Assembly: GCA_902794095.1 (NCBI GenBank)
Contig: CADBFZ010000009.1
Location: forward strand, 21,596-85,595
Length of the DNA: 64,000 bases
Direction: 5' to 3'
Origin: an uncultured Lachnospiraceae bacterium
Lineage (GTDB): Bacteria; Bacillota; Clostridia; Lachnospirales; Lachnospiraceae
Part shown: positions 1-64,000 of the stretch, one piece after another
Numbering within the stretch: the first letter of the stretch is position 1
Layout of the letters: each line of letters begins with the position of its first letter
Notes under the pieces: model-generated
Database searches by the model: none
What the model saw: the letters and a program-made list of their open reading frames with translations, nothing else
What the model was told of the DNA's origin: nothing
Made by a program: the position numbers and the translations under genes

Positions 1-2
1 GC

Positions 3-776
3 TTTATTGATCATAAAGTATCTGACGGAATAACGATCGGTGATGCTCTGGATTCTATGGAGCTTCATGGACTTAAGGATAAGCTTGGAGCCGAACTGAA
101 AGCTTCCGACCGGCTGACCACATCAACTGCAGGTAAACTGAAAGCATTTTTAAGCAGCAATTGGGATGCGGTTCTGTCCTCATATGAAGAGCAGCAAGTC
201 GCCACAAAGTCCTATTTTGTGAAGCTCCTTGAAGGATGCTCAAAAGCTGTGTGTATCGATATCGGATGGGCGGGAAGCGGTGCTCTTTCGATTTCTTTTC
301 TCGCAGAGAGGGTATGGAAAATGCCTTGCAAGATCACGGGACTGATTGCGGGTACGAATACGCCTTACAATTCAGAGCCCGATGCCTCCGAGGCGTTTTT
401 GCAGAGCGGAAAGCTGGTAAGTTACATGTTTTCGCAGGCTCACAACAGGGATCTTCTGAAAAAACACGACCCTGCCAAGGGCTACAATATCTTCTGGGAG
501 CTTCTTTTGGCATCTCCGAATCCTTGTTTTGAGGGATATTACCCGGAAGGACCACATTTCGGAAAATCGGATATCGATGCGGGAAAAGCAGAGGAAATTC
601 AGAGGGGAATCATGGATTTTGCCCGTATTTACACCGAAACCTTCAAATCATATCCATATATGCTGAATATCAGCGGAAGAGATGCCTATGCACCCGTGCT
701 TGCGGCATCCGGAAACGGGGAAAAATACCTTCATTCCGTAGCCTCGGGATTTGATATCGAAATCGGGGTTAAATAA
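3..776 (+). CDS. Surface-polysaccharide protein, COG5610-like (5'-truncated by window edge)
   Basis: The reading frame is open from the first bases of the window, so only the C-terminal ~258 residues are present and the start lies outside. The segment around residues 85-115 (VCIDIGWAGSGALSISFL followed by ITGLIAG) resembles the 'DiGW.Gt' block of large HAD-like proteins (COG5610) found in cell-surface polysaccharide loci. No membrane segment or signal peptide is visible in this part. A strong terminator follows at 844-889, so this is the last gene of its operon. The family call rests on one remembered motif and could be wrong; a glycosyltransferase C-terminal domain is the main alternative. 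Confidence 0.5.
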   Translation, partial: FIDHKVSDGITIGDALDSMELHGLKDKLGAELKASDRLTTSTAGKLKAFLSSNWDAVLSSYEEQQVATKSYFVKLLEGCSKAVCIDIGWAGSGALSISFLAERVWKMPCKITGLIAGTNTPYNSEPDASEAFLQSGKLVSYMFSQAHNRDLLKKHDPAKGYNIFWELLLASPNPCFEGYYPEGPHFGKSDIDAGKAEEIQRGIMDFARIYTETFKSYPYMLNISGRDAYAPVLAASGNGEKYLHSVASGFDIEIGVK

Positions 777-783
777 TCGGAAA

Positions 784-798
784 ATGCGGTAAAATCGG
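784..798. repeat. 15-bp direct repeat, left copy
   Basis: ATGCGGTAAAATCGG here is identical to 8348-8362 in the same orientation. The two copies bracket the island, with about 190 bp (left) and 30 bp (right) between the repeat and the nearest IS30-like end. It may mark a target duplication from an earlier insertion or an attachment core; this is inferred from position only. Confidence 0.6.
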
Positions 799-843
799 GC
801 AAATATCCCTAAGTAATTGCAACACTTAGCGAAAAAAGTTAAA

Positions 844-889
844 AACCGGTTCTGATCTGGCTTTCGGGCCAGCGGAACCGGTTATTTTT
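844..889 (+). terminator. Rho-independent terminator of the polysaccharide gene
   Basis: Long hairpin with outer arms AACCGGTTC and GAACCGGTT (844-852 and 875-883) and an inner CTGGC/GCCAG stem closed by a TTTCG-type loop, followed by ATTTTTA. It ends transcription before the mobile island begins. Confidence 0.85.
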
Positions 890-964
890 ATGCGTATTTA
901 TGCGGTTTTTCGGGGGTGGCTGTTTGGAGGAAAGTACACGAAATAAGACACATTCTAAAATGTG

Positions 965-1010
965 TCAAAGTAAATGCAACACTACCCAGGTGTTGCATTT
1001 AGTTAGTCCC
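965..1010. repeat. Head-to-head IS30-like ends, left edge of island
   Basis: An outward-facing half (AAATGCAACAC, 972-982) and the element's left inverted repeat (GTGTTGCATTT, 990-1000, continuing to 1010) form an 11-bp inverted repeat around the 7-bp spacer TACCCAG. The outer half belongs to the flank and appears to be one side of the pre-insertion site. A separate 8-bp hairpin (GACACATT/AATGTGTC, 947-966) lies just outside. Confidence 0.6.
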
Positions 1011-1013
1011 ATA

Positions 1014-2324
1014 CTATTTTTTAAGTAAATCGGGTGTGAGGATCACATCATCACAAGGTATTTCTGATAATCCAATAAGCTCGAAGAAATCGGTGGGAAG
1101 AGTTGCCTTTGCAATGGCAAAAGGAGTTGCTCCGTACAAGCTATCCCTGGCGAAACTGTTGATATGGCTCATAACGAGGTTGATGTCGCATTGAGAGTAT
1201 GGCTCCAGGGATGTCCCTTTGGGAATGATGTACCGGATATACTTGTGGTTGTTCTCACATGCCCCTTTCTGCTCAGAATGGTTCGGTTCGCAGAAGAATA
1301 TCTTCGTGCGTTTCCCACCGGGAACGATGCAAGAACCTTCCATTCCGTCTATATCCATAAACTCTGTGCCGTTATCGGTCAGTATTACCGGGAAGATCTT
1401 ACTGAAGAGTTCAGCACCGAGAGCAGTTTCAAGTTTGTTGAGGGCTTCAACAACGGAGGCAGATGTGTGCCTGTCGAGGATAAGGGCTATCTGGAAGTGA
1501 GGCTGCGGTAAATGGATCGTAAGGAGGCAGGCTCCCTCGTCTATCTTGCCTATTACTGTATCCATTTGGGCTACGGGTCCGCTGTACGTCTTAATGAACT
1601 CAAGGTAGTCTTCATACCTTCGTCCTATCTTGTTTACAGAGACGATTTCTCTGTTCATTTTTCGGGGCCTTAATCCCTTACGAGGTCTGCGCTTTAACTG
1701 ATTCCGAAGGTTGAATTGGTTAGCTGATAGTTCTCCGCATTCTGTGAGCCTGTAGAGGGTCTTGGCGCATATTCCGAGTTCGGGGTGGTTAATTACTATG
1801 ACGCGAGGGGACTGCCCCTTCTTGAGCAAAGGAGAGGCTATCTCGTCAATCTTTGTGAATTGTTCAAGGGTAAGGTTAAATCCGTTACGTGATTCCGTTC
1901 CGCGTTTAGTTGCAGTTTCATCGGCTTTCTTGGCTCTATAAAACCGTTGAGAAAAAGTACAGCTATAGTTCTTTCTGGGACAAGCATTACAAACCGGGAA
2001 TTTACTCGGACACCTATCCTGGGGAGATGCAAAGTGAGGACAGAGTTTTGTACACTCATACTTTTTACAAGACTTACATTGATTATTGCATCCTTTGTAG
2101 TCACATACTTTCCTTATGTGACATGTCGAATAGAGTCTGCACTTATCAACACATGCTCCACGTCGGATTGTTGAATTTCGGGTGATTTCCCTGGAAATGG
2201 ATGAGGGGCTTACATTCATTTTCTTGGCTATCTGACGAACGGATGTACCTGAATTAAGCCCGGATTCAATCTCTATGCGATCGCTGAGATTGAAATGACA
2301 GTTCTCTCTTTTCTTTTTCTTCAT
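1014..2324 (-). CDS. IS30-family DDE transposase, apparently intact
   Basis: About 436 residues. The N-terminus carries a helix-turn-helix (SVRQIAKKMNVSPSSISREI) typical of IS30 transposases, followed by a cysteine-rich stretch (about residues 55-120) likely to bind zinc. The catalytic core shows all three acidic residues in context: MDTVIG, TDNGTEF and KGACENNHKYIR followed by IPKGTS. The start was placed at ATG 2324 because GGAGGG lies 7 nt upstream; a longer frame begins at 2369 but starts without such a site. It probably moves the surrounding element by cutting the flanking inverted repeats. A 22-bp palindrome lies upstream at 2385-2406. Confidence 0.93.
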   Translation of the reverse strand: MKKKKRENCHFNLSDRIEIESGLNSGTSVRQIAKKMNVSPSSISREITRNSTIRRGACVDKCRLYSTCHIRKVCDYKGCNNQCKSCKKYECTKLCPHFASPQDRCPSKFPVCNACPRKNYSCTFSQRFYRAKKADETATKRGTESRNGFNLTLEQFTKIDEIASPLLKKGQSPRVIVINHPELGICAKTLYRLTECGELSANQFNLRNQLKRRPRKGLRPRKMNREIVSVNKIGRRYEDYLEFIKTYSGPVAQMDTVIGKIDEGACLLTIHLPQPHFQIALILDRHTSASVVEALNKLETALGAELFSKIFPVILTDNGTEFMDIDGMEGSCIVPGGKRTKIFFCEPNHSEQKGACENNHKYIRYIIPKGTSLEPYSQCDINLVMSHINSFARDSLYGATPFAIAKATLPTDFFELIGLSEIPCDDVILTPDLLKK

Positions 2325-2384
2325 TTGACCCTCCACGAATGTAGGGGCCAACAACCTCTCTGTTGTCAAAGAAACGAAATTGAG

Positions 2385-2406
2385 ATATATACTATATAGT
2401 ATATAT
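2385..2406. promoter_or_regulatory. Perfect 22-bp AT-rich palindrome upstream of the transposase
   Basis: The two 11-bp halves (ATATATACTAT and its complement) are exact. It lies about 60 bp upstream of the transposase start and could be an operator or part of its promoter. A chance A/T-rich palindrome is possible. Confidence 0.4.
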
Positions 2407-2425
2407 AATGATTATATAAGTTTCC

Positions 2426-2526
2426 TTGACAAACAAACACTCAAAATGGTAAAGTGTTCGCAGATGAGGATGTAGACCTCAAGGACTTCGCGTAATCTTG
2501 CCGGACGCAGCGGAGTCCTTTTTTTA
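2426..2526 (+). ncRNA. Candidate ~65-nt small RNA or attenuated leader
   Basis: This fills most of the 303-bp gap between transposase and XRE gene. TTGACA (2426-2431), an 18-bp spacer and TAAAGT (2450-2455) form a plausible promoter. The predicted RNA from about 2462 holds a small hairpin (GAGG/CCTC, 2466-2480) and then a terminator hairpin (AAGGACT 2481-2487 with AGTCCTT 2514-2520, inner GCGT/ACGC) running into seven T. No open frame of useful length is inside. It could be a trans-acting or antitoxin RNA, or a prematurely terminated leader of the XRE gene 100 bp downstream. Confidence 0.4.
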
Positions 2527-2627
2527 TGCAGATTTCTATGCCGCTATTTTACCATAAAGCAAACAAACGTTCTATATCGGAATATTAACCAAAGTTTTGT
2601 GCACCACATGCAAATTTTTACAGAAAA

Positions 2628-3203
2628 ATGGCAAAAAAACATCTTACACTTGAAATAATAGGCGGACGAATGAAACGTTCCCGCAAGGCAAAGCACCTAA
2701 CCCAACAGGAGCTTTCTGATATTATCCATATCAATCACGGAACTATCAGCCGATATGAGAGCGGATTGGTAGATATCCCCGCAGCAGCACTTGTGAGCTA
2801 CGGAGAAGGGCTTGATTACGAGCCTAAAAACTATCTTGCTTGGGATGATGTTGGAGCTGAAGATGTCCTGTTCCTACTTGAACAAGCAGCGGTAAAACCG
2901 GAGAAGAAAAAGCGAAAGAAGAAAAAGCCTTTTAATCCGGATGGTTTTACAATCGGTTGGACATCGCAAATGCCGAGCTTTATAGGTGATCTCGATTTTG
3001 AGGATGATGAAATGGACGAGGAATTGGATCTGCCGGATGAAGTAATCGATATAGCTCACTCTTACAAGGTGTTGAGCAAATCTAAATGCGATTACGCGGT
3101 CCTGGAGCCCTTAAGAAATGAGATAATAACCCTCATTGAGACAGAGACGAATATGAGCAAGGAACGCTTAATGAGACGAATAATGGATTATCTGGATGTG
3201 TAA
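2628..3203 (+). CDS. XRE-family transcriptional regulator of the island
   Basis: 191 residues. Residues ~8-60 form a Cro/C1-type helix-turn-helix (RSRKAKHLTQQELSDIIHIN, then TISRYESG). A very basic linker follows (EKKKRKKKK, about residue 90) and then an acidic region of unknown fold. The ribosome site is weak. An internal ATG at 2670 has a better upstream GGCGG but would cut into the first helix, so the longer form is preferred. It stands alone on the plus strand, convergent with the next gene and sharing its terminator. It is the obvious candidate to control the divergent promoters at 3845-3981. Confidence 0.85.
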   Translation: MAKKHLTLEIIGGRMKRSRKAKHLTQQELSDIIHINHGTISRYESGLVDIPAAALVSYGEGLDYEPKNYLAWDDVGAEDVLFLLEQAAVKPEKKKRKKKKPFNPDGFTIGWTSQMPSFIGDLDFEDDEMDEELDLPDEVIDIAHSYKVLSKSKCDYAVLEPLRNEIITLIETETNMSKERLMRRIMDYLDV

Positions 3204-3215
3204 CAAAACACAGAG

Positions 3216-3252
3216 AAAGCACCACGTTCTTTAGAGAATGGGGTGCTTTTTT
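3216..3252. terminator. Shared terminator between convergent genes
   Basis: AAAGCACC (3216-3223) pairs with GGTGCTTT (3242-3249), followed by T's. It terminates the XRE gene and overlaps the stop codon of the convergent minus-strand gene, whose own transcript may also use it. Confidence 0.85.
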
Positions 3253-3844
3253 ACTTTATTTCAAGGTGAGGAAAATAATCTTCAAATAATTCATGTATAT
3301 GAAATACCATGTTTGCAATCCCGTTAATGTAAACAGTTTCATTTTTGCTCAACTTTCCTATTATTTTGTCCTTATTATCTACCGGATATCTTCCCGTTTG
3401 TGATCCTTTTGAGTTGGCACCTAATGAGTTTATCCATTTCACATATCCACTATCTGTTTTGCCTGTAAATTTATATTTTTCTTGTATTATTAAAACAAGA
3501 TCCGAATAATTATGATTTGCTTTTACGTTCTCATCAACAGCAAAAATGAGACTTTTAAGCTTCATTTCTAACGCATGAGAATATAGTCGATAAATGACTC
3601 CAAACATATTGATTTCATAGTCAGGCATTTCGTCAGTTTTTTCATTGTTATGCAAAAATTGATAATAGTCTCGGAAAAGAACATCGCCTGCATGAAGATA
3701 TGTTTCAGCAAAGTATTGAAAATACTCGCTTTTTAATTTGTTATTTACATTGTTTATATCATCACAACGTGGATCTATTGATAATATGTTTAGTGGCGCT
3801 TCGTAATCTATTGGAAAATCCTTTGCAAAATCAAATTTAATCAT
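3251..3844 (-). CDS. Hypothetical protein, possible HEPN-like fold
   Basis: 197 residues, no membrane segment, start supported by AAGGAG 9 nt upstream of ATG 3844. Not firmly recognised. The central part (YSHALEMKLKSLIFAVDE followed by HNYSDLVLIIQEKY and later GRYPVDN) resembles the pattern of HEPN-type helical proteins: a helix with 'HALE..LK', then 'H..L..L', then an 'RYP' turn. Many HEPN proteins are RNases or partners in toxin-antitoxin and defence loci, but the R-x(4-6)-H catalytic motif is not clearly present. It is divergent from the helicase operon and convergent with the XRE gene, so it probably belongs to the same module. Confidence 0.5.
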   Translation of the reverse strand: MIKFDFAKDFPIDYEAPLNILSIDPRCDDINNVNNKLKSEYFQYFAETYLHAGDVLFRDYYQFLHNNEKTDEMPDYEINMFGVIYRLYSHALEMKLKSLIFAVDENVKANHNYSDLVLIIQEKYKFTGKTDSGYVKWINSLGANSKGSQTGRYPVDNKDKIIGKLSKNETVYINGIANMVFHIHELFEDYFPHLEIK

Positions 3845-3925
3845 AAACCTACACTCCTTAAACTAATAGACAGTTATGTTCAGACTTTTATTTAGCATAT
3901 AGCATTTAAAGACATATTTGCAATA

Positions 3926-3975
3926 TTCAATTTTGTTGAAGATTGTTGAATAAAATTGCAAGCGTAAGCTATAAT
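3926..3975 (+). promoter_or_regulatory. Promoter and operator-like repeats of the helicase operon
   Basis: TTGAAT (3946-3951), an 18-bp spacer and TATAAT (3970-3975) form a good sigma-A promoter ending only 6 bp before ATG 3982. TTGTTGAA is repeated at 3933-3940 and 3943-3950, exactly 10 bp apart, and TTCAA (3926-3930) faces them. The repeats overlap the -35 box, as an XRE operator would. Confidence 0.5.
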
Positions 3976-3981
3976 GATCAT

Positions 3982-6819
3982 ATGACCAAACAAGAAGCTT
4001 TCGATGAAATAAACAAGATACAAGATGAGTATGTAGGGGAACTGATAGGTCTCATTCATAGTGCTGACTATGAAATGATGAAGACCATTGACTTTACATC
4101 GGCAACAGGAACCGGAAAGACCAAAATGATGAGTAAGCTCATCAACCTTCTCCCGGATATCTATTTTATTGTCACAACGCTATCCAAGGGCCAACTGCAC
4201 CTACAGGTACGTGATGAACTTGCAAAGGATTGTAAGCAAGATAATTACTATGTATACGGCAGTGCTGATTATAAGATAAACAGTAAGCTCGATGCTGAAG
4301 ATATCATCGGTAGGATTCCGGAGAACACTAAATGTATATGGCTACGTGATGAGGGACATATCAAAACCAACAGATATGATGAACTCTTAAAAAACGTGTG
4401 CTACAAGGTTGTGAACATCTCTGCAACAAACCCTCATAGTGATATTCAGTGTAATTTTACGCAGACTATGATGCTCCGCACGGTCAATCAGACAAGCGGA
4501 ACACCTGCCGATGCCATAAACCGTCTTATTGAGGTCAAGAAGGCTCACAAGAAGGTAAAAGGGTATAATCCGTGTGCTATTTTCAGGTGTATCTCTGGGA
4601 ATGATAAACTCCATAAAGAAATAGTTGCCCTTTGTAAGAAAAACAACCTCAAATACATTGATATCAATGATGATCCGTATGTTATGGCGGAACTTTGCGA
4701 AGATGATAACGAGAATGATGTCATTATCAATAAATTTAAGATAGTTGAGGGTATAGATATCCGTAGAGCCCACGTTCTCTATATGGATAACCAGCCCGAG
4801 AATAATGCAACCACTATCCAGGCAATCGGAAGATGCCGTAGAAACGCTCTATTGTATAGAGATGATATAGATATCCTTTCCCCTAAAAATGCGAAGCTTT
4901 TGGAGCAAACAAGGGAATGCTATGTCTATTACAATGTAAAGAACATGAGGATAGACACTGATCAGGATGGTGAATTACAGTATGCGTTCTGCAATCATAT
5001 TTCTTGTGAAGCTCTGAAGGCAGGGACAACTATTGATGTTGTCAACGGACAGCTTTCTAATGGCTTATACATAATTGAATTAGAAGGACAGACTGGGCGT
5101 TTTAGAATTAATGTAGATGAGAATACAGGTTTTAATATAGTTGATCCTATAACCGATTTTTATAGGACAGAAGAAATTGAATACTATAACCGTGAGAATT
5201 ATATTCATACCTATAGTTGGAAAGTACACGTTAAGAATCTTCATTTTTTCCCAATGACACTTGCAGAAGGCGTTATAGATGATCCTACGGTTAGATGGCC
5301 TGGAAAGAAACATCAGCCCTATTATGATATGGAAAAAGCTGCTCATTGCCATTTTGAATTTGAATGGTTTTGCTCCAAAAGAGGAGTTAAAAATGTTGAT
5401 AGTATCACATTAGATATTAGAGAAGATAAATTTGCTTGCAACTTATCTGCTGTTAAAGAGATATTTGATGAAACAGTGAGCAAATATACATTGGAATATA
5501 TAAAAGCCCATTTAAACGAGAATAATGTGGGTAATGAATATATTAACCTTCCAACCGTAATACTATTCGTTGATTTTGCGTATTTATACTTTATTGACAA
5601 AAACAATGCTCTCAAGTATAGCGATAAAAAGTATGTTGAGTTAGAGAGTACGCGTAAATGCTGTGATTACATAAAAAAACGATTCAAAGAATTTGAAAAG
5701 CTCTTAAAAATGTTGGAAGTTCCAAAAGGAATGACGGATGAATATGCAAAATCAATTTCTCTGAGCATTAATAACCTTATCGAATGCGTAAATAATCGAA
5801 CCATAAAAGATATTCGCTATGATTATGAAAAGTATAATCAATTAGTATCTGACGAAGAAAGGCATCTACTAAACAACGAAATAATCCCTGTATATTATAG
5901 CGGTATATATAAAAAAGGATATTTAACAAAAAAAGATGTAGATGAATTTATAGTTCAGACTGATTATAAAAGAGTTCTAAATGATAGACATAGCGCTTTA
6001 ATCGGTGTGGATTCCATGAGGCAGATACGAGGAGATACAGGCTCATTCTGGACTGAGGCAAAGGCTATAAACTCTAAAATTGGCAGCTATACTAAACTTA
6101 ACAGGTATATTACAAAACAATATTTTGCAGAGCTTGAGTGTGCAAGGCCACAATGTTTCTCTGGTAAGAACGATTTTTCGTTTGATAAGAAATGCAACTC
6201 TATTATTGGCTATTGTGTTGAATACTACTCTAAATATTTATTGTATGGAGCTGATTACTTATACCCATACATTGATAAAGCGTTTAAAGAGGGGCATCGT
6301 TATATTCTCACAAAAGAAATAATAATCCGAGCCTGTATGCTGAAGTATAAGGCTATGATGGCGATGAGCTTCGGTCAAGAAGTTGTCAAAATCATACAAA
6401 CAATATCTGCGGAACAACTCTTGACTGATAAGTATGAAGATTTTGTCAACACGGTCGATGAATTGGGACGACGAACCGCAAATTATGTTAAAGCAACCCT
6501 TTATCCGGATCGAAAACCGGTAAACGATACAGACCCTAACTTGTCTGTATTACATATTGCCGGATTAGCCGACTATATTACGCCTGATACGATCCTGGAT
6601 GTGAAGGTAAGAAACAATATAGATGAGAAATGTGTAAGACAGGTATTAGCATATCACTACTTATCTACAAAAAGGTCTGATCTGAACATCAAAAGAGTTA
6701 TTGTATACGATGCCTCAAGCGACAGAGCTGTAATTGTACCCATTGAACCTGGCAACCAAAAATCATGCAAAGGTAATGTGAAGGATGGCAAGAGCAAAAA
6801 AAGACGGGCAGTTCTTTAA
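3982..6819 (+). CDS. SF2 helicase with C-terminal RecB-like PD-(D/E)XK nuclease domain
   Basis: 945 residues from ATG 3982; a TTG at 3943 would add 13 residues but would lie upstream of the promoter's -10 box. Helicase motifs in order: Walker A ATGTGKT (41-47), DEGH (123-126), SAT (147-149), motif V near IVEGIDI (255-260), motif VI QAIGRCRR (280-287). A long region (~330-850) has no recognised domain. Near the C-terminus GLADYI, ILDVKV (D873, K875) and RQVLAYHYL (Q887, Y891) match the D...(D/E)xK...QxxxY pattern of RecB/Cas4-type nucleases. It is the first gene of a four-gene operon. The fold is established by motifs; a role in phage defence is inferred. A type III restriction Res-like subunit is the nearest alternative, but no Mod partner is present. 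Confidence 0.85.
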   Translation: MTKQEAFDEINKIQDEYVGELIGLIHSADYEMMKTIDFTSATGTGKTKMMSKLINLLPDIYFIVTTLSKGQLHLQVRDELAKDCKQDNYYVYGSADYKINSKLDAEDIIGRIPENTKCIWLRDEGHIKTNRYDELLKNVCYKVVNISATNPHSDIQCNFTQTMMLRTVNQTSGTPADAINRLIEVKKAHKKVKGYNPCAIFRCISGNDKLHKEIVALCKKNNLKYIDINDDPYVMAELCEDDNENDVIINKFKIVEGIDIRRAHVLYMDNQPENNATTIQAIGRCRRNALLYRDDIDILSPKNAKLLEQTRECYVYYNVKNMRIDTDQDGELQYAFCNHISCEALKAGTTIDVVNGQLSNGLYIIELEGQTGRFRINVDENTGFNIVDPITDFYRTEEIEYYNRENYIHTYSWKVHVKNLHFFPMTLAEGVIDDPTVRWPGKKHQPYYDMEKAAHCHFEFEWFCSKRGVKNVDSITLDIREDKFACNLSAVKEIFDETVSKYTLEYIKAHLNENNVGNEYINLPTVILFVDFAYLYFIDKNNALKYSDKKYVELESTRKCCDYIKKRFKEFEKLLKMLEVPKGMTDEYAKSISLSINNLIECVNNRTIKDIRYDYEKYNQLVSDEERHLLNNEIIPVYYSGIYKKGYLTKKDVDEFIVQTDYKRVLNDRHSALIGVDSMRQIRGDTGSFWTEAKAINSKIGSYTKLNRYITKQYFAELECARPQCFSGKNDFSFDKKCNSIIGYCVEYYSKYLLYGADYLYPYIDKAFKEGHRYILTKEIIIRACMLKYKAMMAMSFGQEVVKIIQTISAEQLLTDKYEDFVNTVDELGRRTANYVKATLYPDRKPVNDTDPNLSVLHIAGLADYITPDTILDVKVRNNIDEKCVRQVLAYHYLSTKRSDLNIKRVIVYDASSDRAVIVPIEPGNQKSCKGNVKDGKSKKRRAVL

Positions 6820-6955
6820 CTGCTACATAGAAAAAGAGCTATGGGATAAGCTTAATGCTGAATCTGAGGAGACTAAGATCCCCAAAACTGCTATTGTTGA
6901 GATGGCGCTGAGAGACTATTTCAAGAATAAAAGAATGGTAAAAAACAATAGATAA
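6785..6955 (+). CDS. Small ribbon-helix-helix (CopG/Arc-like) protein
   Basis: 56 residues. The frame overlaps the helicase 3' end by 35 bp, so translation may be coupled. The sequence FFNCYIEKELWDKLNAES, then KIPKTAIVEMALRDYF, follows the RHH pattern: one strand, helix with 'W..L', turn, helix ending 'AL.DYF'. ATG 6785 is the only in-frame start, because a TGA lies two codons upstream. RHH proteins usually bind DNA as dimers and often serve as antitoxins or autoregulators, so it may regulate or restrain the nucleases of this operon. Its small size makes it easy to miss. Confidence 0.7.
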   Translation: MARAKKDGQFFNCYIEKELWDKLNAESEETKIPKTAIVEMALRDYFKNKRMVKNNR

Positions 6956-7001
6956 TAGTAGTACGAAGGTTACTCCAAATGATAAGGATTATGAAATAAA
7001 C

Positions 7002-7466
7002 ATGGCGACACGTATATACAGTGCAAAAGTAACGTATAGATGCGAAGATACTGGGGAAATTGTAACGGGTGATAAATACTTATCTTCAAAACATTGGAAG
7101 CTCTTGAGGCAAAAGGTCTATGACTACTATGGAGGTAAGTGCCAGCGTTGCGGCGATAGTATTCCGCTCAATTTGGCAACTATACACCATAGGATCTATA
7201 AAAGAATGGGAAAAGAAAAAATGACAGACCTTCTTTTATATTGTGATCACTGTCATAAGTGCGTTCATAAGGGCAGAAAAGAGACACATCAATTAAATGG
7301 TAATTTGCAAGCGTTAATATCAAAACTGACAAAAGCTGAAAAACAGGAAGCATTTGATGTTCTCGTAAAACACTTTGGAATTGAAGTTGAGTATGATGAA
7401 GACGGACGCATAGTAAACGACAAGAATAAAACAAATAATAAGAGTAGGGCATCACACAATGGCTAA
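7002..7466 (+). CDS. HNH endonuclease
   Basis: 154 residues. A zinc-binding ββα-metal fold is indicated by C47-x2-C50, the HNH-type pair IHHRIY (H62, H63), C81-x2-C84-H85 and H89. The N-terminal 30 residues and the C-terminal charged helix are not assigned. The ribosome site is poor (AAGGA 13 nt upstream). Its end overlaps the next gene by 8 bp, a sign of co-translation. In this family the enzyme nicks or cuts DNA; here it is probably a second effector of the island's module. Confidence 0.85.
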   Translation: MATRIYSAKVTYRCEDTGEIVTGDKYLSSKHWKLLRQKVYDYYGGKCQRCGDSIPLNLATIHHRIYKRMGKEKMTDLLLYCDHCHKCVHKGRKETHQLNGNLQALISKLTKAEKQEAFDVLVKHFGIEVEYDEDGRIVNDKNKTNNKSRASHNG

Positions 7467-8217
7467 AGGGTATAAGAGAAAAACCTCATATGTCGGGAGT
7501 AGTGAATATTACGGTAGTAAAAACCTGCCTAAAATAATGCAAAAGCCCCAATTAGCTGATTATGGACTCCCTCCAAATGCGGAATACTTGGTCAATACGG
7601 AAAAAGAAAAGATACGTCAGAAATACGCGAAGATCAATAAAAGAAGAACATATATTGTATTAGGAGCATTACTTGTATGTATCGCATTAAGCTATAAATA
7701 CTTAATGGAATGGATAATGTGCTCTGGAGCCGTTATTTTTGTAGTGCTGCTAATTATCGTTGCTGTGGAAAAGAATCCGGAGGCAGTTCCAGTTGAATAC
7801 GAGACGCAGTTAATACAGTACCAAAAGGATTGTAAGGCATATGAATATTGGCTTGGAGTAAAGAAGTTTAATGCGTGGGATTCCTTAGACGGTCACTCGT
7901 TCGAACGGGCAGTTGCAAGGCTATATGAAGGCTTTGGATATTCAACGACAGTTAGTAGAGAGGGTGGCGATGGTGGCATAGATATTATCCTAAAAAAGGA
8001 TAACGATGTTATAGCTGTTCAATGTAAGGCTCACAATAAAGCAGTTGGCCCGGCTGTGGCAAGGGATCTATATGGAACAATGGTGTCTAAAGGATATAAA
8101 CATGGGATGATAGTATCTAAAAATGGTTTTACGAAAGGAGTCCATGAGTTTATAGCCGGTAAAAACATAGAGCTTGTCGATTTACAGCAGTTGATGGAAA
8201 TGCAGGATCATTTATAA
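7459..8217 (+). CDS. Membrane-anchored Mrr-like restriction endonuclease
   Basis: 252 residues. Two membrane helices (about 65-79 and 84-103) are followed by a cytoplasmic Mrr_cat-type PD-(D/E)XK domain: E149 in FERAV, D175 in GGDGGIDIIL, and Q188-C-K190 in AVQCKAH, with a later KHGMIVSKNGFT segment typical of the family. Mrr enzymes cleave modified DNA. Membrane-tethered forms also exist, and anchoring could place the nuclease where phage DNA enters. It overlaps the HNH gene by 8 bp and ends the operon at a strong terminator. No methyltransferase lies nearby, so a classic restriction-modification pair is unlikely. Confidence 0.88.
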   Translation: MAKGYKRKTSYVGSSEYYGSKNLPKIMQKPQLADYGLPPNAEYLVNTEKEKIRQKYAKINKRRTYIVLGALLVCIALSYKYLMEWIMCSGAVIFVVLLIIVAVEKNPEAVPVEYETQLIQYQKDCKAYEYWLGVKKFNAWDSLDGHSFERAVARLYEGFGYSTTVSREGGDGGIDIILKKDNDVIAVQCKAHNKAVGPAVARDLYGTMVSKGYKHGMIVSKNGFTKGVHEFIAGKNIELVDLQQLMEMQDHL

Positions 8218-8229
8218 AGCTTACAGATT

Positions 8230-8264
8230 AAGAGACATTCACTTATAAGGATGTCTCTTTTTTT
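8230..8264 (+). terminator. Terminator of the island operon
   Basis: AAGAGACAT (8230-8238) pairs with ATGTCTCTT (8251-8259), followed by a run of T. It lies between the Mrr gene and the right-hand IS30-like ends. Confidence 0.9.
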
Positions 8265-8272
8265 GTTGAATT

Positions 8273-8340
8273 GGGACTAACTTAATGCAACACTTGGTTT
8301 GGGACTAACTTATTGCAACAGGTGTTGCATTTGCTTAGTC
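8273..8340. repeat. Cluster of three IS30-like ends, right edge of island
   Basis: GGGACTAACTTAATGCAACA (8273-8292) and GGGACTAACTTATTGCAACA (8301-8320) are two tandem right-type ends 28 bp apart. TGTTGCATTTGCTTAGTC (8323-8340) is a left-type end in the opposite orientation, so 8301-8340 is a head-to-head pair separated by 2 bp. That layout resembles the abutted (IR)2 junction known as an IS30 transposition intermediate. Confidence 0.6.
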
Positions 8341-8347
8341 AAATATC

Positions 8348-8362
8348 ATGCGGTAAAATCGG
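8348..8362. repeat. 15-bp direct repeat, right copy
   Basis: Exact match to 784-798 in the same orientation. The bases on either side of the two copies differ, so the identity is confined to these 15 bp. Confidence 0.6.
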
Positions 8363-8451
8363 CATAGTTTTGCTTGTTATTTACTAGTCTATATAGTATT
8401 ATTAAAAAGTATTAATTTTTTATAAATTTCTAGTTTTGCTTGGGGGTAACA

Positions 8452-9558
8452 GTGAAATTCGTCAGGTGGGAAGACCTTAAAAGCGGAATGAGACTCGCTC
8501 GTCCCATTTATTCCAAGAGCGGCGTCCTTCTGTACGAACGTGATGCGAAGCTCACTGCGGCAAGTATCGAATCAGTTAAAAATTTCGGGCTCCTCGGAAT
8601 CTATATCTTAGAGCCTGCAGAACCTCTGCCTCCTATGTCAGAGGAAGATCTTGCTTTTGAAAAGTTCGAGATCAAGACGGTTGCGTCTATTCAGGATGAG
8701 ATCTCGAGAATCCTCAACACTAAAAAACAGCGTAATCTCCCTACAATCGTAAGCCAGATTATCCGTCAGTACGGACATCTGGATGGTAAGGTTCACTTCT
8801 ATCAGAACCTTAGAAGTAAGGATGATTTTGTATGCAGACACATGTTCAATACGGCGATTCTTTGTGCAATGATGGCCAGCCGTATGAATATTCCCATAGA
8901 AGACAGACTCGTGCTCGTTACTGCGGCACTTATACATGATATCGGTAAGATAAGCTCCAATAACCCTGCTGTTTTCGGCGGAGAAACCGATACGAACAGA
9001 TTGGCTGATATGTACGCGGATGCAATGCACGGAACGGAACTGATAGAGGAGTGTTTCTCATCAGACGGAAGTAAGCTCAGAAGAATCTGCCAGCAGGCAC
9101 TCAGAGCCGAGAAGGCTGCAGCACTTGGGGAAGAGCTTGAGACTAAGAAGATGTCTCTGGAAGCTAAGATCCTTCAGGTAGCAAGCCGTTATGACGAGAT
9201 TACCGGAATGAGCCTTACAGGTGAAAGCCTTTCCGAGGTTAAGGCGGTAATGGAGTTCCAGGATAAGGATGAGATCTATGATCCTGCTACTGTTCAGGCA
9301 CTCGTTGACAGCGTATACATTCTTTTCCCCGGAGTCAGCGTACTTCTCAGTTCGGGAGAAAAAGCACTTATCATCAACGAGAATCAGGAGAATATCCTGA
9401 AGCCTACGGTAATTACTTTCCGTCAGAACTCGATAATGGATCTGTCGTTGCATGAATTCTCTGATATCAGAGTAGTCGATATTATGAAGACTCTTGATAA
9501 CAGATACATCATGGATCAGACGGCAATCAATCAGGCAGGTATCAGCGTTCCCGAATAA
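8452..9558 (+). CDS. HD-domain protein, degenerate HD-GYP type
   Basis: About 368 residues from GTG 8452, chosen because GGGGG lies 5 nt upstream; a TTG 12 bp earlier would put that site inside the gene. The N-terminal ~60 residues resemble the small domain preceding many HD-GYP proteins (DLKSGMRLARPIYS). The HD domain retains an upstream His (VCRHMFNTAIL) and HDIGK at ~162-166. The GYP signature is absent, though the later LEAKILQVASRYDEITG segment follows HD-GYP topology. HD-GYP proteins hydrolyse cyclic di-GMP; this one may bind it or be inactive. It is 42 bp upstream of pilT on the same strand, suggesting a link to pilus retraction. The 90 bp upstream are A/T-rich with no clear promoter. 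Confidence 0.75.
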   Translation: MKFVRWEDLKSGMRLARPIYSKSGVLLYERDAKLTAASIESVKNFGLLGIYILEPAEPLPPMSEEDLAFEKFEIKTVASIQDEISRILNTKKQRNLPTIVSQIIRQYGHLDGKVHFYQNLRSKDDFVCRHMFNTAILCAMMASRMNIPIEDRLVLVTAALIHDIGKISSNNPAVFGGETDTNRLADMYADAMHGTELIEECFSSDGSKLRRICQQALRAEKAAALGEELETKKMSLEAKILQVASRYDEITGMSLTGESLSEVKAVMEFQDKDEIYDPATVQALVDSVYILFPGVSVLLSSGEKALIINENQENILKPTVITFRQNSIMDLSLHEFSDIRVVDIMKTLDNRYIMDQTAINQAGISVPE

Positions 9559-9600
9559 GGAGCAAGATATATTAACAAAATTTTTTAGGGGTGAATAGTT

Positions 9601-10656
9601 ATGGTTGACATTTATGATGTGATGCAAAAGGCTAAAAATGCCGGCGCCAGTGACGTTCATATCACTGTTGGTGTCCCTCCCAAGATGAGGGTTAACGGTA
9701 GCCTTCTTACTGTTGAAGGATATGACAGACTCATGCCTCAGGATACTCTTGATGTAGTCATGTCCATTGCTAATGAAGAGCAGAGACGCAGATTCGAGGA
9801 AATCGGTGAATACGATATGTCATTCTCCATTCCCGCTCTCGGACGTTACCGTGTTAACATCTTCAAGCAGAGAGGCTCTGCAGGTCTTGCACTCAGACTT
9901 GTCGGTACTGAGATTCCCAATCCTGAGAAACTCGGTGTTCCCAAGGCTGTTATCGATCTCCACGAGAGAAAGAGAGGACTTATCCTTGTTACCGGTCCTA
10001 CCGGTTCCGGTAAGTCAACAACCCTTGCTTCCATCATCGACAGAATCAACGAGAACCGTGATGCTCATATCATCACTCTCGAGGACCCTATCGAGTATCT
10101 CCATATGCATAAGAGATCTGTTGTTAACCAGCGTGAGATCGGTATGGACTCCGGTTCATATGCAAACGCTCTCCGTGCTGCACTCCGTGAAGATCCCGAT
10201 GTTATTCTCGTCGGTGAGATGAGAGACCTTGAGACTATTTCAACTGCTATTACCGCAGCTGAGACCGGTCACTTGGTCCTTTCCACCTTGCATACCATCG
10301 GTGCTGCATCTACCGTCGACCGTGTTATCGACGTATTCCCTCCTCACCAGCAGCAGCAGATCAGAATTCAGCTTGCAGGCGTTCTCGAAGCAATCATTTC
10401 CCAGCAGCTCATTCCTACTTATGACGGCAAGGGACGTGTTGCTGCATTCGAAGTACTTCTTGCAAACCACGCTATCAGAAACCTTATCCGTGAAGGTAAG
10501 TCACACCAGATCATGGGCGTAATGCAGACCAACAAGGCTATGGGTATGATCACCATGGACGAAGCAATCTGCAACTTCTTCTACGAAGGAAAGATCGACC
10601 GCGATCAGGCGATTCACTTCGCACAGGATCCCGATGCAATGGAAATCAAGATCTGA
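9601..10656 (+). CDS. pilT: PilT-type twitching/retraction ATPase
   Basis: 351 residues, full length for PilT. It shows Walker A GPTGSGKST (132-140), an Asp box with LEDPIEY, the PilT-type segment LREDPDVILVGEMRD containing Walker B, and the His box ETGHLVLSTLHT. PilT hexamers disassemble type IV pili at the inner membrane face. Start supported by AGGGGTG upstream of ATG 9601. No other pilus genes are in the window, so assembly genes must lie elsewhere. It follows the HD protein by 42 bp and ends at a strong terminator. Confidence 0.95.
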   Translation: MVDIYDVMQKAKNAGASDVHITVGVPPKMRVNGSLLTVEGYDRLMPQDTLDVVMSIANEEQRRRFEEIGEYDMSFSIPALGRYRVNIFKQRGSAGLALRLVGTEIPNPEKLGVPKAVIDLHERKRGLILVTGPTGSGKSTTLASIIDRINENRDAHIITLEDPIEYLHMHKRSVVNQREIGMDSGSYANALRAALREDPDVILVGEMRDLETISTAITAAETGHLVLSTLHTIGAASTVDRVIDVFPPHQQQQIRIQLAGVLEAIISQQLIPTYDGKGRVAAFEVLLANHAIRNLIREGKSHQIMGVMQTNKAMGMITMDEAICNFFYEGKIDRDQAIHFAQDPDAMEIKI

Positions 10657-10679
10657 TCACCCCACAACCATATATATTC

Positions 10680-10709
10680 AAAGGCGACGCAAATGCGTCG
10701 CCTTTTTTG
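10680..10709. terminator. Bidirectional terminator between pilT and comM
   Basis: AAAGGCGACGCA (10680-10691) pairs with TGCGTCGCCTTT, followed by T's. The A-rich left arm gives a weaker U tract for the convergent comM transcript, whose stop codon touches the hairpin. Confidence 0.9.
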
Positions 10710-12248
10710 TTATCCCCATTTAAAGTATTCAAGTGTAGGCCTGAATGATGCCGCTTCCAGGATATGTTTGCTTTGTATGTTTTCACTTCCTTCAAGATCT
10801 GCTATAGTCCTGGATACACGCAATATACGGTGATAGGAACGAGCGGAGAGCTGCAACTTTTTGTACATACTCTCAATGAGTTCCGATTCTTTCTTGCCCA
10901 GTACGCATACCTTATCCATATCATCAGCTTTAAGGTCCGAATTAAATCTGTACCTCGTTCCTTTAAAACGTTTATCCTGCATTTCTCTTGCTTTCATGAC
11001 CATCTCAGTCATCTCTGCCGATGAAATACCGCCTTTACCCGCCCTAATCTCGTTTATTTCAATATTCTTTAATTCTGTACACAGATCGATTCTATCGAGT
11101 ATGGGACCGGATATCTTATTCAGATAATGCTTGATCTCGGTGTCGGTACATCTGCATCTTCCTCTGTCGGGATAGTATCCGCAGGGACATGGATTCATGG
11201 CACATACCAAGAGAAAATCGGACGGATAATCAACGGAGTATTTTATTCGTGAAATCTGTATTTTCTTATCTTCAAGAGGCTGTCTCAAACTCTCTATAGT
11301 ATCCCTTCCAAATTCGGGAAGCTCATCCAGGAAGAGTACCGATCTGTGAGCAAGACTTATTATTCCCGGTCTTGGATTTGCACCGCCTCCAACCAGTGCA
11401 TATCTTGAAATGGAATGATGCGGTGATTGGAAAGATCTTGATGTGATAAGAGCTTTACCCTTTGGCATCTGTCCCGCAACGCTGTAAATGGTCGTTAGCT
11501 CAAGACTTTCCGACAATGTAAGCGGTGGAAGTATTCCGGGGATTCTCTTAGCAATCATGGATTTACCCGCACCGGGAGGTCCGGTCATCAACAGTGAGTG
11601 AAATCCTGCAGCGCTGATTATTGCGGCCCTTTTTGCCCTTTCCTGCCCCTTAACCTGATCAAAGTCAGGAATGGTGTCACGACATTCTTCTATAATAGAT
11701 AGGGGATCAGTATAGACTGAAGGGAGATATTGATCGTCACCCGATCCGAGATAATCCATTACCTGTTTAAGATTCTTAGCTCCGCGAACGGTTATTCCGG
11801 GAACTATTGAGCCTTCATTTGCATTATCTGCAGGTACTATGCATTCCTTGATACCGTTTGCTACAGCAGCTTGAACAATGGGCAGTACGCCACGTACGGG
11901 ACGTATTTCACCATCCAGTGACAGCTCACCCACAAACAATATCCCTTCAGTTAATTCTGTAGGTATTAATTCCATGGCAGTCAGCAACCCGATAGTCATA
12001 GGAAGATCGAATGCCGTTCCGTCTTTTTTAAGATCTCCCGGGGATAGATTAACAGTAATCCTCGATGCGGGAAGAGTGATGGAATTATTCTTCAAAGCCG
12101 CTCTGATCCTGTCTTTGGCTTCTTTTACTTCAGGTCCCGGCGAGCCTACGATATTAAACATCGGAAGACCGTTTGACATATCTGTTTCTACGTTAATGAT
12201 CCTTCCCGTAATTCCCTGTAATGTAGCCGATAATATATTACTGAACAT
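10710..12248 (-). CDS. comM: YifB/ComM-family Mg-chelatase-like AAA+ ATPase
   Basis: 512 residues, usual length. The N-terminal ~170 residues form the ChlI-like domain (ISGLPMFNIVG-type start, here MSNGLPMFNIVG; then NLSPGDLKKDG). The AAA+ part shows Walker A TGPPGAGKSMIAKRI, Walker B LFLDELPEF and a zinc-binding insert CPCGYYPDRGRCRC. In transformable bacteria ComM is a helicase that extends branch migration of incoming DNA. It lies 9 bp downstream of dprA on the same strand, a common pairing. Confidence 0.93.
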   Translation of the reverse strand: MFSNILSATLQGITGRIINVETDMSNGLPMFNIVGSPGPEVKEAKDRIRAALKNNSITLPASRITVNLSPGDLKKDGTAFDLPMTIGLLTAMELIPTELTEGILFVGELSLDGEIRPVRGVLPIVQAAVANGIKECIVPADNANEGSIVPGITVRGAKNLKQVMDYLGSGDDQYLPSVYTDPLSIIEECRDTIPDFDQVKGQERAKRAAIISAAGFHSLLMTGPPGAGKSMIAKRIPGILPPLTLSESLELTTIYSVAGQMPKGKALITSRSFQSPHHSISRYALVGGGANPRPGIISLAHRSVLFLDELPEFGRDTIESLRQPLEDKKIQISRIKYSVDYPSDFLLVCAMNPCPCGYYPDRGRCRCTDTEIKHYLNKISGPILDRIDLCTELKNIEINEIRAGKGGISSAEMTEMVMKAREMQDKRFKGTRYRFNSDLKADDMDKVCVLGKKESELIESMYKKLQLSARSYHRILRVSRTIADLEGSENIQSKHILEAASFRPTLEYFKWG

Positions 12249-12257
12249 ATAATCTCC

Positions 12258-13463
12258 TTATTTTCTGCAAAAGCATCCGGGGCTTATCTGTACCGCATAT
12301 CCTTCAAGACACAGCTCCATTAAAATCAGACAGATTCCTGTTTCACCGGGTGATTCTTTTCCTGTTTCTTTCATATGTATATCGATTTCTTCCGCGCTTT
12401 GCGGGAAAAGAGTGAGCTCTCTGTAGATCTCCAAAAGTCTCTCTTCAATATCCGGTTCTTTATCTTTTTTACCTTCGTATTTCCTGTGTCTTTTATCGGA
12501 ACCGGAGTCAAATGCGGGCTTTACAAAATCGGTTTTTGGTCCCGTAAAACCTGCTTCCAAATCTGCCATATGATCCTCCATAAGGTCGCTCATAAATATG
12601 GAAGGAGACAGATAAACTCTGGCTCCGTGACCTATAAGACCGTTACATCCCGCGGACAATTCATCGCCGATTCGTCCCGGGACCGCATAGATATCACGTC
12701 CCTGGTCAAGTGCCATATCAACAGTTATAAGAGTTCCGCTTCTTGCCCTTGCTTCGACTACAACAATCGCATCAGCAAGTCCGCTGACAATGCGGTTTCG
12801 TGGAGGAAAATATCTTGAAACGGCAGGTGTTCCCGGAGGATATGTGGAGATTATTCCACCGTTATCCATAAGCATTTCATACAGATCACTGTTGGATTCG
12901 GGATAGCAGATATCTGCTCCGCAGCCCAAGACACCGTATGATTTTCCGCCTGCATCGATCGCTGCTTTTTGACTTATTCCGTCAATACCGAATGCCATTC
13001 CGCTTATTACGTTTACATCGTTTCTTCCCAGTTCTTCACCCAGTTCCCGTGCGGTTTTTACGCCATAGGGAGAACATTGCCTTGCTCCGATTATGGCAAC
13101 TGATAGCTTATTATTTTCAGGTAATTGTCCGTAGTAAAAGAGACCGATCGGCGGGTCGGGAATGTTTTTTAGTCGTTCGGGATAGTCGTCATCCCATAGG
13201 AAAGAAAGCTTCATGCCGCCCCGCAGAAACTCCTCGTACTTACGGAATATATTGTTTTCTTTTCGATATTTGATCAGTTCTTTAACCTGCTTAGAACCTG
13301 ATCTTTTAATAAGTTCTTCATCCGATGCTTCGAATGCTTCTTTGGCAGAATCGAATGCGTTCAGGATCTTGGGAATCGGTCCCTGTCCGATCCAGGGTAT
13401 CGAAACAAGCCAGAATAAATAAGGTCTGTCGTTAGTATCCAAACCTGTCCTTTCTGCCGCCAA
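12258..13463 (-). CDS. dprA: DNA processing protein A
   Basis: About 401 residues. The Rossmann-like DprA core is clear: VAIIGARQCSPYG, VISGMAFGIDGISQKAA, GVLGCGADICYP, FPPRNRIVSGLADAIVVVEA and SGTLITVDMALDQGRDIYAVPG. DprA binds single-stranded DNA taken up during transformation and loads RecA. An N-terminal HhH/SAM-like region and a C-terminal winged helix are suggested by length. The TTG start at 13463 has no good ribosome site and is uncertain. It is transcribed with comM, away from ispG. Confidence 0.93.
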   Translation of the reverse strand: MAAERTGLDTNDRPYLFWLVSIPWIGQGPIPKILNAFDSAKEAFEASDEELIKRSGSKQVKELIKYRKENNIFRKYEEFLRGGMKLSFLWDDDYPERLKNIPDPPIGLFYYGQLPENNKLSVAIIGARQCSPYGVKTARELGEELGRNDVNVISGMAFGIDGISQKAAIDAGGKSYGVLGCGADICYPESNSDLYEMLMDNGGIISTYPPGTPAVSRYFPPRNRIVSGLADAIVVVEARARSGTLITVDMALDQGRDIYAVPGRIGDELSAGCNGLIGHGARVYLSPSIFMSDLMEDHMADLEAGFTGPKTDFVKPAFDSGSDKRHRKYEGKKDKEPDIEERLLEIYRELTLFPQSAEEIDIHMKETGKESPGETGICLILMELCLEGYAVQISPGCFCRK

Positions 13464-13544
13464 TGTATGGGAAAAGTGGGCGAATGCCCTGAATAATGCG
13501 TGAGATGATTTTATCCAAGCATCTTTACTGTGTCAAGCCGAAAC

Positions 13545-13574
13545 TGTGGAAAAGAATTCCGAAAATGATATAAT
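13545..13574 (+). promoter_or_regulatory. Probable ispG promoter
   Basis: A consensus TATAAT at 13569-13574 lies 18 bp from a weak -35 (TGTGGA, 13545-13550). The predicted start near 13581 leaves GGAGG (13589-13593) in the transcript and argues for translation from ATG 13598. Confidence 0.5.
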
Positions 13575-13597
13575 ACCTATACATGAACGGAGGCGTT

Positions 13598-14656
13598 ATG
13601 TCATACAGAGACGAGACTAAAGAGATTAATATAGGCGGCGTAAAAATAGGTCACGGAAATCCCATTGCGATTCAGTCCATGACCAACACTAAGACCGCTG
13701 ATGTTGCGGCAACCGTTGCACAGATACATGCACTTGAAAAGGCAGGATGTGAGATCATCAGATGTACCGTACCCGATGAAGCATCCGCCAAAGCTATTGC
13801 TGAGATCAAAAAGCAGATATCGATCCCTCTTGTTGCTGATATTCATTTTGATTACAAGATGGCCATCATGGCTATGGAAAACGGTGCGGACAAGATCCGT
13901 ATAAACCCCGGAAATATCGGCAGCAACGATAAAGTTAAGGCAGTTGTAGACTGTGCTAAAGAGCGAAACATTCCTATAAGAGTAGGCGTAAATTCAGGCT
14001 CTCTTGAGAAGAATCTCGTAGAAAAATACGGCGGAGTAACTGCTGAGGGAATCTGCGAAAGCGCTCTTGATAAAGTAAAACTCATCGAGGATATGGGATA
14101 CGATAATCTCGTTATCAGCATCAAATCTTCCGATGTAATGATGTGTGTAAAAGCTCATGAAGTGCTTGCGGGAAAGACTCCTTATCCTCTTCATGTAGGT
14201 ATTACAGAGTCAGGCACGGTCAGAAGCGGTAGCATCAAATCATCCGTGGGACTGGGTCTTATTCTTGGTCAGGGAATAGGAGATACCATCAGGGTTTCAC
14301 TTACAGGTGACCCCTGTGAAGAAATCACCGCAGCAAGACTCATTCTTAAGACACTTGGACTCAGAAAGGGTGGAATAGACGTTGTTTCCTGTCCCACCTG
14401 CGGAAGAACAAATATCGACCTGATCTCACTTGCGGGAGAGGTTGAGAAGATTGCGGAAAACTATCCTTACGATATTAAACTTGCCGTCATGGGATGCGCA
14501 GTAAACGGTCCCGGAGAAGCTAAGGAAGCCGACCTTGGAATTGCCGGCGGAATCGGAGAGGGACTCCTTATGAAGCATGGCGAGATCATCAGAAAAGTCC
14601 CCGAAGATCAGCTTCTTGCAGCGCTCAAAGATGAACTTGATAACTGGGGCAAGTAA
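13598..14656 (+). CDS. ispG: 4-hydroxy-3-methylbut-2-enyl diphosphate synthase
   Basis: 352 residues from ATG 13598; an ATG at 13583 would start almost at the predicted transcription start. IspG (GcpE) reduces methylerythritol cyclodiphosphate in the MEP isoprenoid pathway using a [4Fe-4S] cluster. The cluster ligands are visible in SCPTCGRTNID and GCAVNGPGE. The TIM barrel starts with PIAIQSMTNTKTADV and continues with PLVADIHFDYKMAI and KIRINPGNIG. Length matches the short bacterial form. It precedes polC by 100 bp on the same strand. Confidence 0.96.
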   Translation: MSYRDETKEINIGGVKIGHGNPIAIQSMTNTKTADVAATVAQIHALEKAGCEIIRCTVPDEASAKAIAEIKKQISIPLVADIHFDYKMAIMAMENGADKIRINPGNIGSNDKVKAVVDCAKERNIPIRVGVNSGSLEKNLVEKYGGVTAEGICESALDKVKLIEDMGYDNLVISIKSSDVMMCVKAHEVLAGKTPYPLHVGITESGTVRSGSIKSSVGLGLILGQGIGDTIRVSLTGDPCEEITAARLILKTLGLRKGGIDVVSCPTCGRTNIDLISLAGEVEKIAENYPYDIKLAVMGCAVNGPGEAKEADLGIAGGIGEGLLMKHGEIIRKVPEDQLLAALKDELDNWGK

Positions 14657-14756
14657 ATAACCGGATTAAATTCGGTTTTGACCTAAGATAAATTATTGTG
14701 TACCTGTTCGGGAAGGCGAGAGCGCCACGGCAGGACCTCGTGGAAAGGAACTGAAT

Positions 14757-17700
14757 ATGAGCTTTATCTTTAAGGATGCATTTCCCAGCCTTAAGCTTAA
14801 AAACAAGGCTTCCGTTTTATTGGAAGATACTACCGTAACCAAGGTTACGACGCCTAAAAATCACGATTTTCTTAACGTCTACATCGAAAGTGATCACATT
14901 ATCACCAAAGATGTCATACGCGAAGTCGAACGCGAAATCAAGAATCAGGTTATTAATAATACCAGAACCAAGGTAAGGATATTTGAAACTTTCAAACTCC
15001 CTACCGCTCCTTCGCTTGAAAAAGTTTATGAAGAATATGAGGATTCCGGTCTTATCGAGATTGAGGAAAACAGTATTCTTTTCTTTAATATGATGAGGAC
15101 CGCGAAGGTCTCTTTCGAGTCCCCTGATAAGATGATAATTTCACTCGGGGACATTCCCGTCTACCGTGCCAAAACTCCCGAATTTTCAGACCTTCTTAAT
15201 GATATTTATATCAAAAGATTCGGAACAAACGGCACCATAGAATTTGTTTACCACGAAGTGAAAATTCAGCAGCAGGGCGATGATGCAGCCTTCCTTCAGA
15301 TGGTAAAAAATGCCACGGAAAATGCTTACAGAACCGAGGAGAAATTCCTTGGTGCAACAGGTTCTTCCGATAAGGATAAGGACAGCAAGAAGTCCTCGGA
15401 TTCACCCGCAGATTCGCCTGCAGGTGCTCCCCCGGCACAGGCTGCAAAGCCCAAGGAAGCAGCACCTGAGCAGGCTAAATCACAAGGATCCGGAGGCGGA
15501 TTCAAGGGCGGATATTCAGGCGGTGACGGCGGTTTTAGAAGAAATAGTTTCCGCAGAGAATCGCCTAAGATGAATGATCCCAATGCCATCTATGGTTCTG
15601 TTTTCCCGGATGAGAAAACCGTGCCTCTTAACGAATTGAATGAGGGAATGGGTAATGTTTCCGTAAAGGGAATGGTCTTTTCACTTAAGGCAATCGATAT
15701 CAAAGAAGGCAGATCCATCATCTCATTTAACATCGCGGATTTTACCGATGCGATCAGCTGCAGGATCTATGTTGATACCGCAGAATCCGCAACAATGCAG
15801 GAAAAACTCGATCCCGGTACATTCGTAAGACTTACCGGTTTTATATCAGTAAGTAACGGTAAATTCGACCGTGGAGATCTTACAATCGGTAATGTAAAAG
15901 GTATTGTTAAGATCGATGATTTCAGAACATCGCGCAAAGACACTTCCTCTAAAAAGAGAGTGGAGCTTCATTGTCATACCAAGATGAGTGACATGGACGG
16001 TGTATCCGAATGTAAGGATATCGTAAAGCGTGCATTCAAGTGGGGACACAGAGCAGTCGGCCTTACCGATAACGGTGTTGTTCAGGGATTTACCGATGCC
16101 GGACATGTATGGGATGACATGTGGGGCGGCAAGAAGGGTGAGAAAGCAAAACGTATCGCAGAAGGTGATCCCAATCCCGACAGACAGGACTTTTTCAAGA
16201 TTCTTTACGGCGTAGAGGCATACCTTGTTGATGATCTTCATCAGATAGTTACGGGTAATGCGGATCTGCCGCTTATGAACAACGATTACGTTGTTTACGA
16301 TATAGAGACAACGGGACTTTCACCCGTTAAGAATAAGATAATCGAGTTCGGTGCGGTTAAGGTTTCAAACGGTAAGATAGTCGATCGTTTGTCTACTTTT
16401 GTAAATCCCGAAGAACCCATTCCTTATGAGATCACTAAGCTTACATCAATCACCGATGATGATGTTAAAGATGCGGATCCCATATCCGTTGTAATGCCCA
16501 GATTCTTAAGCTTTTGTGAGGGCAGCGTTTGGGTTGCTCACAACGCGGAATTCGACGTTAACTTCGTTAAGCAAAAATGCAGGGAACTTGGAACTCCTCA
16601 GGATCCCGTTTACATCGATACACTTCCTCTTTCAAGAGTCCAGCTCCCCGGACATTCCAAGTTCACCCTGGATGCTGTTGCTAAAGCTTTGGGCGTAGAC
16701 CTCGGTCATCACCACAGAGCGGTGGACGACGCAGAGTGTACTGCGGGAATATTTATCAAGATGCTTGAGCAACTTGAAGCTGAGGGCATGCAGACTCTTG
16801 CAGATATTAATAGGAAGGGATCCACCAGCACTTCGGCAATTTCTAAGTTAAGACCCAGTCGCTGTACTATTTTTGCGAAGAATGAGCTGGGAAGAATTCA
16901 TCTGTATCATTTGATCTCGGAGTCCCATATTACCTACTTCAACAGGTTCCCGAAGATTCCTAAATCGCTTGTTCAAAAATACAGGGAAGGTCTTATCGTC
17001 GGAAGCGGTAACTATAAGGGAGAGCTGATGGATGCGCTCCTTGAAGGCCATACCGATGAACAGATTTCATCCACTGTAAGCTTCTATGATTATCTCGAGG
17101 TTCAGCCTCCGGCAGTCATGGAATTCATGGTGGAAGATAATCATTTTGAAACCGTTCATTCCACCGATGATATTAAAGATATTATACGAAGCGTTATAGA
17201 ACTTGGTAAGGAATTCAACAAGCCTGTAGTAGCTGCAGGAGATGTTTATTTCCTTGATCCCGATGACGGACTTTACAGAGATGTTATCTATGATTCGAAG
17301 AGTGAGAACCGTGACAGGATACTTCCTCCCACGCCTCCTTTGTATTTCAGAACCACAGAAGAAATGCTTGAAGATTTCTCATTCCTGGGAAGTCAGAAAG
17401 CAGAAGAGATAGTAATTACCAATACCAATATGATTGCGGATATGTGCGAAACCATATCCCCCGTAAGACCCGATAAATGTCCCCCTGTCATTCCCGATTC
17501 CGATAAGCTTCTTACGGATATCTGTTACAACAGGGCACATGAGATCTATGGTCCCGAGCTTCCTCCCATTGTTACGGAGAGACTTGAAAGAGAGCTTAAA
17601 TCCATTATCACAAACGGATTCGCGGTTATGTACATCATCGCGCAAAAGCTCGTTTGGAAGTCGGTGGAAGACGGATATCTGGTAGGTTCCAGAGGATCGG

Positions 17701-19448
17701 TAGGTAGTTCCTTTGTCGCAACAATGGCAGGTATCACTGAGGTTAATCCTCTTGTTCCTCACTATTACTGTGCAAAGTGTCACTTCTATGATTTCGATTC
17801 CGAAGAAGTCAAGAAGTTCCGCGGAAAAGCGGGAGTAGATATGCCCGACAGGGTATGTCCTGTTTGCGGTGAGAATTTATGTAAGGAAGGTTTTGATATT
17901 CCTTTCGAAACATTCCTCGGATTCAAAGGTAACAAAGAGCCCGATATCGACCTTAACTTCTCGGGTGAGTACCAGTCCAAGGCACATAAATATACTGAAG
18001 TTATTTTCGGAACCGGTCAGACTTTCAGAGCGGGAACCGTAGGTACCGTCGCAGAAAAAACTGCATTCGGTTTTATCAAGAAGTTCTATGAAAAGCGCGG
18101 TGTAAGAAGGCGTAATGCGGAAGTAGAATTCCTGCAGAAAGGATGCGAGGGCGTTAAGCGTTCAACCGGTCAGCATCCCGGCGGAATCGTCGTACTTCCC
18201 AACGGTGAGGATATCAATACATTCACTCCTGTTCAGCATCCCGCTAACGATATGACCACCGATACGATAACGACTCATTTCGATTATCACTCAATCGACC
18301 ATAACTTGCTCAAACTCGACATACTCGGACACGATGATCCTACCATGATAAGAATGCTTCAGGACCTCATCGGATTCGATCCCATTAAAGATATTCCTCT
18401 CGACGGACAGGATGTAATGAGTCTTTTCTGGGGAACGGAAGCTCTGGGAATTACTCCGGATGATATCGGCGGATGTAAACTCGGATGCCTGGGCATCCCT
18501 GAGTTTGGTACCGACTTTGCTATTAACCTGGTACTCCAGGCAAAGCCCAAGATGTTCTCCGACCTTGTCAGAATATCCGGTCTTTCTCACGGAACAAACG
18601 TCTGGCAAAATAATGCGGAAGTTCTTATTTCCAACGGAACCGCAGACATTTCGACAGCTATATGTACCAGAGACGATATCATGACTTACCTCATCGGTAA
18701 GGGTGTAGAGTCCGAAGAGTCATTCAATATTATGGAAGCAGTCCGTAAAGGTAAAGTTGCGGGCAGCCGAAATGCGCAGGGTGAGATTACCTTCAAAGAC
18801 TGGCCCGAGTGGAAAGCGGACATGGTTAACTGTGGCGTTCCAGACTGGTACATCTGGTCTGCGGAGCGAATCGAGTACATGTTCCCCAGAGCACACGCCG
18901 CGGCGTACGTTATGATGGCGTGGCGTATCGCATATTGTAAGGTTCATTATCCTCTTCAGTATTACGCAGCTTATTATTCCATCAGAGCAAAGGCATTTAA
19001 CTACGAGCTCATGTGCAGAGGTAAAGCAGCTCTTGAGGATGAACTTACTAAACTCAAGAAGAAAAAAGAACTCTCTGAGAAAGACAAGAACGCAGAGAAG
19101 CTTTCCAATACCGAAGTCGATCAGATGTCTGATATGAGAATAGTGCAGGAGATGCATGCAAGAGGTTTCGAATTCATGCCCATCGACCTGTCGCTTGTTA
19201 AGGCAAATCAGTTCCAGGTTATCGACGGAAAGATCATGCCCGCTCTTACCAGTATTACCGGCCTGGGTGCATCAGTTGCCGAGGCAATCGCATTCGAAGG
19301 TAAGAGAGGCCCCTTCCTAAGCTGTCAGGATTTCAGGGACAGAACAAGGGCTTCGGGAACTATTACGGACAAGCTTAAAGAACTGGGAATTCTCGGCGAT
19401 ATTCCCGAATCTAACCAGATGAGTATTTTCGATATGTTCGGTGCTTGA
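14757..19448 (+). CDS. polC: DNA polymerase III alpha subunit, PolC type
   Basis: 1563 residues, longer than the ~1440 of Bacillus PolC. The order is N-terminal domain, a Ser/Pro/Ala/Gly-rich low-complexity linker (about 205-275), OB fold, PHP domain (HCHTKMSDMDG), inserted DnaQ-like proofreading exonuclease (YDIETTGLSPVKNK, HNAEFDVNF, HHRAVDDAECT) and polymerase core with the catalytic PDIDLNFSGEYQ motif next to a zinc site (CAKC...CPVCGENLC). PolC is the leading-strand replicase of low-GC Gram-positives. AAAGGA precedes ATG 14757. The ~92 bp before it hold a small GGCG/CGCC hairpin and no recognised riboswitch. Confidence 0.97.
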   Translation: MSFIFKDAFPSLKLKNKASVLLEDTTVTKVTTPKNHDFLNVYIESDHIITKDVIREVEREIKNQVINNTRTKVRIFETFKLPTAPSLEKVYEEYEDSGLIEIEENSILFFNMMRTAKVSFESPDKMIISLGDIPVYRAKTPEFSDLLNDIYIKRFGTNGTIEFVYHEVKIQQQGDDAAFLQMVKNATENAYRTEEKFLGATGSSDKDKDSKKSSDSPADSPAGAPPAQAAKPKEAAPEQAKSQGSGGGFKGGYSGGDGGFRRNSFRRESPKMNDPNAIYGSVFPDEKTVPLNELNEGMGNVSVKGMVFSLKAIDIKEGRSIISFNIADFTDAISCRIYVDTAESATMQEKLDPGTFVRLTGFISVSNGKFDRGDLTIGNVKGIVKIDDFRTSRKDTSSKKRVELHCHTKMSDMDGVSECKDIVKRAFKWGHRAVGLTDNGVVQGFTDAGHVWDDMWGGKKGEKAKRIAEGDPNPDRQDFFKILYGVEAYLVDDLHQIVTGNADLPLMNNDYVVYDIETTGLSPVKNKIIEFGAVKVSNGKIVDRLSTFVNPEEPIPYEITKLTSITDDDVKDADPISVVMPRFLSFCEGSVWVAHNAEFDVNFVKQKCRELGTPQDPVYIDTLPLSRVQLPGHSKFTLDAVAKALGVDLGHHHRAVDDAECTAGIFIKMLEQLEAEGMQTLADINRKGSTSTSAISKLRPSRCTIFAKNELGRIHLYHLISESHITYFNRFPKIPKSLVQKYREGLIVGSGNYKGELMDALLEGHTDEQISSTVSFYDYLEVQPPAVMEFMVEDNHFETVHSTDDIKDIIRSVIELGKEFNKPVVAAGDVYFLDPDDGLYRDVIYDSKSENRDRILPPTPPLYFRTTEEMLEDFSFLGSQKAEEIVITNTNMIADMCETISPVRPDKCPPVIPDSDKLLTDICYNRAHEIYGPELPPIVTERLERELKSIITNGFAVMYIIAQKLVWKSVEDGYLVGSRGSVGSSFVATMAGITEVNPLVPHYYCAKCHFYDFDSEEVKKFRGKAGVDMPDRVCPVCGENLCKEGFDIPFETFLGFKGNKEPDIDLNFSGEYQSKAHKYTEVIFGTGQTFRAGTVGTVAEKTAFGFIKKFYEKRGVRRRNAEVEFLQKGCEGVKRSTGQHPGGIVVLPNGEDINTFTPVQHPANDMTTDTITTHFDYHSIDHNLLKLDILGHDDPTMIRMLQDLIGFDPIKDIPLDGQDVMSLFWGTEALGITPDDIGGCKLGCLGIPEFGTDFAINLVLQAKPKMFSDLVRISGLSHGTNVWQNNAEVLISNGTADISTAICTRDDIMTYLIGKGVESEESFNIMEAVRKGKVAGSRNAQGEITFKDWPEWKADMVNCGVPDWYIWSAERIEYMFPRAHAAAYVMMAWRIAYCKVHYPLQYYAAYYSIRAKAFNYELMCRGKAALEDELTKLKKKKELSEKDKNAEKLSNTEVDQMSDMRIVQEMHARGFEFMPIDLSLVKANQFQVIDGKIMPALTSITGLGASVAEAIAFEGKRGPFLSCQDFRDRTRASGTITDKLKELGILGDIPESNQMSIFDMFGA

Positions 19449-19476
19449 AAAAATTTTTGAAAAATAAAAAAATTTC

Positions 19477-19537
19477 TTGTTGCATTTTAATTATTTGTAT
19501 TGTAATATAAGCAAGTCGCACGTAAGAAGCGACTTGC
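19477..19537 (+). promoter_or_regulatory. tRNA promoter and leader hairpin
   Basis: TTGTTG (19477-19482), 18 bp and TGTAAT (19501-19506) are a plausible promoter. A 9-bp perfect hairpin (GCAAGTCGC 19511-19519 with GCGACTTGC 19529-19537) sits just upstream of the tRNA with no T run, so it may be a processing signal in the precursor or a remnant. Confidence 0.45.
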
Positions 19538-19541
19538 AAAT

Positions 19542-19613
19542 GGCTGGTTGGTCAAGCGGTTAAGACGCCGCCCTCTCACGGCGGAAACAGGGGTTCGATT
19601 CCCCTACCAGCTG
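19542..19613 (+). tRNA. tRNA-Glu (anticodon CTC)
   Basis: A complete cloverleaf can be drawn. The acceptor stem is GGCTGGT with ACCAGCT (one G-U pair). The anticodon stem is CCGCC/GGCGG with loop CTCTCAC, so the anticodon is CTC at 19575-19577. The T arm is AGGGG TTCGATT CCCCT. CCA is not encoded. It is followed directly by a terminator. Confidence 0.95.
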
Positions 19614-19615
19614 CG

Positions 19616-19650
19616 AAAGACTCACATACGAAAGTGTGTGAGTCTTTTTT
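19616..19650 (+). terminator. Terminator after tRNA-Glu
   Basis: AAAGACTCACA (19616-19626) pairs with TGTGAGTCTTT (19637-19647), followed by further T's. It separates the tRNA from topA. Confidence 0.9.
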
Positions 19651-19735
19651 TGCGATTTGCTTTTTTATTTTTTTTGTTGTATATATCTTAACGTTTGGTT
19701 TAAATAGCGAAGAAAAAAGTCCGAAGGAGACATTC

Positions 19736-21811
19736 ATGGCAAAAAATCTTGTAATAGTGGAGTCACCCGCGAAGGTCAAGACCATAAAGAAGTTTCTCGG
19801 TTCAGGATATGAAGTAACCGCATCCCAGGGACATGTAAGGGATCTTCCCAAGAGTTCAATGGGTGTGGACATCGATAATGATTTCGAGCCTAAGTATATT
19901 ACTATTAGAGGAAAGGGCGAGATTCTTGCTTCTCTGAGAAAGGAAGTTAAGAAGGCAGATAACATTTATCTCGCAACCGACCCTGACCGTGAAGGAGAGG
20001 CAATCAGCTGGCATCTTCAGGCAGCTCTTGCACTCGAGAATAAAAAATGTTACAGAATCACCTTTAACGAGATCACCAAGAATGCGGTTAAGGAATCTCT
20101 CAAGCATCCCAGAGAGATCGACATGAATCTTGTTGATGCACAGCAGGCAAGACGTGTAATCGACCGTATCGTAGGTTACAGCATCTCCCCTGTTATGTGG
20201 GCAAAGGTTAAGCGCGGACTTTCCGCAGGACGTGTTCAGTCAGCAGCTCTTCACATGGTTTGTGACCGTGAAGCAGAGATCGATGCATTCATCCCCGAAG
20301 AGTACTGGACACTTGATGCAATTCTTAACGTAAAGGGCGAGAAGAAGCCCCTTACGGCAAAATATTACGGAGCAGGTTCCGACAAAGCAAAACTCTCATC
20401 CAAGGCTGAAGTAGATAAGATCATGAAGGCCGTTGAGAAAGAGAAGTTTGTCGTAAACGATGTGACCAAGGGAACAAGACAGAAGAAAGCTCCCCTTCCC
20501 TTTACCACTTCAACTCTTCAGCAGGAAGCAGGTAAGAGTCTTAACTTCTCAACTTCCAAGACCATGAGCGTCGCTCAGCAGCTCTACGAAGGAATCGAGA
20601 TCAAGGGCGAGGGAACCGTAGGTATCATCACCTATCTCAGAACCGATTCCACCAGAGTATCAGACGAAGCAATGACTCAGGCAGAGAACTATCTTAAGGA
20701 TAATTTCTCCGCTGAGTACGCAGCAGGAAAGAACGCTTCCGAAGGTACCGGCAAAAGAATACAGGATGCACACGAAGCTATCAGACCGACTCTCCTTACC
20801 AGAGAGCCCGAGTCGATCAAGAGCCAGCTTTCAAGAGACCAGTACAGACTTTACAAACTCATCTGGCAGAGATTCCTTGCAAGCTGCATGACTCCTGCGG
20901 TTTATGAGACCCTTTCCATCAAGATCGGTGCCGGTGAGCATGTGTTTACCGTTTCATCCAGCCGTCTTGTTTTCGACGGATATCGTAAAGTATACGTACA
21001 GTCCGATGATGTGGAAGATGAAAAGAGCCTTGATCAGGCAGTGACCGAGAAGTCTGAGCTTAAGCTGAACGAGCTTGATCCCAAGCAGCACTTCACCCAG
21101 CCTCCCGCACACTACACCGAGAGCTCGCTGGTAAGAGCACTTGAAGAGCAGGGAATCGGACGTCCCAGTACCTATGCTCCTACGATCACAACTCTTATCA
21201 AGAGAAGATATATCACCAAGGAACAGAAGAACCTTTACGTCACCGATATCGGACATGCCGTTGATGAACTTATGGGTCAGGCATTCCCTCAGATCGTTGA
21301 TGCGAAGTTCACCGCTAACATCGAGAGCCTTCTCGACGGAGTTGAAGAGGGTGATGTTAAGTGGAAGACCATCATCAGAAATTTCTATCCCGATCTTAAG
21401 GAGTCCGTTGATGTAGCAAATGCGGAACTTGAGAAGGTTGAGATCAGAGACGAAGAGTCTGACGAAGTTTGCGAGAAGTGCGGACGTAAGATGGTCATTA
21501 AGTACGGACCCAGCGGAAAGTTCCTCGCCTGTCCCGGCTATCCCGATTGTAAGAACACCAAGCCTTATTACGAGAAGACCGGCATCGCTTGTCCTTCGTG
21601 CGGAAGTGAAGTCGTTATCAAGATCACTCGTAAGGGTAGAAAATATTACGGCTGCCTCGGTTATCCCGATTGCGAATTCATGAGCTGGGATAAGCCTGCA
21701 GGAAAGATGTGTCCCAAGTGCGGAAAGTACATGGTTACCAAGGGTAAGAAGAATGTATGCTCCGACAAAGAATGCGGATATTCCGAGAATATCGAGCAGA
21801 CCGAAGAATAA
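19736..21811 (+). CDS. topA: DNA topoisomerase I
   Basis: 691 residues from ATG 19736, set by AAGGAG 6-7 nt upstream; the longer frame from 19634 begins inside the tRNA terminator. TopA relaxes negative supercoils. Visible parts are the TOPRIM domain (LVIVESPAKVKTIKKFLG; ATDPDREGEAISWH), the active-site tyrosine in GIITYLRTDSTRVS, and C-terminal Cys4 zinc ribbons (CEKCGRKM...C...C, CPSCGSE...CLGYPDC, CPKCGKYM...C...C). Position just before codY is common in Clostridia. Confidence 0.97.
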   Translation: MAKNLVIVESPAKVKTIKKFLGSGYEVTASQGHVRDLPKSSMGVDIDNDFEPKYITIRGKGEILASLRKEVKKADNIYLATDPDREGEAISWHLQAALALENKKCYRITFNEITKNAVKESLKHPREIDMNLVDAQQARRVIDRIVGYSISPVMWAKVKRGLSAGRVQSAALHMVCDREAEIDAFIPEEYWTLDAILNVKGEKKPLTAKYYGAGSDKAKLSSKAEVDKIMKAVEKEKFVVNDVTKGTRQKKAPLPFTTSTLQQEAGKSLNFSTSKTMSVAQQLYEGIEIKGEGTVGIITYLRTDSTRVSDEAMTQAENYLKDNFSAEYAAGKNASEGTGKRIQDAHEAIRPTLLTREPESIKSQLSRDQYRLYKLIWQRFLASCMTPAVYETLSIKIGAGEHVFTVSSSRLVFDGYRKVYVQSDDVEDEKSLDQAVTEKSELKLNELDPKQHFTQPPAHYTESSLVRALEEQGIGRPSTYAPTITTLIKRRYITKEQKNLYVTDIGHAVDELMGQAFPQIVDAKFTANIESLLDGVEEGDVKWKTIIRNFYPDLKESVDVANAELEKVEIRDEESDEVCEKCGRKMVIKYGPSGKFLACPGYPDCKNTKPYYEKTGIACPSCGSEVVIKITRKGRKYYGCLGYPDCEFMSWDKPAGKMCPKCGKYMVTKGKKNVCSDKECGYSENIEQTEE

Positions 21812-21861
21812 ATTCAGTCAAAAATTTAACGAATTTTGTTAAAGATTAAGATATTTTTGCA

Positions 21862-21876
21862 AAATATCTGAAAATT
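21862..21876. promoter_or_regulatory. CodY-box-like operator upstream of codY
   Basis: AAATATCTGAAAATT matches the CodY box AATTTTCWGAAAATT at 13 of 15 positions. It ends 4 bp before the codY -35 box, suggesting autoregulation. Confidence 0.5.
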
Positions 21877-21880
21877 TACA

Positions 21881-21909
21881 TTGAAATACCTGATTTTATC
21901 TGATATCAT
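21881..21909 (+). promoter_or_regulatory. codY promoter
   Basis: TTGAAA (21881-21886), a 17-bp spacer and TATCAT (21904-21909), about 40 bp before ATG 21949. Confidence 0.65.
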
Positions 21910-21948
21910 TTTTCCGTAGGACTATTGTTTGTTTCTGCGGAGGCCGAT

Positions 21949-22737
21949 ATGAGTAGTGTACAGCTTCTTGATAAAACCAGAAAAATAGGAAGACTGCTTC
22001 ACAACAACAATTCGAGCAAAGTGGTCTTCAACGATATCTGTCAGGTAATGAGAGATATCCTGTCTTCGAGTGTTATCGTTATCAGCCGCAAGGGAAAGCT
22101 TCTCGGACGCGGAATACTTCCGGATGAAGATCCCATCACAGAGCTGATCGGCGGAGAAGTCGGAGAGTTCATCGATAAGATGCTCAACGAAAGACTTCTT
22201 TCCATTCTTTCGACCAAAGAGAATGTCAATCTCGATACGCTCGGTTTTGAGAAGACCGATACGAAAGTCTATAAGGCTATCGTAACTCCCATAGAGATTG
22301 CAGGAGAGCGCCTGGGTACTCTTTTCGTATATCGCATGGATAAAGAGTATGACATTGACGATATCATTCTCCTCGAGTACGGCACCACAGTAGTAGGTCT
22401 CGAGATGCTCAGATCCGTCAGCGAGGAAAGCGCGGAGGAGAGCAGAAAGATCGCAGTAGTCAAATCGGCTATCAGCACGCTTTCTTTTTCCGAGATGGAA
22501 GCTATCGTTCATATCTTCGATGAGCTTGAAGGCGATGAGGGAATACTTGTCGCAAGTAAGATTGCTGACAGAGTCGGCATTACCCGAAGCGTTATCGTAA
22601 ACGCCCTCAGGAAGTTTGAAAGTGCCGGCATTATCGAGTCCAGATCATCGGGTATGAAGGGCACATATATCAAGATCCTTAATGAGTATGTATTCGACGA
22701 GATCGAATCCATGAGGATATCACAGGGCATCAGATAA
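21949..22737 (+). CDS. codY: GTP- and branched-chain-amino-acid-sensing repressor CodY
   Basis: 262 residues, near the usual length, from ATG 21949 with GGAGG 5 nt upstream (a frame from 21925 has no such site). The N-terminal GAF-type domain (LLDKTRKIGRLL; VFNDICQVMRDIL) binds isoleucine/valine. The C-terminal winged helix is the best-conserved part (ASKIADRVGITRSVIVNALR, then KFESAGIIESRSSGMKGTYI). CodY represses stationary-phase, transport and, in some species, motility genes when nutrients are plentiful. It lies directly upstream of the flagellar cluster but has its own promoter and a following terminator. Confidence 0.97.
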   Translation: MSSVQLLDKTRKIGRLLHNNNSSKVVFNDICQVMRDILSSSVIVISRKGKLLGRGILPDEDPITELIGGEVGEFIDKMLNERLLSILSTKENVNLDTLGFEKTDTKVYKAIVTPIEIAGERLGTLFVYRMDKEYDIDDIILLEYGTTVVGLEMLRSVSEESAEESRKIAVVKSAISTLSFSEMEAIVHIFDELEGDEGILVASKIADRVGITRSVIVNALRKFESAGIIESRSSGMKGTYIKILNEYVFDEIESMRISQGIR

Positions 22738-22740
22738 AGG

Positions 22741-22848
22741 TTGAAAAATAATCCGGACCCGTGGTATAATTCATCCAAGGAAAAGATTGTTTTACATGAT
22801 TATAGGAGTGATTTATAAAAGGATTTGCTTTCGGGCAGGTCCTTTTTA
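22741..22848 (+). ncRNA. Candidate small RNA between codY and flgB
   Basis: TTGAAA (22741-22746), 18 bp and TATAAT (22765-22770) form a strong promoter 3 bp after the codY stop. A terminator follows within ~75 nt (AAAGGA near 22818-22823 with TCCTTT near 22840-22845, then T's). The ~70-nt transcript carries several GGA triplets (AAGGA, AGGAG, AAGGA). No convincing reading frame is inside; a 23-codon frame from 22796 lacks a well-placed ribosome site and runs past the terminator. The hairpin could equally be only the codY terminator. Confidence 0.4.
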
Positions 22849-22925
22849 TTTTCAACGCCTCGTATAACGGTAGTTATACATAAGTACCATATTTAGTGGG
22901 TGGCTTGTCATTTGCTAAAAACATA

Positions 22926-22953
22926 TTGTGTTTTTCACTGATATAAGTATAAT
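22926..22953 (+). promoter_or_regulatory. Promoter of the flagellar cluster (flgB)
   Basis: TTGTGT (22926-22931), a 16-bp spacer and TATAAT (22948-22953) lie 36 bp before flgB, consistent with sigma-A transcription of early flagellar genes. A sigma-D-like ACTGATAT overlaps, but its -35 spacing is wrong. Confidence 0.6.
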
Positions 22954-22989
22954 TAATAGTTGGTGAGGTATCATAAAAAAGGAGCATTC

Positions 22990-23379
22990 ATGGTTAATAC
23001 AAGTGCATTCGATTATATCAATGTTCTGGACAAGGCGGCTGATGCTGCCTGGCTTCGTGACCAGTGTATTGCAAACAACATAGCCAATGTTGATACTCCC
23101 GGTTACAAGAGACAGGATGTGGATTTTGAATCCGTTCTCGAGAAAGAACTCGGCTATCGCAGATCAGAGTCGATGGACGAGAAGGTTGCAAACATCAAGC
23201 TCAGAAGACTTAATGTCGGAGCTTATACGGATGCGGCTTCTTTTTCATACAGAACAGATAAGAACAATGTAGATATCGAGAATGAGAACGTTCTTCTCGC
23301 TCAGAACCAGTTGAAATATCAGGGACTCATGAGAGCGATAAGCTCAGAGTTTACCAACCTGACCAAAGTAATGAAGTAA
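22990..23379 (+). CDS. flgB: Flagellar proximal rod protein FlgB
   Basis: 129 residues from ATG 22990, with AAGGAG 5 nt upstream. The N-terminal rod motif CIANNIANVDTPGYKRQDVDF is typical, and the C-terminus holds the heptad segment NQLKYQGLMRAIS. FlgB forms the base of the rod above the MS ring. It is the first gene of the fla cluster, 15 bp before flgC. Confidence 0.95.
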   Translation: MVNTSAFDYINVLDKAADAAWLRDQCIANNIANVDTPGYKRQDVDFESVLEKELGYRRSESMDEKVANIKLRRLNVGAYTDAASFSYRTDKNNVDIENENVLLAQNQLKYQGLMRAISSEFTNLTKVMK

Positions 23380-23394
23380 TGAAAGGGGTATGCC

Positions 23395-23847
23395 ATGGGA
23401 ATGTTTACGGCCTTTGATATAAGTGCATCGGGACTTACGGCTCAGCGTTACAGAATGGATATCATATCCCAGAATGTAGCAAACGCCAATACAACACGTA
23501 CCGAAAACGGCGATCCTTATGTCAGAAAAGTAGTTTATTTCGAGGAAAAGGGTGTGCGCGGAAGCGATACTTTCAGTCACGTTCTCAATACCGTAAGTAA
23601 GAATTATGCGGGAAAGGGAGTTAAGGTTGCCAAGGTTATTGAAGATACCAAGACCCCTCAGAACATGGTTTATGATCCTTCACATCCCGATGCGGATGAG
23701 AACGGATATGTAATGTATCCCAATGTAAATATTATTACCGAGATGACCAATCTTATCGATGCGAGCCGTTCTTACGAAGCCAACGCAACTGCTTTTGATG
23801 CGGCTAAGGCCATGGCTCAGCAGGGTCTCCAGATAGGACAGGGTTGA
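23395..23847 (+). CDS. flgC: Flagellar proximal rod protein FlgC
   Basis: 150 residues. It starts MGMFTAFDISASGLTAQRYR with the rod/hook motif MDIISQNVANANTTRT, and ends with the C-terminal NLIDASRSYEANATAFDAAK helix shared by axial proteins. It assembles with FlgB, FlgF and FlgG into the rod after export. AAAGGGG lies upstream. Confidence 0.95.
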   Translation: MGMFTAFDISASGLTAQRYRMDIISQNVANANTTRTENGDPYVRKVVYFEEKGVRGSDTFSHVLNTVSKNYAGKGVKVAKVIEDTKTPQNMVYDPSHPDADENGYVMYPNVNIITEMTNLIDASRSYEANATAFDAAKAMAQQGLQIGQG

Positions 23848-23863
23848 TAAGGGTTAACAAATT

Positions 23864-24196
23864 ATGATGAATGCTTCGATTGTACATGAACTGACCGGAG
23901 CCGGAGATTATCGTAAAATCGGCGGTGCTACCGGAGTCAGATCCATAGAGGGCGAATCACCGGACGGTACTCTTTTCTCGTCCGTGTTTAACAGTGCCGT
24001 TGAAGGTATTAAGACTACAAATGCTTATTTGTCTGATGCGGAGAATCAGAAGATCCTCTTTGCACTCGGTCAGTCGGATTCGACTCACGATCTTACAATA
24101 GCCATGCAAAAGGCTGAGACTGCATTGCAATATACGGTTGCTATAAGAGATAAACTTCTCGAAGCTTACAAAGAGCTGATGCAGATTCAGATTTAA
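23864..24196 (+). CDS. fliE: Flagellar hook-basal body protein FliE
   Basis: 110 residues. The C-terminal half (HDLTIAMQKAETALQYTVAIRDKLLEAYKELMQIQI) is the FliE signature. FliE joins the MS ring to the rod and is the first rod-type protein exported. The first ~30 residues are variable. The 60 bp to fliF hold a small TCCTGC/GCAGGA hairpin. Confidence 0.95.
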   Translation: MMNASIVHELTGAGDYRKIGGATGVRSIEGESPDGTLFSSVFNSAVEGIKTTNAYLSDAENQKILFALGQSDSTHDLTIAMQKAETALQYTVAIRDKLLEAYKELMQIQI

Positions 24197-24256
24197 GTTT
24201 TTTAAAGATCCTGCTTGCAGGGATGAGCGACGAATTTTTTTCGGAGGCGGGAGTAA

Positions 24257-25858
24257 ATGCCTGAGAGATTAAAGGAATTATTGAACAGGATTAAAGAATG
24301 GTGGGATAAGTTTACCACAAGACAGAAAGGAATCATTGTTGGCCTTGCTGTCTTTTCCGTTGCTGTATTTGCTCTTATCGTATTCTTCGTATCAAGACCT
24401 AAGTACCAGGTTCTTATTACGGCAACATCCACCAAAGAGTCTGCGGAGATCATTGCGGTTCTTGATGAGAATTCAATTGCTCATGTCGAATCACAGGATG
24501 CTCTCACCATCAGCGTCGATACCAATCAGTACACGGCGGCACAGCTTGCACTCGGAACTTCAGGATTTGTTCCCGATGATTACAGCCTTGATGAAGCTCT
24601 TGCCAGCTCACTGTCTACAACTACCGGAGATACCGCAAAGAGATATCAGCTCTATCTTGAGAATAAACTCAGAGCGGTTATCTTATCCATCGAAGGAATT
24701 GATGATTGCAAAGTAAATCTCAACATCCCCGAAGATACCGGAACTCTCATTTCTAACGAGGAAGAAGCATCCGCTTACATTCAGGTTGAACATGACGGAA
24801 GCTTCACCGCAGCTAAGGCTGCAAATCTTGCAAAGTGCATCCAGACATTCCTCAGAAACAGCAATACCGCAAACATCACCATACTTGATTCCGACGGAAC
24901 ACTTCTTTTTGCCGGCGGTGATGATTATTCATCTTCAGGTATTGCAAATTCCATGCAGGAACTCAGAAACCAGGCTGAGGCAATGATTGCCAACCAGGTT
25001 AAGAAAGTTCTTCTCGGAACTCCCAATTACAACAATGTAGAAGTTACCAGTCATCTCGACATGGATTATTCCAATTACGAGAAGACTGTTAAAGAGTATT
25101 ATGCAAATTCCGATCGTACCGAAGGCATGCTTTCTCATGAGGAGACTTACGAGTCTTCATCAGAGAACGGAGTGGGCGGAGTTCCCGGAACCGATTCAAA
25201 CGGTGAGGGTACTACATACGTATCAAGCGATTACGATACCAGCTCATCCTCAACTGCTGAAACAGAGAGAGATTATCTTCCCAACGAGTCATCGGAGTAT
25301 AAGATCACTCCTGCGGGAGCTATCAATTACAACAACTCATCCATGTCCATCTCTGCCATCACTTATAAGGAGATCAGAGAAGAGGATGTCCGTGCACAGG
25401 GTCTTCTTGACGGAACCACATGGGAAGAGTATAAGCTTGCAAATTCTGCAGATCGTAAGCTTGAAGTAGACGAGGATCTTTACGCGGTAGCATCCAATGC
25501 AACCGGAATTCCTGTTTCCAACATTACGATCGTTGCTTACGAATCACCGATATTCTATGACAAGGAAAGCCTTCAGATCAGTTGGACTGTTGTACTGTCA
25601 GCATTCCTGTTCATCCTGATCCTCGGACTCCTTGCATTTGTCATCTTAAGGAGCATGGGTTCGAAGAAGACTCAGGAAGAGACTGCTCCCGAGCTTTCAG
25701 TCGAAGATCTTCTACAGTCAAATCCCGAGCCTCAGCTTGAGGATATCGATGTAGAGAATAAGTCCGAGACTCGAAGGATGATTGAAAAGTTTGTTGATGA
25801 AAATCCCGAAGCTGCTGCAGCCTTGCTTCGTAACTGGCTGACCGATGACTGGGGTTGA
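24257..25858 (+). CDS. fliF: Flagellar MS-ring protein FliF
   Basis: 533 residues. Two membrane helices flank a large extracytoplasmic ring domain: near residues 25-46 (IIVGLAVFSVAVFALIVFFV) and near 440-465 (TVVLSAFLFILILGLLAFVI). YscJ/FliF ring-building motifs follow the first helix (YQVLITATSTKESAEIIAVL). A Ser/Gly/Thr-rich segment near 290-330 is the variable β-collar region. The cytoplasmic tail (about 500-533) binds FliG. Start supported by GGAGGCGGGAG upstream. Confidence 0.95.
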   Translation: MPERLKELLNRIKEWWDKFTTRQKGIIVGLAVFSVAVFALIVFFVSRPKYQVLITATSTKESAEIIAVLDENSIAHVESQDALTISVDTNQYTAAQLALGTSGFVPDDYSLDEALASSLSTTTGDTAKRYQLYLENKLRAVILSIEGIDDCKVNLNIPEDTGTLISNEEEASAYIQVEHDGSFTAAKAANLAKCIQTFLRNSNTANITILDSDGTLLFAGGDDYSSSGIANSMQELRNQAEAMIANQVKKVLLGTPNYNNVEVTSHLDMDYSNYEKTVKEYYANSDRTEGMLSHEETYESSSENGVGGVPGTDSNGEGTTYVSSDYDTSSSSTAETERDYLPNESSEYKITPAGAINYNNSSMSISAITYKEIREEDVRAQGLLDGTTWEEYKLANSADRKLEVDEDLYAVASNATGIPVSNITIVAYESPIFYDKESLQISWTVVLSAFLFILILGLLAFVILRSMGSKKTQEETAPELSVEDLLQSNPEPQLEDIDVENKSETRRMIEKFVDENPEAAAALLRNWLTDDWG

Positions 25859-25877
25859 TCATAGGAGATACTAGCAA

Positions 25878-26894
25878 ATGGCTATGAACTCATCATCTGA
25901 AATAAGCGGGCTTCAGAAAGCCGCAATATTGCTTATCACATTGGGACCCGAGAGAAGTGCGGGTATATTTAAGCATCTCAAAGAAGAAGAGATCGAAGAG
26001 CTTACTCTTGAGATTGCCAATACCAGAACCGTAGGTCCTGATGTAAAAGAAGAAGTACTTGAAGAGTTCTACGGCGTGTGTCTTGCTCAGCAGTATATCG
26101 CAGAAGGCGGTATCGGATATGCAAGAGAACTCCTCGAGAAATCCCTCGGAAGCGAGAAGGCAATGGATGTCATCGGAAGACTTACCGCATCGCTTCAGGT
26201 TAAGCCTTTCGAGTTTGTACGTAAGACCGATGCATCCCAGCTTATTAACTTCATTCAGGACGAGCACCCTCAGACTATTGCGTTGATCCTGTCATACCTT
26301 GCACCTCAGCAGGCGGCGCAGATCATTTCCGGACTTGCTCCCGACAGACAGGCGGATGTTGCGAGAAGAATCGCGGTTATGGACAGAACAAGTCCCGACG
26401 TTATCAAAGAGGTTGAAGCAATCCTTGAGCAGAAGCTTGCTTCGCTGGTTAATCAGGATTACACCATCATCGGCGGTGTCGATTCCGTTGTCGAGATCCT
26501 CAACTCTGTCGACCGTGGAACAGAGAAACATATCATGGAATCTCTCGAGATCGAAGAGCCCGAACTTGCGGACGAGATCAGAAAGAAGATGTTCGTATTC
26601 GAAGATATCCTGCTGCTTGATGACAGATCCATCCAGAGAGTTCTTCGTGATGTTGATAATAACGACCTGGGTATTGCACTTAAGGCTGCAAATGAGCAGG
26701 TACAGAATGCTGTATTCAACAACCTGTCGAAGCGTCTTGCTACGATGATCAAGGAAGACATGGAATTCATGGGTCCTGTTCGTATGAAGGATGTTGAAGA
26801 AGCTCAGCAGAAGATTGTAAATATTATCCGTAAGCTTGAAGATTCCGGCGAGATCGTAATTTCAAGAGGCGGTGGAGACGAGATAGTTGTCTAA
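25878..26894 (+). CDS. fliG: Flagellar motor switch protein FliG
   Basis: 338 residues, normal length. It starts with the FliG N-terminal domain (LQKAAILLITLGPERSAGIF), has the middle-domain EHPQTIALILSYL motif and ends with the C-terminal torque domain (FVFEDILLLDDRSIQRVLRDV). FliG sits between FliF and the C ring and meets MotA. Its stop overlaps the fliH start by 8 bp. Confidence 0.96.
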   Translation: MAMNSSSEISGLQKAAILLITLGPERSAGIFKHLKEEEIEELTLEIANTRTVGPDVKEEVLEEFYGVCLAQQYIAEGGIGYARELLEKSLGSEKAMDVIGRLTASLQVKPFEFVRKTDASQLINFIQDEHPQTIALILSYLAPQQAAQIISGLAPDRQADVARRIAVMDRTSPDVIKEVEAILEQKLASLVNQDYTIIGGVDSVVEILNSVDRGTEKHIMESLEIEEPELADEIRKKMFVFEDILLLDDRSIQRVLRDVDNNDLGIALKAANEQVQNAVFNNLSKRLATMIKEDMEFMGPVRMKDVEEAQQKIVNIIRKLEDSGEIVISRGGGDEIVV

Positions 26895-27807
26895 TTTATA
26901 TAAAACTTCTTACATGAATATGGGTAGCGACAAGCGCGTTATCGATATGAACGAGCTTGTCAAAAAGAGGATCGATGCTCTCGGTTACAAGATGCAAAGA
27001 CCGGAGAATTCCGGATTTGTGGACGGTATCAATGCGGACAGTGTCGGCGTTGAAGAACTCGTAGAAGGTGTAACTTTAGAAAGCGATCTTTTTCCCGAAG
27101 GTGAGCCCGGCGGAGAAGCGGTCGAATTTTCCGAAGGTTTATCGGGTAATGTCATAAAGGGTGAATCCCATATTGATACCCAGGCTCTTTTAGATGCCGC
27201 ACATTCGGAAGCAGAGAGGATCATCGATACTGCCAAAGAATCCGCTGCGAAGATAGAAGGCGAAGCAAGAGCCAACGCAGATTCTCTTCTGGAAGAATCC
27301 AGAACTAAGGGCTATGAAGCCGGCTATTCCGAAGGCATGGAAAAAGCAGCCCAGGAAATGCAGGATATGAGAGAAGCTCTCGACAGAGAAAAAGAGGAAC
27401 TCGAGGAACTGTATCAGAAGAGACTTAATGATATGGAGCCCGAGCTTGTGGAGACCATAACCGATGTTTATGAGCACATCCTCAAGGTTGACCTTAAGAT
27501 CCATAAGACAATAGCAGGCCATCTGCTTGCAAATGCACTGAGAAACATAGAAGGCTCAAGAAGCTTTTTTATACATATCAGCAGAGACAATTTTGATTAT
27601 GTGAATTCCAGAAAAGGAGTTCTCGAAGAAGCTGTTAAGGTTCCCGGAAGCATCATCGAGATCATGGAGGATATATCACTTCCTCCCGATTCATGTATGA
27701 TCGAGACCGACGGAGGAATCTTTGACTGCAGTCTCGGTACGGAATTGTCAGAGCTTTCCACTAAGCTCAGAATGCTGTCTTACAGCAAGGATGATTCTGA
27801 CAAATAA
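26887..27807 (+). CDS. fliH: Flagellar export ATPase regulator FliH
   Basis: 306 residues from TTG 26887, which overlaps the fliG stop and gives the family-like start MSNLYK. ATG 26914 is the alternative. The middle is a long charged coiled coil with the FliH/YscL segment EGMEKAAQEMQDMREAL. The C-terminal domain (VDLKIHKTIAGHLLANALRN) binds FliI. FliH holds FliI at the export gate. A strong hairpin at 27807-27829 begins at the stop codon. Confidence 0.88.
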   Translation: MSNLYKTSYMNMGSDKRVIDMNELVKKRIDALGYKMQRPENSGFVDGINADSVGVEELVEGVTLESDLFPEGEPGGEAVEFSEGLSGNVIKGESHIDTQALLDAAHSEAERIIDTAKESAAKIEGEARANADSLLEESRTKGYEAGYSEGMEKAAQEMQDMREALDREKEELEELYQKRLNDMEPELVETITDVYEHILKVDLKIHKTIAGHLLANALRNIEGSRSFFIHISRDNFDYVNSRKGVLEEAVKVPGSIIEIMEDISLPPDSCMIETDGGIFDCSLGTELSELSTKLRMLSYSKDDSDK

Positions 27808-27829
27808 AAGGCCGGGGCTGCCGGCCTTT
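27807..27829 (+). promoter_or_regulatory. GC-rich intraoperonic hairpin between fliH and fliI
   Basis: AAAGGCCGG (27807-27815) pairs exactly with CCGGCCTTT (27821-27829) around GGCTG, followed by GTTTATAT, a weak U tract. It looks like a partial terminator or RNA-processing signal inside the operon. Confidence 0.55.
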
Positions 27830-27846
27830 GTTTATATGGTGGATGT

Positions 27847-29193
27847 ATGGTAACCGTCAAGGACGTTGATTATTCAAAATACAATAAAGCTGTCCAGTTT
27901 ACCTTTTTCAAGAAGATGGGAAAGGTTATTAACGTTGTCGGACTTACCATAGAATCCGCAGGACCCGATGCAAAACTCGGAGACCTCTGCAGGATAATCC
28001 CTAAGAGTGAAGAAACGGGAGAAACATCATCTGCCGAGATTCTTGCTGAGGTAGTAGGATTCAAAGATAAGAAAACACTTCTCATGCCCTACGGAGTTAC
28101 CGATGGTATCGGTCTCGGAAGCGTTGTTATCAATACCGGTTATCCTCTTATGGTTACCGCAAGCAGACAGCTTCTGGGTAAGACTCTTAACGCGCTCGGT
28201 GAGCCTGCCGACGGAACGGAAATCACCGGTGAGAAATACTCTGTTGAAAATGCTCCCCCCGATCCCATGAGAAGAGCAATCATAGATTCCGTACTTCCTC
28301 TGGGGGTTAAAGCCGTAGACGGAATGATCACACTCGGTAAGGGACAGAGAATCGGAATCTTTGCAGGATCCGGTGTCGGTAAATCAACCCTTATGGGTAT
28401 GTTCGCGCGTAACACAAAGGCTGATATCAACGTCATTGCTCTTATCGGAGAGCGAGGCAGAGAGGTCAGGGAATTCATAGAAAGAGACCTCGGTGAAGAG
28501 GGTATGAGACGAAGCGTTGTCGTAGTTGCAACTTCCGACAGACCCGCACTCGAGCGTAAAAAGGCAGCTCTTACCGCAACCGCAATTGCCGAGTATTTCA
28601 GAGATCAGGGTGAAGATGTACTTCTCATGATGGACTCCCTTACCCGTTTCTCTATGGCACAGCGTGAGATAGGACTTGCAAGCGGTGAGCCTCCCGTAAC
28701 AAGAGGATATCCTCCTTCGGTATATTCAGAGATGCCCAAGCTCCTTGAAAGGGCAGGTAATTCCGACAGAGGATCCATTACCGGACTTTACACCGTACTT
28801 GTAGACGGAGACGATTTCAACGAACCCATAACCGATACCGCACGAAGCATTCTCGACGGACATATCATCCTCGACAGAAAGCTCGGTCATAAGAATCATT
28901 ATCCTGCAATCGATGTTCTTATGAGCATATCCAGATGTATGAGTTCAATCTGCGATAAGAAACATAAAGCTGCAGCAAGCAGGCTTAAGACCGTACTTGC
29001 CACATATAACGAGGCAGAGGATCTTATCAACATAGGTGCATATAAGAGCGGATCTAATCCCAACATCGACTATGCCATAAGCAAGATCAATGCCGTTAAC
29101 GATTTCCTTTGCCAGGATACGGATGCCAAGTACACATTCGAAGAAAGCGTAAATCTGCTTGAGGCACTTTTTGACGGTGATGCACCCAAATAA
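27847..29193 (+). CDS. fliI: Flagellum-specific export ATPase FliI
   Basis: 448 residues. F1-β-like ATPase with Walker A GIFAGSGVGKSTLMG, the ALIGERGREVREFIE segment, Walker B VLLMMDSLTRF, and SVYSEMPKLLERAG, all typical of FliI/YscN. It powers unfolding and entry of substrates into the export gate. GGTGG lies 5-6 nt before ATG 27847. Genes fliH, fliI and fliJ form the soluble export complex. Confidence 0.97.
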   Translation: MVTVKDVDYSKYNKAVQFTFFKKMGKVINVVGLTIESAGPDAKLGDLCRIIPKSEETGETSSAEILAEVVGFKDKKTLLMPYGVTDGIGLGSVVINTGYPLMVTASRQLLGKTLNALGEPADGTEITGEKYSVENAPPDPMRRAIIDSVLPLGVKAVDGMITLGKGQRIGIFAGSGVGKSTLMGMFARNTKADINVIALIGERGREVREFIERDLGEEGMRRSVVVVATSDRPALERKKAALTATAIAEYFRDQGEDVLLMMDSLTRFSMAQREIGLASGEPPVTRGYPPSVYSEMPKLLERAGNSDRGSITGLYTVLVDGDDFNEPITDTARSILDGHIILDRKLGHKNHYPAIDVLMSISRCMSSICDKKHKAAASRLKTVLATYNEAEDLINIGAYKSGSNPNIDYAISKINAVNDFLCQDTDAKYTFEESVNLLEALFDGDAPK

Positions 29194-29206
29194 CAGAGGG
29201 ATATAA

Positions 29207-29662
29207 ATGGCAAGATTCAGGTACAAATTGCAGAATATCCTGAGCATCAAAGAGAAGATGGAGACTCAGGCCAAGCAATCTTTTGCGGATGCGAAGAGAA
29301 AGCTTGATCTTGAGAATGAAGCTCTTGAAGCTCTGCTTGCCAGAAAGCGTGAGATAGAACGACATGCCGTCGAGATCCTTAAAGGCGACCTTGATATGCA
29401 TGAGATCGAAGATACACAGATGGCCCGCATCATAATTGACCAGAAAATCGGAGAACAGAGACTTAACGTCAGCAAAGCCGAAACAGCACTCGAGAATGCA
29501 AGGTCGCAGCTTGAAGAAGCGGTCAAAGAGAGAAAGACTCACGAGAAGCTAAAAGAGAAACAATTCGACGAATTCATTCGTGAAGAAAACAGAACCGAAA
29601 GTAAGACCATCGATGAACTGACCACTTACACATACGGACAGAAGGTGACTGAAAATGGCTAA
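29207..29662 (+). CDS. fliJ: Flagellar export protein FliJ
   Basis: 151 residues, almost entirely coiled coil (FRYKLQNILSIKEKMETQAK start, then alternating Glu/Lys heptads), as expected for FliJ, the γ-subunit-like stalk of the FliI hexamer. Assigned by position after fliI, length and the N-terminal pattern. It overlaps the next gene by 8 bp. Confidence 0.9.
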   Translation: MARFRYKLQNILSIKEKMETQAKQSFADAKRKLDLENEALEALLARKREIERHAVEILKGDLDMHEIEDTQMARIIIDQKIGEQRLNVSKAETALENARSQLEEAVKERKTHEKLKEKQFDEFIREENRTESKTIDELTTYTYGQKVTENG

Positions 29663-30536
29663 AGAACTTACACCTGAAGAAAAAGCAGCTCGCGAAGAGA
29701 AAAAGCGCCTCCAGGAAGAAAAGAAGAAATTAAAAAAAGACCAGGCCGCTCAGAAGAAAGAAGCCAAGAAGCGTGCCAAGGAAATCGCCAAGCAGGAAGA
29801 AGAGCTTGAAGCTGATGAGGAAGGCGGCGGATTTGTAACGTTCATTGCCACCTTGTTTATCGTTCTTCTCTGGCTTGTTGTTGCCGTCGTTATGATCAAG
29901 ATCGACGTGGGCGGATTCGGAAGTTCCGTTCTTGCACCGGTTCTTAAAGATGTTCCCGTTCTCAACAGGATCCTTCCTTCAGGAACCGTCACCGAAACAC
30001 TGGATCCCACAATGTATGGCGGATATACCAATCTTCAGGATGCGGTTGCAAGAATTTATGCTCTTGAAACCGAACTTGATGCGGTTAAGAGTTCTGCCGT
30101 AACCAAGGATGAGAGAATAGCTGCTCTTGAAGCAGAGGTCACAAGACTTTCCGAGTTTGAAACCATGCAGGTTGATTTCCAGCGTATTCGAAATGAGTTC
30201 TACGAGGAAGTCGTCTACGCCGAGAACGGACCCGGAGCAGAGGAATACGTCAAATACTATGAGACCATGGATCCAACTACCGCAGAATTCCTCTATAAGC
30301 AGGTTATCGAGGAACTTCAGGTATCAAAGGAGATCCAGGACTATGTCTCGGCATATTCAAGCATGAAACCCAAGGAAGCCGCAGCGCTTTTCGAGCAGAT
30401 GACGGATACTGAAGGCATCCAGCTTGCCGCCAGAATTCTCGGAGCCATGAACCCCGAAGACAGAGCTGCGATCTTTAACGAAATGGACAAAGAAATCGCT
30501 GCAAGGATCACCAAGATACTCGATCCCGAAAGCTGA
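29655..30536 (+). CDS. MotE/YlxF-like flagellar protein with MgtE-N-like domain
   Basis: 293 residues. A highly charged N-terminal coiled coil (1-55), one membrane helix (about 58-82, VTFIATLFIVLLWLVVAVVM), a second coiled coil, and a C-terminal MgtE_N-like repeat domain (YSSMKPKEAAALFEQM; ARILGAMNPEDRAAIFNEM). In Firmicutes the gene between fliJ and fliK (ylxF) encodes such proteins, related to MotE, a chaperone that stabilises stator or export components. The exact role here is inferred from position. Confidence 0.8.
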   Translation: MAKELTPEEKAAREEKKRLQEEKKKLKKDQAAQKKEAKKRAKEIAKQEEELEADEEGGGFVTFIATLFIVLLWLVVAVVMIKIDVGGFGSSVLAPVLKDVPVLNRILPSGTVTETLDPTMYGGYTNLQDAVARIYALETELDAVKSSAVTKDERIAALEAEVTRLSEFETMQVDFQRIRNEFYEEVVYAENGPGAEEYVKYYETMDPTTAEFLYKQVIEELQVSKEIQDYVSAYSSMKPKEAAALFEQMTDTEGIQLAARILGAMNPEDRAAIFNEMDKEIAARITKILDPES

Positions 30537-30555
30537 TATTTATAAGATAAACAGA

Positions 30556-30584
30556 CTTAAGTTTTTGCATCAGCCTGCCGATAT
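30556..30584 (+). promoter_or_regulatory. Sigma-D promoter upstream of fliK
   Basis: CTTAAG (30556-30561), exactly 15 bp, then GCCGATAT (30577-30584). This fits the Firmicute sigma-D consensus TAAA-N15-GCCGATAT with a single -35 difference, and has the same layout as the site at 32915-32943. Confidence 0.8.
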
Positions 30585-30644
30585 ATATCCCAGCAGGGGT
30601 ATACTCTGCCATTACCCTAATGGGAGAAAGGAAGGAATTGCATA

Positions 30645-32099
30645 ATGGGCATCACACCTATCACCGATGCCTCGGGTCTTATGGATCAGATTGCTATGCC
30701 GGGCGTAAATCCTGCGCAGAGCACCAAGTCGGGAAGTGATTTCAAGACCATCTGGAGCGATCAGGCTACAAATTCCGCAAACGCTGCGGATAAGATCTCC
30801 ACTTATGTGGATAAAGACAATACGGCCGATAACAATCGCCCTGATGTCAAAACAGATGATCACACAACCCTTAAGGCAAACAGATCACAGAAAGATAACG
30901 AAGCGTCACAGACAGATGTGAAGGGCACGGACAGCCCTGACGAAACCGGATACACCAAGGCGGCGGATAATGCCAAGGACGGTGGAGTGCTCAAGGATGA
31001 GGACATTGAAAGCGCACAGGAAGTTCTTGCATCTACGATTGCGGAACTCGTGCAGAAGATTACCGAGATACTCGGAATCGAACCTGAGGAATTTGAAAAT
31101 CTCCTTCAGGCGAGCGGTATCGACAAGATGCAGCTTTTGGACAGCGAAGTTCTTTCTTCGTTTATGGTTCAAGCTCTCGGTGCAGATTCAAGGCTTTCAC
31201 TTCTTACCGATGAAGCAAATTACGATCTGTTTAGCAGCGCTATGGAGGCTCTTAACGAGATTCTCGGAAGAGACAGCGGAATCGAAGACCTTAATATCGG
31301 TGAACTGAAAGAACTTGTATCGGACGTAACAGAGAAGCAGGGAAATGAAATTCCCGTAAGCGAAGTTCTTCCCGAAGTTAAGTCCGAGAAACCCGAAACA
31401 GTCAGATACGAGAGAGATTCCAACGGAAACTTCATCCGCACGGATGTAACCGAAGGCGGAAGCGAAGTAGGAGAGGCCACTCTTGTAACTAAGGCTTACA
31501 AACCTGAAAATCAGAAACAGAGTTCAGGTGATTCCAAGAACGGAAACGGATCCGATCATATGATGAACACAGCTCAGGCTTTTGATGATATCAAGCCCGA
31601 AGCACCTGTTCAGGTTCAGGAGACGGCATTTACTTATACCGAGAACGTTAATGAAATTGCCGAGCAGATCCTTGATCATATGAAGACCGTAACAAACGGA
31701 GATTACTCCGATGTCGAGATGCAGCTTCATCCCGCTTCACTCGGAACTCTTCAGATCCATGTAACGAATAATGCCGGAGTACTTACCGCAAGTTTCGTAA
31801 CCGAAAACGAGGCAGTAAGATCGGCGGTTGAAAGCCAGATGGTCAGACTGATCGAACAGTTTGAAACCCAGGGCATCAAGATTGAAGCAGTTGAAGTAAC
31901 CGTAGCATCCCACGCATTTGAGCAGGGAAATGATGCGGGCAGATCAAATGAATCCGGAGAAGGTTCACAGAAGCGTTCCAGAAGGATTAATCTCGGAGAA
32001 CTTACGGATGATGCGGAGATCGAAGACATGGAAGAAGACGAGAAGATAGCGGCCGAGATGATGGCAGCTAACGGAAACACCGTTGATTTCCAGGCTTAA
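30645..32099 (+). CDS. fliK: Flagellar hook-length control protein FliK
   Basis: 484 residues. The N-terminal half is low in hydrophobics and variable, as in molecular-ruler FliK proteins. The conserved C-terminal domain (VEMQLHPASLGTLQIHVTNN, then ASFVTENEAVRSAVESQM) is the FliK switch domain that contacts FlhB. FliK measures hook length and flips export from hook to filament proteins. A sigma-D-type promoter lies 60 bp upstream. Confidence 0.92.
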   Translation: MGITPITDASGLMDQIAMPGVNPAQSTKSGSDFKTIWSDQATNSANAADKISTYVDKDNTADNNRPDVKTDDHTTLKANRSQKDNEASQTDVKGTDSPDETGYTKAADNAKDGGVLKDEDIESAQEVLASTIAELVQKITEILGIEPEEFENLLQASGIDKMQLLDSEVLSSFMVQALGADSRLSLLTDEANYDLFSSAMEALNEILGRDSGIEDLNIGELKELVSDVTEKQGNEIPVSEVLPEVKSEKPETVRYERDSNGNFIRTDVTEGGSEVGEATLVTKAYKPENQKQSSGDSKNGNGSDHMMNTAQAFDDIKPEAPVQVQETAFTYTENVNEIAEQILDHMKTVTNGDYSDVEMQLHPASLGTLQIHVTNNAGVLTASFVTENEAVRSAVESQMVRLIEQFETQGIKIEAVEVTVASHAFEQGNDAGRSNESGEGSQKRSRRINLGELTDDAEIEDMEEDEKIAAEMMAANGNTVDFQA

Positions 32100-32110
32100 A
32101 GGAGGCTCAT

Positions 32111-32902
32111 ATGGCATCAGTATCAGCAACAGTTAAAAACGGTGAGATCGTAACTTCGGCATCGCAGGATTCACTTTCATCTAAGGGCACGGACAAGAAT
32201 TCCGGCATGGATAAGGACGCGTTCCTCCAGCTTCTTGTAGCTCAGATGAAATACCAGGATCCTTTGGAGCCTACATCAAACACCGAATATATTTCACAGT
32301 ACGCACAGTTTTCACAGGTTGAGGCTCTTAACAATATGTCCACCACAATGGAACTTTCCAGATACAGTTCCTACGTAGGCAAGGAAGTTGTTATCCAGAG
32401 CACCGACGCTAGCGGTAAGACCACCGAGACCAGAGGCTTTGTCGATTATGTTACTTTCGAAGAGGGTAAGGCTTACTTCTCAATCGAAGGCAATCTTTAC
32501 AAGGCTGAGGATATGGTTACCGTTATCAGTAACGAGTTCAGTACCGCCCAGGACATTGCCAAGCAGTTTGCTCAGACCATTAAGGATCTTCCTGCAGTCG
32601 ATCAGATCAATTACAACGATCATGCAAACACCATCACCAATCTCTATAATCTCTACAATTCACTCGGCGACTATGAGAAGGGATTCCTCGATGAGGATGA
32701 TGTTAAGGCAATGAATCAGTACGTTGCCAAGCTCAATGAAATTCTTGTACAGCTTGCAAATGAAGCTGCCAAGGAGAAAGAGAAGGAAGAAGCCGAGAAG
32801 GTAGCGGCTGAGGGATCAAACACTCAGAATGCAGAGGAAGATGCAACTGAAATAGCCGAAAATGCAGCATCTCAGGGAGCTGTTACACCTGAGGAAGATT
32901 GA
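32111..32902 (+). CDS. flgD: Hook-capping protein FlgD with extra C-terminal helical domain
   Basis: 263 residues. The N-terminus is classical FlgD (MDKDAFLQLLVAQMKYQDPL, then NTEYISQYAQFSQVEALNNM), followed by a short β region (GKEVVIQ..., GFVDYVTFEEGKAYF). After ~residue 140 the sequence changes to a helical repeat-like segment (TIKDLPAVDQINYNDHANTI, then LYNLYNSLGDYEKGFL) and ends in a Lys/Glu-rich, acidic tail. The helical part resembles a module seen in many clostridial secreted surface proteins and is not part of standard FlgD. FlgD is the scaffold for FlgE polymerisation. Confidence 0.9.
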   Translation: MASVSATVKNGEIVTSASQDSLSSKGTDKNSGMDKDAFLQLLVAQMKYQDPLEPTSNTEYISQYAQFSQVEALNNMSTTMELSRYSSYVGKEVVIQSTDASGKTTETRGFVDYVTFEEGKAYFSIEGNLYKAEDMVTVISNEFSTAQDIAKQFAQTIKDLPAVDQINYNDHANTITNLYNLYNSLGDYEKGFLDEDDVKAMNQYVAKLNEILVQLANEAAKEKEKEEAEKVAAEGSNTQNAEEDATEIAENAASQGAVTPEED

Positions 32903-32914
32903 TATTGCTTAAGG

Positions 32915-32943
32915 CTTAAGAAAAGAGAGGTATGCGCCGATAT
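32915..32943 (+). promoter_or_regulatory. Sigma-D promoter upstream of the TIGR02530 gene and flgE
   Basis: CTTAAG (32915-32920), exactly 15 bp, then GCCGATAT (32936-32943), identical in both boxes to the fliK site. It lies in the 65-bp gap after flgD. Confidence 0.8.
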
Positions 32944-32967
32944 AAGTAATTGAAGGAGGAAAGTCAT

Positions 32968-33354
32968 ATGGAAATGAACGTGCAGACATTATATGCAGCC
33001 GGATTATCCAAGAACCTGACTTCCAGAACTTCGGTCACCTCATCCGATACCAAATCCGGAAAGACCTTCGGGAATATCCTCGCGGAAAAAGAAAAAGAGG
33101 CCGGACAGGTAAAGTTTTCAAAGCACGCATCGCTCAGGATGAGCGACCGGGGGCTTGAAATGTCTGATGAACAGCTCGGGAGACTTTCAAACGGAACGGA
33201 TATGGCGGCAGACAAGGGTATAAACGATTCACTTGTTATGATAGACGATCTTGCATTTATCGTTAATGTCCCTTCCCGCACGGTGATCACGGCATTGGAA
33301 GCCGGTGGTGATACCAACGTATTTACAAACATAAACGGAGCGGTTATAGCGTAA
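32968..33354 (+). CDS. Flagellar operon protein, TIGR02530 family
   Basis: 128 residues from ATG 32968, with GGAGGAAAG upstream; a TTG at 32950 would hide the ribosome site. The segment VKFSKHASLRMSDRGLEMSD and the ending NVFTNINGAVI are the hallmarks of the small flagellar-operon protein that lies between flgD and flgE in Firmicutes. Its function is not established; position suggests help in hook assembly. Confidence 0.88.
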   Translation: MEMNVQTLYAAGLSKNLTSRTSVTSSDTKSGKTFGNILAEKEKEAGQVKFSKHASLRMSDRGLEMSDEQLGRLSNGTDMAADKGINDSLVMIDDLAFIVNVPSRTVITALEAGGDTNVFTNINGAVIA

Positions 33355-33415
33355 AGGCCGGACCTGGATGGAGGCCGGGGTACCCGAATGACAGAAGGAC
33401 CCCTCTAAATAACCG

Positions 33416-33479
33416 GAAGCATTCGCTTCATGCGGGATAATCTCCCAAAATACTCCGATTTTTAATTTAAAAATGGAGG
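33416..33479 (+). promoter_or_regulatory. Structured leader of flgE with possible ribosome-site hairpin
   Basis: Part of the 135-bp gap before flgE. A small hairpin (GAAGC/GCTTC, 33416-33429) is followed by a longer one, 33453-33478, in which CTCC (33453-33456) pairs with GGAG (33475-33478) above a 7-bp A/U stem. The GGAGG of flgE (33475-33479) is thus folded away in the predicted structure. Confidence 0.45.
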
Positions 33480-33489
33480 AAACTGTCCT

Positions 33490-35235
33490 ATGATGAGATC
33501 TCTCTACTCTGGTGTTGCAGGTCTTAAGACCCACCAGACCAAAATGGACGTTATCGGTAACAATATCGCTAACGTTAACACTACTGCGTTTAAATCCAGT
33601 TCTGTTACTTTTGCAGATCTTATGTCACAGACCACACAGTCAGCATCAGGTGCAAACGCACAGACTGGTGTTGGCGGTGTAAACGCTCGTCAGATCGGTC
33701 TCGGTGTTAAATCCGGAGCCATCAATGTAAACATTACTTCTCAGGGTTCCGCACAGTCTACCGGAAATCCTTTCGATATCATGATCACCGGAGATAACTT
33801 TTTCGTAGTATCCGACGGTCTTGCAAATTATTTCACCCGTGACGGTTCGTTCTATGTAGACGGTGTCGGAAACCTCTGCATGACTTCAACCGGTTATAAC
33901 GTAATGGGTTGGGGAGTTGATCCTGACACCATGGAGATCAAGCAGGATACGGTTCAGGCTCTCAGAATCATGAGCGCTGACAATCTTACTTATCCCCCTG
34001 AAGCAACCTATAAAGGAACTGTATCTGGTATCCTCGATAAAAATGATACCGATGTAAACAGTGAAGCAGGTAAGACGGTTAATTTGAATGTATATGATGC
34101 ACTCGGATATGAGTACACCGCAAGATTTGTACTTAAGTCAACTGATGTAGATGGAGAGTACTCTGCAGAACTTACCAAACTTCTTGATTCCAAAGGAACT
34201 GAAATAGATGTTTCTATGGCAACTGATATTTTTGGTACAAATACTACTGTTGCGGATTCAACACCTGTCACCTTCAATACTAAGTCTTATATGTGGGATG
34301 GTAATGTTTTGAAGAGTGCAGATGGATCAAAGGTTCTTGCGGATCTGGGTTCTTTAGACTTCACTGCAACTGCTGCAACTGATGCCACCAAGTATAAAGC
34401 TTTAAGAGATGCACTTGATAACGTTGCTTCTGCATATGGATATGGTGGATCAACAGATGATTTTCTTAATCTTTATTATGGCGCGTCCAAGACAAAGATA
34501 TTTGAATTATTAGCATCTGGTGATTTTACTGATCTTGATAATGACGGTAATCCCGGTATAACTACTGATTCAACCACTACACCTCCTAAAACCACATATG
34601 ACTTTACTGCAGACGGTAGGTGGATTGATGGAATGGTTTTGAAGTTTGATACTGACACCGGACTTTTTAAGAATATTGATGGTAATATCAATGGACTTAC
34701 CACCATTCAGCTCTCAAAAGTGCCTGCAGATAAAACTCAGGCGAGCGGTTCACCCTCAAATTTCTCGGATATAGAGCTCAACTGGTCTGGAATTTCTATG
34801 TTCAATAACAACGGTACCTCAACCATTACCGCAACCTATGGCGATAAGGACGGAATCGGAACCGGACGTAAGCTCGGTGATATGATCGGCGTTTCCATTC
34901 AGAGAGACGGAATGATCTATGCAAGCTATGACAACGGCATGACAAAGCTCCTCGGTCAGATTGCTACCGCAAACTTCCCCAACGCTTCCGGCCTTGAGAA
35001 GCACGGAGATAACCTCTATTCATCAACCATGAACTCCGGATCATTCGACGGAATCGGTGTTGATGTAACCGCATCCGGCGGATATATGTCAACCGGTGTT
35101 CTCGAGATGAGTAACGTAGACCTGTCCAGAGAATTCACCGAGATGATCACCACTCAGAGAGGCTTCCAGGCTAACTCACGTATCATTACCGTATCTGACA
35201 CACTTCTTGAAGAGCTTACCAATCTCAAGAGATAA
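33490..35235 (+). CDS. flgE: Flagellar hook protein FlgE
   Basis: 581 residues. N-terminal D0 helix and axial motif (LYSGVAGLKTHQTKMDVIGN, then NIANVNTTAFKSS) and C-terminal D0 (VDLSREFTEMITTQRGFQAN) are conserved. The middle (~170-430) is a large variable outer domain rich in Asp/Thr/Ser, and its DNA (about 34000-34740) is visibly more A/T-rich than the ends. FlgE polymerises into the hook joining rod and filament. A strong terminator follows. Confidence 0.95.
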   Translation: MMRSLYSGVAGLKTHQTKMDVIGNNIANVNTTAFKSSSVTFADLMSQTTQSASGANAQTGVGGVNARQIGLGVKSGAINVNITSQGSAQSTGNPFDIMITGDNFFVVSDGLANYFTRDGSFYVDGVGNLCMTSTGYNVMGWGVDPDTMEIKQDTVQALRIMSADNLTYPPEATYKGTVSGILDKNDTDVNSEAGKTVNLNVYDALGYEYTARFVLKSTDVDGEYSAELTKLLDSKGTEIDVSMATDIFGTNTTVADSTPVTFNTKSYMWDGNVLKSADGSKVLADLGSLDFTATAATDATKYKALRDALDNVASAYGYGGSTDDFLNLYYGASKTKIFELLASGDFTDLDNDGNPGITTDSTTTPPKTTYDFTADGRWIDGMVLKFDTDTGLFKNIDGNINGLTTIQLSKVPADKTQASGSPSNFSDIELNWSGISMFNNNGTSTITATYGDKDGIGTGRKLGDMIGVSIQRDGMIYASYDNGMTKLLGQIATANFPNASGLEKHGDNLYSSTMNSGSFDGIGVDVTASGGYMSTGVLEMSNVDLSREFTEMITTQRGFQANSRIITVSDTLLEELTNLKR

Positions 35236-35255
35236 TCTCGTGATCTGAATCGATA

Positions 35256-35290
35256 ACGGGCAGGGTTTTTGAACTCTGCCCGTTTTTTTA
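35256..35290 (+). terminator. Terminator after flgE
   Basis: ACGGGCAG (35256-35263) pairs with CTGCCCGT (35276-35283), followed by seven T's. It divides the fla/che cluster into two transcription units. Confidence 0.92.
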
Positions 35291-35356
35291 CCGTTTTTGT
35301 CATATGGTTTACATAAGATGATTTTTCGCATTATTGTACTAATTGTTTGAAAATTT

Positions 35357-35388
35357 TTGACCACAATATATTGTGTTTATGTTATAAT
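35357..35388 (+). promoter_or_regulatory. Promoter-like region with palindrome before swrD
   Basis: TATAAT (35383-35388) is 20 bp from TTGACC (35357-35362), longer than the optimal spacing. A perfect 14-bp palindrome, CACAATATATTGTG (35362-35375), fills most of the spacer, as an operator would. Confidence 0.5.
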
Positions 35389-35429
35389 TCTTTTATCTGT
35401 TTCAGGGCTCTTTGCGGGGGTATTTTTCT

Positions 35430-35618
35430 ATGATCGAAGTTACCAGACTCAATGGAAGCAAACTACTCATAAATCCACATCTGCTCGAGATTGTGGAAGA
35501 GACTCCCGACACCGTTTTAACCCTTACTACAGGGCACAAGATAATAGTAAAAGAAAGTAGACAAGAGATTAAAAATCTTGTAAAATCGTATAGAAAAGGT
35601 ATCATGGCTGACGATTGA
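35430..35618 (+). CDS. swrD: Flagellar protein FlbD/SwrD
   Basis: 62 residues from ATG 35430. The sequence MIEVTRLNGSKLLINPHLLE followed by TPDTVLTLTTGHKIIVKES is the complete FlbD/SwrD family (not the Caulobacter regulator of the same name). In Bacillus SwrD raises flagellar torque, probably through the stator genes. It is first in the second unit and 33 bp upstream of motA, as usual. Confidence 0.92.
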   Translation: MIEVTRLNGSKLLINPHLLEIVEETPDTVLTLTTGHKIIVKESRQEIKNLVKSYRKGIMADD

Positions 35619-35651
35619 CGTTAGCCCGATTTTTATTGAGGTAAACTTTTA

Positions 35652-36446
35652 GTGGATATAGCGTCGCTGATTGGATTCATAATGTGTCTGGGCATGCTCG
35701 TATTCGGTATTATCTCCGCTGCGGGCATTGGTGGTTTCCCCAGTTATATTGACGTCCCCTCTGCGATCATCACCTTCGGTGGTGCGCTTGCAGCGGTTAT
35801 GACCTCATACAGTATGGGCGATTATATCAACGGACTTAAGAGCCTTGGGCTTATTTTCAAGGCTCCTTCCGTAAACACCGCTGACCTTATTAAGAAGATC
35901 ATTGATCTTTCAAACGTTGCTCGTAAAGAGGGACTTCTTTCCCTCGAAGAATCAGCTGCGGATATGGATGAGCCTTTCCTGAAAAAGGGAATCCTTCTCG
36001 TTGTCGACGGTACCGATCCCGATCTGGTAAGAGGTATTCTCGAGACCGAGATGGAATGCATAGATTCCAGACATAAGGGAACTGCAGGATTTTGGGAAAC
36101 TCTTGGTTCCATGGGACCTGCATGGGGAATGATCGGAACCCTGGTTGGTCTGGTTAACATGCTTAACAACATGTCGGACGCTTCATCCATCGGACCTTCC
36201 ATGGCGGTTGCACTTATTACCACATTGTACGGTTCACTCCTTGCAAACTGGATCTGTGCACCTACGGCAGCTAAGCTCAAAGCGGATAACGCAATTGAGA
36301 TGATGCAGAAACAGGTTATGATCGAGGGACTTCTGTCCATTCAGGCAGGTGAAAACCCTCGTGTTATTGAAGAGAAGCTTAAGTCATTCCTTTCTCCCAA
36401 GGACAGAGAGGCTGCAGGAAGCAGCGATGGAGGAGAGGGCGAATAA
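35652..36446 (+). CDS. motA: Flagellar stator protein MotA
   Basis: 264 residues from GTG 35652. Four membrane segments are expected; clear ones are near residues 4-25 (IGFIMCLGMLVFGIISAAGI) and in the C-terminal pair, with the MotA signature GPAWGMIGTLVGLVNMLNNM and GPSMAVALITTLYGSLLANW. The cytoplasmic loop meets FliG. It forms a proton or sodium channel with MotB. Confidence 0.95.
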   Translation: MDIASLIGFIMCLGMLVFGIISAAGIGGFPSYIDVPSAIITFGGALAAVMTSYSMGDYINGLKSLGLIFKAPSVNTADLIKKIIDLSNVARKEGLLSLEESAADMDEPFLKKGILLVVDGTDPDLVRGILETEMECIDSRHKGTAGFWETLGSMGPAWGMIGTLVGLVNMLNNMSDASSIGPSMAVALITTLYGSLLANWICAPTAAKLKADNAIEMMQKQVMIEGLLSIQAGENPRVIEEKLKSFLSPKDREAAGSSDGGEGE

Positions 36447-36473
36447 TTTATCGTCTGTTTAATAGGTTAGCAT

Positions 36474-37346
36474 ATGGGTAAGAAGAAAGAAGAAGCCCCA
36501 CCCCCGGGGTCCCCGGCATGGATGGCGACTTTCTCCGACCTGATGAACCTGCTGCTTTGCTTCTTCGTTCTTTTGTTCTCGATGTCGACGATTGACGAGG
36601 CAAAACTCAATGAGATCATCGCTTCGATGAGCAGTTCGTTCAGCGTATTCAGCAGTGGTGCAACATCCATCGGAGAGGGTATCCTCATCAGTAACGGGGT
36701 CAGCCAACTTAATGAATTGGCTGAATATATAAACAGCACAGGTGCGGCAGCAGAATCTGAAACTGATACCGATCAGATTCAGGTTCATGATACCAACTCC
36801 GGCGGTATGCAGGATACAACAGTGACTGCAGAGTCCGGTGAGCAGCTTACAGTAGCTGAAGCTGCAGAGCAGGTTGAAGCCGCGAACTTAAGATCAAATG
36901 AAGAACTTGCTGAAGTAATCGGTGAAGCGGTTGCCGAAAGCCAGCTCTCCGATCAGATAGATGTTACATTTACGTCTCAGTACGTAATGCTTACCATGAA
37001 AGGTTCCATACTTTTCAATCCCGGTTCAGCAACGCTTAACGAAGATTGCAAGCCGGTACTCGACAGGGTTGCGATGATCCTTGAGAGATACGCTAAGGGT
37101 GAGATTGAGATAAACGGTCATACCGACAATGTCCCCATGAACAGCGCACAGTTCCCTTCAAACGAGGAACTTTCCGACGCCAGAGCACTTTCGGTTTTCT
37201 ATTATCTGGTAGAAACCTCAAGCCTTAACCCTTCTCTTCTTAAGCATTCGGGCTTTGGAGAGAGGATGCCTATAGCGGATAATTCAACCGAAGCGGGCAG
37301 AGCACGAAACAGAAGAGTTGAGATCAGGATTTACAATAACAACTAA
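36474..37346 (+). CDS. motB: Flagellar stator protein MotB
   Basis: 290 residues. One N-terminal membrane helix follows the MotB plug-type start (PAWMATFSDLMNLLLCFFVL) and holds the ion-binding Asp in FSDL. An acidic linker follows, then an OmpA-like peptidoglycan-binding domain (ILFNPGSATLNEDCKPVLDR; INGHTDNVPM; GFGERMPIADN; RNRRVEIRI). It anchors the stator to the wall. Confidence 0.95.
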   Translation: MGKKKEEAPPPGSPAWMATFSDLMNLLLCFFVLLFSMSTIDEAKLNEIIASMSSSFSVFSSGATSIGEGILISNGVSQLNELAEYINSTGAAAESETDTDQIQVHDTNSGGMQDTTVTAESGEQLTVAEAAEQVEAANLRSNEELAEVIGEAVAESQLSDQIDVTFTSQYVMLTMKGSILFNPGSATLNEDCKPVLDRVAMILERYAKGEIEINGHTDNVPMNSAQFPSNEELSDARALSVFYYLVETSSLNPSLLKHSGFGERMPIADNSTEAGRARNRRVEIRIYNNN

Positions 37347-37363
37347 AGGATGAGAATAATCCG

Positions 37364-37885
37364 ATGAAGAAAAATCTACTTTCAGTTCTTATACTTGCTC
37401 TGATGATCGTCAATGTAGCAATCTCGGTGATCACCATGGTCAGCATCACCGGCACCAACAAGAAAACTGCTGCTTTGGTCGATACCATCGCTACCGTACT
37501 TAATCTTGAACTGGTCAGTGATGATGAAGATGCGGAATCAAACATTTCACTTGCAGATACCGAGATCTATACCATCAGTGAGACAATGACCATTCCTCTT
37601 AAACCCAGCGATGATGGCAAGACGGTACATATGATTTGCAAAGTATCATTGTCCATTAACATGAAGGATGAGGATTATAAGACCTACAACTCTGAAACAA
37701 TCGGAAATTATGAGTCATATATAAAGCAGGAGATTGAAGGTGTTATTTCATCCTACACCGTGGACTATCTCAGCGATCCTATGAATCGTGAAGAGGTAAA
37801 AAAAGAAGTTCTTGAAAAAATCCAGAAATTTCTCGAATCAAAGGTTGTTTATGATATTGCAATCAGTGATGTGAAGTTCGGATAA
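37364..37885 (+). CDS. fliL: Flagellar basal body-associated protein FliL
   Basis: 173 residues. Short cytoplasmic N-terminus, one membrane helix (LLSVLILALMIVNVAISVI) and an extracytoplasmic FliL domain ending YDIAISDVKFG. FliL surrounds the stator and supports torque at high load. Identification rests on position between motB and fliM, length and topology, as the family is divergent. Confidence 0.85.
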   Translation: MKKNLLSVLILALMIVNVAISVITMVSITGTNKKTAALVDTIATVLNLELVSDDEDAESNISLADTEIYTISETMTIPLKPSDDGKTVHMICKVSLSINMKDEDYKTYNSETIGNYESYIKQEIEGVISSYTVDYLSDPMNREEVKKEVLEKIQKFLESKVVYDIAISDVKFG

Positions 37886-37906
37886 TTAAAGCCGGAGGTT
37901 AGCTTC

Positions 37907-38887
37907 GTGGGTGAAGTCCTTTCGCAAAACGAAATAGATGCCCTCTTGAACCAACTTTCGTCCGGTGAACTGGATGTTGAATCGATATCCAACGCCGAGG
38001 AAAAGCCGGTTAAGGATTATGACTTCAGCCGACCTACCAAGTTCTCTAAAGAGCATCTCCGTACACTGGAGATAATCTTTGAGCATTACAGCAGACTTGT
38101 ATCGACTAACTTGCCCGTAATCCTCAGAAAGAACGCACAGGTTACGGTTGCCAGTTCCGAAACGGTTACGTTCAGCGAGTTTACCAATGCACTTTCCAAT
38201 CCCAGTGTTCTCGGTATTGTTTCTTTTGAACCACTGGGTGGAAATATCATCATAGATCTTGCTACCAATATCGCATTTGCGATGATAGACAGAATGCTTG
38301 GAGGAGAGGGAGAGCCTCTCGACAAGACAAGGGAATTCTCGGACATAGAGCTATCCATTATGCAGAAGATAATGGTTATGCTCACACAGCTCTTAAGAGA
38401 TCCTTGGAAAAACGTTCTTGAAGTATCACCCGTCCTTACGAGACTTGAGACGAATCCTTCCTTCGCTCAGATCATTGCTCCCGGAGAAATGATCGCGGTT
38501 ATCACTCTTAATATTAAGATCGGTGACGTTGAAGGATTTATGAATATGTGTCTTCCCTTTATCACTTTGGAAGACGTTATGGACAGGCTTAATACCAAGT
38601 ACTGGTTCTCCACAATGCAGGAGAACAAAGACGAGAATGCTCAGGAGAATATCGAAGCAATGCTCAAACGAGTTGATATTCCTGTTAAAGCGGTTCTCGG
38701 TACCAGTAAGATTACGGTTAATGACTTCATGAATCTTCAGATCGGTGATTGCATAAGGCTTGATGCCAAAGTCGATTCCGATATGAATATCTATGTTGGT
38801 AATATCAAGAAATTCACCGCACTTCCCGGTGCAAGCGATGATTCGTATGCAGTAAGGGTAACTTCGGTGATTAGAGAGGAGGAGTAA
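37907..38887 (+). CDS. fliM: Flagellar motor switch protein FliM
   Basis: 326 residues from GTG 37907, with GGAGG upstream. The N-terminal LSQNEIDALLNQLSSGEL is the CheY-binding segment. The CheC-like middle domain (ARIDRMLGG-type, here AMIDRMLGGEGEPL) and the C-terminal SpoA domain (GTSKITVNDFMNLQIGDCI) follow. FliM forms the C ring with FliG and FliY. A 3-bp gap separates it from fliY. Confidence 0.96.
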   Translation: MGEVLSQNEIDALLNQLSSGELDVESISNAEEKPVKDYDFSRPTKFSKEHLRTLEIIFEHYSRLVSTNLPVILRKNAQVTVASSETVTFSEFTNALSNPSVLGIVSFEPLGGNIIIDLATNIAFAMIDRMLGGEGEPLDKTREFSDIELSIMQKIMVMLTQLLRDPWKNVLEVSPVLTRLETNPSFAQIIAPGEMIAVITLNIKIGDVEGFMNMCLPFITLEDVMDRLNTKYWFSTMQENKDENAQENIEAMLKRVDIPVKAVLGTSKITVNDFMNLQIGDCIRLDAKVDSDMNIYVGNIKKFTALPGASDDSYAVRVTSVIREEE

Positions 38888-38890
38888 CAG

Positions 38891-40204
38891 ATGGATGGAA
38901 TGCTGTCGCAGGATGAGATAAACGCTCTCCTTAGCGGTATGGATCTGTCTGGGGATGAAGCTCCGGATTTGTCCGGCATTGAAATGCCGACGGTAGAGGA
39001 AAAACCGCCTACGGATCCTTATCTCATCAACACGCAGCCTGTAACGGGCGGTGAAGAACTTCTTTCCGAGGTTGAAAGAGATGCTATCGGAGAAGTAGCC
39101 AATATCAGTATGGGCTCTTCAGCAACAACTCTTTACTCCCTTGTTAACAGGAAAGTAAACATCACCACACCGGTAGTAACCCTTTGTTCGTGGCAAACCC
39201 TTCTCGATGAATTTGAAAGACCCTGTGTTTTCATCAGGATCAAATATACCAAGGGACTTGACGGAACAGATATACTTGTTCTTAAAGAGAACGATGTTAA
39301 AGTCATTACCGATCTTATGATGGGTGGTGACGGTACCAATACGGAAGGCGAACTCGGAGAGCTTCATCTGTCAGCTATTTCCGAGGCGATGAACCAGATG
39401 ATGGGATCATCCGCAACCTCACTTTCCACCATGCTTGGTACCATGATCGACATCTCCCCACCGGAGAGCTCGCTTCTTAATCTTCAGAACTTTGAAGACG
39501 GATCCGAGATTTCGCCTTTCCTCGGCGGAACCTTCTGCAGAATACAGTTCAGAATGCAGATTGGCGATGACCTTGTAGATTCGACCATCATGCAGCTGTA
39601 TCCTATAGAGTTTGCTAAGAAGATCGTTGAGACCTTCATGGGATCTCAGGCAGGCGGTGGTGACGTTGCTCCTGAACCTGAACCCGCACCTGCTCCGACT
39701 CCCGCACCGGCACCTGCTCCTGCACCCGGACCCGCACCCGGACCTATGCCCGGTATGGGACAGCCCGCACCCGATATGTCTCAGATGGGTTACGGACAGC
39801 CGATGGGAATGCCCCAGATGGGTTATGGACAGCCCATGGGCATGCCTCAGATGGGTTACGGACAACCGATGCCCGGTATGCAGATGGGATATGGTCCCGT
39901 TCAGCCGATGAACATTCAACCCGCATCCTTCCAGAGCTTCAGTGGAGACCTTTCCGGAGTTCAGGGCGGAGAGAACATCGGACTTATCATGGATGTACCT
40001 CTCGAGGTCACGGTAGAACTCGGGCGTACAACCAAATCGATTTCTGATATACTGAACTTCGCACCCGGCACTATAATAGAACTTGACAGAATAGCCGGTG
40101 AACCTATAGATGTATTGGTAAACGGTAAGTTCGTTGCCAAGGGTGAAGTTGTTGTAATTGAAGAGAATTTCGGTATCAGAGTAACAGAAATCATCAAACA
40201 GTAA
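38891..40204 (+). CDS. fliY: Flagellar switch protein/CheY-P phosphatase FliY
   Basis: 437 residues. It begins with a FliM-like CheY-binding peptide (GMLSQDEINALLSGMDLSG), continues with a CheC-type domain (EVERDAIGEVANISMGSSAT; SAISEAMNQMMGSSATSL) and ends in a FliN/SpoA domain (DVPLEVTVELGRTTKSISDI). Between them is a Pro/Ala-rich then Gln/Met/Gly/Tyr repeat linker (about 255-345). FliY replaces FliN in Bacillus-type motors and dephosphorylates CheY-P at the switch. Confidence 0.95.
   Translation: MDGMLSQDEINALLSGMDLSGDEAPDLSGIEMPTVEEKPPTDPYLINTQPVTGGEELLSEVERDAIGEVANISMGSSATTLYSLVNRKVNITTPVVTLCSWQTLLDEFERPCVFIRIKYTKGLDGTDILVLKENDVKVITDLMMGGDGTNTEGELGELHLSAISEAMNQMMGSSATSLSTMLGTMIDISPPESSLLNLQNFEDGSEISPFLGGTFCRIQFRMQIGDDLVDSTIMQLYPIEFAKKIVETFMGSQAGGGDVAPEPEPAPAPTPAPAPAPAPGPAPGPMPGMGQPAPDMSQMGYGQPMGMPQMGYGQPMGMPQMGYGQPMPGMQMGYGPVQPMNIQPASFQSFSGDLSGVQGGENIGLIMDVPLEVTVELGRTTKSISDILNFAPGTIIELDRIAGEPIDVLVNGKFVAKGEVVVIEENFGIRVTEIIKQ
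39782..39895 (+). repeat. 33-bp tandem repeats inside fliY
   Basis: Three consecutive 33-bp units begin at 39782, 39815 and 39848, each encoding QMGYGQPMGMP or a variant, plus a partial fourth from 39881 (QMGYGPV). The preceding stretch encodes Pro/Ala repeats. Copy number could vary by slippage without breaking the frame. Confidence 0.9.
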
Positions 40205-40242
40205 TTTGGCCCACACATTATCAAATTTTCGGAGGTTAAAAA

Positions 40243-40605
40243 ATGGCAAAGAATATCCTGATATGTGATGACGCTGCATTCATGAGGATGATGATCAAAG
40301 ATATCCTCAGCAAGAACGGTTACAATGTAGCCGGTGAAGCAGAAAATGGTGCTAAAGCCGTCGAGAAGTACAAGGAAGTAAATCCCGACCTTGTTCTCAT
40401 GGATATCACCATGCCCGAGATGGACGGCATTCAGGCTCTTAAAGCTATCAAAGCGGCTGATGCAGGCGCTAAAGTCATCATGTGTTCCGCTATGGGACAG
40501 CAGGCAATGGTTATTGAATCTATTCAGGCCGGAGCAAAGGATTTCATAGTAAAGCCTTTCCAGGCAGACAGAGTATTGGAAGCTGTCAAAAAGGTCATAG
40601 GCTGA
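40243..40605 (+). CDS. cheY: Chemotaxis response regulator CheY
   Basis: 120 residues, a single receiver domain. The acidic pair is D9-D10 (ICDDAAFMRMM), the phosphoacceptor D54 (LVLMDITMPEMDG) and the conserved Lys lies in FIVKPFQ. CheA phosphorylates it, and it then binds FliM/FliY to change motor bias. Location between fliY and fliO is the standard Firmicute place. Confidence 0.96.
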   Translation: MAKNILICDDAAFMRMMIKDILSKNGYNVAGEAENGAKAVEKYKEVNPDLVLMDITMPEMDGIQALKAIKAADAGAKVIMCSAMGQQAMVIESIQAGAKDFIVKPFQADRVLEAVKKVIG

Positions 40606-40609
40606 TGAT

Positions 40610-40963
40610 ATGATCCTTTTATCATCTTCCCGAGGGTCCGATATTGCTCAGCTGCTGACAATGCTGATCATTTTTGTTGTTGTGCTCGCAGCCAGTATGT
40701 GGGTTACGAAATGGATCGGTAATTATCAGAAGAATCAGTATGCTTCGGGCAATATCGAGGTTATTGAGAGCACGAGAGTTGCGCCCAATAAATGGGTGGA
40801 GATTGTTCGTGTAGGAGATAAGTATAAGATTCTTGCCGTATGTAAAGATACGGTTACTTACCTCGGGGATATTGATGAAAGCGAGCTTAAGAGAGAAGTC
40901 TCTTCAGAGAAGAGATCGTTTTCGGATTTTCTCTCTAAAGCTTTCTCAGATAAAGAAGAATGA
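40610..40963 (+). CDS. fliO: Flagellar biosynthesis protein FliO
   Basis: 117 residues with one membrane helix near residues 13-33 (LLTMLIIFVVVLAASMWVT), then a small cytoplasmic domain (NIEVIESTRVAPNKWVEIVR, then GDKYKILAVCKD). FliO helps assemble the FliP ring of the export gate. Identification rests mainly on position (cheY-fliO-fliP) and this pattern. Confidence 0.88.
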   Translation: MILLSSSRGSDIAQLLTMLIIFVVVLAASMWVTKWIGNYQKNQYASGNIEVIESTRVAPNKWVEIVRVGDKYKILAVCKDTVTYLGDIDESELKREVSSEKRSFSDFLSKAFSDKEE

Positions 40964-40984
40964 TTCCGGGGGGAAGGCAAGTTT

Positions 40985-41854
40985 ATGTTGAAAAAGGCTT
41001 TAACTGCCGGAAAAAATATCATAAGAATCATATCAATTGCATTTTCAGTGCTTTTTATGATCTTTATGTTCAACGGTACGGTTTATGCCCAGAATTTTGA
41101 GACACAGACGGGCGAGACCGATATCTCTACGACCATAGATCCTGCGGGTACTTTCGAAGATCCTCAGGATTTGGATACTCTGAATACTTTAAACAGACTT
41201 ACTATTACATATAACGACGATAACGGGTCTCTTAATTCTTCTTTGAGAATTTTGATAACCCTTACTCTTATCGCCATTGCACCGCTTTTGTTGATGGTGA
41301 TGACATCCTTTACCAGGATACTCATCGTCCTTCATTTCACCAGAGCGGCGCTCAATACTCAGAACGCACCGCCTAATCAGGTTCTAATTGCGCTGTCGCT
41401 CATTCTGACCTTTTTTGTCATGCAGCCGACTTTTGATGAGATTAATCACAACGCGATCATTCCTTTTGAAGCTGGAACGATCGATCAGGATGAATTTCTT
41501 CAAGAGGCTATGTCTCCTTTGAGAGATTTCATGATGCCGCAGACTCAGGTTAAGGATGTGCGGCTTTTTTATGATATAGCGGGTCAGGAGTGGGACGGAA
41601 CTCTTGAGTCCATTCCCAACTCGATTCTTATTCCTGCATTTGTCATTTCCGAACTGAGAATATCATTCTGGATCGGATTCATGATATACATACCGTTTAT
41701 TGTAATAGACATGGTTGTAGCATCTACTCTTATGAGTATGGGTATGATGATGCTGCCGCCTACTACGATATCGATGCCGTTTAAGATCCTGCTGTTTGTT
41801 CTTGCGGACGGATGGTCACTCGTAATAGGTCAGCTCGTTCGAACGTTTTATTAG
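40985..41854 (+). CDS. fliP: Flagellar export gate protein FliP
   Basis: 289 residues. A signal-peptide-like N-terminus (ISIAFSVLFMIFMFNGTVYA, cleavage after A-Q region) precedes the mature protein. Typical FliP segments are LLLMVMTSFTRILIVLHFTR, NQVLIALSLILTFFVMQPTF and IDMVVASTLMSMGMMMLPPT. It forms the FliP5FliQ4FliR1 export channel. GGGGGGAAGG precedes the start. Confidence 0.96.
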   Translation: MLKKALTAGKNIIRIISIAFSVLFMIFMFNGTVYAQNFETQTGETDISTTIDPAGTFEDPQDLDTLNTLNRLTITYNDDNGSLNSSLRILITLTLIAIAPLLLMVMTSFTRILIVLHFTRAALNTQNAPPNQVLIALSLILTFFVMQPTFDEINHNAIIPFEAGTIDQDEFLQEAMSPLRDFMMPQTQVKDVRLFYDIAGQEWDGTLESIPNSILIPAFVISELRISFWIGFMIYIPFIVIDMVVASTLMSMGMMMLPPTTISMPFKILLFVLADGWSLVIGQLVRTFY

Positions 41855-41886
41855 CCGGTTTTATTTTACGAAGAGGAGGTTAGGTC

Positions 41887-42159
41887 ATGACATCAGAAGC
41901 TGCGGTAGAGATGATCAGGGACGGATTATATCTGATCCTTAAGTGTTCTCTTCCGATCCTTCTTGTATCTATGGTCATCGGTCTGATTGTCAGTATCTTA
42001 CAGACAATTACCTCCATTCAGGAACAGACTCTTACCGTTGTCCCTAAGATCATCGGAATTTTCCTGGTGATCATGTTATTGGGCAACTGGATAATGACTA
42101 ATATTGTTGACTACACTACAGATCTTTGGAGTACTTTCGTTTATTACGTGCATAAGTAG
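41887..42159 (+). CDS. fliQ: Flagellar export gate protein FliQ
   Basis: 90 residues, two membrane helices, with the family segment LPILLVSMVIGLIVSILQTI then TSIQEQTLTVVPKI. Start supported by GAGGAGG. FliQ packs around FliP and FliR in the export gate. Confidence 0.95.
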   Translation: MTSEAAVEMIRDGLYLILKCSLPILLVSMVIGLIVSILQTITSIQEQTLTVVPKIIGIFLVIMLLGNWIMTNIVDYTTDLWSTFVYYVHK

Positions 42160-42168
42160 GAGAAGCAG

Positions 42169-42951
42169 ATGATAGATTATGCTTTTTCAATTTATGAGCT
42201 GGAATACTTCCTCCTGATACTTGTCAGGGTTTCGTGTTTTGTATATATATGTCCTTTTTTCAGCATGAGTAACACGCCGCGTCGTGTGAGGATTGCACTC
42301 AGTATTTTTATCTCGGCTCTGTTATATGAGTCGCTTCAGCCGATTGAACCGGTTATTTACCGTTCGGTTGTAACTTACGCGATAATCATTTTTAAAGAAG
42401 CTGCTGCGGGACTTCTCATCGGATTATCCGCTAACATCTGCAGTACGGTGTTTTCTTTTGCGGGATCTGTATCCGATATGGAAACGGGACTTTCAATGGT
42501 AACACTTTGGGATCCCAATACGAGAAATCAGGTCAGTATTACCGGAAATATTTTTAACTATACTTTCACGATGATACTTATCGGTAGCGGAATGTACAGG
42601 TATCTTCTCGGTGCACTCGCCGATACTTATAAGCTGATCCCGGTTAATCATGTGAACTTTAACATGGAGGGGCTGACCGCTACGGTCGTTACATTCCTTG
42701 CGGATTATATATTACTGGGATTTAGGATAATACTTCCGATATTTGCAACTATGATGCTTTTGAATGCGATACTCGGAATCATGGCTAAGGTCTCGCCTCA
42801 GATGAATATGTTTGCAGTTGGTATTCAGCTTAAGGTTATGACGGGACTTACCATCATGATACTTATTACCGGACTTATGCCGGTGGCTTCCGATATGATT
42901 TTTGAAGAGATGAAGAAGATCATGGTTTCCGTGGTTTCGAATCTCATGTAA
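42169..42951 (+). CDS. fliR: Flagellar export gate protein FliR
   Basis: 260 residues, about six membrane helices. Recognisable parts are LILVRVSCFVYICPFFSMSN, then ALSIFISALLYES, and FKEAAAGLLIGLSANICSTV. The single FliR subunit closes the FliP ring. It lies between fliQ and flhB with short gaps, as usual. Confidence 0.94.
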   Translation: MIDYAFSIYELEYFLLILVRVSCFVYICPFFSMSNTPRRVRIALSIFISALLYESLQPIEPVIYRSVVTYAIIIFKEAAAGLLIGLSANICSTVFSFAGSVSDMETGLSMVTLWDPNTRNQVSITGNIFNYTFTMILIGSGMYRYLLGALADTYKLIPVNHVNFNMEGLTATVVTFLADYILLGFRIILPIFATMMLLNAILGIMAKVSPQMNMFAVGIQLKVMTGLTIMILITGLMPVASDMIFEEMKKIMVSVVSNLM

Positions 42952-42965
42952 ACGGAGGGCTTAAG

Positions 42966-44066
42966 GTGCTTGAATTTAATCTGCAATTCTTTGCAGAAGG
43001 TGGAGACAAGACAGAAGAACCTACCGCCAAAAAATTAGACGATGCCCGAAAAGAAGGCCAGGTTGCCAAGAGTAAGGAAATCGGAAATTGTTTGGGGCTT
43101 TTTGTGTTCTTTATTGTTCTCAGATTCATGGCCGGCAGCATTTCCAACAGGTTTATAGATCTCTTCGGAAGCGTATACAGATCCATTCCCAACGTAACGG
43201 TTTATCCGTCGGGGCAAATGCCTGTAAGGGCGATGGATGCTTTGTTTAAGAACAGTCTTATCACCATTTTGGTAATTGTTCTTCCGATGATGGTGATCGG
43301 ATACATCGTAGCTTTTACCGGAGATCTTGTTCAGGTCAGGTGGAAACCTACCGCAAAACCTCTTCAGCCTAAGCTCTCGAAGATAAATCCCATTAAGGGA
43401 CTTAAGAGAATTTTTTCGATGAATTCAGTGGCAGAGCTGGTCAAGTCACTTCTTAAGATTGGTCTTGCCATACCCATCGTATATTTCTATATCAGAGATA
43501 AAGAAGGTTTGATTTTTATCCTGTACGAAATGCCTTTAGTGCAGGCCATTGTACTTATCGGAACTACCATAATCGATCTGGGTATCAGAATTTCCGCAGT
43601 CTATATCATAATCGCGGCAGCGGATTTCGGTTATCAGAAATGGAAGTTCCACAAAGATATGATGATGACCAAGCAGGAAGTTAAGGACGAGTACAAGAAC
43701 ACCGAAGGTGATCCCCAGGTTAAGGGTAAGATCAAACGTAGGATGATGGAAGCATCAAGACGTCGTATGATGCAGAAACTTCCGGAAGCGGATGTCGTCA
43801 TCACAAACCCTACGCATTATGCGGTGGCAATCAAGTACGAGCCTACGGAAAGAGATGCACCCTATGTCATAGCAAAGGGTGAACAGTATCTGGCTCAGAG
43901 GATTAAGGAAATCGCCAAAGAACACGGCGTTGAGATAGTAGAAAACAAGCCCGTCGCAAGAGCTCTTTATCACAATGTTGAAATAGGCGAATCCGTTCCT
44001 CCCGAGTTATATCAGGCTGTAGCGGAAATCCTTGCATTCGTATATCACTTGCAGGGAAAGATATAA
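42966..44066 (+). CDS. flhB: Flagellar export switch protein FlhB
   Basis: 366 residues from GTG 42966, with GGAGGG upstream. It has DKTEEPTAKKLDDARKEGQV at the start, four membrane helices, and the autocleavage site NPTH in DVVITNPTHYAVAIKYEP. Self-cleavage at N-PTH, sensed through FliK, changes substrate choice from hook to filament. Confidence 0.97.
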   Translation: MLEFNLQFFAEGGDKTEEPTAKKLDDARKEGQVAKSKEIGNCLGLFVFFIVLRFMAGSISNRFIDLFGSVYRSIPNVTVYPSGQMPVRAMDALFKNSLITILVIVLPMMVIGYIVAFTGDLVQVRWKPTAKPLQPKLSKINPIKGLKRIFSMNSVAELVKSLLKIGLAIPIVYFYIRDKEGLIFILYEMPLVQAIVLIGTTIIDLGIRISAVYIIIAAADFGYQKWKFHKDMMMTKQEVKDEYKNTEGDPQVKGKIKRRMMEASRRRMMQKLPEADVVITNPTHYAVAIKYEPTERDAPYVIAKGEQYLAQRIKEIAKEHGVEIVENKPVARALYHNVEIGESVPPELYQAVAEILAFVYHLQGKI

Positions 44067-44089
44067 AGATTAGATGAAAGGAGGATGGC

Positions 44090-46135
44090 ATGTTCAAATC
44101 GATCGGCAAATTTGATGTCTTTGTTGCAATGTATCTTGCCATCGCCATCGTCCTCTTTATCATTCCGATTCCCGCGGTAGTACTTGATATACTTTTGGCT
44201 TTTAATATTTCACTTGCAATGACCATCATGTTCGGAGCTCTTTTTTGCAAAGAAGTTCTGGATATGAGCTTTTTCCCGACACTGCTTTTGTTCACGACCT
44301 TGTTCAGAATTTCGATGAATACTTCATCGACCAGACTTATTCTTCGTGACGGATATGCAGGAAACGTCGTAGCAACCTTCGGTAATTTCGTAGGTGGCGG
44401 TGACCTTATTATCGGTGCCATCATTTTCATAATCCTGTTGATCATTCAGTTCATGGTCATCAACAAGGGTTCCGAAAGAGTATCCGAAGTTACCGCAAGA
44501 TTCACCCTGGATGCTATGCCCGGTAAACAGATGGCTATTGATGCCGACCTTAATACCGGTGCTATCGATGATGAAGAAGCAAAACGCAGAAGAGAGAAGA
44601 TTCAGAAAGAATCAGCCTTCTACGGCTCCATGGACGGTGCTGTTAAATACGTAAAGGGAGACGCTGTTGCAGGTCTTCTGATAACCGCCATCAACCTCAT
44701 CGGAGGAATTGCGCTTGCAGTTCTCAGAAGAGGTATGAGTATAGGCGATGCACTGAATTCTTTTGCAATCCTTACCATAGGTGACGGACTTGTATCACAG
44801 ATACCTTCGCTGATGATCTCTTTGTCAACCGGTATCCTCGTTACCAAAGGATCATCGGATAACGATCTGGGCGAGACCATTATCAAGCAGCTTTTCGGTC
44901 TTCCCAAGGTACTGTTTATAGTCGGCGGAATGATGACCATACTCGGAATTCTGACCGATCTGAATACCATACTTTTCGTAGCACTCGGAATTACTTTTAT
45001 CATTGCAGGTCTTTCTGTTAACAGAAAACTTCAGACCGCAGGAATTGAACTTGATGTCTCTAAAGAGGAGACTGAAGCTGAGGAGATCAGACAGCCCGAG
45101 AACGTTAACTCGCTCCTTTCCGTCGATCCCATTGAACTTGAATTCGGTTACGGAATCATTCCTCTCGCGGATGTAAATCAGGGCGGTGACCTTCTTGACC
45201 GTGTCGTAATGATCAGAAGACAGATTGCTCTTGAACTCGGTACGGTTGTTCCCATCATCCGTTTGAGAGATAACATTCAGCTTAATCCGAACCAGTACAT
45301 CATCAAGATCAAAGGTATTCAGGTAAGCGAAGGTGAGATCCTGTTTGATCACTATATGGCCATGAATCCCGGATATGTTCAGGAAGAGATAACCGGTATT
45401 CCTACCTTCGAGCCTTCCTTCCACTTGCCTGCCATCTGGATCACAGAAGGTCAGAGAGAAAAGGCAGAGACCCTCGGATACACTGTCGTCGATCCTCCTT
45501 CAATCATCGCGACACATCTAACCGAGATCATAAGACAGAATATTGATGAGCTTCTTACCAGACAGGATGTTCAGAACCTCATCAACAATGTAAAAGAAAA
45601 CAATCCCAACCTTGTGGACGAGCTTGTGCCTAAGCTTCTCGGACTCGGTGAAGTTCAGAAGGTACTTCAGAACCTTCTTCGTGAAGGCGTATCCATAAGA
45701 GATCTTCTTACCATACTTGAGACTCTTGCCGATTTTGCACCTACCACAAGGGATACGGATATACTTACCGAATATGTTAGACAGGCCCTTAAGAGAGCTA
45801 TATCCGCAAGATATTTTGCACAGAATGATACCAACTCTGTCGTAACCCTCGATCCCAAGATCGAGCAGGAAATCATGAGTTGCGTTAAGCAGACCGAGAA
45901 CGGATCGTTTATCAATATGGATCCTGCACGTACCCATGCGATCCTTGATTCCGTCAAGGTTGAAATGCAGAAACTTGAGAATCTCGGCAAGACTCCCATT
46001 ATAGTCACTTCGCCGATAGTAAGGATTTACTTCAGAAAACTTACGGAGGATTACTACAAAGACCTGATCGTCGTTTCTTACAACGAGGTTGATTCCAGTG
46101 TCAATCTGACATCGGTCGGAATGGTTACCGCTTAA
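44090..46135 (+). CDS. flhA: Flagellar export gate protein FlhA
   Basis: 681 residues, usual length. The first ~330 residues have about eight membrane helices with the FHIPEP segment (FNISLAMTIMFGALF; MPGKQMAIDADLNTGAIDD). The cytoplasmic domain after residue ~345 docks chaperones and substrates. Start by AAAGGAGGATGGC. flhF begins 1 bp after its stop. Confidence 0.97.
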   Translation: MFKSIGKFDVFVAMYLAIAIVLFIIPIPAVVLDILLAFNISLAMTIMFGALFCKEVLDMSFFPTLLLFTTLFRISMNTSSTRLILRDGYAGNVVATFGNFVGGGDLIIGAIIFIILLIIQFMVINKGSERVSEVTARFTLDAMPGKQMAIDADLNTGAIDDEEAKRRREKIQKESAFYGSMDGAVKYVKGDAVAGLLITAINLIGGIALAVLRRGMSIGDALNSFAILTIGDGLVSQIPSLMISLSTGILVTKGSSDNDLGETIIKQLFGLPKVLFIVGGMMTILGILTDLNTILFVALGITFIIAGLSVNRKLQTAGIELDVSKEETEAEEIRQPENVNSLLSVDPIELEFGYGIIPLADVNQGGDLLDRVVMIRRQIALELGTVVPIIRLRDNIQLNPNQYIIKIKGIQVSEGEILFDHYMAMNPGYVQEEITGIPTFEPSFHLPAIWITEGQREKAETLGYTVVDPPSIIATHLTEIIRQNIDELLTRQDVQNLINNVKENNPNLVDELVPKLLGLGEVQKVLQNLLREGVSIRDLLTILETLADFAPTTRDTDILTEYVRQALKRAISARYFAQNDTNSVVTLDPKIEQEIMSCVKQTENGSFINMDPARTHAILDSVKVEMQKLENLGKTPIIVTSPIVRIYFRKLTEDYYKDLIVVSYNEVDSSVNLTSVGMVTA

Positions 46136-46136
46136 A

Positions 46137-47435
46137 ATGATCATTAAAAAATTTGTAGGAAAAAATGAAGAAGAAGCAACAAGCCTTGCCAAGAAAGATC
46201 TCGGCGAGAATCTTGTTATCATGAATGTCCGCAAGGTTAAGGCTAAACCTCCCTTTGCATTCTTAAAGAGTAAGAGAGTAGAGGTTACCGCTGCAATCGA
46301 GGAAGAAGATCCCGGAATGGAAAGGATCAGAAAGATTGCAAGAGCACAGGATTCTGCACAGCAGAAAGCTGCAGCTCAGCCCGAAGTTCAGGCAGCGTCT
46401 CAGACTACGGCTCAGCCCGCAGCAGCTGCACAGGCTAAAGCTCCCGCACAGCCTGCTCCCGCGCCTTCAACTACCGCATCCGCGGTTAACATCGAGGCTA
46501 AGCTGGATAATCTCCAGAATATGCTCGAGAAGAAACTCGGAACAGCTGCAGAACCCAAGAAGGAAGAAAAGCCTGCTCCTGCTCCCGAGGCAAAACCTGC
46601 CGAGCCTGTGCAGACCGAGGGCGAAGAACCTGACAGAGAAACATCCAGATTTTTAAGACTTCTCTATAATACGATGATAGATAATGACATCGATGAGAAG
46701 TATGTAAATGAACTTGTCAGCAATGCTGATAAGATCGGAAAGCCCGGAGCCAAACTGGATCATTATCTCAGCGCAGTTTATCAGAAGATGATCCTCAGAT
46801 TCGGTAAGGCTGACGGTATAGCCGAGCGTGCGGCAAAAGGTCCTGTCGTTATCTTTTTCATAGGACCTACAGGAGTAGGTAAGACTACGACGATAGCCAA
46901 GGTTGCAAGTTCATTATCCGTTAACGATAAAAAGAAAGTAGCGCTCCTTACTACCGACACATACAGAATTGCAGCAGCAGATCAGCTCAGAACTTACGCA
47001 AGTATTCTTGAAGTTCCCTTCAGGGTTATATATTCCGAAGATGAGCTTTTGATCGCATGTGATGATTTCAAGGATTGTGATTATATTCTGGTTGATACTG
47101 CGGGACATTCACATAAGAGTGAAGAGCTCCTTGCAAGACAGCGCAGTTACATGGCATGTCTTCCCGAGACCTTTACCAAACAGTGTTTCCTGGTAGTCAG
47201 TGCGACGACCAAATATAAGGATCTTAAGAAGATCGTAGACAACTATAAAACTGTATCGGATTTTCAACTTATTTTTACAAAACTTGACGAGACATCAACC
47301 CTCGGTAGCCTGTATAATATAAGGTGCTATTCCGAATCACCGATCGCATTTGTAACATGCGGTCAGAACGTACCTGATGACATCGAGACTTTTAATGCTC
47401 AACGCATAGTTAAGCAACTGCTGGGAGGAGAGTAA
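46137..47435 (+). CDS. flhF: Flagellar placement GTPase FlhF
   Basis: 432 residues. A basic N-terminal region (KKFVGKNEEEATSLAKKDLG), a Pro/Ala/Gln-rich linker (about 75-160) and an SRP-type NG domain: G1 IGPTGVGKTTTIAKVAS, ATPase-like LLTTDTYRIAAADQLRTYA, DTAGHSHKSEELL (DTAG; neighbours are usually R-x-S) and TKLDETSTLGSLYN. FlhF sets flagellum position and number and recruits early basal-body parts. Confidence 0.94.
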   Translation: MIIKKFVGKNEEEATSLAKKDLGENLVIMNVRKVKAKPPFAFLKSKRVEVTAAIEEEDPGMERIRKIARAQDSAQQKAAAQPEVQAASQTTAQPAAAAQAKAPAQPAPAPSTTASAVNIEAKLDNLQNMLEKKLGTAAEPKKEEKPAPAPEAKPAEPVQTEGEEPDRETSRFLRLLYNTMIDNDIDEKYVNELVSNADKIGKPGAKLDHYLSAVYQKMILRFGKADGIAERAAKGPVVIFFIGPTGVGKTTTIAKVASSLSVNDKKKVALLTTDTYRIAAADQLRTYASILEVPFRVIYSEDELLIACDDFKDCDYILVDTAGHSHKSEELLARQRSYMACLPETFTKQCFLVVSATTKYKDLKKIVDNYKTVSDFQLIFTKLDETSTLGSLYNIRCYSESPIAFVTCGQNVPDDIETFNAQRIVKQLLGGE

Positions 47436-47438
47436 GGC

Positions 47439-48308
47439 ATGGATCAGGCTGAATCACTCCGTATCATCAAAGCCAGCAGGCAGGCCAGACCTCTTGCAAG
47501 GGTGATAACTGTTACAAGCGGAAAAGGCGGAGTCGGAAAATCAAATACTGCGATCAACCTTGCCATATGGCTTAAGAAGCTGGGCAAGCGTGTGATAATC
47601 CTTGATGCGGATTTTGGTCTTGCAAATATTGAGATAATGTTCGGAACTGTTCCCAAGCATAATCTTTGCGATCTTATCTATCAGGGTAAAAATATCAAAG
47701 ATATCATTACCTGGGGGCCCGGAGAAGTCGGATTTATATCCGGCGGAAGCGGAATAGCCGGCATGTCGAATCTCAGTAATGATTATTTGAATTATATTAT
47801 TCAGAATCTTTCGGAACTTGATTCGATTGCTGATATAATAATAGTTGATACGGGTGCGGGTATATCGGATGCCGTTTTGGAATTCCTGGTTGCAAGCGGC
47901 GAGATACTCCTTATAACAACCCACGAACCCACAAGCATTACCGATTCGTATTCACTTCTTAAAGCTCTTGCGAGACACCCGAGGTATAACCCTCAGGAAA
48001 CCACGGTCAGGATGATAGCAAACCGTGTCGGCAAGGAAGCTGACGGACAAACGCTTTATAAAAAGCTTAATTCGGTAGTACAGAGATTTCTGAAACTGCC
48101 GCTTACTTATCTGGGATGCGTTCCGTATGACTCGCAATTATCCGATGCGGTCATGCAGCAGATGCCGGTATCACTTAAGAATCCTGCGGCTAAGTCTTCC
48201 CTTGCATATGAGAAGATTGCAAGAAGCCTGCTTGATGAAAATTATACGGGAGCTCCTAAAGCCAGAGGAATGGCGGCGTTTTTCTCACATATAGTTTCAA
48301 GAAGATAG
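47439..48308 (+). CDS. flhG: Flagellar number regulator FlhG (FleN/YlxH)
   Basis: 289 residues, MinD-like ATPase. Deviant Walker A (TSGKGGVGKSNTAINLA), switch region VIILDADFGLANIEIMFG and IIVDTGAGISDAVLEFL. The N-terminal peptide (MDQAESLRIIKASR) resembles the segment that activates FlhF. FlhG limits flagellar number and interacts with FliM/FliY. Confidence 0.94.
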   Translation: MDQAESLRIIKASRQARPLARVITVTSGKGGVGKSNTAINLAIWLKKLGKRVIILDADFGLANIEIMFGTVPKHNLCDLIYQGKNIKDIITWGPGEVGFISGGSGIAGMSNLSNDYLNYIIQNLSELDSIADIIIVDTGAGISDAVLEFLVASGEILLITTHEPTSITDSYSLLKALARHPRYNPQETTVRMIANRVGKEADGQTLYKKLNSVVQRFLKLPLTYLGCVPYDSQLSDAVMQQMPVSLKNPAAKSSLAYEKIARSLLDENYTGAPKARGMAAFFSHIVSRR

Positions 48309-48327
48309 TAAAGGGAGAGGATTTATT

Positions 48328-49047
48328 ATGCTTAACAATTTTATTTCACCGGGGGACAGAGTAGAACTCACTGCGGTGGATCGTAAATTGAACGATTCGG
48401 ATAAGAACGATAACTCGAAATTTTACGAGACCAAGATTGTTGATATCATATCGGAAGACTCGATAGAAGTTCAGATGCCCATTGAGCAGACCAAGCTTAT
48501 CCTTCTTCCCGTTGATGCCGAATTCAACATGATCGTTTATACCGGTGCAGGCCTCTATCAGTGTTTTGTAAGAGTTGTGGACAGGTATAAATCAAACAAT
48601 ATCTACGTTCTGGTACTTGAGCTTACAAGTAACCTCAGAAAGTACCAGAGAAGAGAGTATTACAGATTCAGTTGTGCACTGGAGATGTGCTCGAGAAATC
48701 TCGTAGAGGAAGAAGTTAATGCAGTAGCCAATAAGAGTCCTCTCTACCTGCAGCCCAATCTTCCCATTAAGAGAAGTGTAATCGTAGATATCTCCGGCGG
48801 CGGACTCAGATTCATGTCCAACCAGAAGTATGAGCCCGGCAGCATGCTCTATATCAGCTACAATCTTCTCATCGGCGGAGAACGTAAAAAATACGAGCTT
48901 ATCGGTAAGGTTCTACTCGTTAAAGAGCTTGAAAACAGAGCAGGAACATATGAGCACAGAGTTCAGTATGTAAACATGGAACGCGGTGCCAGAGAAGAAA
49001 TTATAAGGTTTATTTTCGAAGAAGAAAGAAAGAACCTCAAAAGATAA
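48328..49047 (+). CDS. YcgR-like c-di-GMP receptor (PilZ domain)
   Basis: 239 residues. N-terminal YcgR-type domain (FISPGDRVELTAVDRKLNDS) and C-terminal PilZ domain with both c-di-GMP-binding signatures: RxxxR in YQRREYYRF and DxSxxG in IVDISGGGLRFMS. Such proteins (YpfA/DgrA in Bacillus) bind the motor or stator and slow swimming when c-di-GMP is high. It links motility to the second messenger that HD-GYP proteins degrade. Confidence 0.92.
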   Translation: MLNNFISPGDRVELTAVDRKLNDSDKNDNSKFYETKIVDIISEDSIEVQMPIEQTKLILLPVDAEFNMIVYTGAGLYQCFVRVVDRYKSNNIYVLVLELTSNLRKYQRREYYRFSCALEMCSRNLVEEEVNAVANKSPLYLQPNLPIKRSVIVDISGGGLRFMSNQKYEPGSMLYISYNLLIGGERKKYELIGKVLLVKELENRAGTYEHRVQYVNMERGAREEIIRFIFEEERKNLKR

Positions 49048-49100
49048 AAAATAGTATATAATAAGAGTTATAAAACCTAAATTCAAGGCGGTGACTGCAT

Positions 49101-50180
49101 ATGAAGAAAAAAGTTTTGGTTGTTGACGACTCTGCACTTATGAGAAGAGTGCTCTGTGATATAATCAATTCAGATGATGGTTTCGAAGTGACCGGAAGAG
49201 CTATTAACGGTTTGGAAGCTTTGGAACTCGTCAAGAAAAATACATATGATGTCATAGTCTTGGATGTTAATATGCCCAAGATGAACGGCCTTCAGTTCCT
49301 CTCCGAATTGAAGAAAGCAAATCTTCCTCAGAGAGTGATGATGGCCAGTACGGATACCATGGAGGGCGCGCAAACTACCATGGATGCTCTGGAGCTCGGA
49401 GCACTCGATTTCGTACACAAACCCGATCAGGCAAATGCCTGTCGCGAAGATGATTTCACCCGTCCTTTTTTACAGACGTTAAAGGGTGTAGCTTCTTCAA
49501 GAATTCCCGTATTCGAGGATAAAGCCAAAGAGAGGGCGAAGAAAGATAAATCCGAACAGTTTATCAATCTCTTGTCCAAATCAGCCGGCAAAATTACGGG
49601 TTCCAAGATTGTGGCTATAGCAAGTTCAACGGGAGGCCCCAAAGCTCTTGCTTCGGTAATTCCTTTACTCCCTGCGAACCTCGATGCACCTGTTGTACTT
49701 GTACAGCACATGCCTAAAGGTTTCACTGCAACGCTTGCTCAGAGACTTAATTCGACTTCCAAGATCGCTGTATGCGAGGCAGCCGAAGGACAGGTTCTTG
49801 AAAAGGGACATGTATATATCTCTGCAGGCGGAATGCACATGAACGTTAAGACACAAGGTGCAGGTAAGTACGTCATTCATTACACTGACGAACCTACCAG
49901 AGAGGGTGTAAAGCCCTGTGCCAATTATATGTATGAGTCCCTGATAGATTCCAAGTTCGATCACATCGTGTGTTGCGTTTTAACCGGGATGGGTGCTGAC
50001 GGAACTGAAGGTATCAAAAATCTCAAGGCAAAGCGCAAAGCATTCGTGATCTCCCAGGATGAAGCATCATCTACCATTTATGGTATGCCGAGAGCCGTAT
50101 ACAACGCAGGTTTATCTGACCAGGTTGTGGCACTCGACAAAGTGGCAGAAGAGATATCGATGAGAATAGGTCTCAGCTGA
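49101..50180 (+). CDS. cheB: Chemotaxis methylesterase/deamidase CheB
   Basis: 359 residues. Receiver domain with D9-D10 and phosphoacceptor D55 (VIVLDVNMPKMNG), a linker, then the methylesterase with the catalytic Ser (AIASSTGGPKAL), His (LVQHMPKGFTA) and Asp (TGMGADGTEG). It removes methyl groups from chemoreceptors as part of adaptation; CheR is not in the window. The 53 bp before it hold no obvious promoter. Confidence 0.96.
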   Translation: MKKKVLVVDDSALMRRVLCDIINSDDGFEVTGRAINGLEALELVKKNTYDVIVLDVNMPKMNGLQFLSELKKANLPQRVMMASTDTMEGAQTTMDALELGALDFVHKPDQANACREDDFTRPFLQTLKGVASSRIPVFEDKAKERAKKDKSEQFINLLSKSAGKITGSKIVAIASSTGGPKALASVIPLLPANLDAPVVLVQHMPKGFTATLAQRLNSTSKIAVCEAAEGQVLEKGHVYISAGGMHMNVKTQGAGKYVIHYTDEPTREGVKPCANYMYESLIDSKFDHIVCCVLTGMGADGTEGIKNLKAKRKAFVISQDEASSTIYGMPRAVYNAGLSDQVVALDKVAEEISMRIGLS

Positions 50181-50220
50181 TCTTTTCATCATCTGATAAA
50201 ACACAATGGAGGGATAAATT

Positions 50221-52350
50221 ATGGATGTCAGTCAATATCTTGAGATCTTTCTTGATGAGACTAACGAGCACTTGCAGAGTCTGAACACACAGATCCTAAA
50301 CCTCGAGCAGAATCCTGAGGATTCGGACACCATTAACGAGATTTTCCGTGCCGCTCACTCCCTTAAGGGTATGGCGGGAACCATGGGATATAAGAGAATG
50401 CAGAATCTCACCCATGATATGGAAAATGTATTCTCCGAAGTAAGAGCCGGAAACATTAAGGTCGGTCCCGAAATGATCGATACTTTGTTCCAGTGCCTTG
50501 ATGCGCTTCAGGAATACACCGATAATGTAAAAAATTCTTCTGATGAGGGAACCAACGACAACGAACCCCTTATCAAACTTCTCAATGATTATCTTAACGG
50601 CAAGGGTGGCTCAGACGCCGCACCTGCACCTGCATCAGCAGAGGCAGCACCTGCCGCATCAGAGAGCACATCAGGCGATTCCAATGAAAAATGGAATCAG
50701 ATTAAGCTCGATGATTCCCAGATCAAAGTTATAAGCGAAGCGCTTAAGTCCGGTATGAAGGTTTACGGACTTACCGTTTCTGTTAAAGAATCCTGCATCC
50801 TTAAGGCTGCAAGAGCTTTTCTTGTACTCAAAGCCATCGAGGAAAAGGGAGGAGAGATCATTATTTCAGATCCTTCTTCACAGGATATCGAAGATGAAAA
50901 GTTCGATTTCGATTTCACTCTCATCGTAGTTGCAGAGTGTCCTATCGAAGAACTTATCAAGGCTTCATCCGATGTTTCCGAAATCGATAAGGTTATCGGA
51001 GCTCCCATTGACCTTGATAAGATGCACACCGAAGATGAGGAATCATCCGAGGAAGCAGCTCCCGCTCAGGAAGCAGCACCTGCACCCGCAGCCGCAGCAC
51101 CCGCTGCACCTGCACCCGCAGCAGCCGCTCCCGCAGCACCTGCAGCTCAGGCAGCAGGAAACAAGCCTGCCGAGAAGAAGCCCGGCAAGCCTGTTGTTAA
51201 CAGAACAATCAGAGTAGATATCGAGAAGCTCGATTCACTCATGAACCTCGTATCCGAGCTCATTATTGCTAAGAACAGCCTTGTTTCCGCATCAGCAGAA
51301 TCAGGTGCAGGTTCCAATAATGACTTCAATGAGAAGATTGAATATCTTGAAAATGTCACCACGAATCTTCACGAGTCAGTTATGAAGGTTCGAATGGTAC
51401 CTATTGAAAATACCGTTCAGAAGTTCCCTCGTATGATCAGAGATCTTAACAAGAAGCTCGGCAAGAAGATGGAACTGTACATGACCGGTGAAGATACCGA
51501 ACTTGACCGTACCGTTGTTGATGAGATCGGTGACCCTCTGATGCACCTCCTCAGAAATTCAGCGGACCATGGTATCGAGTCTGCGGAAATCCGTGCTCAG
51601 CGCGGTAAGCCCGAGACCGGTTCAATCTTCCTCGATGCATATCAGGAAGGTAACAACGTCATCATCGAAGTAAGAGATGACGGTAACGGAATCGATGTTG
51701 AAGCTGTTAAGGCTAAGGGAATCGAAAGAGGAGTTATCACTCCCGAGCAGGCTGCTTCCATGGCAGATAAGGATGCGGTTAACCTTCTTTTCCATCCCGG
51801 ATTCTCAACCGCAAAGGTTATCACCGATGTATCCGGAAGAGGCGTTGGTCTTGACGTTGTTAAGTCTAAGATCGAAGCTCTCAGCGGTGAAGTAAGTGTT
51901 AAGTCCGAACTAGGTGTAGGTTCTACCTGGACCATCAGACTTCCTCTTACCCTTGCTATTATTCAGACCCTCATGGTCGTTGTCGGTGGAGAGAAGTATG
52001 CTATTTCTCTCGGATCAATCGAGACCATCGAGACCATTCCCGAGAAGGACATCAAGTACGTCGAGAACAAAGAGGTTATCAACCTTCGTGGTAACGTTCT
52101 TCCTCTTATCAGACTTAATCAGCTTATCGACGTTGAATCCCAGTCTCCCGAAGACGGCAATCTTACCGTTGTTATCGTTAAGAAGGGCGATAAGATGGCA
52201 GGTATCGTAGTTGACGAGCTCAGAGGTCAGCAGGAAATAGTTATTAAGTCTCTCGGAAAATATATTAAACAGGTCAAATTCATCAGTGGTGCTACTATCC
52301 TCGGTGATGGCGAAGTTGCTCTCATCCTCGATACCAATGCGCTTCTTTGA
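50221..52350 (+). CDS. cheA: Chemotaxis histidine kinase CheA
   Basis: 709 residues. P1 domain with phospho-His H46 (FRAAHSLKGMAGTMGY), a P2-like CheY-binding region, an Ala/Pro-rich linker (about 280-320), P3 dimerisation, P4 kinase with N box (LLRNSADHGIE), and G boxes (DDGNGID; SGRGVGLDVVKSKI), then a CheW-like P5 domain. It is the central kinase of the array. GGAGG precedes ATG 50221. Confidence 0.97.
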   Translation: MDVSQYLEIFLDETNEHLQSLNTQILNLEQNPEDSDTINEIFRAAHSLKGMAGTMGYKRMQNLTHDMENVFSEVRAGNIKVGPEMIDTLFQCLDALQEYTDNVKNSSDEGTNDNEPLIKLLNDYLNGKGGSDAAPAPASAEAAPAASESTSGDSNEKWNQIKLDDSQIKVISEALKSGMKVYGLTVSVKESCILKAARAFLVLKAIEEKGGEIIISDPSSQDIEDEKFDFDFTLIVVAECPIEELIKASSDVSEIDKVIGAPIDLDKMHTEDEESSEEAAPAQEAAPAPAAAAPAAPAPAAAAPAAPAAQAAGNKPAEKKPGKPVVNRTIRVDIEKLDSLMNLVSELIIAKNSLVSASAESGAGSNNDFNEKIEYLENVTTNLHESVMKVRMVPIENTVQKFPRMIRDLNKKLGKKMELYMTGEDTELDRTVVDEIGDPLMHLLRNSADHGIESAEIRAQRGKPETGSIFLDAYQEGNNVIIEVRDDGNGIDVEAVKAKGIERGVITPEQAASMADKDAVNLLFHPGFSTAKVITDVSGRGVGLDVVKSKIEALSGEVSVKSELGVGSTWTIRLPLTLAIIQTLMVVVGGEKYAISLGSIETIETIPEKDIKYVENKEVINLRGNVLPLIRLNQLIDVESQSPEDGNLTVVIVKKGDKMAGIVVDELRGQQEIVIKSLGKYIKQVKFISGATILGDGEVALILDTNALL

Positions 52351-52370
52351 TAGCAGAAAGGCAGGTTAAT

Positions 52371-52865
52371 ATGGAATTAAGCAACGATCTTAAGAATCTT
52401 CCGGCGAGCGGTGACGAAACCAAGATCATTAAAGAGATTTTCCAGTATATTGTCATCAAGCTCGGTGACGAGAATTTCGGAATAGATATCAACTACATCG
52501 ACAACATTCTTCGTATGCAGCAGATAACCAGAATTCCCAAGGTTCCTGCATATCTTAAGGGTGTTATTAACCTCAGAGGTGAGGTTATTCCCGTAATGAG
52601 CCTCAGACTTAAGATGGGACTTGATGAGGATGAAATCGGACGTGATACCAGAATCATCATTCTCAAGACCGAAGCTGAAGGCAGCGTCGGAGTTCTTGTC
52701 GATGAAGTCAAGGAAGTTATCAAATTAAGTGAGGACCAGATTGAATCTACTACCGGTGAGAATGTTTCTCCCGAGTCCAGAAGATTCGTTAGCGCAGTCG
52801 GTCAGAACGGAGATCAGCTGATCTCTATTCTCGACATCAACACGATTAACCTTGATGATAATTAA
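52371..52865 (+). CDS. cheW: Chemotaxis coupling protein CheW
   Basis: 164 residues from ATG 52371; the frame from 52347 overlaps the cheA stop and lacks a ribosome site. CheW fold with FGIDINYIDNILRMQQITRI, PAYLKGVINLRGEVIPVMSL and VGVLVDEVKEVIKL. It couples receptors to CheA. Confidence 0.95.
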   Translation: MELSNDLKNLPASGDETKIIKEIFQYIVIKLGDENFGIDINYIDNILRMQQITRIPKVPAYLKGVINLRGEVIPVMSLRLKMGLDEDEIGRDTRIIILKTEAEGSVGVLVDEVKEVIKLSEDQIESTTGENVSPESRRFVSAVGQNGDQLISILDINTINLDDN

Positions 52866-52877
52866 TGGGGTAACCGA

Positions 52878-53498
52878 ATGGGCGAACTAAGCTTAAATGA
52901 TGTTACACAAAACTATTATGACGTATTAAAAGAGATAGGTAATATCGGTGCCGGTAATGCTATGACAGCACTTTCCCAGATGCTCGGTTGTAAGATCGAT
53001 ATGGGAGTACCTCAGGTAGAGCTTCTTAACTTCTCTGAGGTAGGTGCTGCAATCGGCGGCGAAGAGCAGATCATGGTTGGCGTTTTCCTTGGAGTTGAGG
53101 GAGACGTTACCGGATCCATGCTGTTCCTTGTTGAACAGAAGAGTGCCAAGTCTCTTATTAACAAAGTAATGATGGGTATGGGAGATCCCGGTGAAGAATT
53201 TACCGAGATGGAACTTTCCGCAATGCAGGAAGTCGGTAACATTATCACCGGAGCATATCTCAATTCGCTCTCAACACTTACAAATCTCAAGATATTCCCT
53301 TCACCGCCTGCACTTACGGTGGATATGGCCGGCGCAATTTTGTCGGTACCTGCAATCGAGTTCGGTATATACGGCGATCAGATCCTCATGATTCAGTCGA
53401 AGTTCTTCGATGAAGTCCAGATCGACGGATACTTCATCCTGGTTCCCGATATGGAATCATATCAGAAAATACTTACTTCGCTTGGATTGCCCGTGTAG
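52878..53498 (+). CDS. cheC: CheY-P phosphatase CheC
   Basis: 206 residues, two-fold CheC domain. Both active-site patterns E-x2-N are present: EIGNIGAGNAMTALSQML and AMQEVGNIITGAYLNSL. CheC dephosphorylates CheY-P and is stimulated by CheD, encoded next. Confidence 0.95.
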   Translation: MGELSLNDVTQNYYDVLKEIGNIGAGNAMTALSQMLGCKIDMGVPQVELLNFSEVGAAIGGEEQIMVGVFLGVEGDVTGSMLFLVEQKSAKSLINKVMMGMGDPGEEFTEMELSAMQEVGNIITGAYLNSLSTLTNLKIFPSPPALTVDMAGAILSVPAIEFGIYGDQILMIQSKFFDEVQIDGYFILVPDMESYQKILTSLGLPV

Positions 53499-53543
53499 AT
53501 TCCTGATTAAAAACGTTTGTGTGTTTGATCCAAGGAGATATTG

Positions 53544-54029
53544 ATGAGCGAGATTATTAAGGTCGGAATGGCAGATCTTAAGACCTGCATTCCTCCAAAT
53601 GGAATAACCACGTTGGGATTAGGCTCCTGCGTCGGTGTAGCTCTCAGGGACAAGAACAATAAAGTCGGCGGACTTGCTCATGTTATGCTTCCCGATTCAT
53701 CCGTAATATCAAACAATACAAATATCGCGAAATTTGCCGATACCGGTATTGTTGAACTTGTCCGTCAAATGGAAGCGCTCGGCGCCAATAAGAGAAACCT
53801 TGTTGCCAAGATAGCCGGTGGTGCAACTATGTTTGCTGTGAGTTCAAGAGCGGCAAGCATGAACGTCGGTGAGAGAAACGTCGAGGCGGTCAAGAAGAAA
53901 CTCAAGGAGCTTGGTATTCCCATTCTTGCGGAAGATACGGGACTGAATTTCGGTCGTACCGTTATATTCTATCCCGAGACCGGTGATTATGTTATTAAAG
54001 CTGTAGGAAAGCCGGAGAAGACCATTTAA
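53544..54029 (+). CDS. cheD: Chemoreceptor deamidase CheD
   Basis: 161 residues from ATG 53544, 7-8 nt after AAGGAG. CheD core: TLGLGSCVGVALRDKNNKVG with catalytic Cys, HVMLPDS with catalytic His, KIAGGATMF. It deamidates receptor glutamines and partners CheC. Its stop overlaps the next start (TAATG). Confidence 0.95.
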   Translation: MSEIIKVGMADLKTCIPPNGITTLGLGSCVGVALRDKNNKVGGLAHVMLPDSSVISNNTNIAKFADTGIVELVRQMEALGANKRNLVAKIAGGATMFAVSSRAASMNVGERNVEAVKKKLKELGIPILAEDTGLNFGRTVIFYPETGDYVIKAVGKPEKTI

Positions 54030-54310
54030 TGAAAAAAAGAAAACTGCTTCCGCTTGCAATGATGCTTTTTGCGGGACTTGTTACCGTAGTAATTACCTTT
54101 ATCAGAGGCTGCAGCATAATATATAAACTTGTCAGTCTTTTGATAGTGTTTCTGATCTTTTATATCATCGGATCCGTTATAGTCTATGCTCTTGATTATT
54201 TTGACAAGGTCAACGAGCAGGTAGAAGAGATGGAGGATGATGTCGTTGAAAAGGATGCTGACGGCGAAATAATCGAGCCGTCTACAGAAGGAGGTCAGGC
54301 TCAGCAGTAA
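54029..54310 (+). CDS. Small two-helix membrane protein in che cluster
   Basis: 93 residues, not recognised. Two membrane helices (about 7-24 and 32-54) and an acidic C-terminal tail (VEEMEDDVVEKDADGE). The start ATG overlaps the cheD stop, so translation is coupled, and sigD follows in 38 bp. Being fixed between cheD and sigD suggests a motility role; the sequence gives no function. Confidence 0.7.
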   Translation: MKKRKLLPLAMMLFAGLVTVVITFIRGCSIIYKLVSLLIVFLIFYIIGSVIVYALDYFDKVNEQVEEMEDDVVEKDADGEIIEPSTEGGQAQQ

Positions 54311-54348
54311 TATGCTGCTGTATTTGAGAGGCCGTATATTACAGATAT

Positions 54349-55125
54349 ATGGATGAAGCTTCCAGAAAAAAACTATTAGACGATTACGCCAAGAACAGAG
54401 GTGCAGATGTCAGAGAAAAGCTGATCATCGAATATGCCCCTCTGGTTAAGGTCGTTGCGGGAAGACTTTCCATGTATCTCGGCTACAATGTCGACTTCGA
54501 AGATCTGTGCAGTTACGGAATTTTCGGACTCATAGATGCAATTGATAAATTTGATAATCTTAAGGATGTCAAATTCGAAACATATGCTTCTCTCAGAATT
54601 AGAGGATCCATACTCGATCAGATCCGTAAGATGGACTGGATTCCCAGAACCATCAGACAGAAGCAGAAAAAGATCGATGCCGTTATGCACGAGATTGAAG
54701 TAACCAAGGGCAGAATGGCAACCGATGATGAGATAGCTCAGGCGCTCGGAATTACCGATGACGAATATTCGGAATGGCAGAGTCAGATGAAGATAACCGG
54801 ACTCGTCAGTCTGGATGAATTCGTTGAGTCCGGTGCGGATGTCGCATCATCACCCACTTCTCAGACAACCACTCATTTCCTTAGTCCCGAGGAAAATATC
54901 GATAAGAAGGAACTTACGGAGAAACTTTCCGAAGCCCTTCAGAATCTTACAGACAAAGAACAGCAGATAATTACCTTCTATTACTACGAAGAGATGACAT
55001 TGAAGGAAATCGCGCAGGTTCTTGATGTATCGGAATCCAGAGTATCCCAGCTTCATACAAGAGCTCTTAAGAAGATGAAGGATAAACTCGGTCCTTATAT
55101 GGATATTTTTACCCAATCAGTCTAA
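54349..55125 (+). CDS. sigD: Flagellar sigma factor sigma-D (FliA/WhiG family)
   Basis: 258 residues. Region 2 (LIIEYAPLVKVVAGRLSMYL; FEDLCSYGIFGLIDAIDKFD) and region 4 (FYYYEEMTLKEIAQVLDVSE, then SRVSQLHTRALKKMK) are characteristic of FliA/SigD. It should read promoters of the form found at 30556 and 32915. The ribosome site is weak, so coupling to the upstream gene is likely. Placement near the end of the operon resembles Bacillus. Confidence 0.96.
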   Translation: MDEASRKKLLDDYAKNRGADVREKLIIEYAPLVKVVAGRLSMYLGYNVDFEDLCSYGIFGLIDAIDKFDNLKDVKFETYASLRIRGSILDQIRKMDWIPRTIRQKQKKIDAVMHEIEVTKGRMATDDEIAQALGITDDEYSEWQSQMKITGLVSLDEFVESGADVASSPTSQTTTHFLSPEENIDKKELTEKLSEALQNLTDKEQQIITFYYYEEMTLKEIAQVLDVSESRVSQLHTRALKKMKDKLGPYMDIFTQSV

Positions 55126-55148
55126 ACCCTTAGGGGGAGTTGTACAAA

Positions 55149-56741
55149 ATGAGAAACGGATTTTATAAAGTAGTAAAAACACCTGCCGGATACGGATTGC
55201 AGATTTATGCTCCCGTTGACGGAGGCGAACCTGTCAGGATTCAGGAGCTTATCAATTACCTTGATAATAACGGTATCAGGGATTATGAGCTTGAGAAAGT
55301 AAAAGAGGTATGCTCCACCGGACAGAATGAACTTCTCGAACTCGGAACCGGCGAATGCCCTCCGATCCGTGAGAATTATCTTTTTTCCGTTTCGGAAGAT
55401 AATATGAAAGCCATCGCAAGATTTACGCCTCCTTCAGATACAGGAGAAAGAATGACTTGTGATGAGTTTATTAAGGACATGTCTTTCCGAATGATCAAAT
55501 TCGGAATTCAGGAAGAACTTCTTAAGAAGATCTTTGCAAGTTCAGGAATCTATTGCACCGATATCACCGTTGCAAAGGGAAAGCCCCCCAGACACGGTAC
55601 CGATGCCAAGATCGAATATTTCTTCAACACCGATAATCGTGCCAAGCCCACTTTGAAAGAAGACGGATCCGTCGACTATTTCCATTTGGGTATTGTCAAT
55701 AATATAAAGGCGGGAGATAAGCTTGCTACAATTATCCCCGAAGATCCCGGAGAGCCCGGTATGACCATACAGGGTGCTCCCATTAAACCCCGTGAAGTTA
55801 AAAAACTTCGTCACAATTTCGGTAAGAACATTACTCTTTCCGAAGACAGACTTACCATTACCTCTGATGTAGACGGCATGGTAACTCTTGTTGACGGCGC
55901 TGTTTTCGTATCCAATGTTTATACCGTTGAGAATGTCGATACTTCAACCGGTAATATCGACTTTACCGGAAGCGTTCAGGTAAACGGAAACATTGCAACC
56001 AATTTCGAAGTTAAGGCTACAGGCGATGTCATCGTCTATGGCGTTGTTGAAGGTGCTCATGTCGTTGCCGGCGGAAATATCGTAATCGCACGAGGCATTA
56101 ACGGTATGAGCAAAGGCGTTCTCGAAGCAGGCAACAACATTATCGCCAAGTTCATTGAGAACAGTAATGTAAAAGCAGGCGGCTATGTAAGCACCGAGTC
56201 CATCCTTCACAGTGATGTCGTTGCGGGAACAGAAGTTAACGTAACAGGTAAGCACGGATTCATTACCGGTGGTCATGTACAGGCAGATTCCAAGGTAGAG
56301 GCCAAGACTCTAGGTGCGGTAATGGGTTCCCAGACCGTAATCGAAGTCGGTTCAAATCCCGATCTTAAGAAAGAATATACACAGACACAGAAAGATATTT
56401 CTGATATAGTAAAAGCGATAAGAGACGCTCAGCCCATTATCCAGAACTTCATGGAAAAGAAAGCGAAGGGCGTTCGTATGACCGCAGAACAGCTTGCATA
56501 TGTTAAGCAGACTGCGACCAATCTTGAGAGCAACAAAGTTCTGCTTACGGAAAAGAATGCGCGTATGCAGGAGCTTTCCAAGATATTCGATCCCGATAAG
56601 AAATCCGAAGTAATCGTCACCGGAGAAGTATATCCCGGAACAACCATCATAATCGGAGATCTTTCGATGAATGTCAAAGACAGTTATAAGTATTGCAGAT
56701 TCATCAGACAGGGCGGAGACGTTAAGATGGCGCCGCTATAA
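55149..56741 (+). CDS. FapA-type (DUF342) polymer-like protein
   Basis: 530 residues from ATG 55149, with GGGGAG upstream; TTG 55140 is a less likely start. The middle holds the FapA β-helix (NIDFTGSVQVNGNIATNFEV, GDVIVYGVVEGAHVVAGGNI, GGYVSTESILHSDVVAGTEV), followed by a coiled coil and a short C-terminal domain. DUF342 proteins often lie in flagellar or pilus clusters; the function is unsettled, with roles in polar localisation reported for FapA-like proteins. Confidence 0.85.
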   Translation: MRNGFYKVVKTPAGYGLQIYAPVDGGEPVRIQELINYLDNNGIRDYELEKVKEVCSTGQNELLELGTGECPPIRENYLFSVSEDNMKAIARFTPPSDTGERMTCDEFIKDMSFRMIKFGIQEELLKKIFASSGIYCTDITVAKGKPPRHGTDAKIEYFFNTDNRAKPTLKEDGSVDYFHLGIVNNIKAGDKLATIIPEDPGEPGMTIQGAPIKPREVKKLRHNFGKNITLSEDRLTITSDVDGMVTLVDGAVFVSNVYTVENVDTSTGNIDFTGSVQVNGNIATNFEVKATGDVIVYGVVEGAHVVAGGNIVIARGINGMSKGVLEAGNNIIAKFIENSNVKAGGYVSTESILHSDVVAGTEVNVTGKHGFITGGHVQADSKVEAKTLGAVMGSQTVIEVGSNPDLKKEYTQTQKDISDIVKAIRDAQPIIQNFMEKKAKGVRMTAEQLAYVKQTATNLESNKVLLTEKNARMQELSKIFDPDKKSEVIVTGEVYPGTTIIIGDLSMNVKDSYKYCRFIRQGGDVKMAPL

Positions 56742-56757
56742 GTTGTAAGGAGTTTTT

Positions 56758-57060
56758 ATGGCCGGAATTGAGATAATGCAGATCCCCGCATCAATCGATT
56801 ATGCATCACTCAAACAACACGAAGACATGCACTCGGCTCTTGTACAAAGCCAGGCACATGTCGAGAATGAGAAGAAAACGGAACTTTCTCATTCTCAGGT
56901 ATCAGATGCCGAAAAAACCGAAATGAGAGCCGACGATAACGGCGGCGGTTCCAATTCTTACTCCGGTGACGGAGGTCAGAACAGAAAGAAAAAATCGGAA
57001 GACAATTCCGATAAGGTTGTCATCAAGGGCGCTTCGTCCTCTTTTGACATAAAGGTTTGA
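56758..57060 (+). CDS. Hypothetical protein of the flagellar cluster
   Basis: 100 residues, not recognised. The N-terminus (GIEIMQIPASIDYASLKQHE) suggests one ordered helix; the rest is polar and low-complexity (Asn/Gly/Ser then Lys), ending SSSFDIKV. No signal or membrane helix. It is 16 bp after fapA and 13 bp before the next gene, with AAGGAG upstream, so it is clearly translated with them. Confidence 0.6.
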   Translation: MAGIEIMQIPASIDYASLKQHEDMHSALVQSQAHVENEKKTELSHSQVSDAEKTEMRADDNGGGSNSYSGDGGQNRKKKSEDNSDKVVIKGASSSFDIKV

Positions 57061-57073
57061 AAGGATTATAGAG

Positions 57074-57901
57074 ATGACTATTCTTGAGATCATCCTGCTT
57101 GCCGCAGGTGCACTGTTAATTGCGGCAAGCTTTTTTTTCCCGGAAAAAGAAGACGCTTCATCCGTCGGCAACATAGATGCCCTTGTCAGGGAAGAAGTAA
57201 AATTCAGCATTGAACAGGAATCCGAGAACATGCGCAGACATGTGGAGGACGTTGTTGATGAGGCTGTTTCTTATGCTGAGGAAAAAACAGAACGAACTCT
57301 GGAGCGTATTACCAACGAGAAGATTCTTGCGGTAAACGAGTATTCAGATACCGTTCTTGAGGAGATCAACAAGAATCATAAAGAAGTAATGTTTCTTTAT
57401 GACATGCTCAATGATAAACAAAAGAATCTTAAGAATACCGTAACCGAAGCAAGCGAAGCTGCCAAGGAAGTACAGAAGACAACGGAAGAGCTTAAGTCTG
57501 CAACTCAGTCCGCGGTTCCTCAAAATACTGAAGTGCAGTTTAATACCGAGTCCATGGGCCCCGTAAAACTCACTTCCCAGAAAGCTGTTAATTTCTTCTC
57601 CGGACTTGATGCGGAAGAAGCAAAAGCTACCATTAAGAGCGTAACCGAAGATGAGCCCGTAAAGGAAGTAAGAACCCTTAACTGGGCATCACTTGCTGTC
57701 AGCGATGCCAATGAAGCAGAGAAGAAAGAAGCTGCCAAAGAAGGCAGAGAACCCGAGAATGTGATCGAAGGTCCCCGTGAGAAATTAAACAGGGAAGTAA
57801 TCGAACTTGCGGATTCCGGACTTGAACCTGTGGAGATAGCAAGAAAGCTTAAGATGGGAGTCGGAGAGGTAGGACTTATTCTCGGACTTCACGGCAGGTG
57901 A
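57074..57901 (+). CDS. SwrB/YlxL-like membrane coiled-coil protein
   Basis: 275 residues. One N-terminal membrane helix (ILEIILLAAGALLIAASFF), a long charged coiled coil (about 35-150) and a C-terminal helix-turn-helix-like end (VIELADSGLEPVEIARKLKM, then GVGEVGLILGLHGR). Bacillus swrB lies at the equivalent place after sigD and has the same layout; SwrB activates the flagellar type III export apparatus. The link is by position and architecture rather than strong identity. Confidence 0.65.
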   Translation: MTILEIILLAAGALLIAASFFFPEKEDASSVGNIDALVREEVKFSIEQESENMRRHVEDVVDEAVSYAEEKTERTLERITNEKILAVNEYSDTVLEEINKNHKEVMFLYDMLNDKQKNLKNTVTEASEAAKEVQKTTEELKSATQSAVPQNTEVQFNTESMGPVKLTSQKAVNFFSGLDAEEAKATIKSVTEDEPVKEVRTLNWASLAVSDANEAEKKEAAKEGREPENVIEGPREKLNREVIELADSGLEPVEIARKLKMGVGEVGLILGLHGR

Positions 57902-57906
57902 TCTGT

Positions 57907-58554
57907 ATGAGTAATAAGAATAAATATTACATGAGAGGTATCGGAGTAGGCATTCTGGTATGTGCTCTGATACTCATCATTTCCAGAATGAATACAAAAG
58001 TAGAGATATCCGATGAGGAGATCATTTCAAGGGCAAGAGCTCTGGGGATGGTTGAAAGCGGAGATCAGTCACTTACGGAAGCAATGGGAACTTCGGATGC
58101 GGATGTAGAGCCTTCGGAAGAGCCTTATGTTTCTCCTGTTGTTTTACCCGATGAAGATCCTACCGAAACTCCTCAGGTTGCGGATGCCGATCCTTCGCCC
58201 TCAGCTACCGAAGTAACGGAGCCCGACACCGAGCCGGTTACAGAGCCTACGGATTCTCCTGAACCGACGGTTTCCCCCGAGCCTGATCCGGATCCTGTGA
58301 CTACCACAGAGCCTCAGCCTTCAGAAGATGACGATCCTCTTTTGACGGATCTTGTATATGTAACTCTTACCGTATACAGCGGAAACAGCTCCGATACTGT
58401 AGCCAGAAGAGCGCAGGAACTCGGACTTGTTACCAATTATAAGGAATTTGATGCGTATCTTGTAACCAACGGATATGCAAACCGCATCCGCGTGGGCTCT
58501 TTTGAAATCCCCATGGGTGCATCATACGAGTACATAGCCAAGGCTATTACTTAA
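57907..58554 (+). CDS. Membrane-anchored protein with MltG/YceG-like C-terminal motif
   Basis: 215 residues from ATG 57907, with AGGTGA 6 nt upstream. An N-terminal helix (GIGVGILVCALILIISRM), a long Pro/Thr/Glu/Asp-rich spacer (about 60-145) and a C-terminal ~55-residue region (SDTVARRAQELGLVTNYKEF, then GYANRIRVGSFEIPMGASYE) that resembles the LysM-like part of MltG/YceG. The catalytic transglycosylase domain is missing, so it may bind wall polymers without cutting them. It is the last gene of the cluster. Confidence 0.65.
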   Translation: MSNKNKYYMRGIGVGILVCALILIISRMNTKVEISDEEIISRARALGMVESGDQSLTEAMGTSDADVEPSEEPYVSPVVLPDEDPTETPQVADADPSPSATEVTEPDTEPVTEPTDSPEPTVSPEPDPDPVTTTEPQPSEDDDPLLTDLVYVTLTVYSGNSSDTVARRAQELGLVTNYKEFDAYLVTNGYANRIRVGSFEIPMGASYEYIAKAIT

Positions 58555-58652
58555 GAAATTATATATTAAGCTAAGTGACGGCAAGCGAATCCCGAAAAGT
58601 AACACACAACGATGTCGCCACGATGATTTTTATAAGGATTTGTATGTTTTTC

Positions 58653-58819
58653 TTGCTTTTATTATGCTCGTATGATAAAATTCGAGCGTTGTAACTATAA
58701 AACACGGCTGTTTTACCGTGAGGGTGTGCCCGAAAGGGTCCTGCAGCGGGTTTGAATCTTTAACGCTTAGGTTCATTAAAAGACAGTCGGAAGATTAACA
58801 TTTATAAGGAGGATCTAAA
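58653..58819 (+). promoter_or_regulatory. rpsB-tsf promoter and structured leader
   Basis: TTGCTT (58653-58658), a 17-bp spacer and TAAAAT (58676-58681) form a strong promoter. The ~130-nt leader holds a CACGG/CCGTG hairpin (58703-58720) and CCCGAAAGGG (58729-58738), a GNRA-type tetraloop hairpin, ahead of AAGGAGG at about 58806. This size and folding suggest autoregulation by S2, but no named leader family could be matched by eye. The 100 bp before the promoter hold nothing clear; no convincing terminator after the flagellar cluster was seen. Confidence 0.6.
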
Positions 58820-59542
58820 ATGAGCGTTATTTCTATGAAACAGCTTCTTGAAGCCGGTGTGCACTTCGGTCATCAGACCAGACGTTGGAACCCTAAGATG
58901 GCTCCCTACATCTTCACCGAGCGCAACGGCATCCACATCATTGACCTTCAGAAGAGCGTTGGAAAGCTTGATGAAGCTTACAAGGCAGTCAGTGAGATCG
59001 TAGCCCAGGGTGGCACTATCCTTTTCGTAGGTACCAAAAAGCAGGCACAGGACGCAGTTAAGACTGAGGCTGAGCGTTGCGGTATGTATTTCGTAAATGA
59101 GAGATGGCTCGGCGGTATGCTTACCAACTTCCGTACCATCCAGTCTCGTATAAACAGACTTCGCCAGATCGAGAGAATGTCTGAGGACGGAACTTTCGAA
59201 GTTCTTCCTAAGAAAGAAGTTATCGGACTTCGTAAAGAGTGGGACAAGCTCGAGAAGAACCTTGGCGGAATCAAGGACATGACCAGAATTCCCGATGCTA
59301 TCTTCGTAGTAGATCCTAAGAAGGAGAACATCTGCGTACAGGAAGCCAGAGCACTCGGAATTACCCTTATCGGAATCGGCGACACCAACTGTGATCCCGA
59401 TGAGCTTGATTACATCATTCCCGGAAATGATGACGCTATCCGTGCCGTTAAGCTTATCGTAAGCAAGATGGCTGATGCTGTTATCGAGGCTAGCCAGGGA
59501 ACCTCTAACGTAGCTAACGACGAAGCAGCTGAAGAGGCTTAA
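58820..59542 (+). CDS. rpsB: 30S ribosomal protein S2
   Basis: 240 residues, normal length. Typical segments are [56 protein letters not shown] and [19 protein letters not shown]. Codon use is strongly biased, as in highly expressed genes. It is followed by tsf, the conserved pairing. Confidence 0.98.
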
Positions 59543-59581
59543 TCACGTAACATTTAACTTAGATTTTTAAGGAGAAATATT

Positions 59582-60679
59582 ATGGCAGAAATCAGTGCTT
59601 CCATGGTAAAGGAGCTGCGTGAGAAGAGCGGCGCCGGAATGATGGATTGTAAGAAGGCTCTTAACGAGACTAACGGAGATATGGATGCAGCCCTTGAGTT
59701 CCTTAGAAAGAACGGACAGGCTAAGGCTGTTAAGAAGGCAAACCGTATTGCAGCTGAAGGTATCTGCTGCATCGCTACCGAAGGCGACAACAAGGCTGCT
59801 GTAGTTGAAGTTAACTCAGAGACCGACTTCGTTGCTAAGAACGAGAAGTTCCAGAACTTTGTTAAAGAAGTTGCAGCTCAGGCTCTTCAGTCTGATGCTA
59901 AGGATATCGAGTCTTTCATGGCTGAGACCTGGAAGGCAGATTCTTCTAAGACCGTTAATGACGTTCAGGTTGAGATGATCGCTACCATCGGAGAGAAGCT
60001 CAACATCAGACGTTTCGAGAAGGTTTGCACCGATAACGGATGCGTAGCTACCTACGTACACGGCGGCGGAAGAATCGGCGTTATCGTAGTTGGTGAGACC
60101 GCTACCGTTAACGATGATGTTAAGGAAGCTCTTAAGAACGTAGCTCTTCAGGTTGCTTCTATGAATCCTCAGTATGTAAGCAGAGATGATATCTCCGCTG
60201 ATGAGATGAAGAAGATCGAAGAGATCACTCTTGATTCTGCACTTAACGATCCTGCAACCCTTCCTAAGCCTATTCTTCAGAAGCTTCTTGATAAGGCAGT
60301 TAATGAGAAGCTTTGGTCTGAGGAAGATCTCACCGCATATGAGGCAGAGAAGAACAACAAGTTCCTCTTCAACTTCCTTTCAGATGCTGCTAAGGCTACT
60401 CTTGCAGGACTTGCAATGGATGACAAGGCTAACATCTCTGCTGATAAGATCTTCAGCGGACTTGTACAGGGCCGTATCTCCAAGCAGATCAAAGAGTCAA
60501 CTCTCCTTGAGCAGGTATATGTAAAGGCAGAGGATGGCAAGCAGAACGTTGGCGCTTACCTCAAGAGCGTACAGGCTGATCTCAAGATCGCTAAGATCGT
60601 TCGTTTCGAGACCGGTGAAGGCATGGAGAAGAAGAACGAAGACTTCGCTGCAGAAGTTGCAAAGCAGATGAATGCTTAA
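59582..60679 (+). CDS. tsf: Elongation factor Ts
   Basis: 365 residues, somewhat longer than the ~290 of many EF-Ts proteins. N-terminal UBA-like domain (MVKELREKSGAGMMDCKKAL), then the core (AAVVEVNSETDFVAKNEKF; YVHGGGRIGVIVV) and the later LLEQVYVKAEDGKQNVG. The extra length lies in the dimerisation/coiled-coil region (about 215-300). EF-Ts recycles EF-Tu. AAGGAG lies upstream. Confidence 0.98.
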   Translation: MAEISASMVKELREKSGAGMMDCKKALNETNGDMDAALEFLRKNGQAKAVKKANRIAAEGICCIATEGDNKAAVVEVNSETDFVAKNEKFQNFVKEVAAQALQSDAKDIESFMAETWKADSSKTVNDVQVEMIATIGEKLNIRRFEKVCTDNGCVATYVHGGGRIGVIVVGETATVNDDVKEALKNVALQVASMNPQYVSRDDISADEMKKIEEITLDSALNDPATLPKPILQKLLDKAVNEKLWSEEDLTAYEAEKNNKFLFNFLSDAAKATLAGLAMDDKANISADKIFSGLVQGRISKQIKESTLLEQVYVKAEDGKQNVGAYLKSVQADLKIAKIVRFETGEGMEKKNEDFAAEVAKQMNA

Positions 60680-60702
60680 TCTTCAAACATAAATGCAAAT
60701 AT

Positions 60703-60737
60703 AAATCCCGCAGGATCAAACCTGCGGGATTTTTTTA
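60703..60737. terminator. Terminator after rpsB-tsf
   Basis: AAATCCCGCAGG (60703-60714) pairs with CCTGCGGGATTT (60721-60732), followed by T's. The convergent minus-strand gene ends 16 bp further on. Confidence 0.93.
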
Positions 60738-60752
60738 TACTAATTAATCTTA

Positions 60753-61517
60753 TTAACCTCTGTTTGTTCTCTTGGTCCCGTGAAGGATCAGATTTTCATC
60801 CGAGGGGTCGATCTGGATGATTCTCCCTTTTGAATCATACTGGGTCAGAAGAGTTGATGAGATGGCAGCGTGTCTGCTTCCGCCTCTTGTGATCAGTCTT
60901 TCGAATCTTTCTTCGTCACCGGTTCTGAGAGCATCTTTGATTGCCTTATCCTCATAAGGCTTGATATGTTCTTCTTCGGTATCGCTGCTGTAGGTTACGC
61001 CCTCATTTTCGAGCTGTTCGGTATATGCATCGAATTCGTCTCCGGGAATGGAATCAGTAGAATCCATACCTGTTTCGGCTCTGTAGAATTTCATCGAATC
61101 TTCGGCATGCAAAGGATCGATTTCTTCTTCTGTATCCGAATTCTTTTCGATTCCGTCCGTAAGAGGTTTGCTTTCCCAGATGTTACCGAAGATTTTGAGT
61201 ATGTTTTCCCAAAGGCCGGATAAGATTTTTCCTAGGTTTTGGAATAATTTGGTGGTGTTGATTGCACCGAGAGGGGCATCGGGATTGGGCTTTTCGATTA
61301 TATCCTGGGAATCTTTGTTTTCTTTTTTCTCCTTGGGCTGATTCTGCTCAGGTTTTTGTGAAGAAGACCGCTCATAATAGACACCTTCTTCCCTGGCGGA
61401 TTCTTCCGCAATAGCCTGGTCCATGCTAAAGGGCGTAGAACTGTCCGAATTACCGGATTTGGTTCCTACGCTGCTTACCCCGTTATATGATTGTACCCTT
61501 GATACGGGTTCTATCAT
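60753..61517 (-). CDS. Hypothetical cytoplasmic protein
   Basis: 254 residues, not recognised. The start ATG 61517 is supported by AGAGGAA. The first ~110 residues are polar and probably disordered. A short amphipathic stretch (LFQNLGKILSGLWENILKIF) follows, then an acidic region. The C-terminal ~65 residues (IKDALRTGDEERFERLITRG; LLTQYDSKGRIIQIDPSDEN) look folded and conserved. It has no signal peptide. It is divergent from fcl, sharing a 117-bp intergenic region. Confidence 0.7.
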   Translation of the reverse strand: MIEPVSRVQSYNGVSSVGTKSGNSDSSTPFSMDQAIAEESAREEGVYYERSSSQKPEQNQPKEKKENKDSQDIIEKPNPDAPLGAINTTKLFQNLGKILSGLWENILKIFGNIWESKPLTDGIEKNSDTEEEIDPLHAEDSMKFYRAETGMDSTDSIPGDEFDAYTEQLENEGVTYSSDTEEEHIKPYEDKAIKDALRTGDEERFERLITRGGSRHAAISSTLLTQYDSKGRIIQIDPSDENLILHGTKRTNRG

Positions 61518-61553
61518 TTGATTCCTCTATGCATATCTTTATGCTATAATTTA

Positions 61554-61578
61554 TAAAATACGTTCTATACGTATTTTA
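61554..61578. promoter_or_regulatory. Divergent promoter region with inverted repeat
   Basis: TATAAT (61545-61550) points toward fcl. TAAAATACGT (61554-61563) and ACGTATTTTA (61569-61578) form a perfect 10-bp inverted repeat around TCTAT at the predicted transcription start, well placed for an operator acting on both genes. Confidence 0.45.
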
Positions 61579-61634
61579 ACTTTTATTGTCCCGACGGGCA
61601 AGTTTCGATATTGTCCGTAAGACGGCGAGGAAAT

Positions 61635-62576
61635 ATGGAAAAAAACAGTAAGATTTATGTAGCCGGCCACAAAGGGATGGTCGGTGGCGCAATTTTGAGA
61701 GAGCTTCAGAAACAGGGTTATGAGAACTTTATCCTAATGCCTCATTCGGACCTTGATCTGTGCGACCAAAGAGCGGTTGAAGATTTTTTTGAAAGTGAGA
61801 AACCGGAATATGTATTCTTAGCCGCAGCCAAAGTCGGCGGAATCATTGCAAACTCCGAAGCACTTGCCGATTTCATGTATGACAACATGATGCTTGAGAT
61901 GAATGTAATTCATTCGGCATTTAAAAACGGCGTAAAGAAGCTTGAGTTCCTCGGTTCATCATGTATATATCCCAGGCTTGCACCACAGCCCATGAAGGAA
62001 AGCTGCCTGCTTACTTCCGAACTTGAGAAGACCAACGAAGCGTATGCTCTTGCCAAGATTTCGGGACTTAAGTATTGCGAATTCCTAAACAGACAGTACG
62101 GTACGGATTATATCTCCGTTATGCCGACTAATCTCTACGGTCCCGGTGATAATTATCATCCGACCCATTCACATGTAGTACCTGCTCTTATTAGAAAATT
62201 TCATGAGGCAAAAGAAAACGGAGCTCCTGAAGTTGTTTGCTGGGGCGATGGTTCTCCTCTTAGAGAATTCCTATATGTGGATGATCTTGCTGAACTTTGT
62301 GTTTTCTTAATGAACAACTACAGCGGCAATGAGACAGTAAATGCCGGAAGCGGCAAAGAGATTACAATTAAAGAATTATCTGAACTTGTTGCCAAGACAG
62401 TCGGATATGAGGGCAAGATCGTATGGGATACTTCGAAACCCAACGGCACACCCAGAAAACTATTAGATGTTTCCAAGGCTACAAATTTAGGTTGGACCTA
62501 TCATACAGAGCTTGAGGACGGACTTAAGCTTGCATATGATGACTTCTTGAACAATCCCGTGAGGGCTGAACGATAA
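61635..62576 (+). CDS. fcl: GDP-L-fucose synthase
   Basis: 313 residues from ATG 61635, with GAGG 4-5 nt upstream; the frame from 61611 has no ribosome site. Extended SDR fold with NADP-binding [16 protein letters not shown], the catalytic Ser/Cys region [11 protein letters not shown] and YALAK (Tyr-x3-Lys). Fcl epimerises and reduces GDP-4-keto-6-deoxymannose to GDP-L-fucose for surface polysaccharide. The gmd partner is not in the window. Confidence 0.95.
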
Positions 62577-62606
62577 TAACATTCAACACGTGAAGGGAGA
62601 GCTTTT

Positions 62607-64000
62607 ATGGAAGACAGAAACAGTATTCAGTACAAAGAGGCCGCTATGGCAAACCTGAGGATGCTGCAGGCTTCAACAGTTCTTTGTTCTATTATTTCTC
62701 TTGCTTACATTGCTGAAGTATTTAAACAGGCAAGAACCGTAGGATATGTTGCATTGGTAGTTATACTGGCACTAACGCCTTCCATAATCGGATGGTTTAT
62801 CTATAAGAACGATAATGCCACCCCAATCGTTAAACATCTTATCGGTGTCGGATATGCGATAATGTACTGCTACGTTCTCTTTACCACAGAGAACATATTG
62901 GTATTTGTGTATGTTATACCGATGCTGGTTATCATCACCTTATATGATGATACCAGGTATATCTTAAGCCTTGGCGTAGGTGTAGTAATTGTAAACGCTA
63001 TTGCGATTGTTATCGAGGTTAAAAAGGGTATCATAACAAATTCGGCACTTGGCGAGATTCAGGCCTTTGTTATTCTGGTTACCGTTATCTATCTTGTAAT
63101 GGTCAGCAGAACCAACCATAATCTCCAGATAATGCGTACCAATAATCTTGAAGAAGCCAATGCCAAGACTCAGGCCCTTCTTGATAATATTCTTAAGGTT
63201 TCCGACAGGGTAACCGATACTGCAGGACAGCTTTCCGAAGAGATGGATTCACTTAAATCATCAATAGACAGAACCATCGAGTCCATGGAAGAGGTAAGAC
63301 AGGGAACCAACGAATCGGCAGAAGCTGCACAGGTTCAGCTGGTTCAGACAACCAAGATTTCGGATCATATCGAAACTGTCAGGTCTTCTGCAGATGTAAT
63401 AACTGAAAATGTTGAAGTTGCATCCGATGCGGTTAAGATAGGTACCGAGAACATCCGCAGAATGACAGAACTTACCGGTGAAGTTGATGCTGCAGGTAAG
63501 GATGTAGCCGGTGCTCTTGAGAGATTCAAGAAGACTGCCGATGAAATGAACTCCATTACCGTTATCATTACGGATGTTGCATCTCAGACAAGACTCCTTG
63601 CACTTAACGCTTCAATCGAAGCTGCAAGAGCAGGCGAAGCGGGAAGAGGATTTGCGGTTGTTGCTACAGAGATTTCAAATCTTGCCGGACAGACAACTCA
63701 GGCTACCGAGAACATCAATGCACTTATCGGTGAAGTAGTAAATCAGGTTGGTACCATGGTTACCACCATCGAAAGACTCCTTCAGATTGATGATGAAGAG
63801 AGCAAATGTGCATCAGATACAGCTGAAAGCTTTAACAAGATTTCCGGTACCGTTGAAATAATTAAGCGTCATACCAATGACCTTGATGATCTTGTGGGAA
63901 GACTTTCACAGGCTAATGAAGATATCGTTAACAGTATTCAGACTACATCCGCAGTTACCGAAGAGGTTACTGCTCATGCAACCGAGACTTATGATGTAAG
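62607..64000 (+). CDS. Methyl-accepting chemotaxis protein (3'-truncated by window edge)
   Basis: Open from ATG 62607 (AAGGGAG upstream) to the window end, 464+ residues. The first ~180 residues form about six membrane helices with little extracytoplasmic sequence, in place of the usual periplasmic sensor. No HAMP domain is obvious before the cytoplasmic coiled coil. The signalling tip is present ([20 protein letters not shown], then [20 protein letters not shown]). It should form arrays with CheA and CheW. The signal is unknown; a small membrane-soluble or intramembrane cue is possible. Confidence 0.93.

Follow-up and report, generated by a model that had tools for sequence, protein, structure and literature searches.

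A candidate restriction gene cluster carried as cargo by an IS30-type transposon

Four closely spaced genes that an earlier note had put forward as an undescribed defense operon lie inside a 7,549-bp transposon, at positions 799 to 8347 of the 64,000-nucleotide stretch of DNA analyzed here (the window). We consider it probable that this operon is the cargo of an IS30-type unit transposon whose cargo is exchangeable and defense- or toxin-like, and which often inserts before host promoters or tRNA genes. A stronger version, to which we give somewhat less than even weight, is that a lineage of IS30-type elements has specialized in exchangeable defense/toxin cassettes and in tRNA-promoter targeting, the copy in the window being a restriction module made of an undescribed combination of helicase-nuclease, ribbon-helix-helix (RHH), HNH, and membrane Mrr proteins. 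The transposon itself is better supported than the reading of its four genes as a defense operon.

The transposon and its borders

The element is flanked by an exact direct repeat of 15 bp, with the left copy at 784 to 798 and the right copy at 8348 to 8362. A congener, G796, has the empty site, where the repeat is present at the junction as a single copy with one mismatch. Together with the element ends, this target site duplication and the empty site bear out the earlier placement of the four genes on a mobile element. The left end (799 to 1013) comprises an outer repeat at 809 to 827 (minus), a hairpin recognized by eye at about 845 to 884, and further repeats at 966 to 984 (minus) and 990 to 1012 (plus), while the right end (8272 to 8347) has repeats at 8273 to 8292 (minus), 8301 to 8320 (minus), and 8322 to 8344 (plus). 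Terminal inverted repeats of the kind expected for IS30 elements are found as 26-nucleotide arms at 986 to 1011 and 8272 to 8297 (92%). Neither the ends nor the target duplication had been described in the earlier note.

Next to the left end lies the transposase gene (1014 to 2369, minus strand), whose 451-amino-acid product has an N-terminal HTH_38 domain (PF13936, E = 2.2e-13) and relatives on plasmids that are annotated as IS30 family transposases. It is followed by an XRE-type regulator (2628 to 3203, plus strand; PF01381, E = 1.8e-7), as previously proposed, and by a gene on the minus strand (3251 to 3844) for a protein of 197 amino acids to which no family could be assigned, there being no significant match in the libraries searched. 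The suggestion that this last protein belongs to the HEPN group found no support in any of those libraries. A composite transposon with two insertion sequence copies was ruled out because a search of the genome with the transposase gave a single match (E ≤ 1e-10) and the end motif is confined to the element.

Related elements carry other cargo

Five elements in other genomes (G190, G816, G792, G080, and G875) have transposases about 46 to 54% identical to that of the window copy, the same end layout, and duplications of 13 to 14 bp, with different cargo in each case. Eight transposases form one clade (support 99/98), and exact direct repeats of 13 to 15 bp are present at the borders of six of the eight members. 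In the other two, no border duplication and no tRNA gene were found (G206) or seen (G962, in which the element is cut by the contig end). The resolved sample is six elements, including two that are close kin (G816 and G792). The three-repeat order of the right end is common to G190, G816, and G792, and can be made out by eye, with degenerate copies, in G080 and G875; opposed repeats adjoining the stop codon of the transposase gene likewise recur in the relatives, the inner repeat being degenerate in G875. XRE genes are present in four of the five resolved relatives. G800 offers a second site for comparison with G796: there, only 98 bp separate the sequences that flank the G792 element, versus 4,084 bp with the element, although the precise word at the junction is not preserved in G800.

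The cargo of these relatives is where the defense reading gains support, by association. The G792 element carries adjacent genes for a ShosTA-like pair, with matches to ShosA (DprA-like, E = 3.8e-49) and ShosT (phosphoribosyltransferase [PRTase], E = 2.3e-17) that span part of each model. Cargo elsewhere includes a DUF3990 protein in G190 (E = 7.1e-14; PDC-M13, E = 5.4e-12), an ADP-ribosyltransferase in G080 (ADPrib_exo_Tox, E = 2.8e-21), a YhgA-like protein in G816 (PF04754, E = 2e-9), and a two-gene GNAT-like pair in G875, named by eye (Pfam E = 0.12). In three of these five elements, the cargo drew no match in PADLOC. The company of ShosTA-like and other defense- or toxin-type genes would speak for a defense role of the cargo, and to that extent favors the operon as first proposed; against it stands the fact that the four-gene set was never seen twice.

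For comparison, 46 loci with a transposase of the same kind were available, 8 in the clade and 38 outside it. Nineteen of the 38 had an exact repeat of at least 12 bp, and 16 of these served as controls, three (L062, L078, and L080) being left out because their repeats resembled chance or unrelated duplications. The 16 are cargo-less elements of 1.6 to 1.9 kb with duplications of 13 to 16 bp and, in one case, 29 bp. A search of viral contigs for the right-end pattern gave no match, and the ten viral loci that matched the transposase at 24 to 44% yielded controls only.

These comparisons bear on the idea that the helicase, RHH, and HNH proteins serve the transposon itself, in replication, excision, or target choice, rather than defense. 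All three lie within the element, and a helicase with an RHH protein is reminiscent of plasmid maintenance sets in general. Yet none of the three was recognized by eye among the open reading frames listed for the five other resolved elements, and the 16 cargo-less relatives have comparable duplications without any cargo, so we regard such a role as very improbable.

The four cargo genes

The gene coordinates, spacing, and named residues given earlier for the cluster all proved correct: on the plus strand, the helicase and RHH genes overlap by 35 bp, 46 bp separate RHH from HNH, and the HNH and Mrr genes overlap by 8 bp. The first gene (3982 to 6819) encodes an SF2 helicase of the type III Res kind, 945 amino acids long from the ATG or 958 if a TTG at 3943 is the start. 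Motifs assigned by eye are GTGKT (43 to 47), DEGH (123 to 126), SAT (147 to 149), and QAIGRCRRN (280 to 288). Pfam ResIII (E = 0.0055) and Helicase_C (E = 0.0099) both fall short of the cut-off, and a Res-type helicase core is instead indicated by the motifs and by similarity to a type III-like Res protein of G190, in two pieces (residues 31 to 109 and 106 to 292; best E = 4e-9). RecB/Cas4-like motifs in the C-terminal part (ILDVKV with D873/K875, then Q..Y) and a weak PADLOC match (PDC-S61, E = 0.0038) faintly suggest that the tail is a candidate PD-(D/E)XK nuclease.

The remaining genes encode an RHH protein of 56 amino acids (6785 to 6955; PF12651, E = 5.2e-7), an HNH nuclease of 154 amino acids with H62/H63 (7002 to 7466; PF01844, 26.5 bits, cut-off 21.4; phrog_8060, E = 3.6e-12), and a membrane-anchored Mrr-type nuclease of 252 amino acids, TM-Mrr (7459 to 8217; PF04471, E = 1e-27). 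In the last of these, the Mrr_cat domain has D175/Q188/K190, and hydropathy exceeds 1.6 in 19-residue windows starting at 64 to 66 and 80 to 94; no further N-terminal domain was found beside these hydrophobic segments. Of the three nuclease folds, helicase, and small DNA-binding protein originally claimed, Pfam confirms the HNH, Mrr, and RHH proteins and the motifs and Res match sustain the helicase, while for the third nuclease, the helicase tail, the evidence is the motifs and the weak PDC-S61 match. As claimed, no methyltransferase was recognized by open reading frame list and Pfam in the genes between the transposon ends (1014 to 8217), and no Mod gene was recognized beside the Res-like gene.

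The view that the combination matches no named system also held up in the profile libraries. In PADLOC-DB 2.0.0, no component model of a named defense system matched along its length; matches at the domain level were PDC-S02, ZorD, and mREase_IV for the Mrr part and RmrA and HTH_VI for the XRE part, with weak others to PDC-S61, DrmA, and DpdF. Among the titles and abstract openings listed, chiefly of papers outside subscription, there was no description of the element group or the operon.

Recurrence of all four genes elsewhere had been set beforehand as the criterion for a single system, and by it that claim is unproven. In overlapping draws of genomes, the helicase matched itself and the G190 Res protein and nothing else at the level of the family (397 genomes), and itself alone at the levels of the phylum (398) and the genus (31); at the sensitivities used it had no match in plasmids, phages, viral contigs, or genome contigs. 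No recurrence of the full operon was found in these collections. Because the type III Res protein is the only helicase relative found, the neighborhood check yields no second copy, and co-occurrence of the four genes elsewhere gains no support. A second scan of the genome contigs, a weak negative given its poorly suited patterns, gave among the matches listed one Methanosarcina locus, 28% identical to the Mrr domain.

It may be asked whether the four genes form one machine at all, or whether TM-Mrr is a stand-alone type IV-like enzyme that shares the cargo slot with separate helicase-RHH and HNH genes, a reading that we take seriously while placing it below an even chance. The only full-length TM-Mrr relative found (42.5%), in 1 of 102 matching plasmid records, is on Butyrivibrio plasmid pCY186, where it adjoins a RelB/YoeB-type pair and a type I restriction-modification system, with no helicase/RHH/HNH set annotated in the 24.8 kb covered. 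PDC-S02, among the PADLOC models nearest to the Mrr part, is a label that we take to denote a single-gene candidate, and relatives of the HNH protein occur in phages and plasmids. Conversely, the overlaps and close spacing on one strand suggest a single transcript, and one Mrr example does not tell what other Mrr proteins need.

Insertion beside tRNA genes and promoter-like sequences

Of the six resolved elements, four have a co-directed tRNA gene downstream (4 of 8 over the whole clade), always beyond the right end and starting 54, 73, 83, or 113 bp past the right duplication. The window copy and the G080 element have no adjoining tRNA gene. In the window, a promoter-like sequence (TTGTTA, 17 bp, TATTAT; 8374 to 8402, plus strand) begins 11 bp past the right duplication, before a gene at 8440, and a similar sequence is found at the G796 empty site. 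Promoter scores for five elements were 9, 7, 11, 11, and 12 of 12, G816 being weak (7), and the left end of the G080 element also scores 10. With a measure picked after viewing the flanks, the summed score of the five was unreached in 400,000 draws of intergenic positions, and three of five scoring at least 11 has a P of about 5e-6.

Proximity of this kind could be passive, insertions elsewhere having been lost and the survivors lying in AT-rich intergenic gaps. The flanks are indeed AT-rich, two of the six resolved elements are away from tRNA genes, and some cargo-less relatives likewise precede promoter-like sequences: L122 has a perfect promoter pair 2 bp past its duplication, and L073, L120, and L074 score 11, 11, and 10. 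Promoter scores differ modestly from those of the 16 cargo-less relatives (P = 0.017 in a one-sided rank test; P = 0.042 with the first 5 bp scanned too). However, the scores of the five elements exceed both AT-matched and intergenic backgrounds, all four tRNA genes are co-directed and beyond the right end, and none of the 16 cargo-less relatives has a tRNA gene nearby. We therefore judge passive survival unlikely, and a promoter preference of the element group, common also to some cargo-less relatives, likely.

Proposed mechanism and significance

Under the reading that we prefer, that of a transposon with an exchangeable cargo slot, the IS30-type transposase would act on the multi-repeat ends and mobilize the whole segment from 799 to 8347, duplicating 13 to 15 bp of target and landing between genes. 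The cargo end would often face a host promoter, which in four of the six resolved copies would belong to a tRNA gene; since insertion upstream of a promoter leaves the host gene intact, we propose that the cost of landing there is low. Repression of the transposase, the cargo, or both is the probable role of the XRE protein. The slot would be exchangeable, the copies seen holding toxin-like or anti-phage-like genes, and in the window copy it may hold a restriction-like module. There, the helicase-nuclease would load onto invading DNA and degrade it, with further nicks or cuts made by HNH and by membrane Mrr, the latter perhaps acting where DNA enters the cell, and the RHH protein would autoregulate. 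As no methyltransferase was recognized, we propose that self is spared either because the module recognizes how DNA is modified, its ends, or its structure, or because it is tightly repressed.

If correct, the element is a concrete vehicle, with exact borders, for moving small defense- or toxin-like modules among related gut-type Clostridia (the kind of host being judged from relatives). Its borders can be used as a search tool, in that anything between such ends is a candidate defense gene. Likewise, promoter- or tRNA-proximal insertion by a transposase outside the ISLre2/TnGBS groups would, if true, make target recognition directly testable, with RNA polymerase, a sigma factor, or AT-rich DNA as candidate cues.

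Comparison with known systems

IS30 elements duplicate 2 to 3 bp of target. The present transposase resembles theirs in its HTH_38 domain and in the annotation of its plasmid relatives, but the element group has duplications of 13 to 15 bp, multi-repeat ends, and cargo-bearing elements of 3.4 to 7.5 kb; because of the longer duplications, we file the element as IS30-type and not as a standard IS30 member. Its abutting opposed end repeats resemble the IR-IR junctions described, in the portion of the source available, for IS30 intermediates (PMC9333248). Transporter insertion sequences (tIS), with passenger genes as extra open reading frames between their ends, and the IS1202 family, part of which has duplications of 16 to 28 bp, share the extra gene and the long duplications; the function of their extra reading frames is given as not known (PMC10132070, in part). 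The regulator-plus-toxin pattern is absent from that description as far as it was available. TnGBS and ISLre2/ISKra4 elements insert in an oriented manner at a fixed distance upstream of sigma-A promoters, 15 to 17 bp from the −35 box (PMC3942029, in part). The present elements are also oriented upstream of promoter-like sequences, but the distance is 11 to 21 bp, four of the six targets are tRNA genes, and the Mutator-like transposases of those groups are of another kind by annotation.

Tn7-like transposons likewise carry defense systems as cargo (PMC8649781, in part). They differ from the present element, which has a single IS30-type transposase gene, small cargo, and no recognized Tn7-type proteins. 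The helicase core matches the G190 Res protein, which lies beside a Mod-like gene (both named by eye), whereas the element has no recognized Mod methyltransferase and, by eye, another nuclease tail than type III restriction-modification systems. TM-Mrr shares with Mrr-type (type IV) enzymes the predicted Mrr_cat domain and its D175/Q188/K190 residues but has hydrophobic segments at its N terminus, where no other domain was found. Finally, the yeast elements Ty1 and Ty3 target sites upstream of tRNA genes, and the tRNA-upstream promoter targeting suggested here would, if true, be a bacterial parallel.

Architecture and distribution of the operon

Gene positions, overlaps, and named residues of all four genes in the operon (3982-8217, plus strand) stand as the earlier note gave them, and the ribbon-helix-helix, HNH, and Mrr folds that it named are matched in Pfam by RHH_3, HNH, and Mrr_cat, each above its cut-off. 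The large protein, described there as a helicase-nuclease, fares less evenly. Its helicase part is supported by motifs recognized by eye and by residues 31-292, which align, as two pieces, to a type III-like Res protein of genome G190 that is adjoined by a Mod-like gene (both names by eye), while Pfam helicase hits are weak. Its candidate nuclease tail carries GLADYI, ILDVKV, and RQVLAYHYL in an order that we take to be that of RecB/Cas4, and PADLOC matched it only to PDC-S61 (E 0.0038). In the Mrr protein, hydrophobic windows start at residues 64-66 and 80-94.

Relatives of the helicase were few: across 397 family genomes, only its own copy and the G190 Res matched, none beyond its own copy appeared in 398 phylum or 31 genus genomes (overlapping draws), and the genome contig, viral contig, phage, and plasmid sets gave no match. 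The catalytic domain of the Mrr protein is common, with matches in 37 of the 397 family genomes (own genome counted). Among 102 plasmid records with a match, only one, Butyrivibrio pCY186, matched over at least 80% of the protein. This full-length relative adjoins a RelB/YoeB-type pair and a type I restriction-modification (R-M) system, without the other three genes. Because neither search yielded a second set, the expectation that the four genes recur together found zero positive cases in the family, phylum, and genus genomes or the contig, viral, phage, and plasmid sets.

Two loci deserve mention in their own right. On pCY186, the membrane-anchored Mrr protein (11932-12786) is 42.5% identical to that of the window, with a highly conserved catalytic half, and lies between the RelB/YoeB-type pair and the type I system. 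G190 holds both the type III-like R-M pair (by eye), from which comes the one sequence relative found for the helicase of the window, the Res protein, and one of the related elements considered below, the DUF3990 element.

The operon as transposon cargo

A repeat search found inverted arms of 26 nt (986-1011 and 8272-8297), together with a direct repeat of 15 bp whose two copies, at 784-798 and 8348-8362, are identical. These borders and an empty site define an inserted unit of 7,549 bp (799-8347); in the congener G796, both flanks are contiguous and share exactly the 15-bp word, with one difference. The source assembly (2.3 Mb, rated 80% complete) holds one match to the transposase and three occurrences of the end motif (at most three mismatches), all at this element. 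GC content is 30-39% in the operon and a 197-aa gene, versus 43-47% in the transposase, XRE, and flanking genes. The 197-aa gene (3251-3844, minus strand) is convergent to the XRE gene (2628-3203, plus strand), and searches of Pfam, NCBIfam, PADLOC, PHROGs, plasmids, and viral contigs gave no significant relative of its product. The element adjoins competence-type genes: directly downstream (8440-13463) are HD-GYP-like and PilT-like ATPase genes, followed by ComM-like and DprA-like genes (by eye).

Transposase searches, own genome counted, gave matches in 43 of 358 family genomes (E <= 1e-60), 8 of 31 genus genomes (E <= 1e-40), and 4 of 295 order genomes (E <= 1e-130). Seven further close relatives, chosen by score, form one clade with the window copy (support 99/98, tree of 33 rows). 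Five lie in elements with clear borders (G816, 3,649 bp; G792, 3,973 bp; G190, 3,589 bp; G875, 3,732 bp; G080, 3,439 bp). Close to the transposase stop they show repeats in opposed orientation; a triple repeat, with some degenerate copies, occupies the far end; and exact direct repeats of 13-14 bp mark the borders. In genome G800, the flanks of the G792 element are 98 bp apart, with no conservation of the junction word. In G206, end-like repeats accompany an XRE-like ORF, and no border duplication was found; G962 begins at a contig end, with XRE-like and GNAT-like ORFs preceding end-like repeats (labels by eye).

As controls, 38 non-clade loci gave 19 with a repeat of at least 12 bp, of which three doubtful ones were dropped. 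The resulting 16 cargo-less relatives, 1.6-1.9 kb long with border repeats of 13-16 bp (one 29 bp), are among the 25 non-clade tree rows, the other nine having no resolved ends and standing outside the cargo count. The 29-bp repeat borders one relative at positions 1191 and 2953 of its locus. Butyrivibrio fibrisolvens plasmid pNP243 carries two neighboring IS30-type transposase genes in opposite orientation (6329-9323), the second of which lacks cargo and has a 14-bp duplication and end repeats of the window-element kind.

Cargo differs among the five bordered relatives. G792 carries XRE, ShosA, and ShosT genes; G190, XRE, a DUF3990 protein matching the PADLOC candidate PDC-M13, and a 70-aa ORF; G080, XRE and an ADP-ribosyltransferase-like protein; and G875, XRE, a 63-aa ORF, and, overlapping it by 4 bp, a 198-aa protein that is GNAT-like by eye (Pfam E 0.12). 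G816, in which no XRE gene was found, encodes a protein with a match to PF04754 (putative transposase, YhgA-like); YhgA/Rpn proteins are PD-(D/E)XK nucleases. PADLOC models matched cargo in two of the five (G792 and G190) and none in G080, G816, or G875. We take all five cargos to be of kinds familiar from toxin-antitoxin or defense settings, an association, not proof, that the slot has a defense or toxin character. The operon is probably a defense or toxin-type module, and the reading we adopt is a putative restriction-like module; that its four genes constitute one system is a more tentative proposal, somewhat under an even chance.

Landing sites

A promoter-like hexamer pair follows the right duplication, the copy at the cargo end, in all six resolved elements: the window (11 bp away, score 9/12), G816 (11 or 17 bp, a weak 7/12), G792 (12 bp, 11/12), G190 (21 bp, 11/12), G875 (12 bp, 12/12), and G080 (13 bp, 9/12). 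Their left ends score 6-10. The sum for the first five was reached neither in 100,000 draws from 20,000 AT-matched positions nor in 400,000 draws from 21,666 intergenic positions, by a measure chosen after the flanks had been seen. The difference from the 16 cargo-less relatives is modest (rank test P = 0.017, or 0.042 if the first 5 bp are scored as well), since several of the latter likewise lie in front of promoter-like sequences: three (L073, L120, and L074) score 11, 11, and 10, and L122 has a perfect pair at 2 bp. Promoter preference may therefore be a trait of the wider transposase group, beyond the cargo clade. The L122 pair, TTGACA-17-TATAAT, lies on a viral contig past a 16-bp duplication (11626-11690, numbered so that the transposase is on the minus strand).

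In four of the six resolved elements, the right end also points at a co-directed tRNA gene (Pro, Gly, Ser, and Ser; Rfam agrees) starting 54-113 bp away, a share of 4/8 clade members when G206 and G962 count as misses. G816 and G792 are close kin, yet they sit at different tRNA genes. No tRNA gene was found near the 16 cargo-less relatives (0/16) in the at least 1.3 kb past the duplication, viewed up to 1.5 kb, and the pooled loci, some overlapping, contain 7 tRNA genes in 440 kb, the four hits included.

Borders, duplications, and the empty site suggest that the IS30-type enzyme (1014-2369, minus strand) would transpose the element via its multi-repeat ends, and position suggests that a promoter or tRNA gene may direct insertion. 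For promoter-directed insertion, the nearest precedent is TnGBS/ISLre2, whose insertion sites, in fixed orientation, lie 15-17 bp upstream from the -35 sequence (PMC3942029). Long duplications, as in the window element group, are also described for part of the IS1202 family, where they span 16-28 bp (PMC10132070), a likeness in duplication length.
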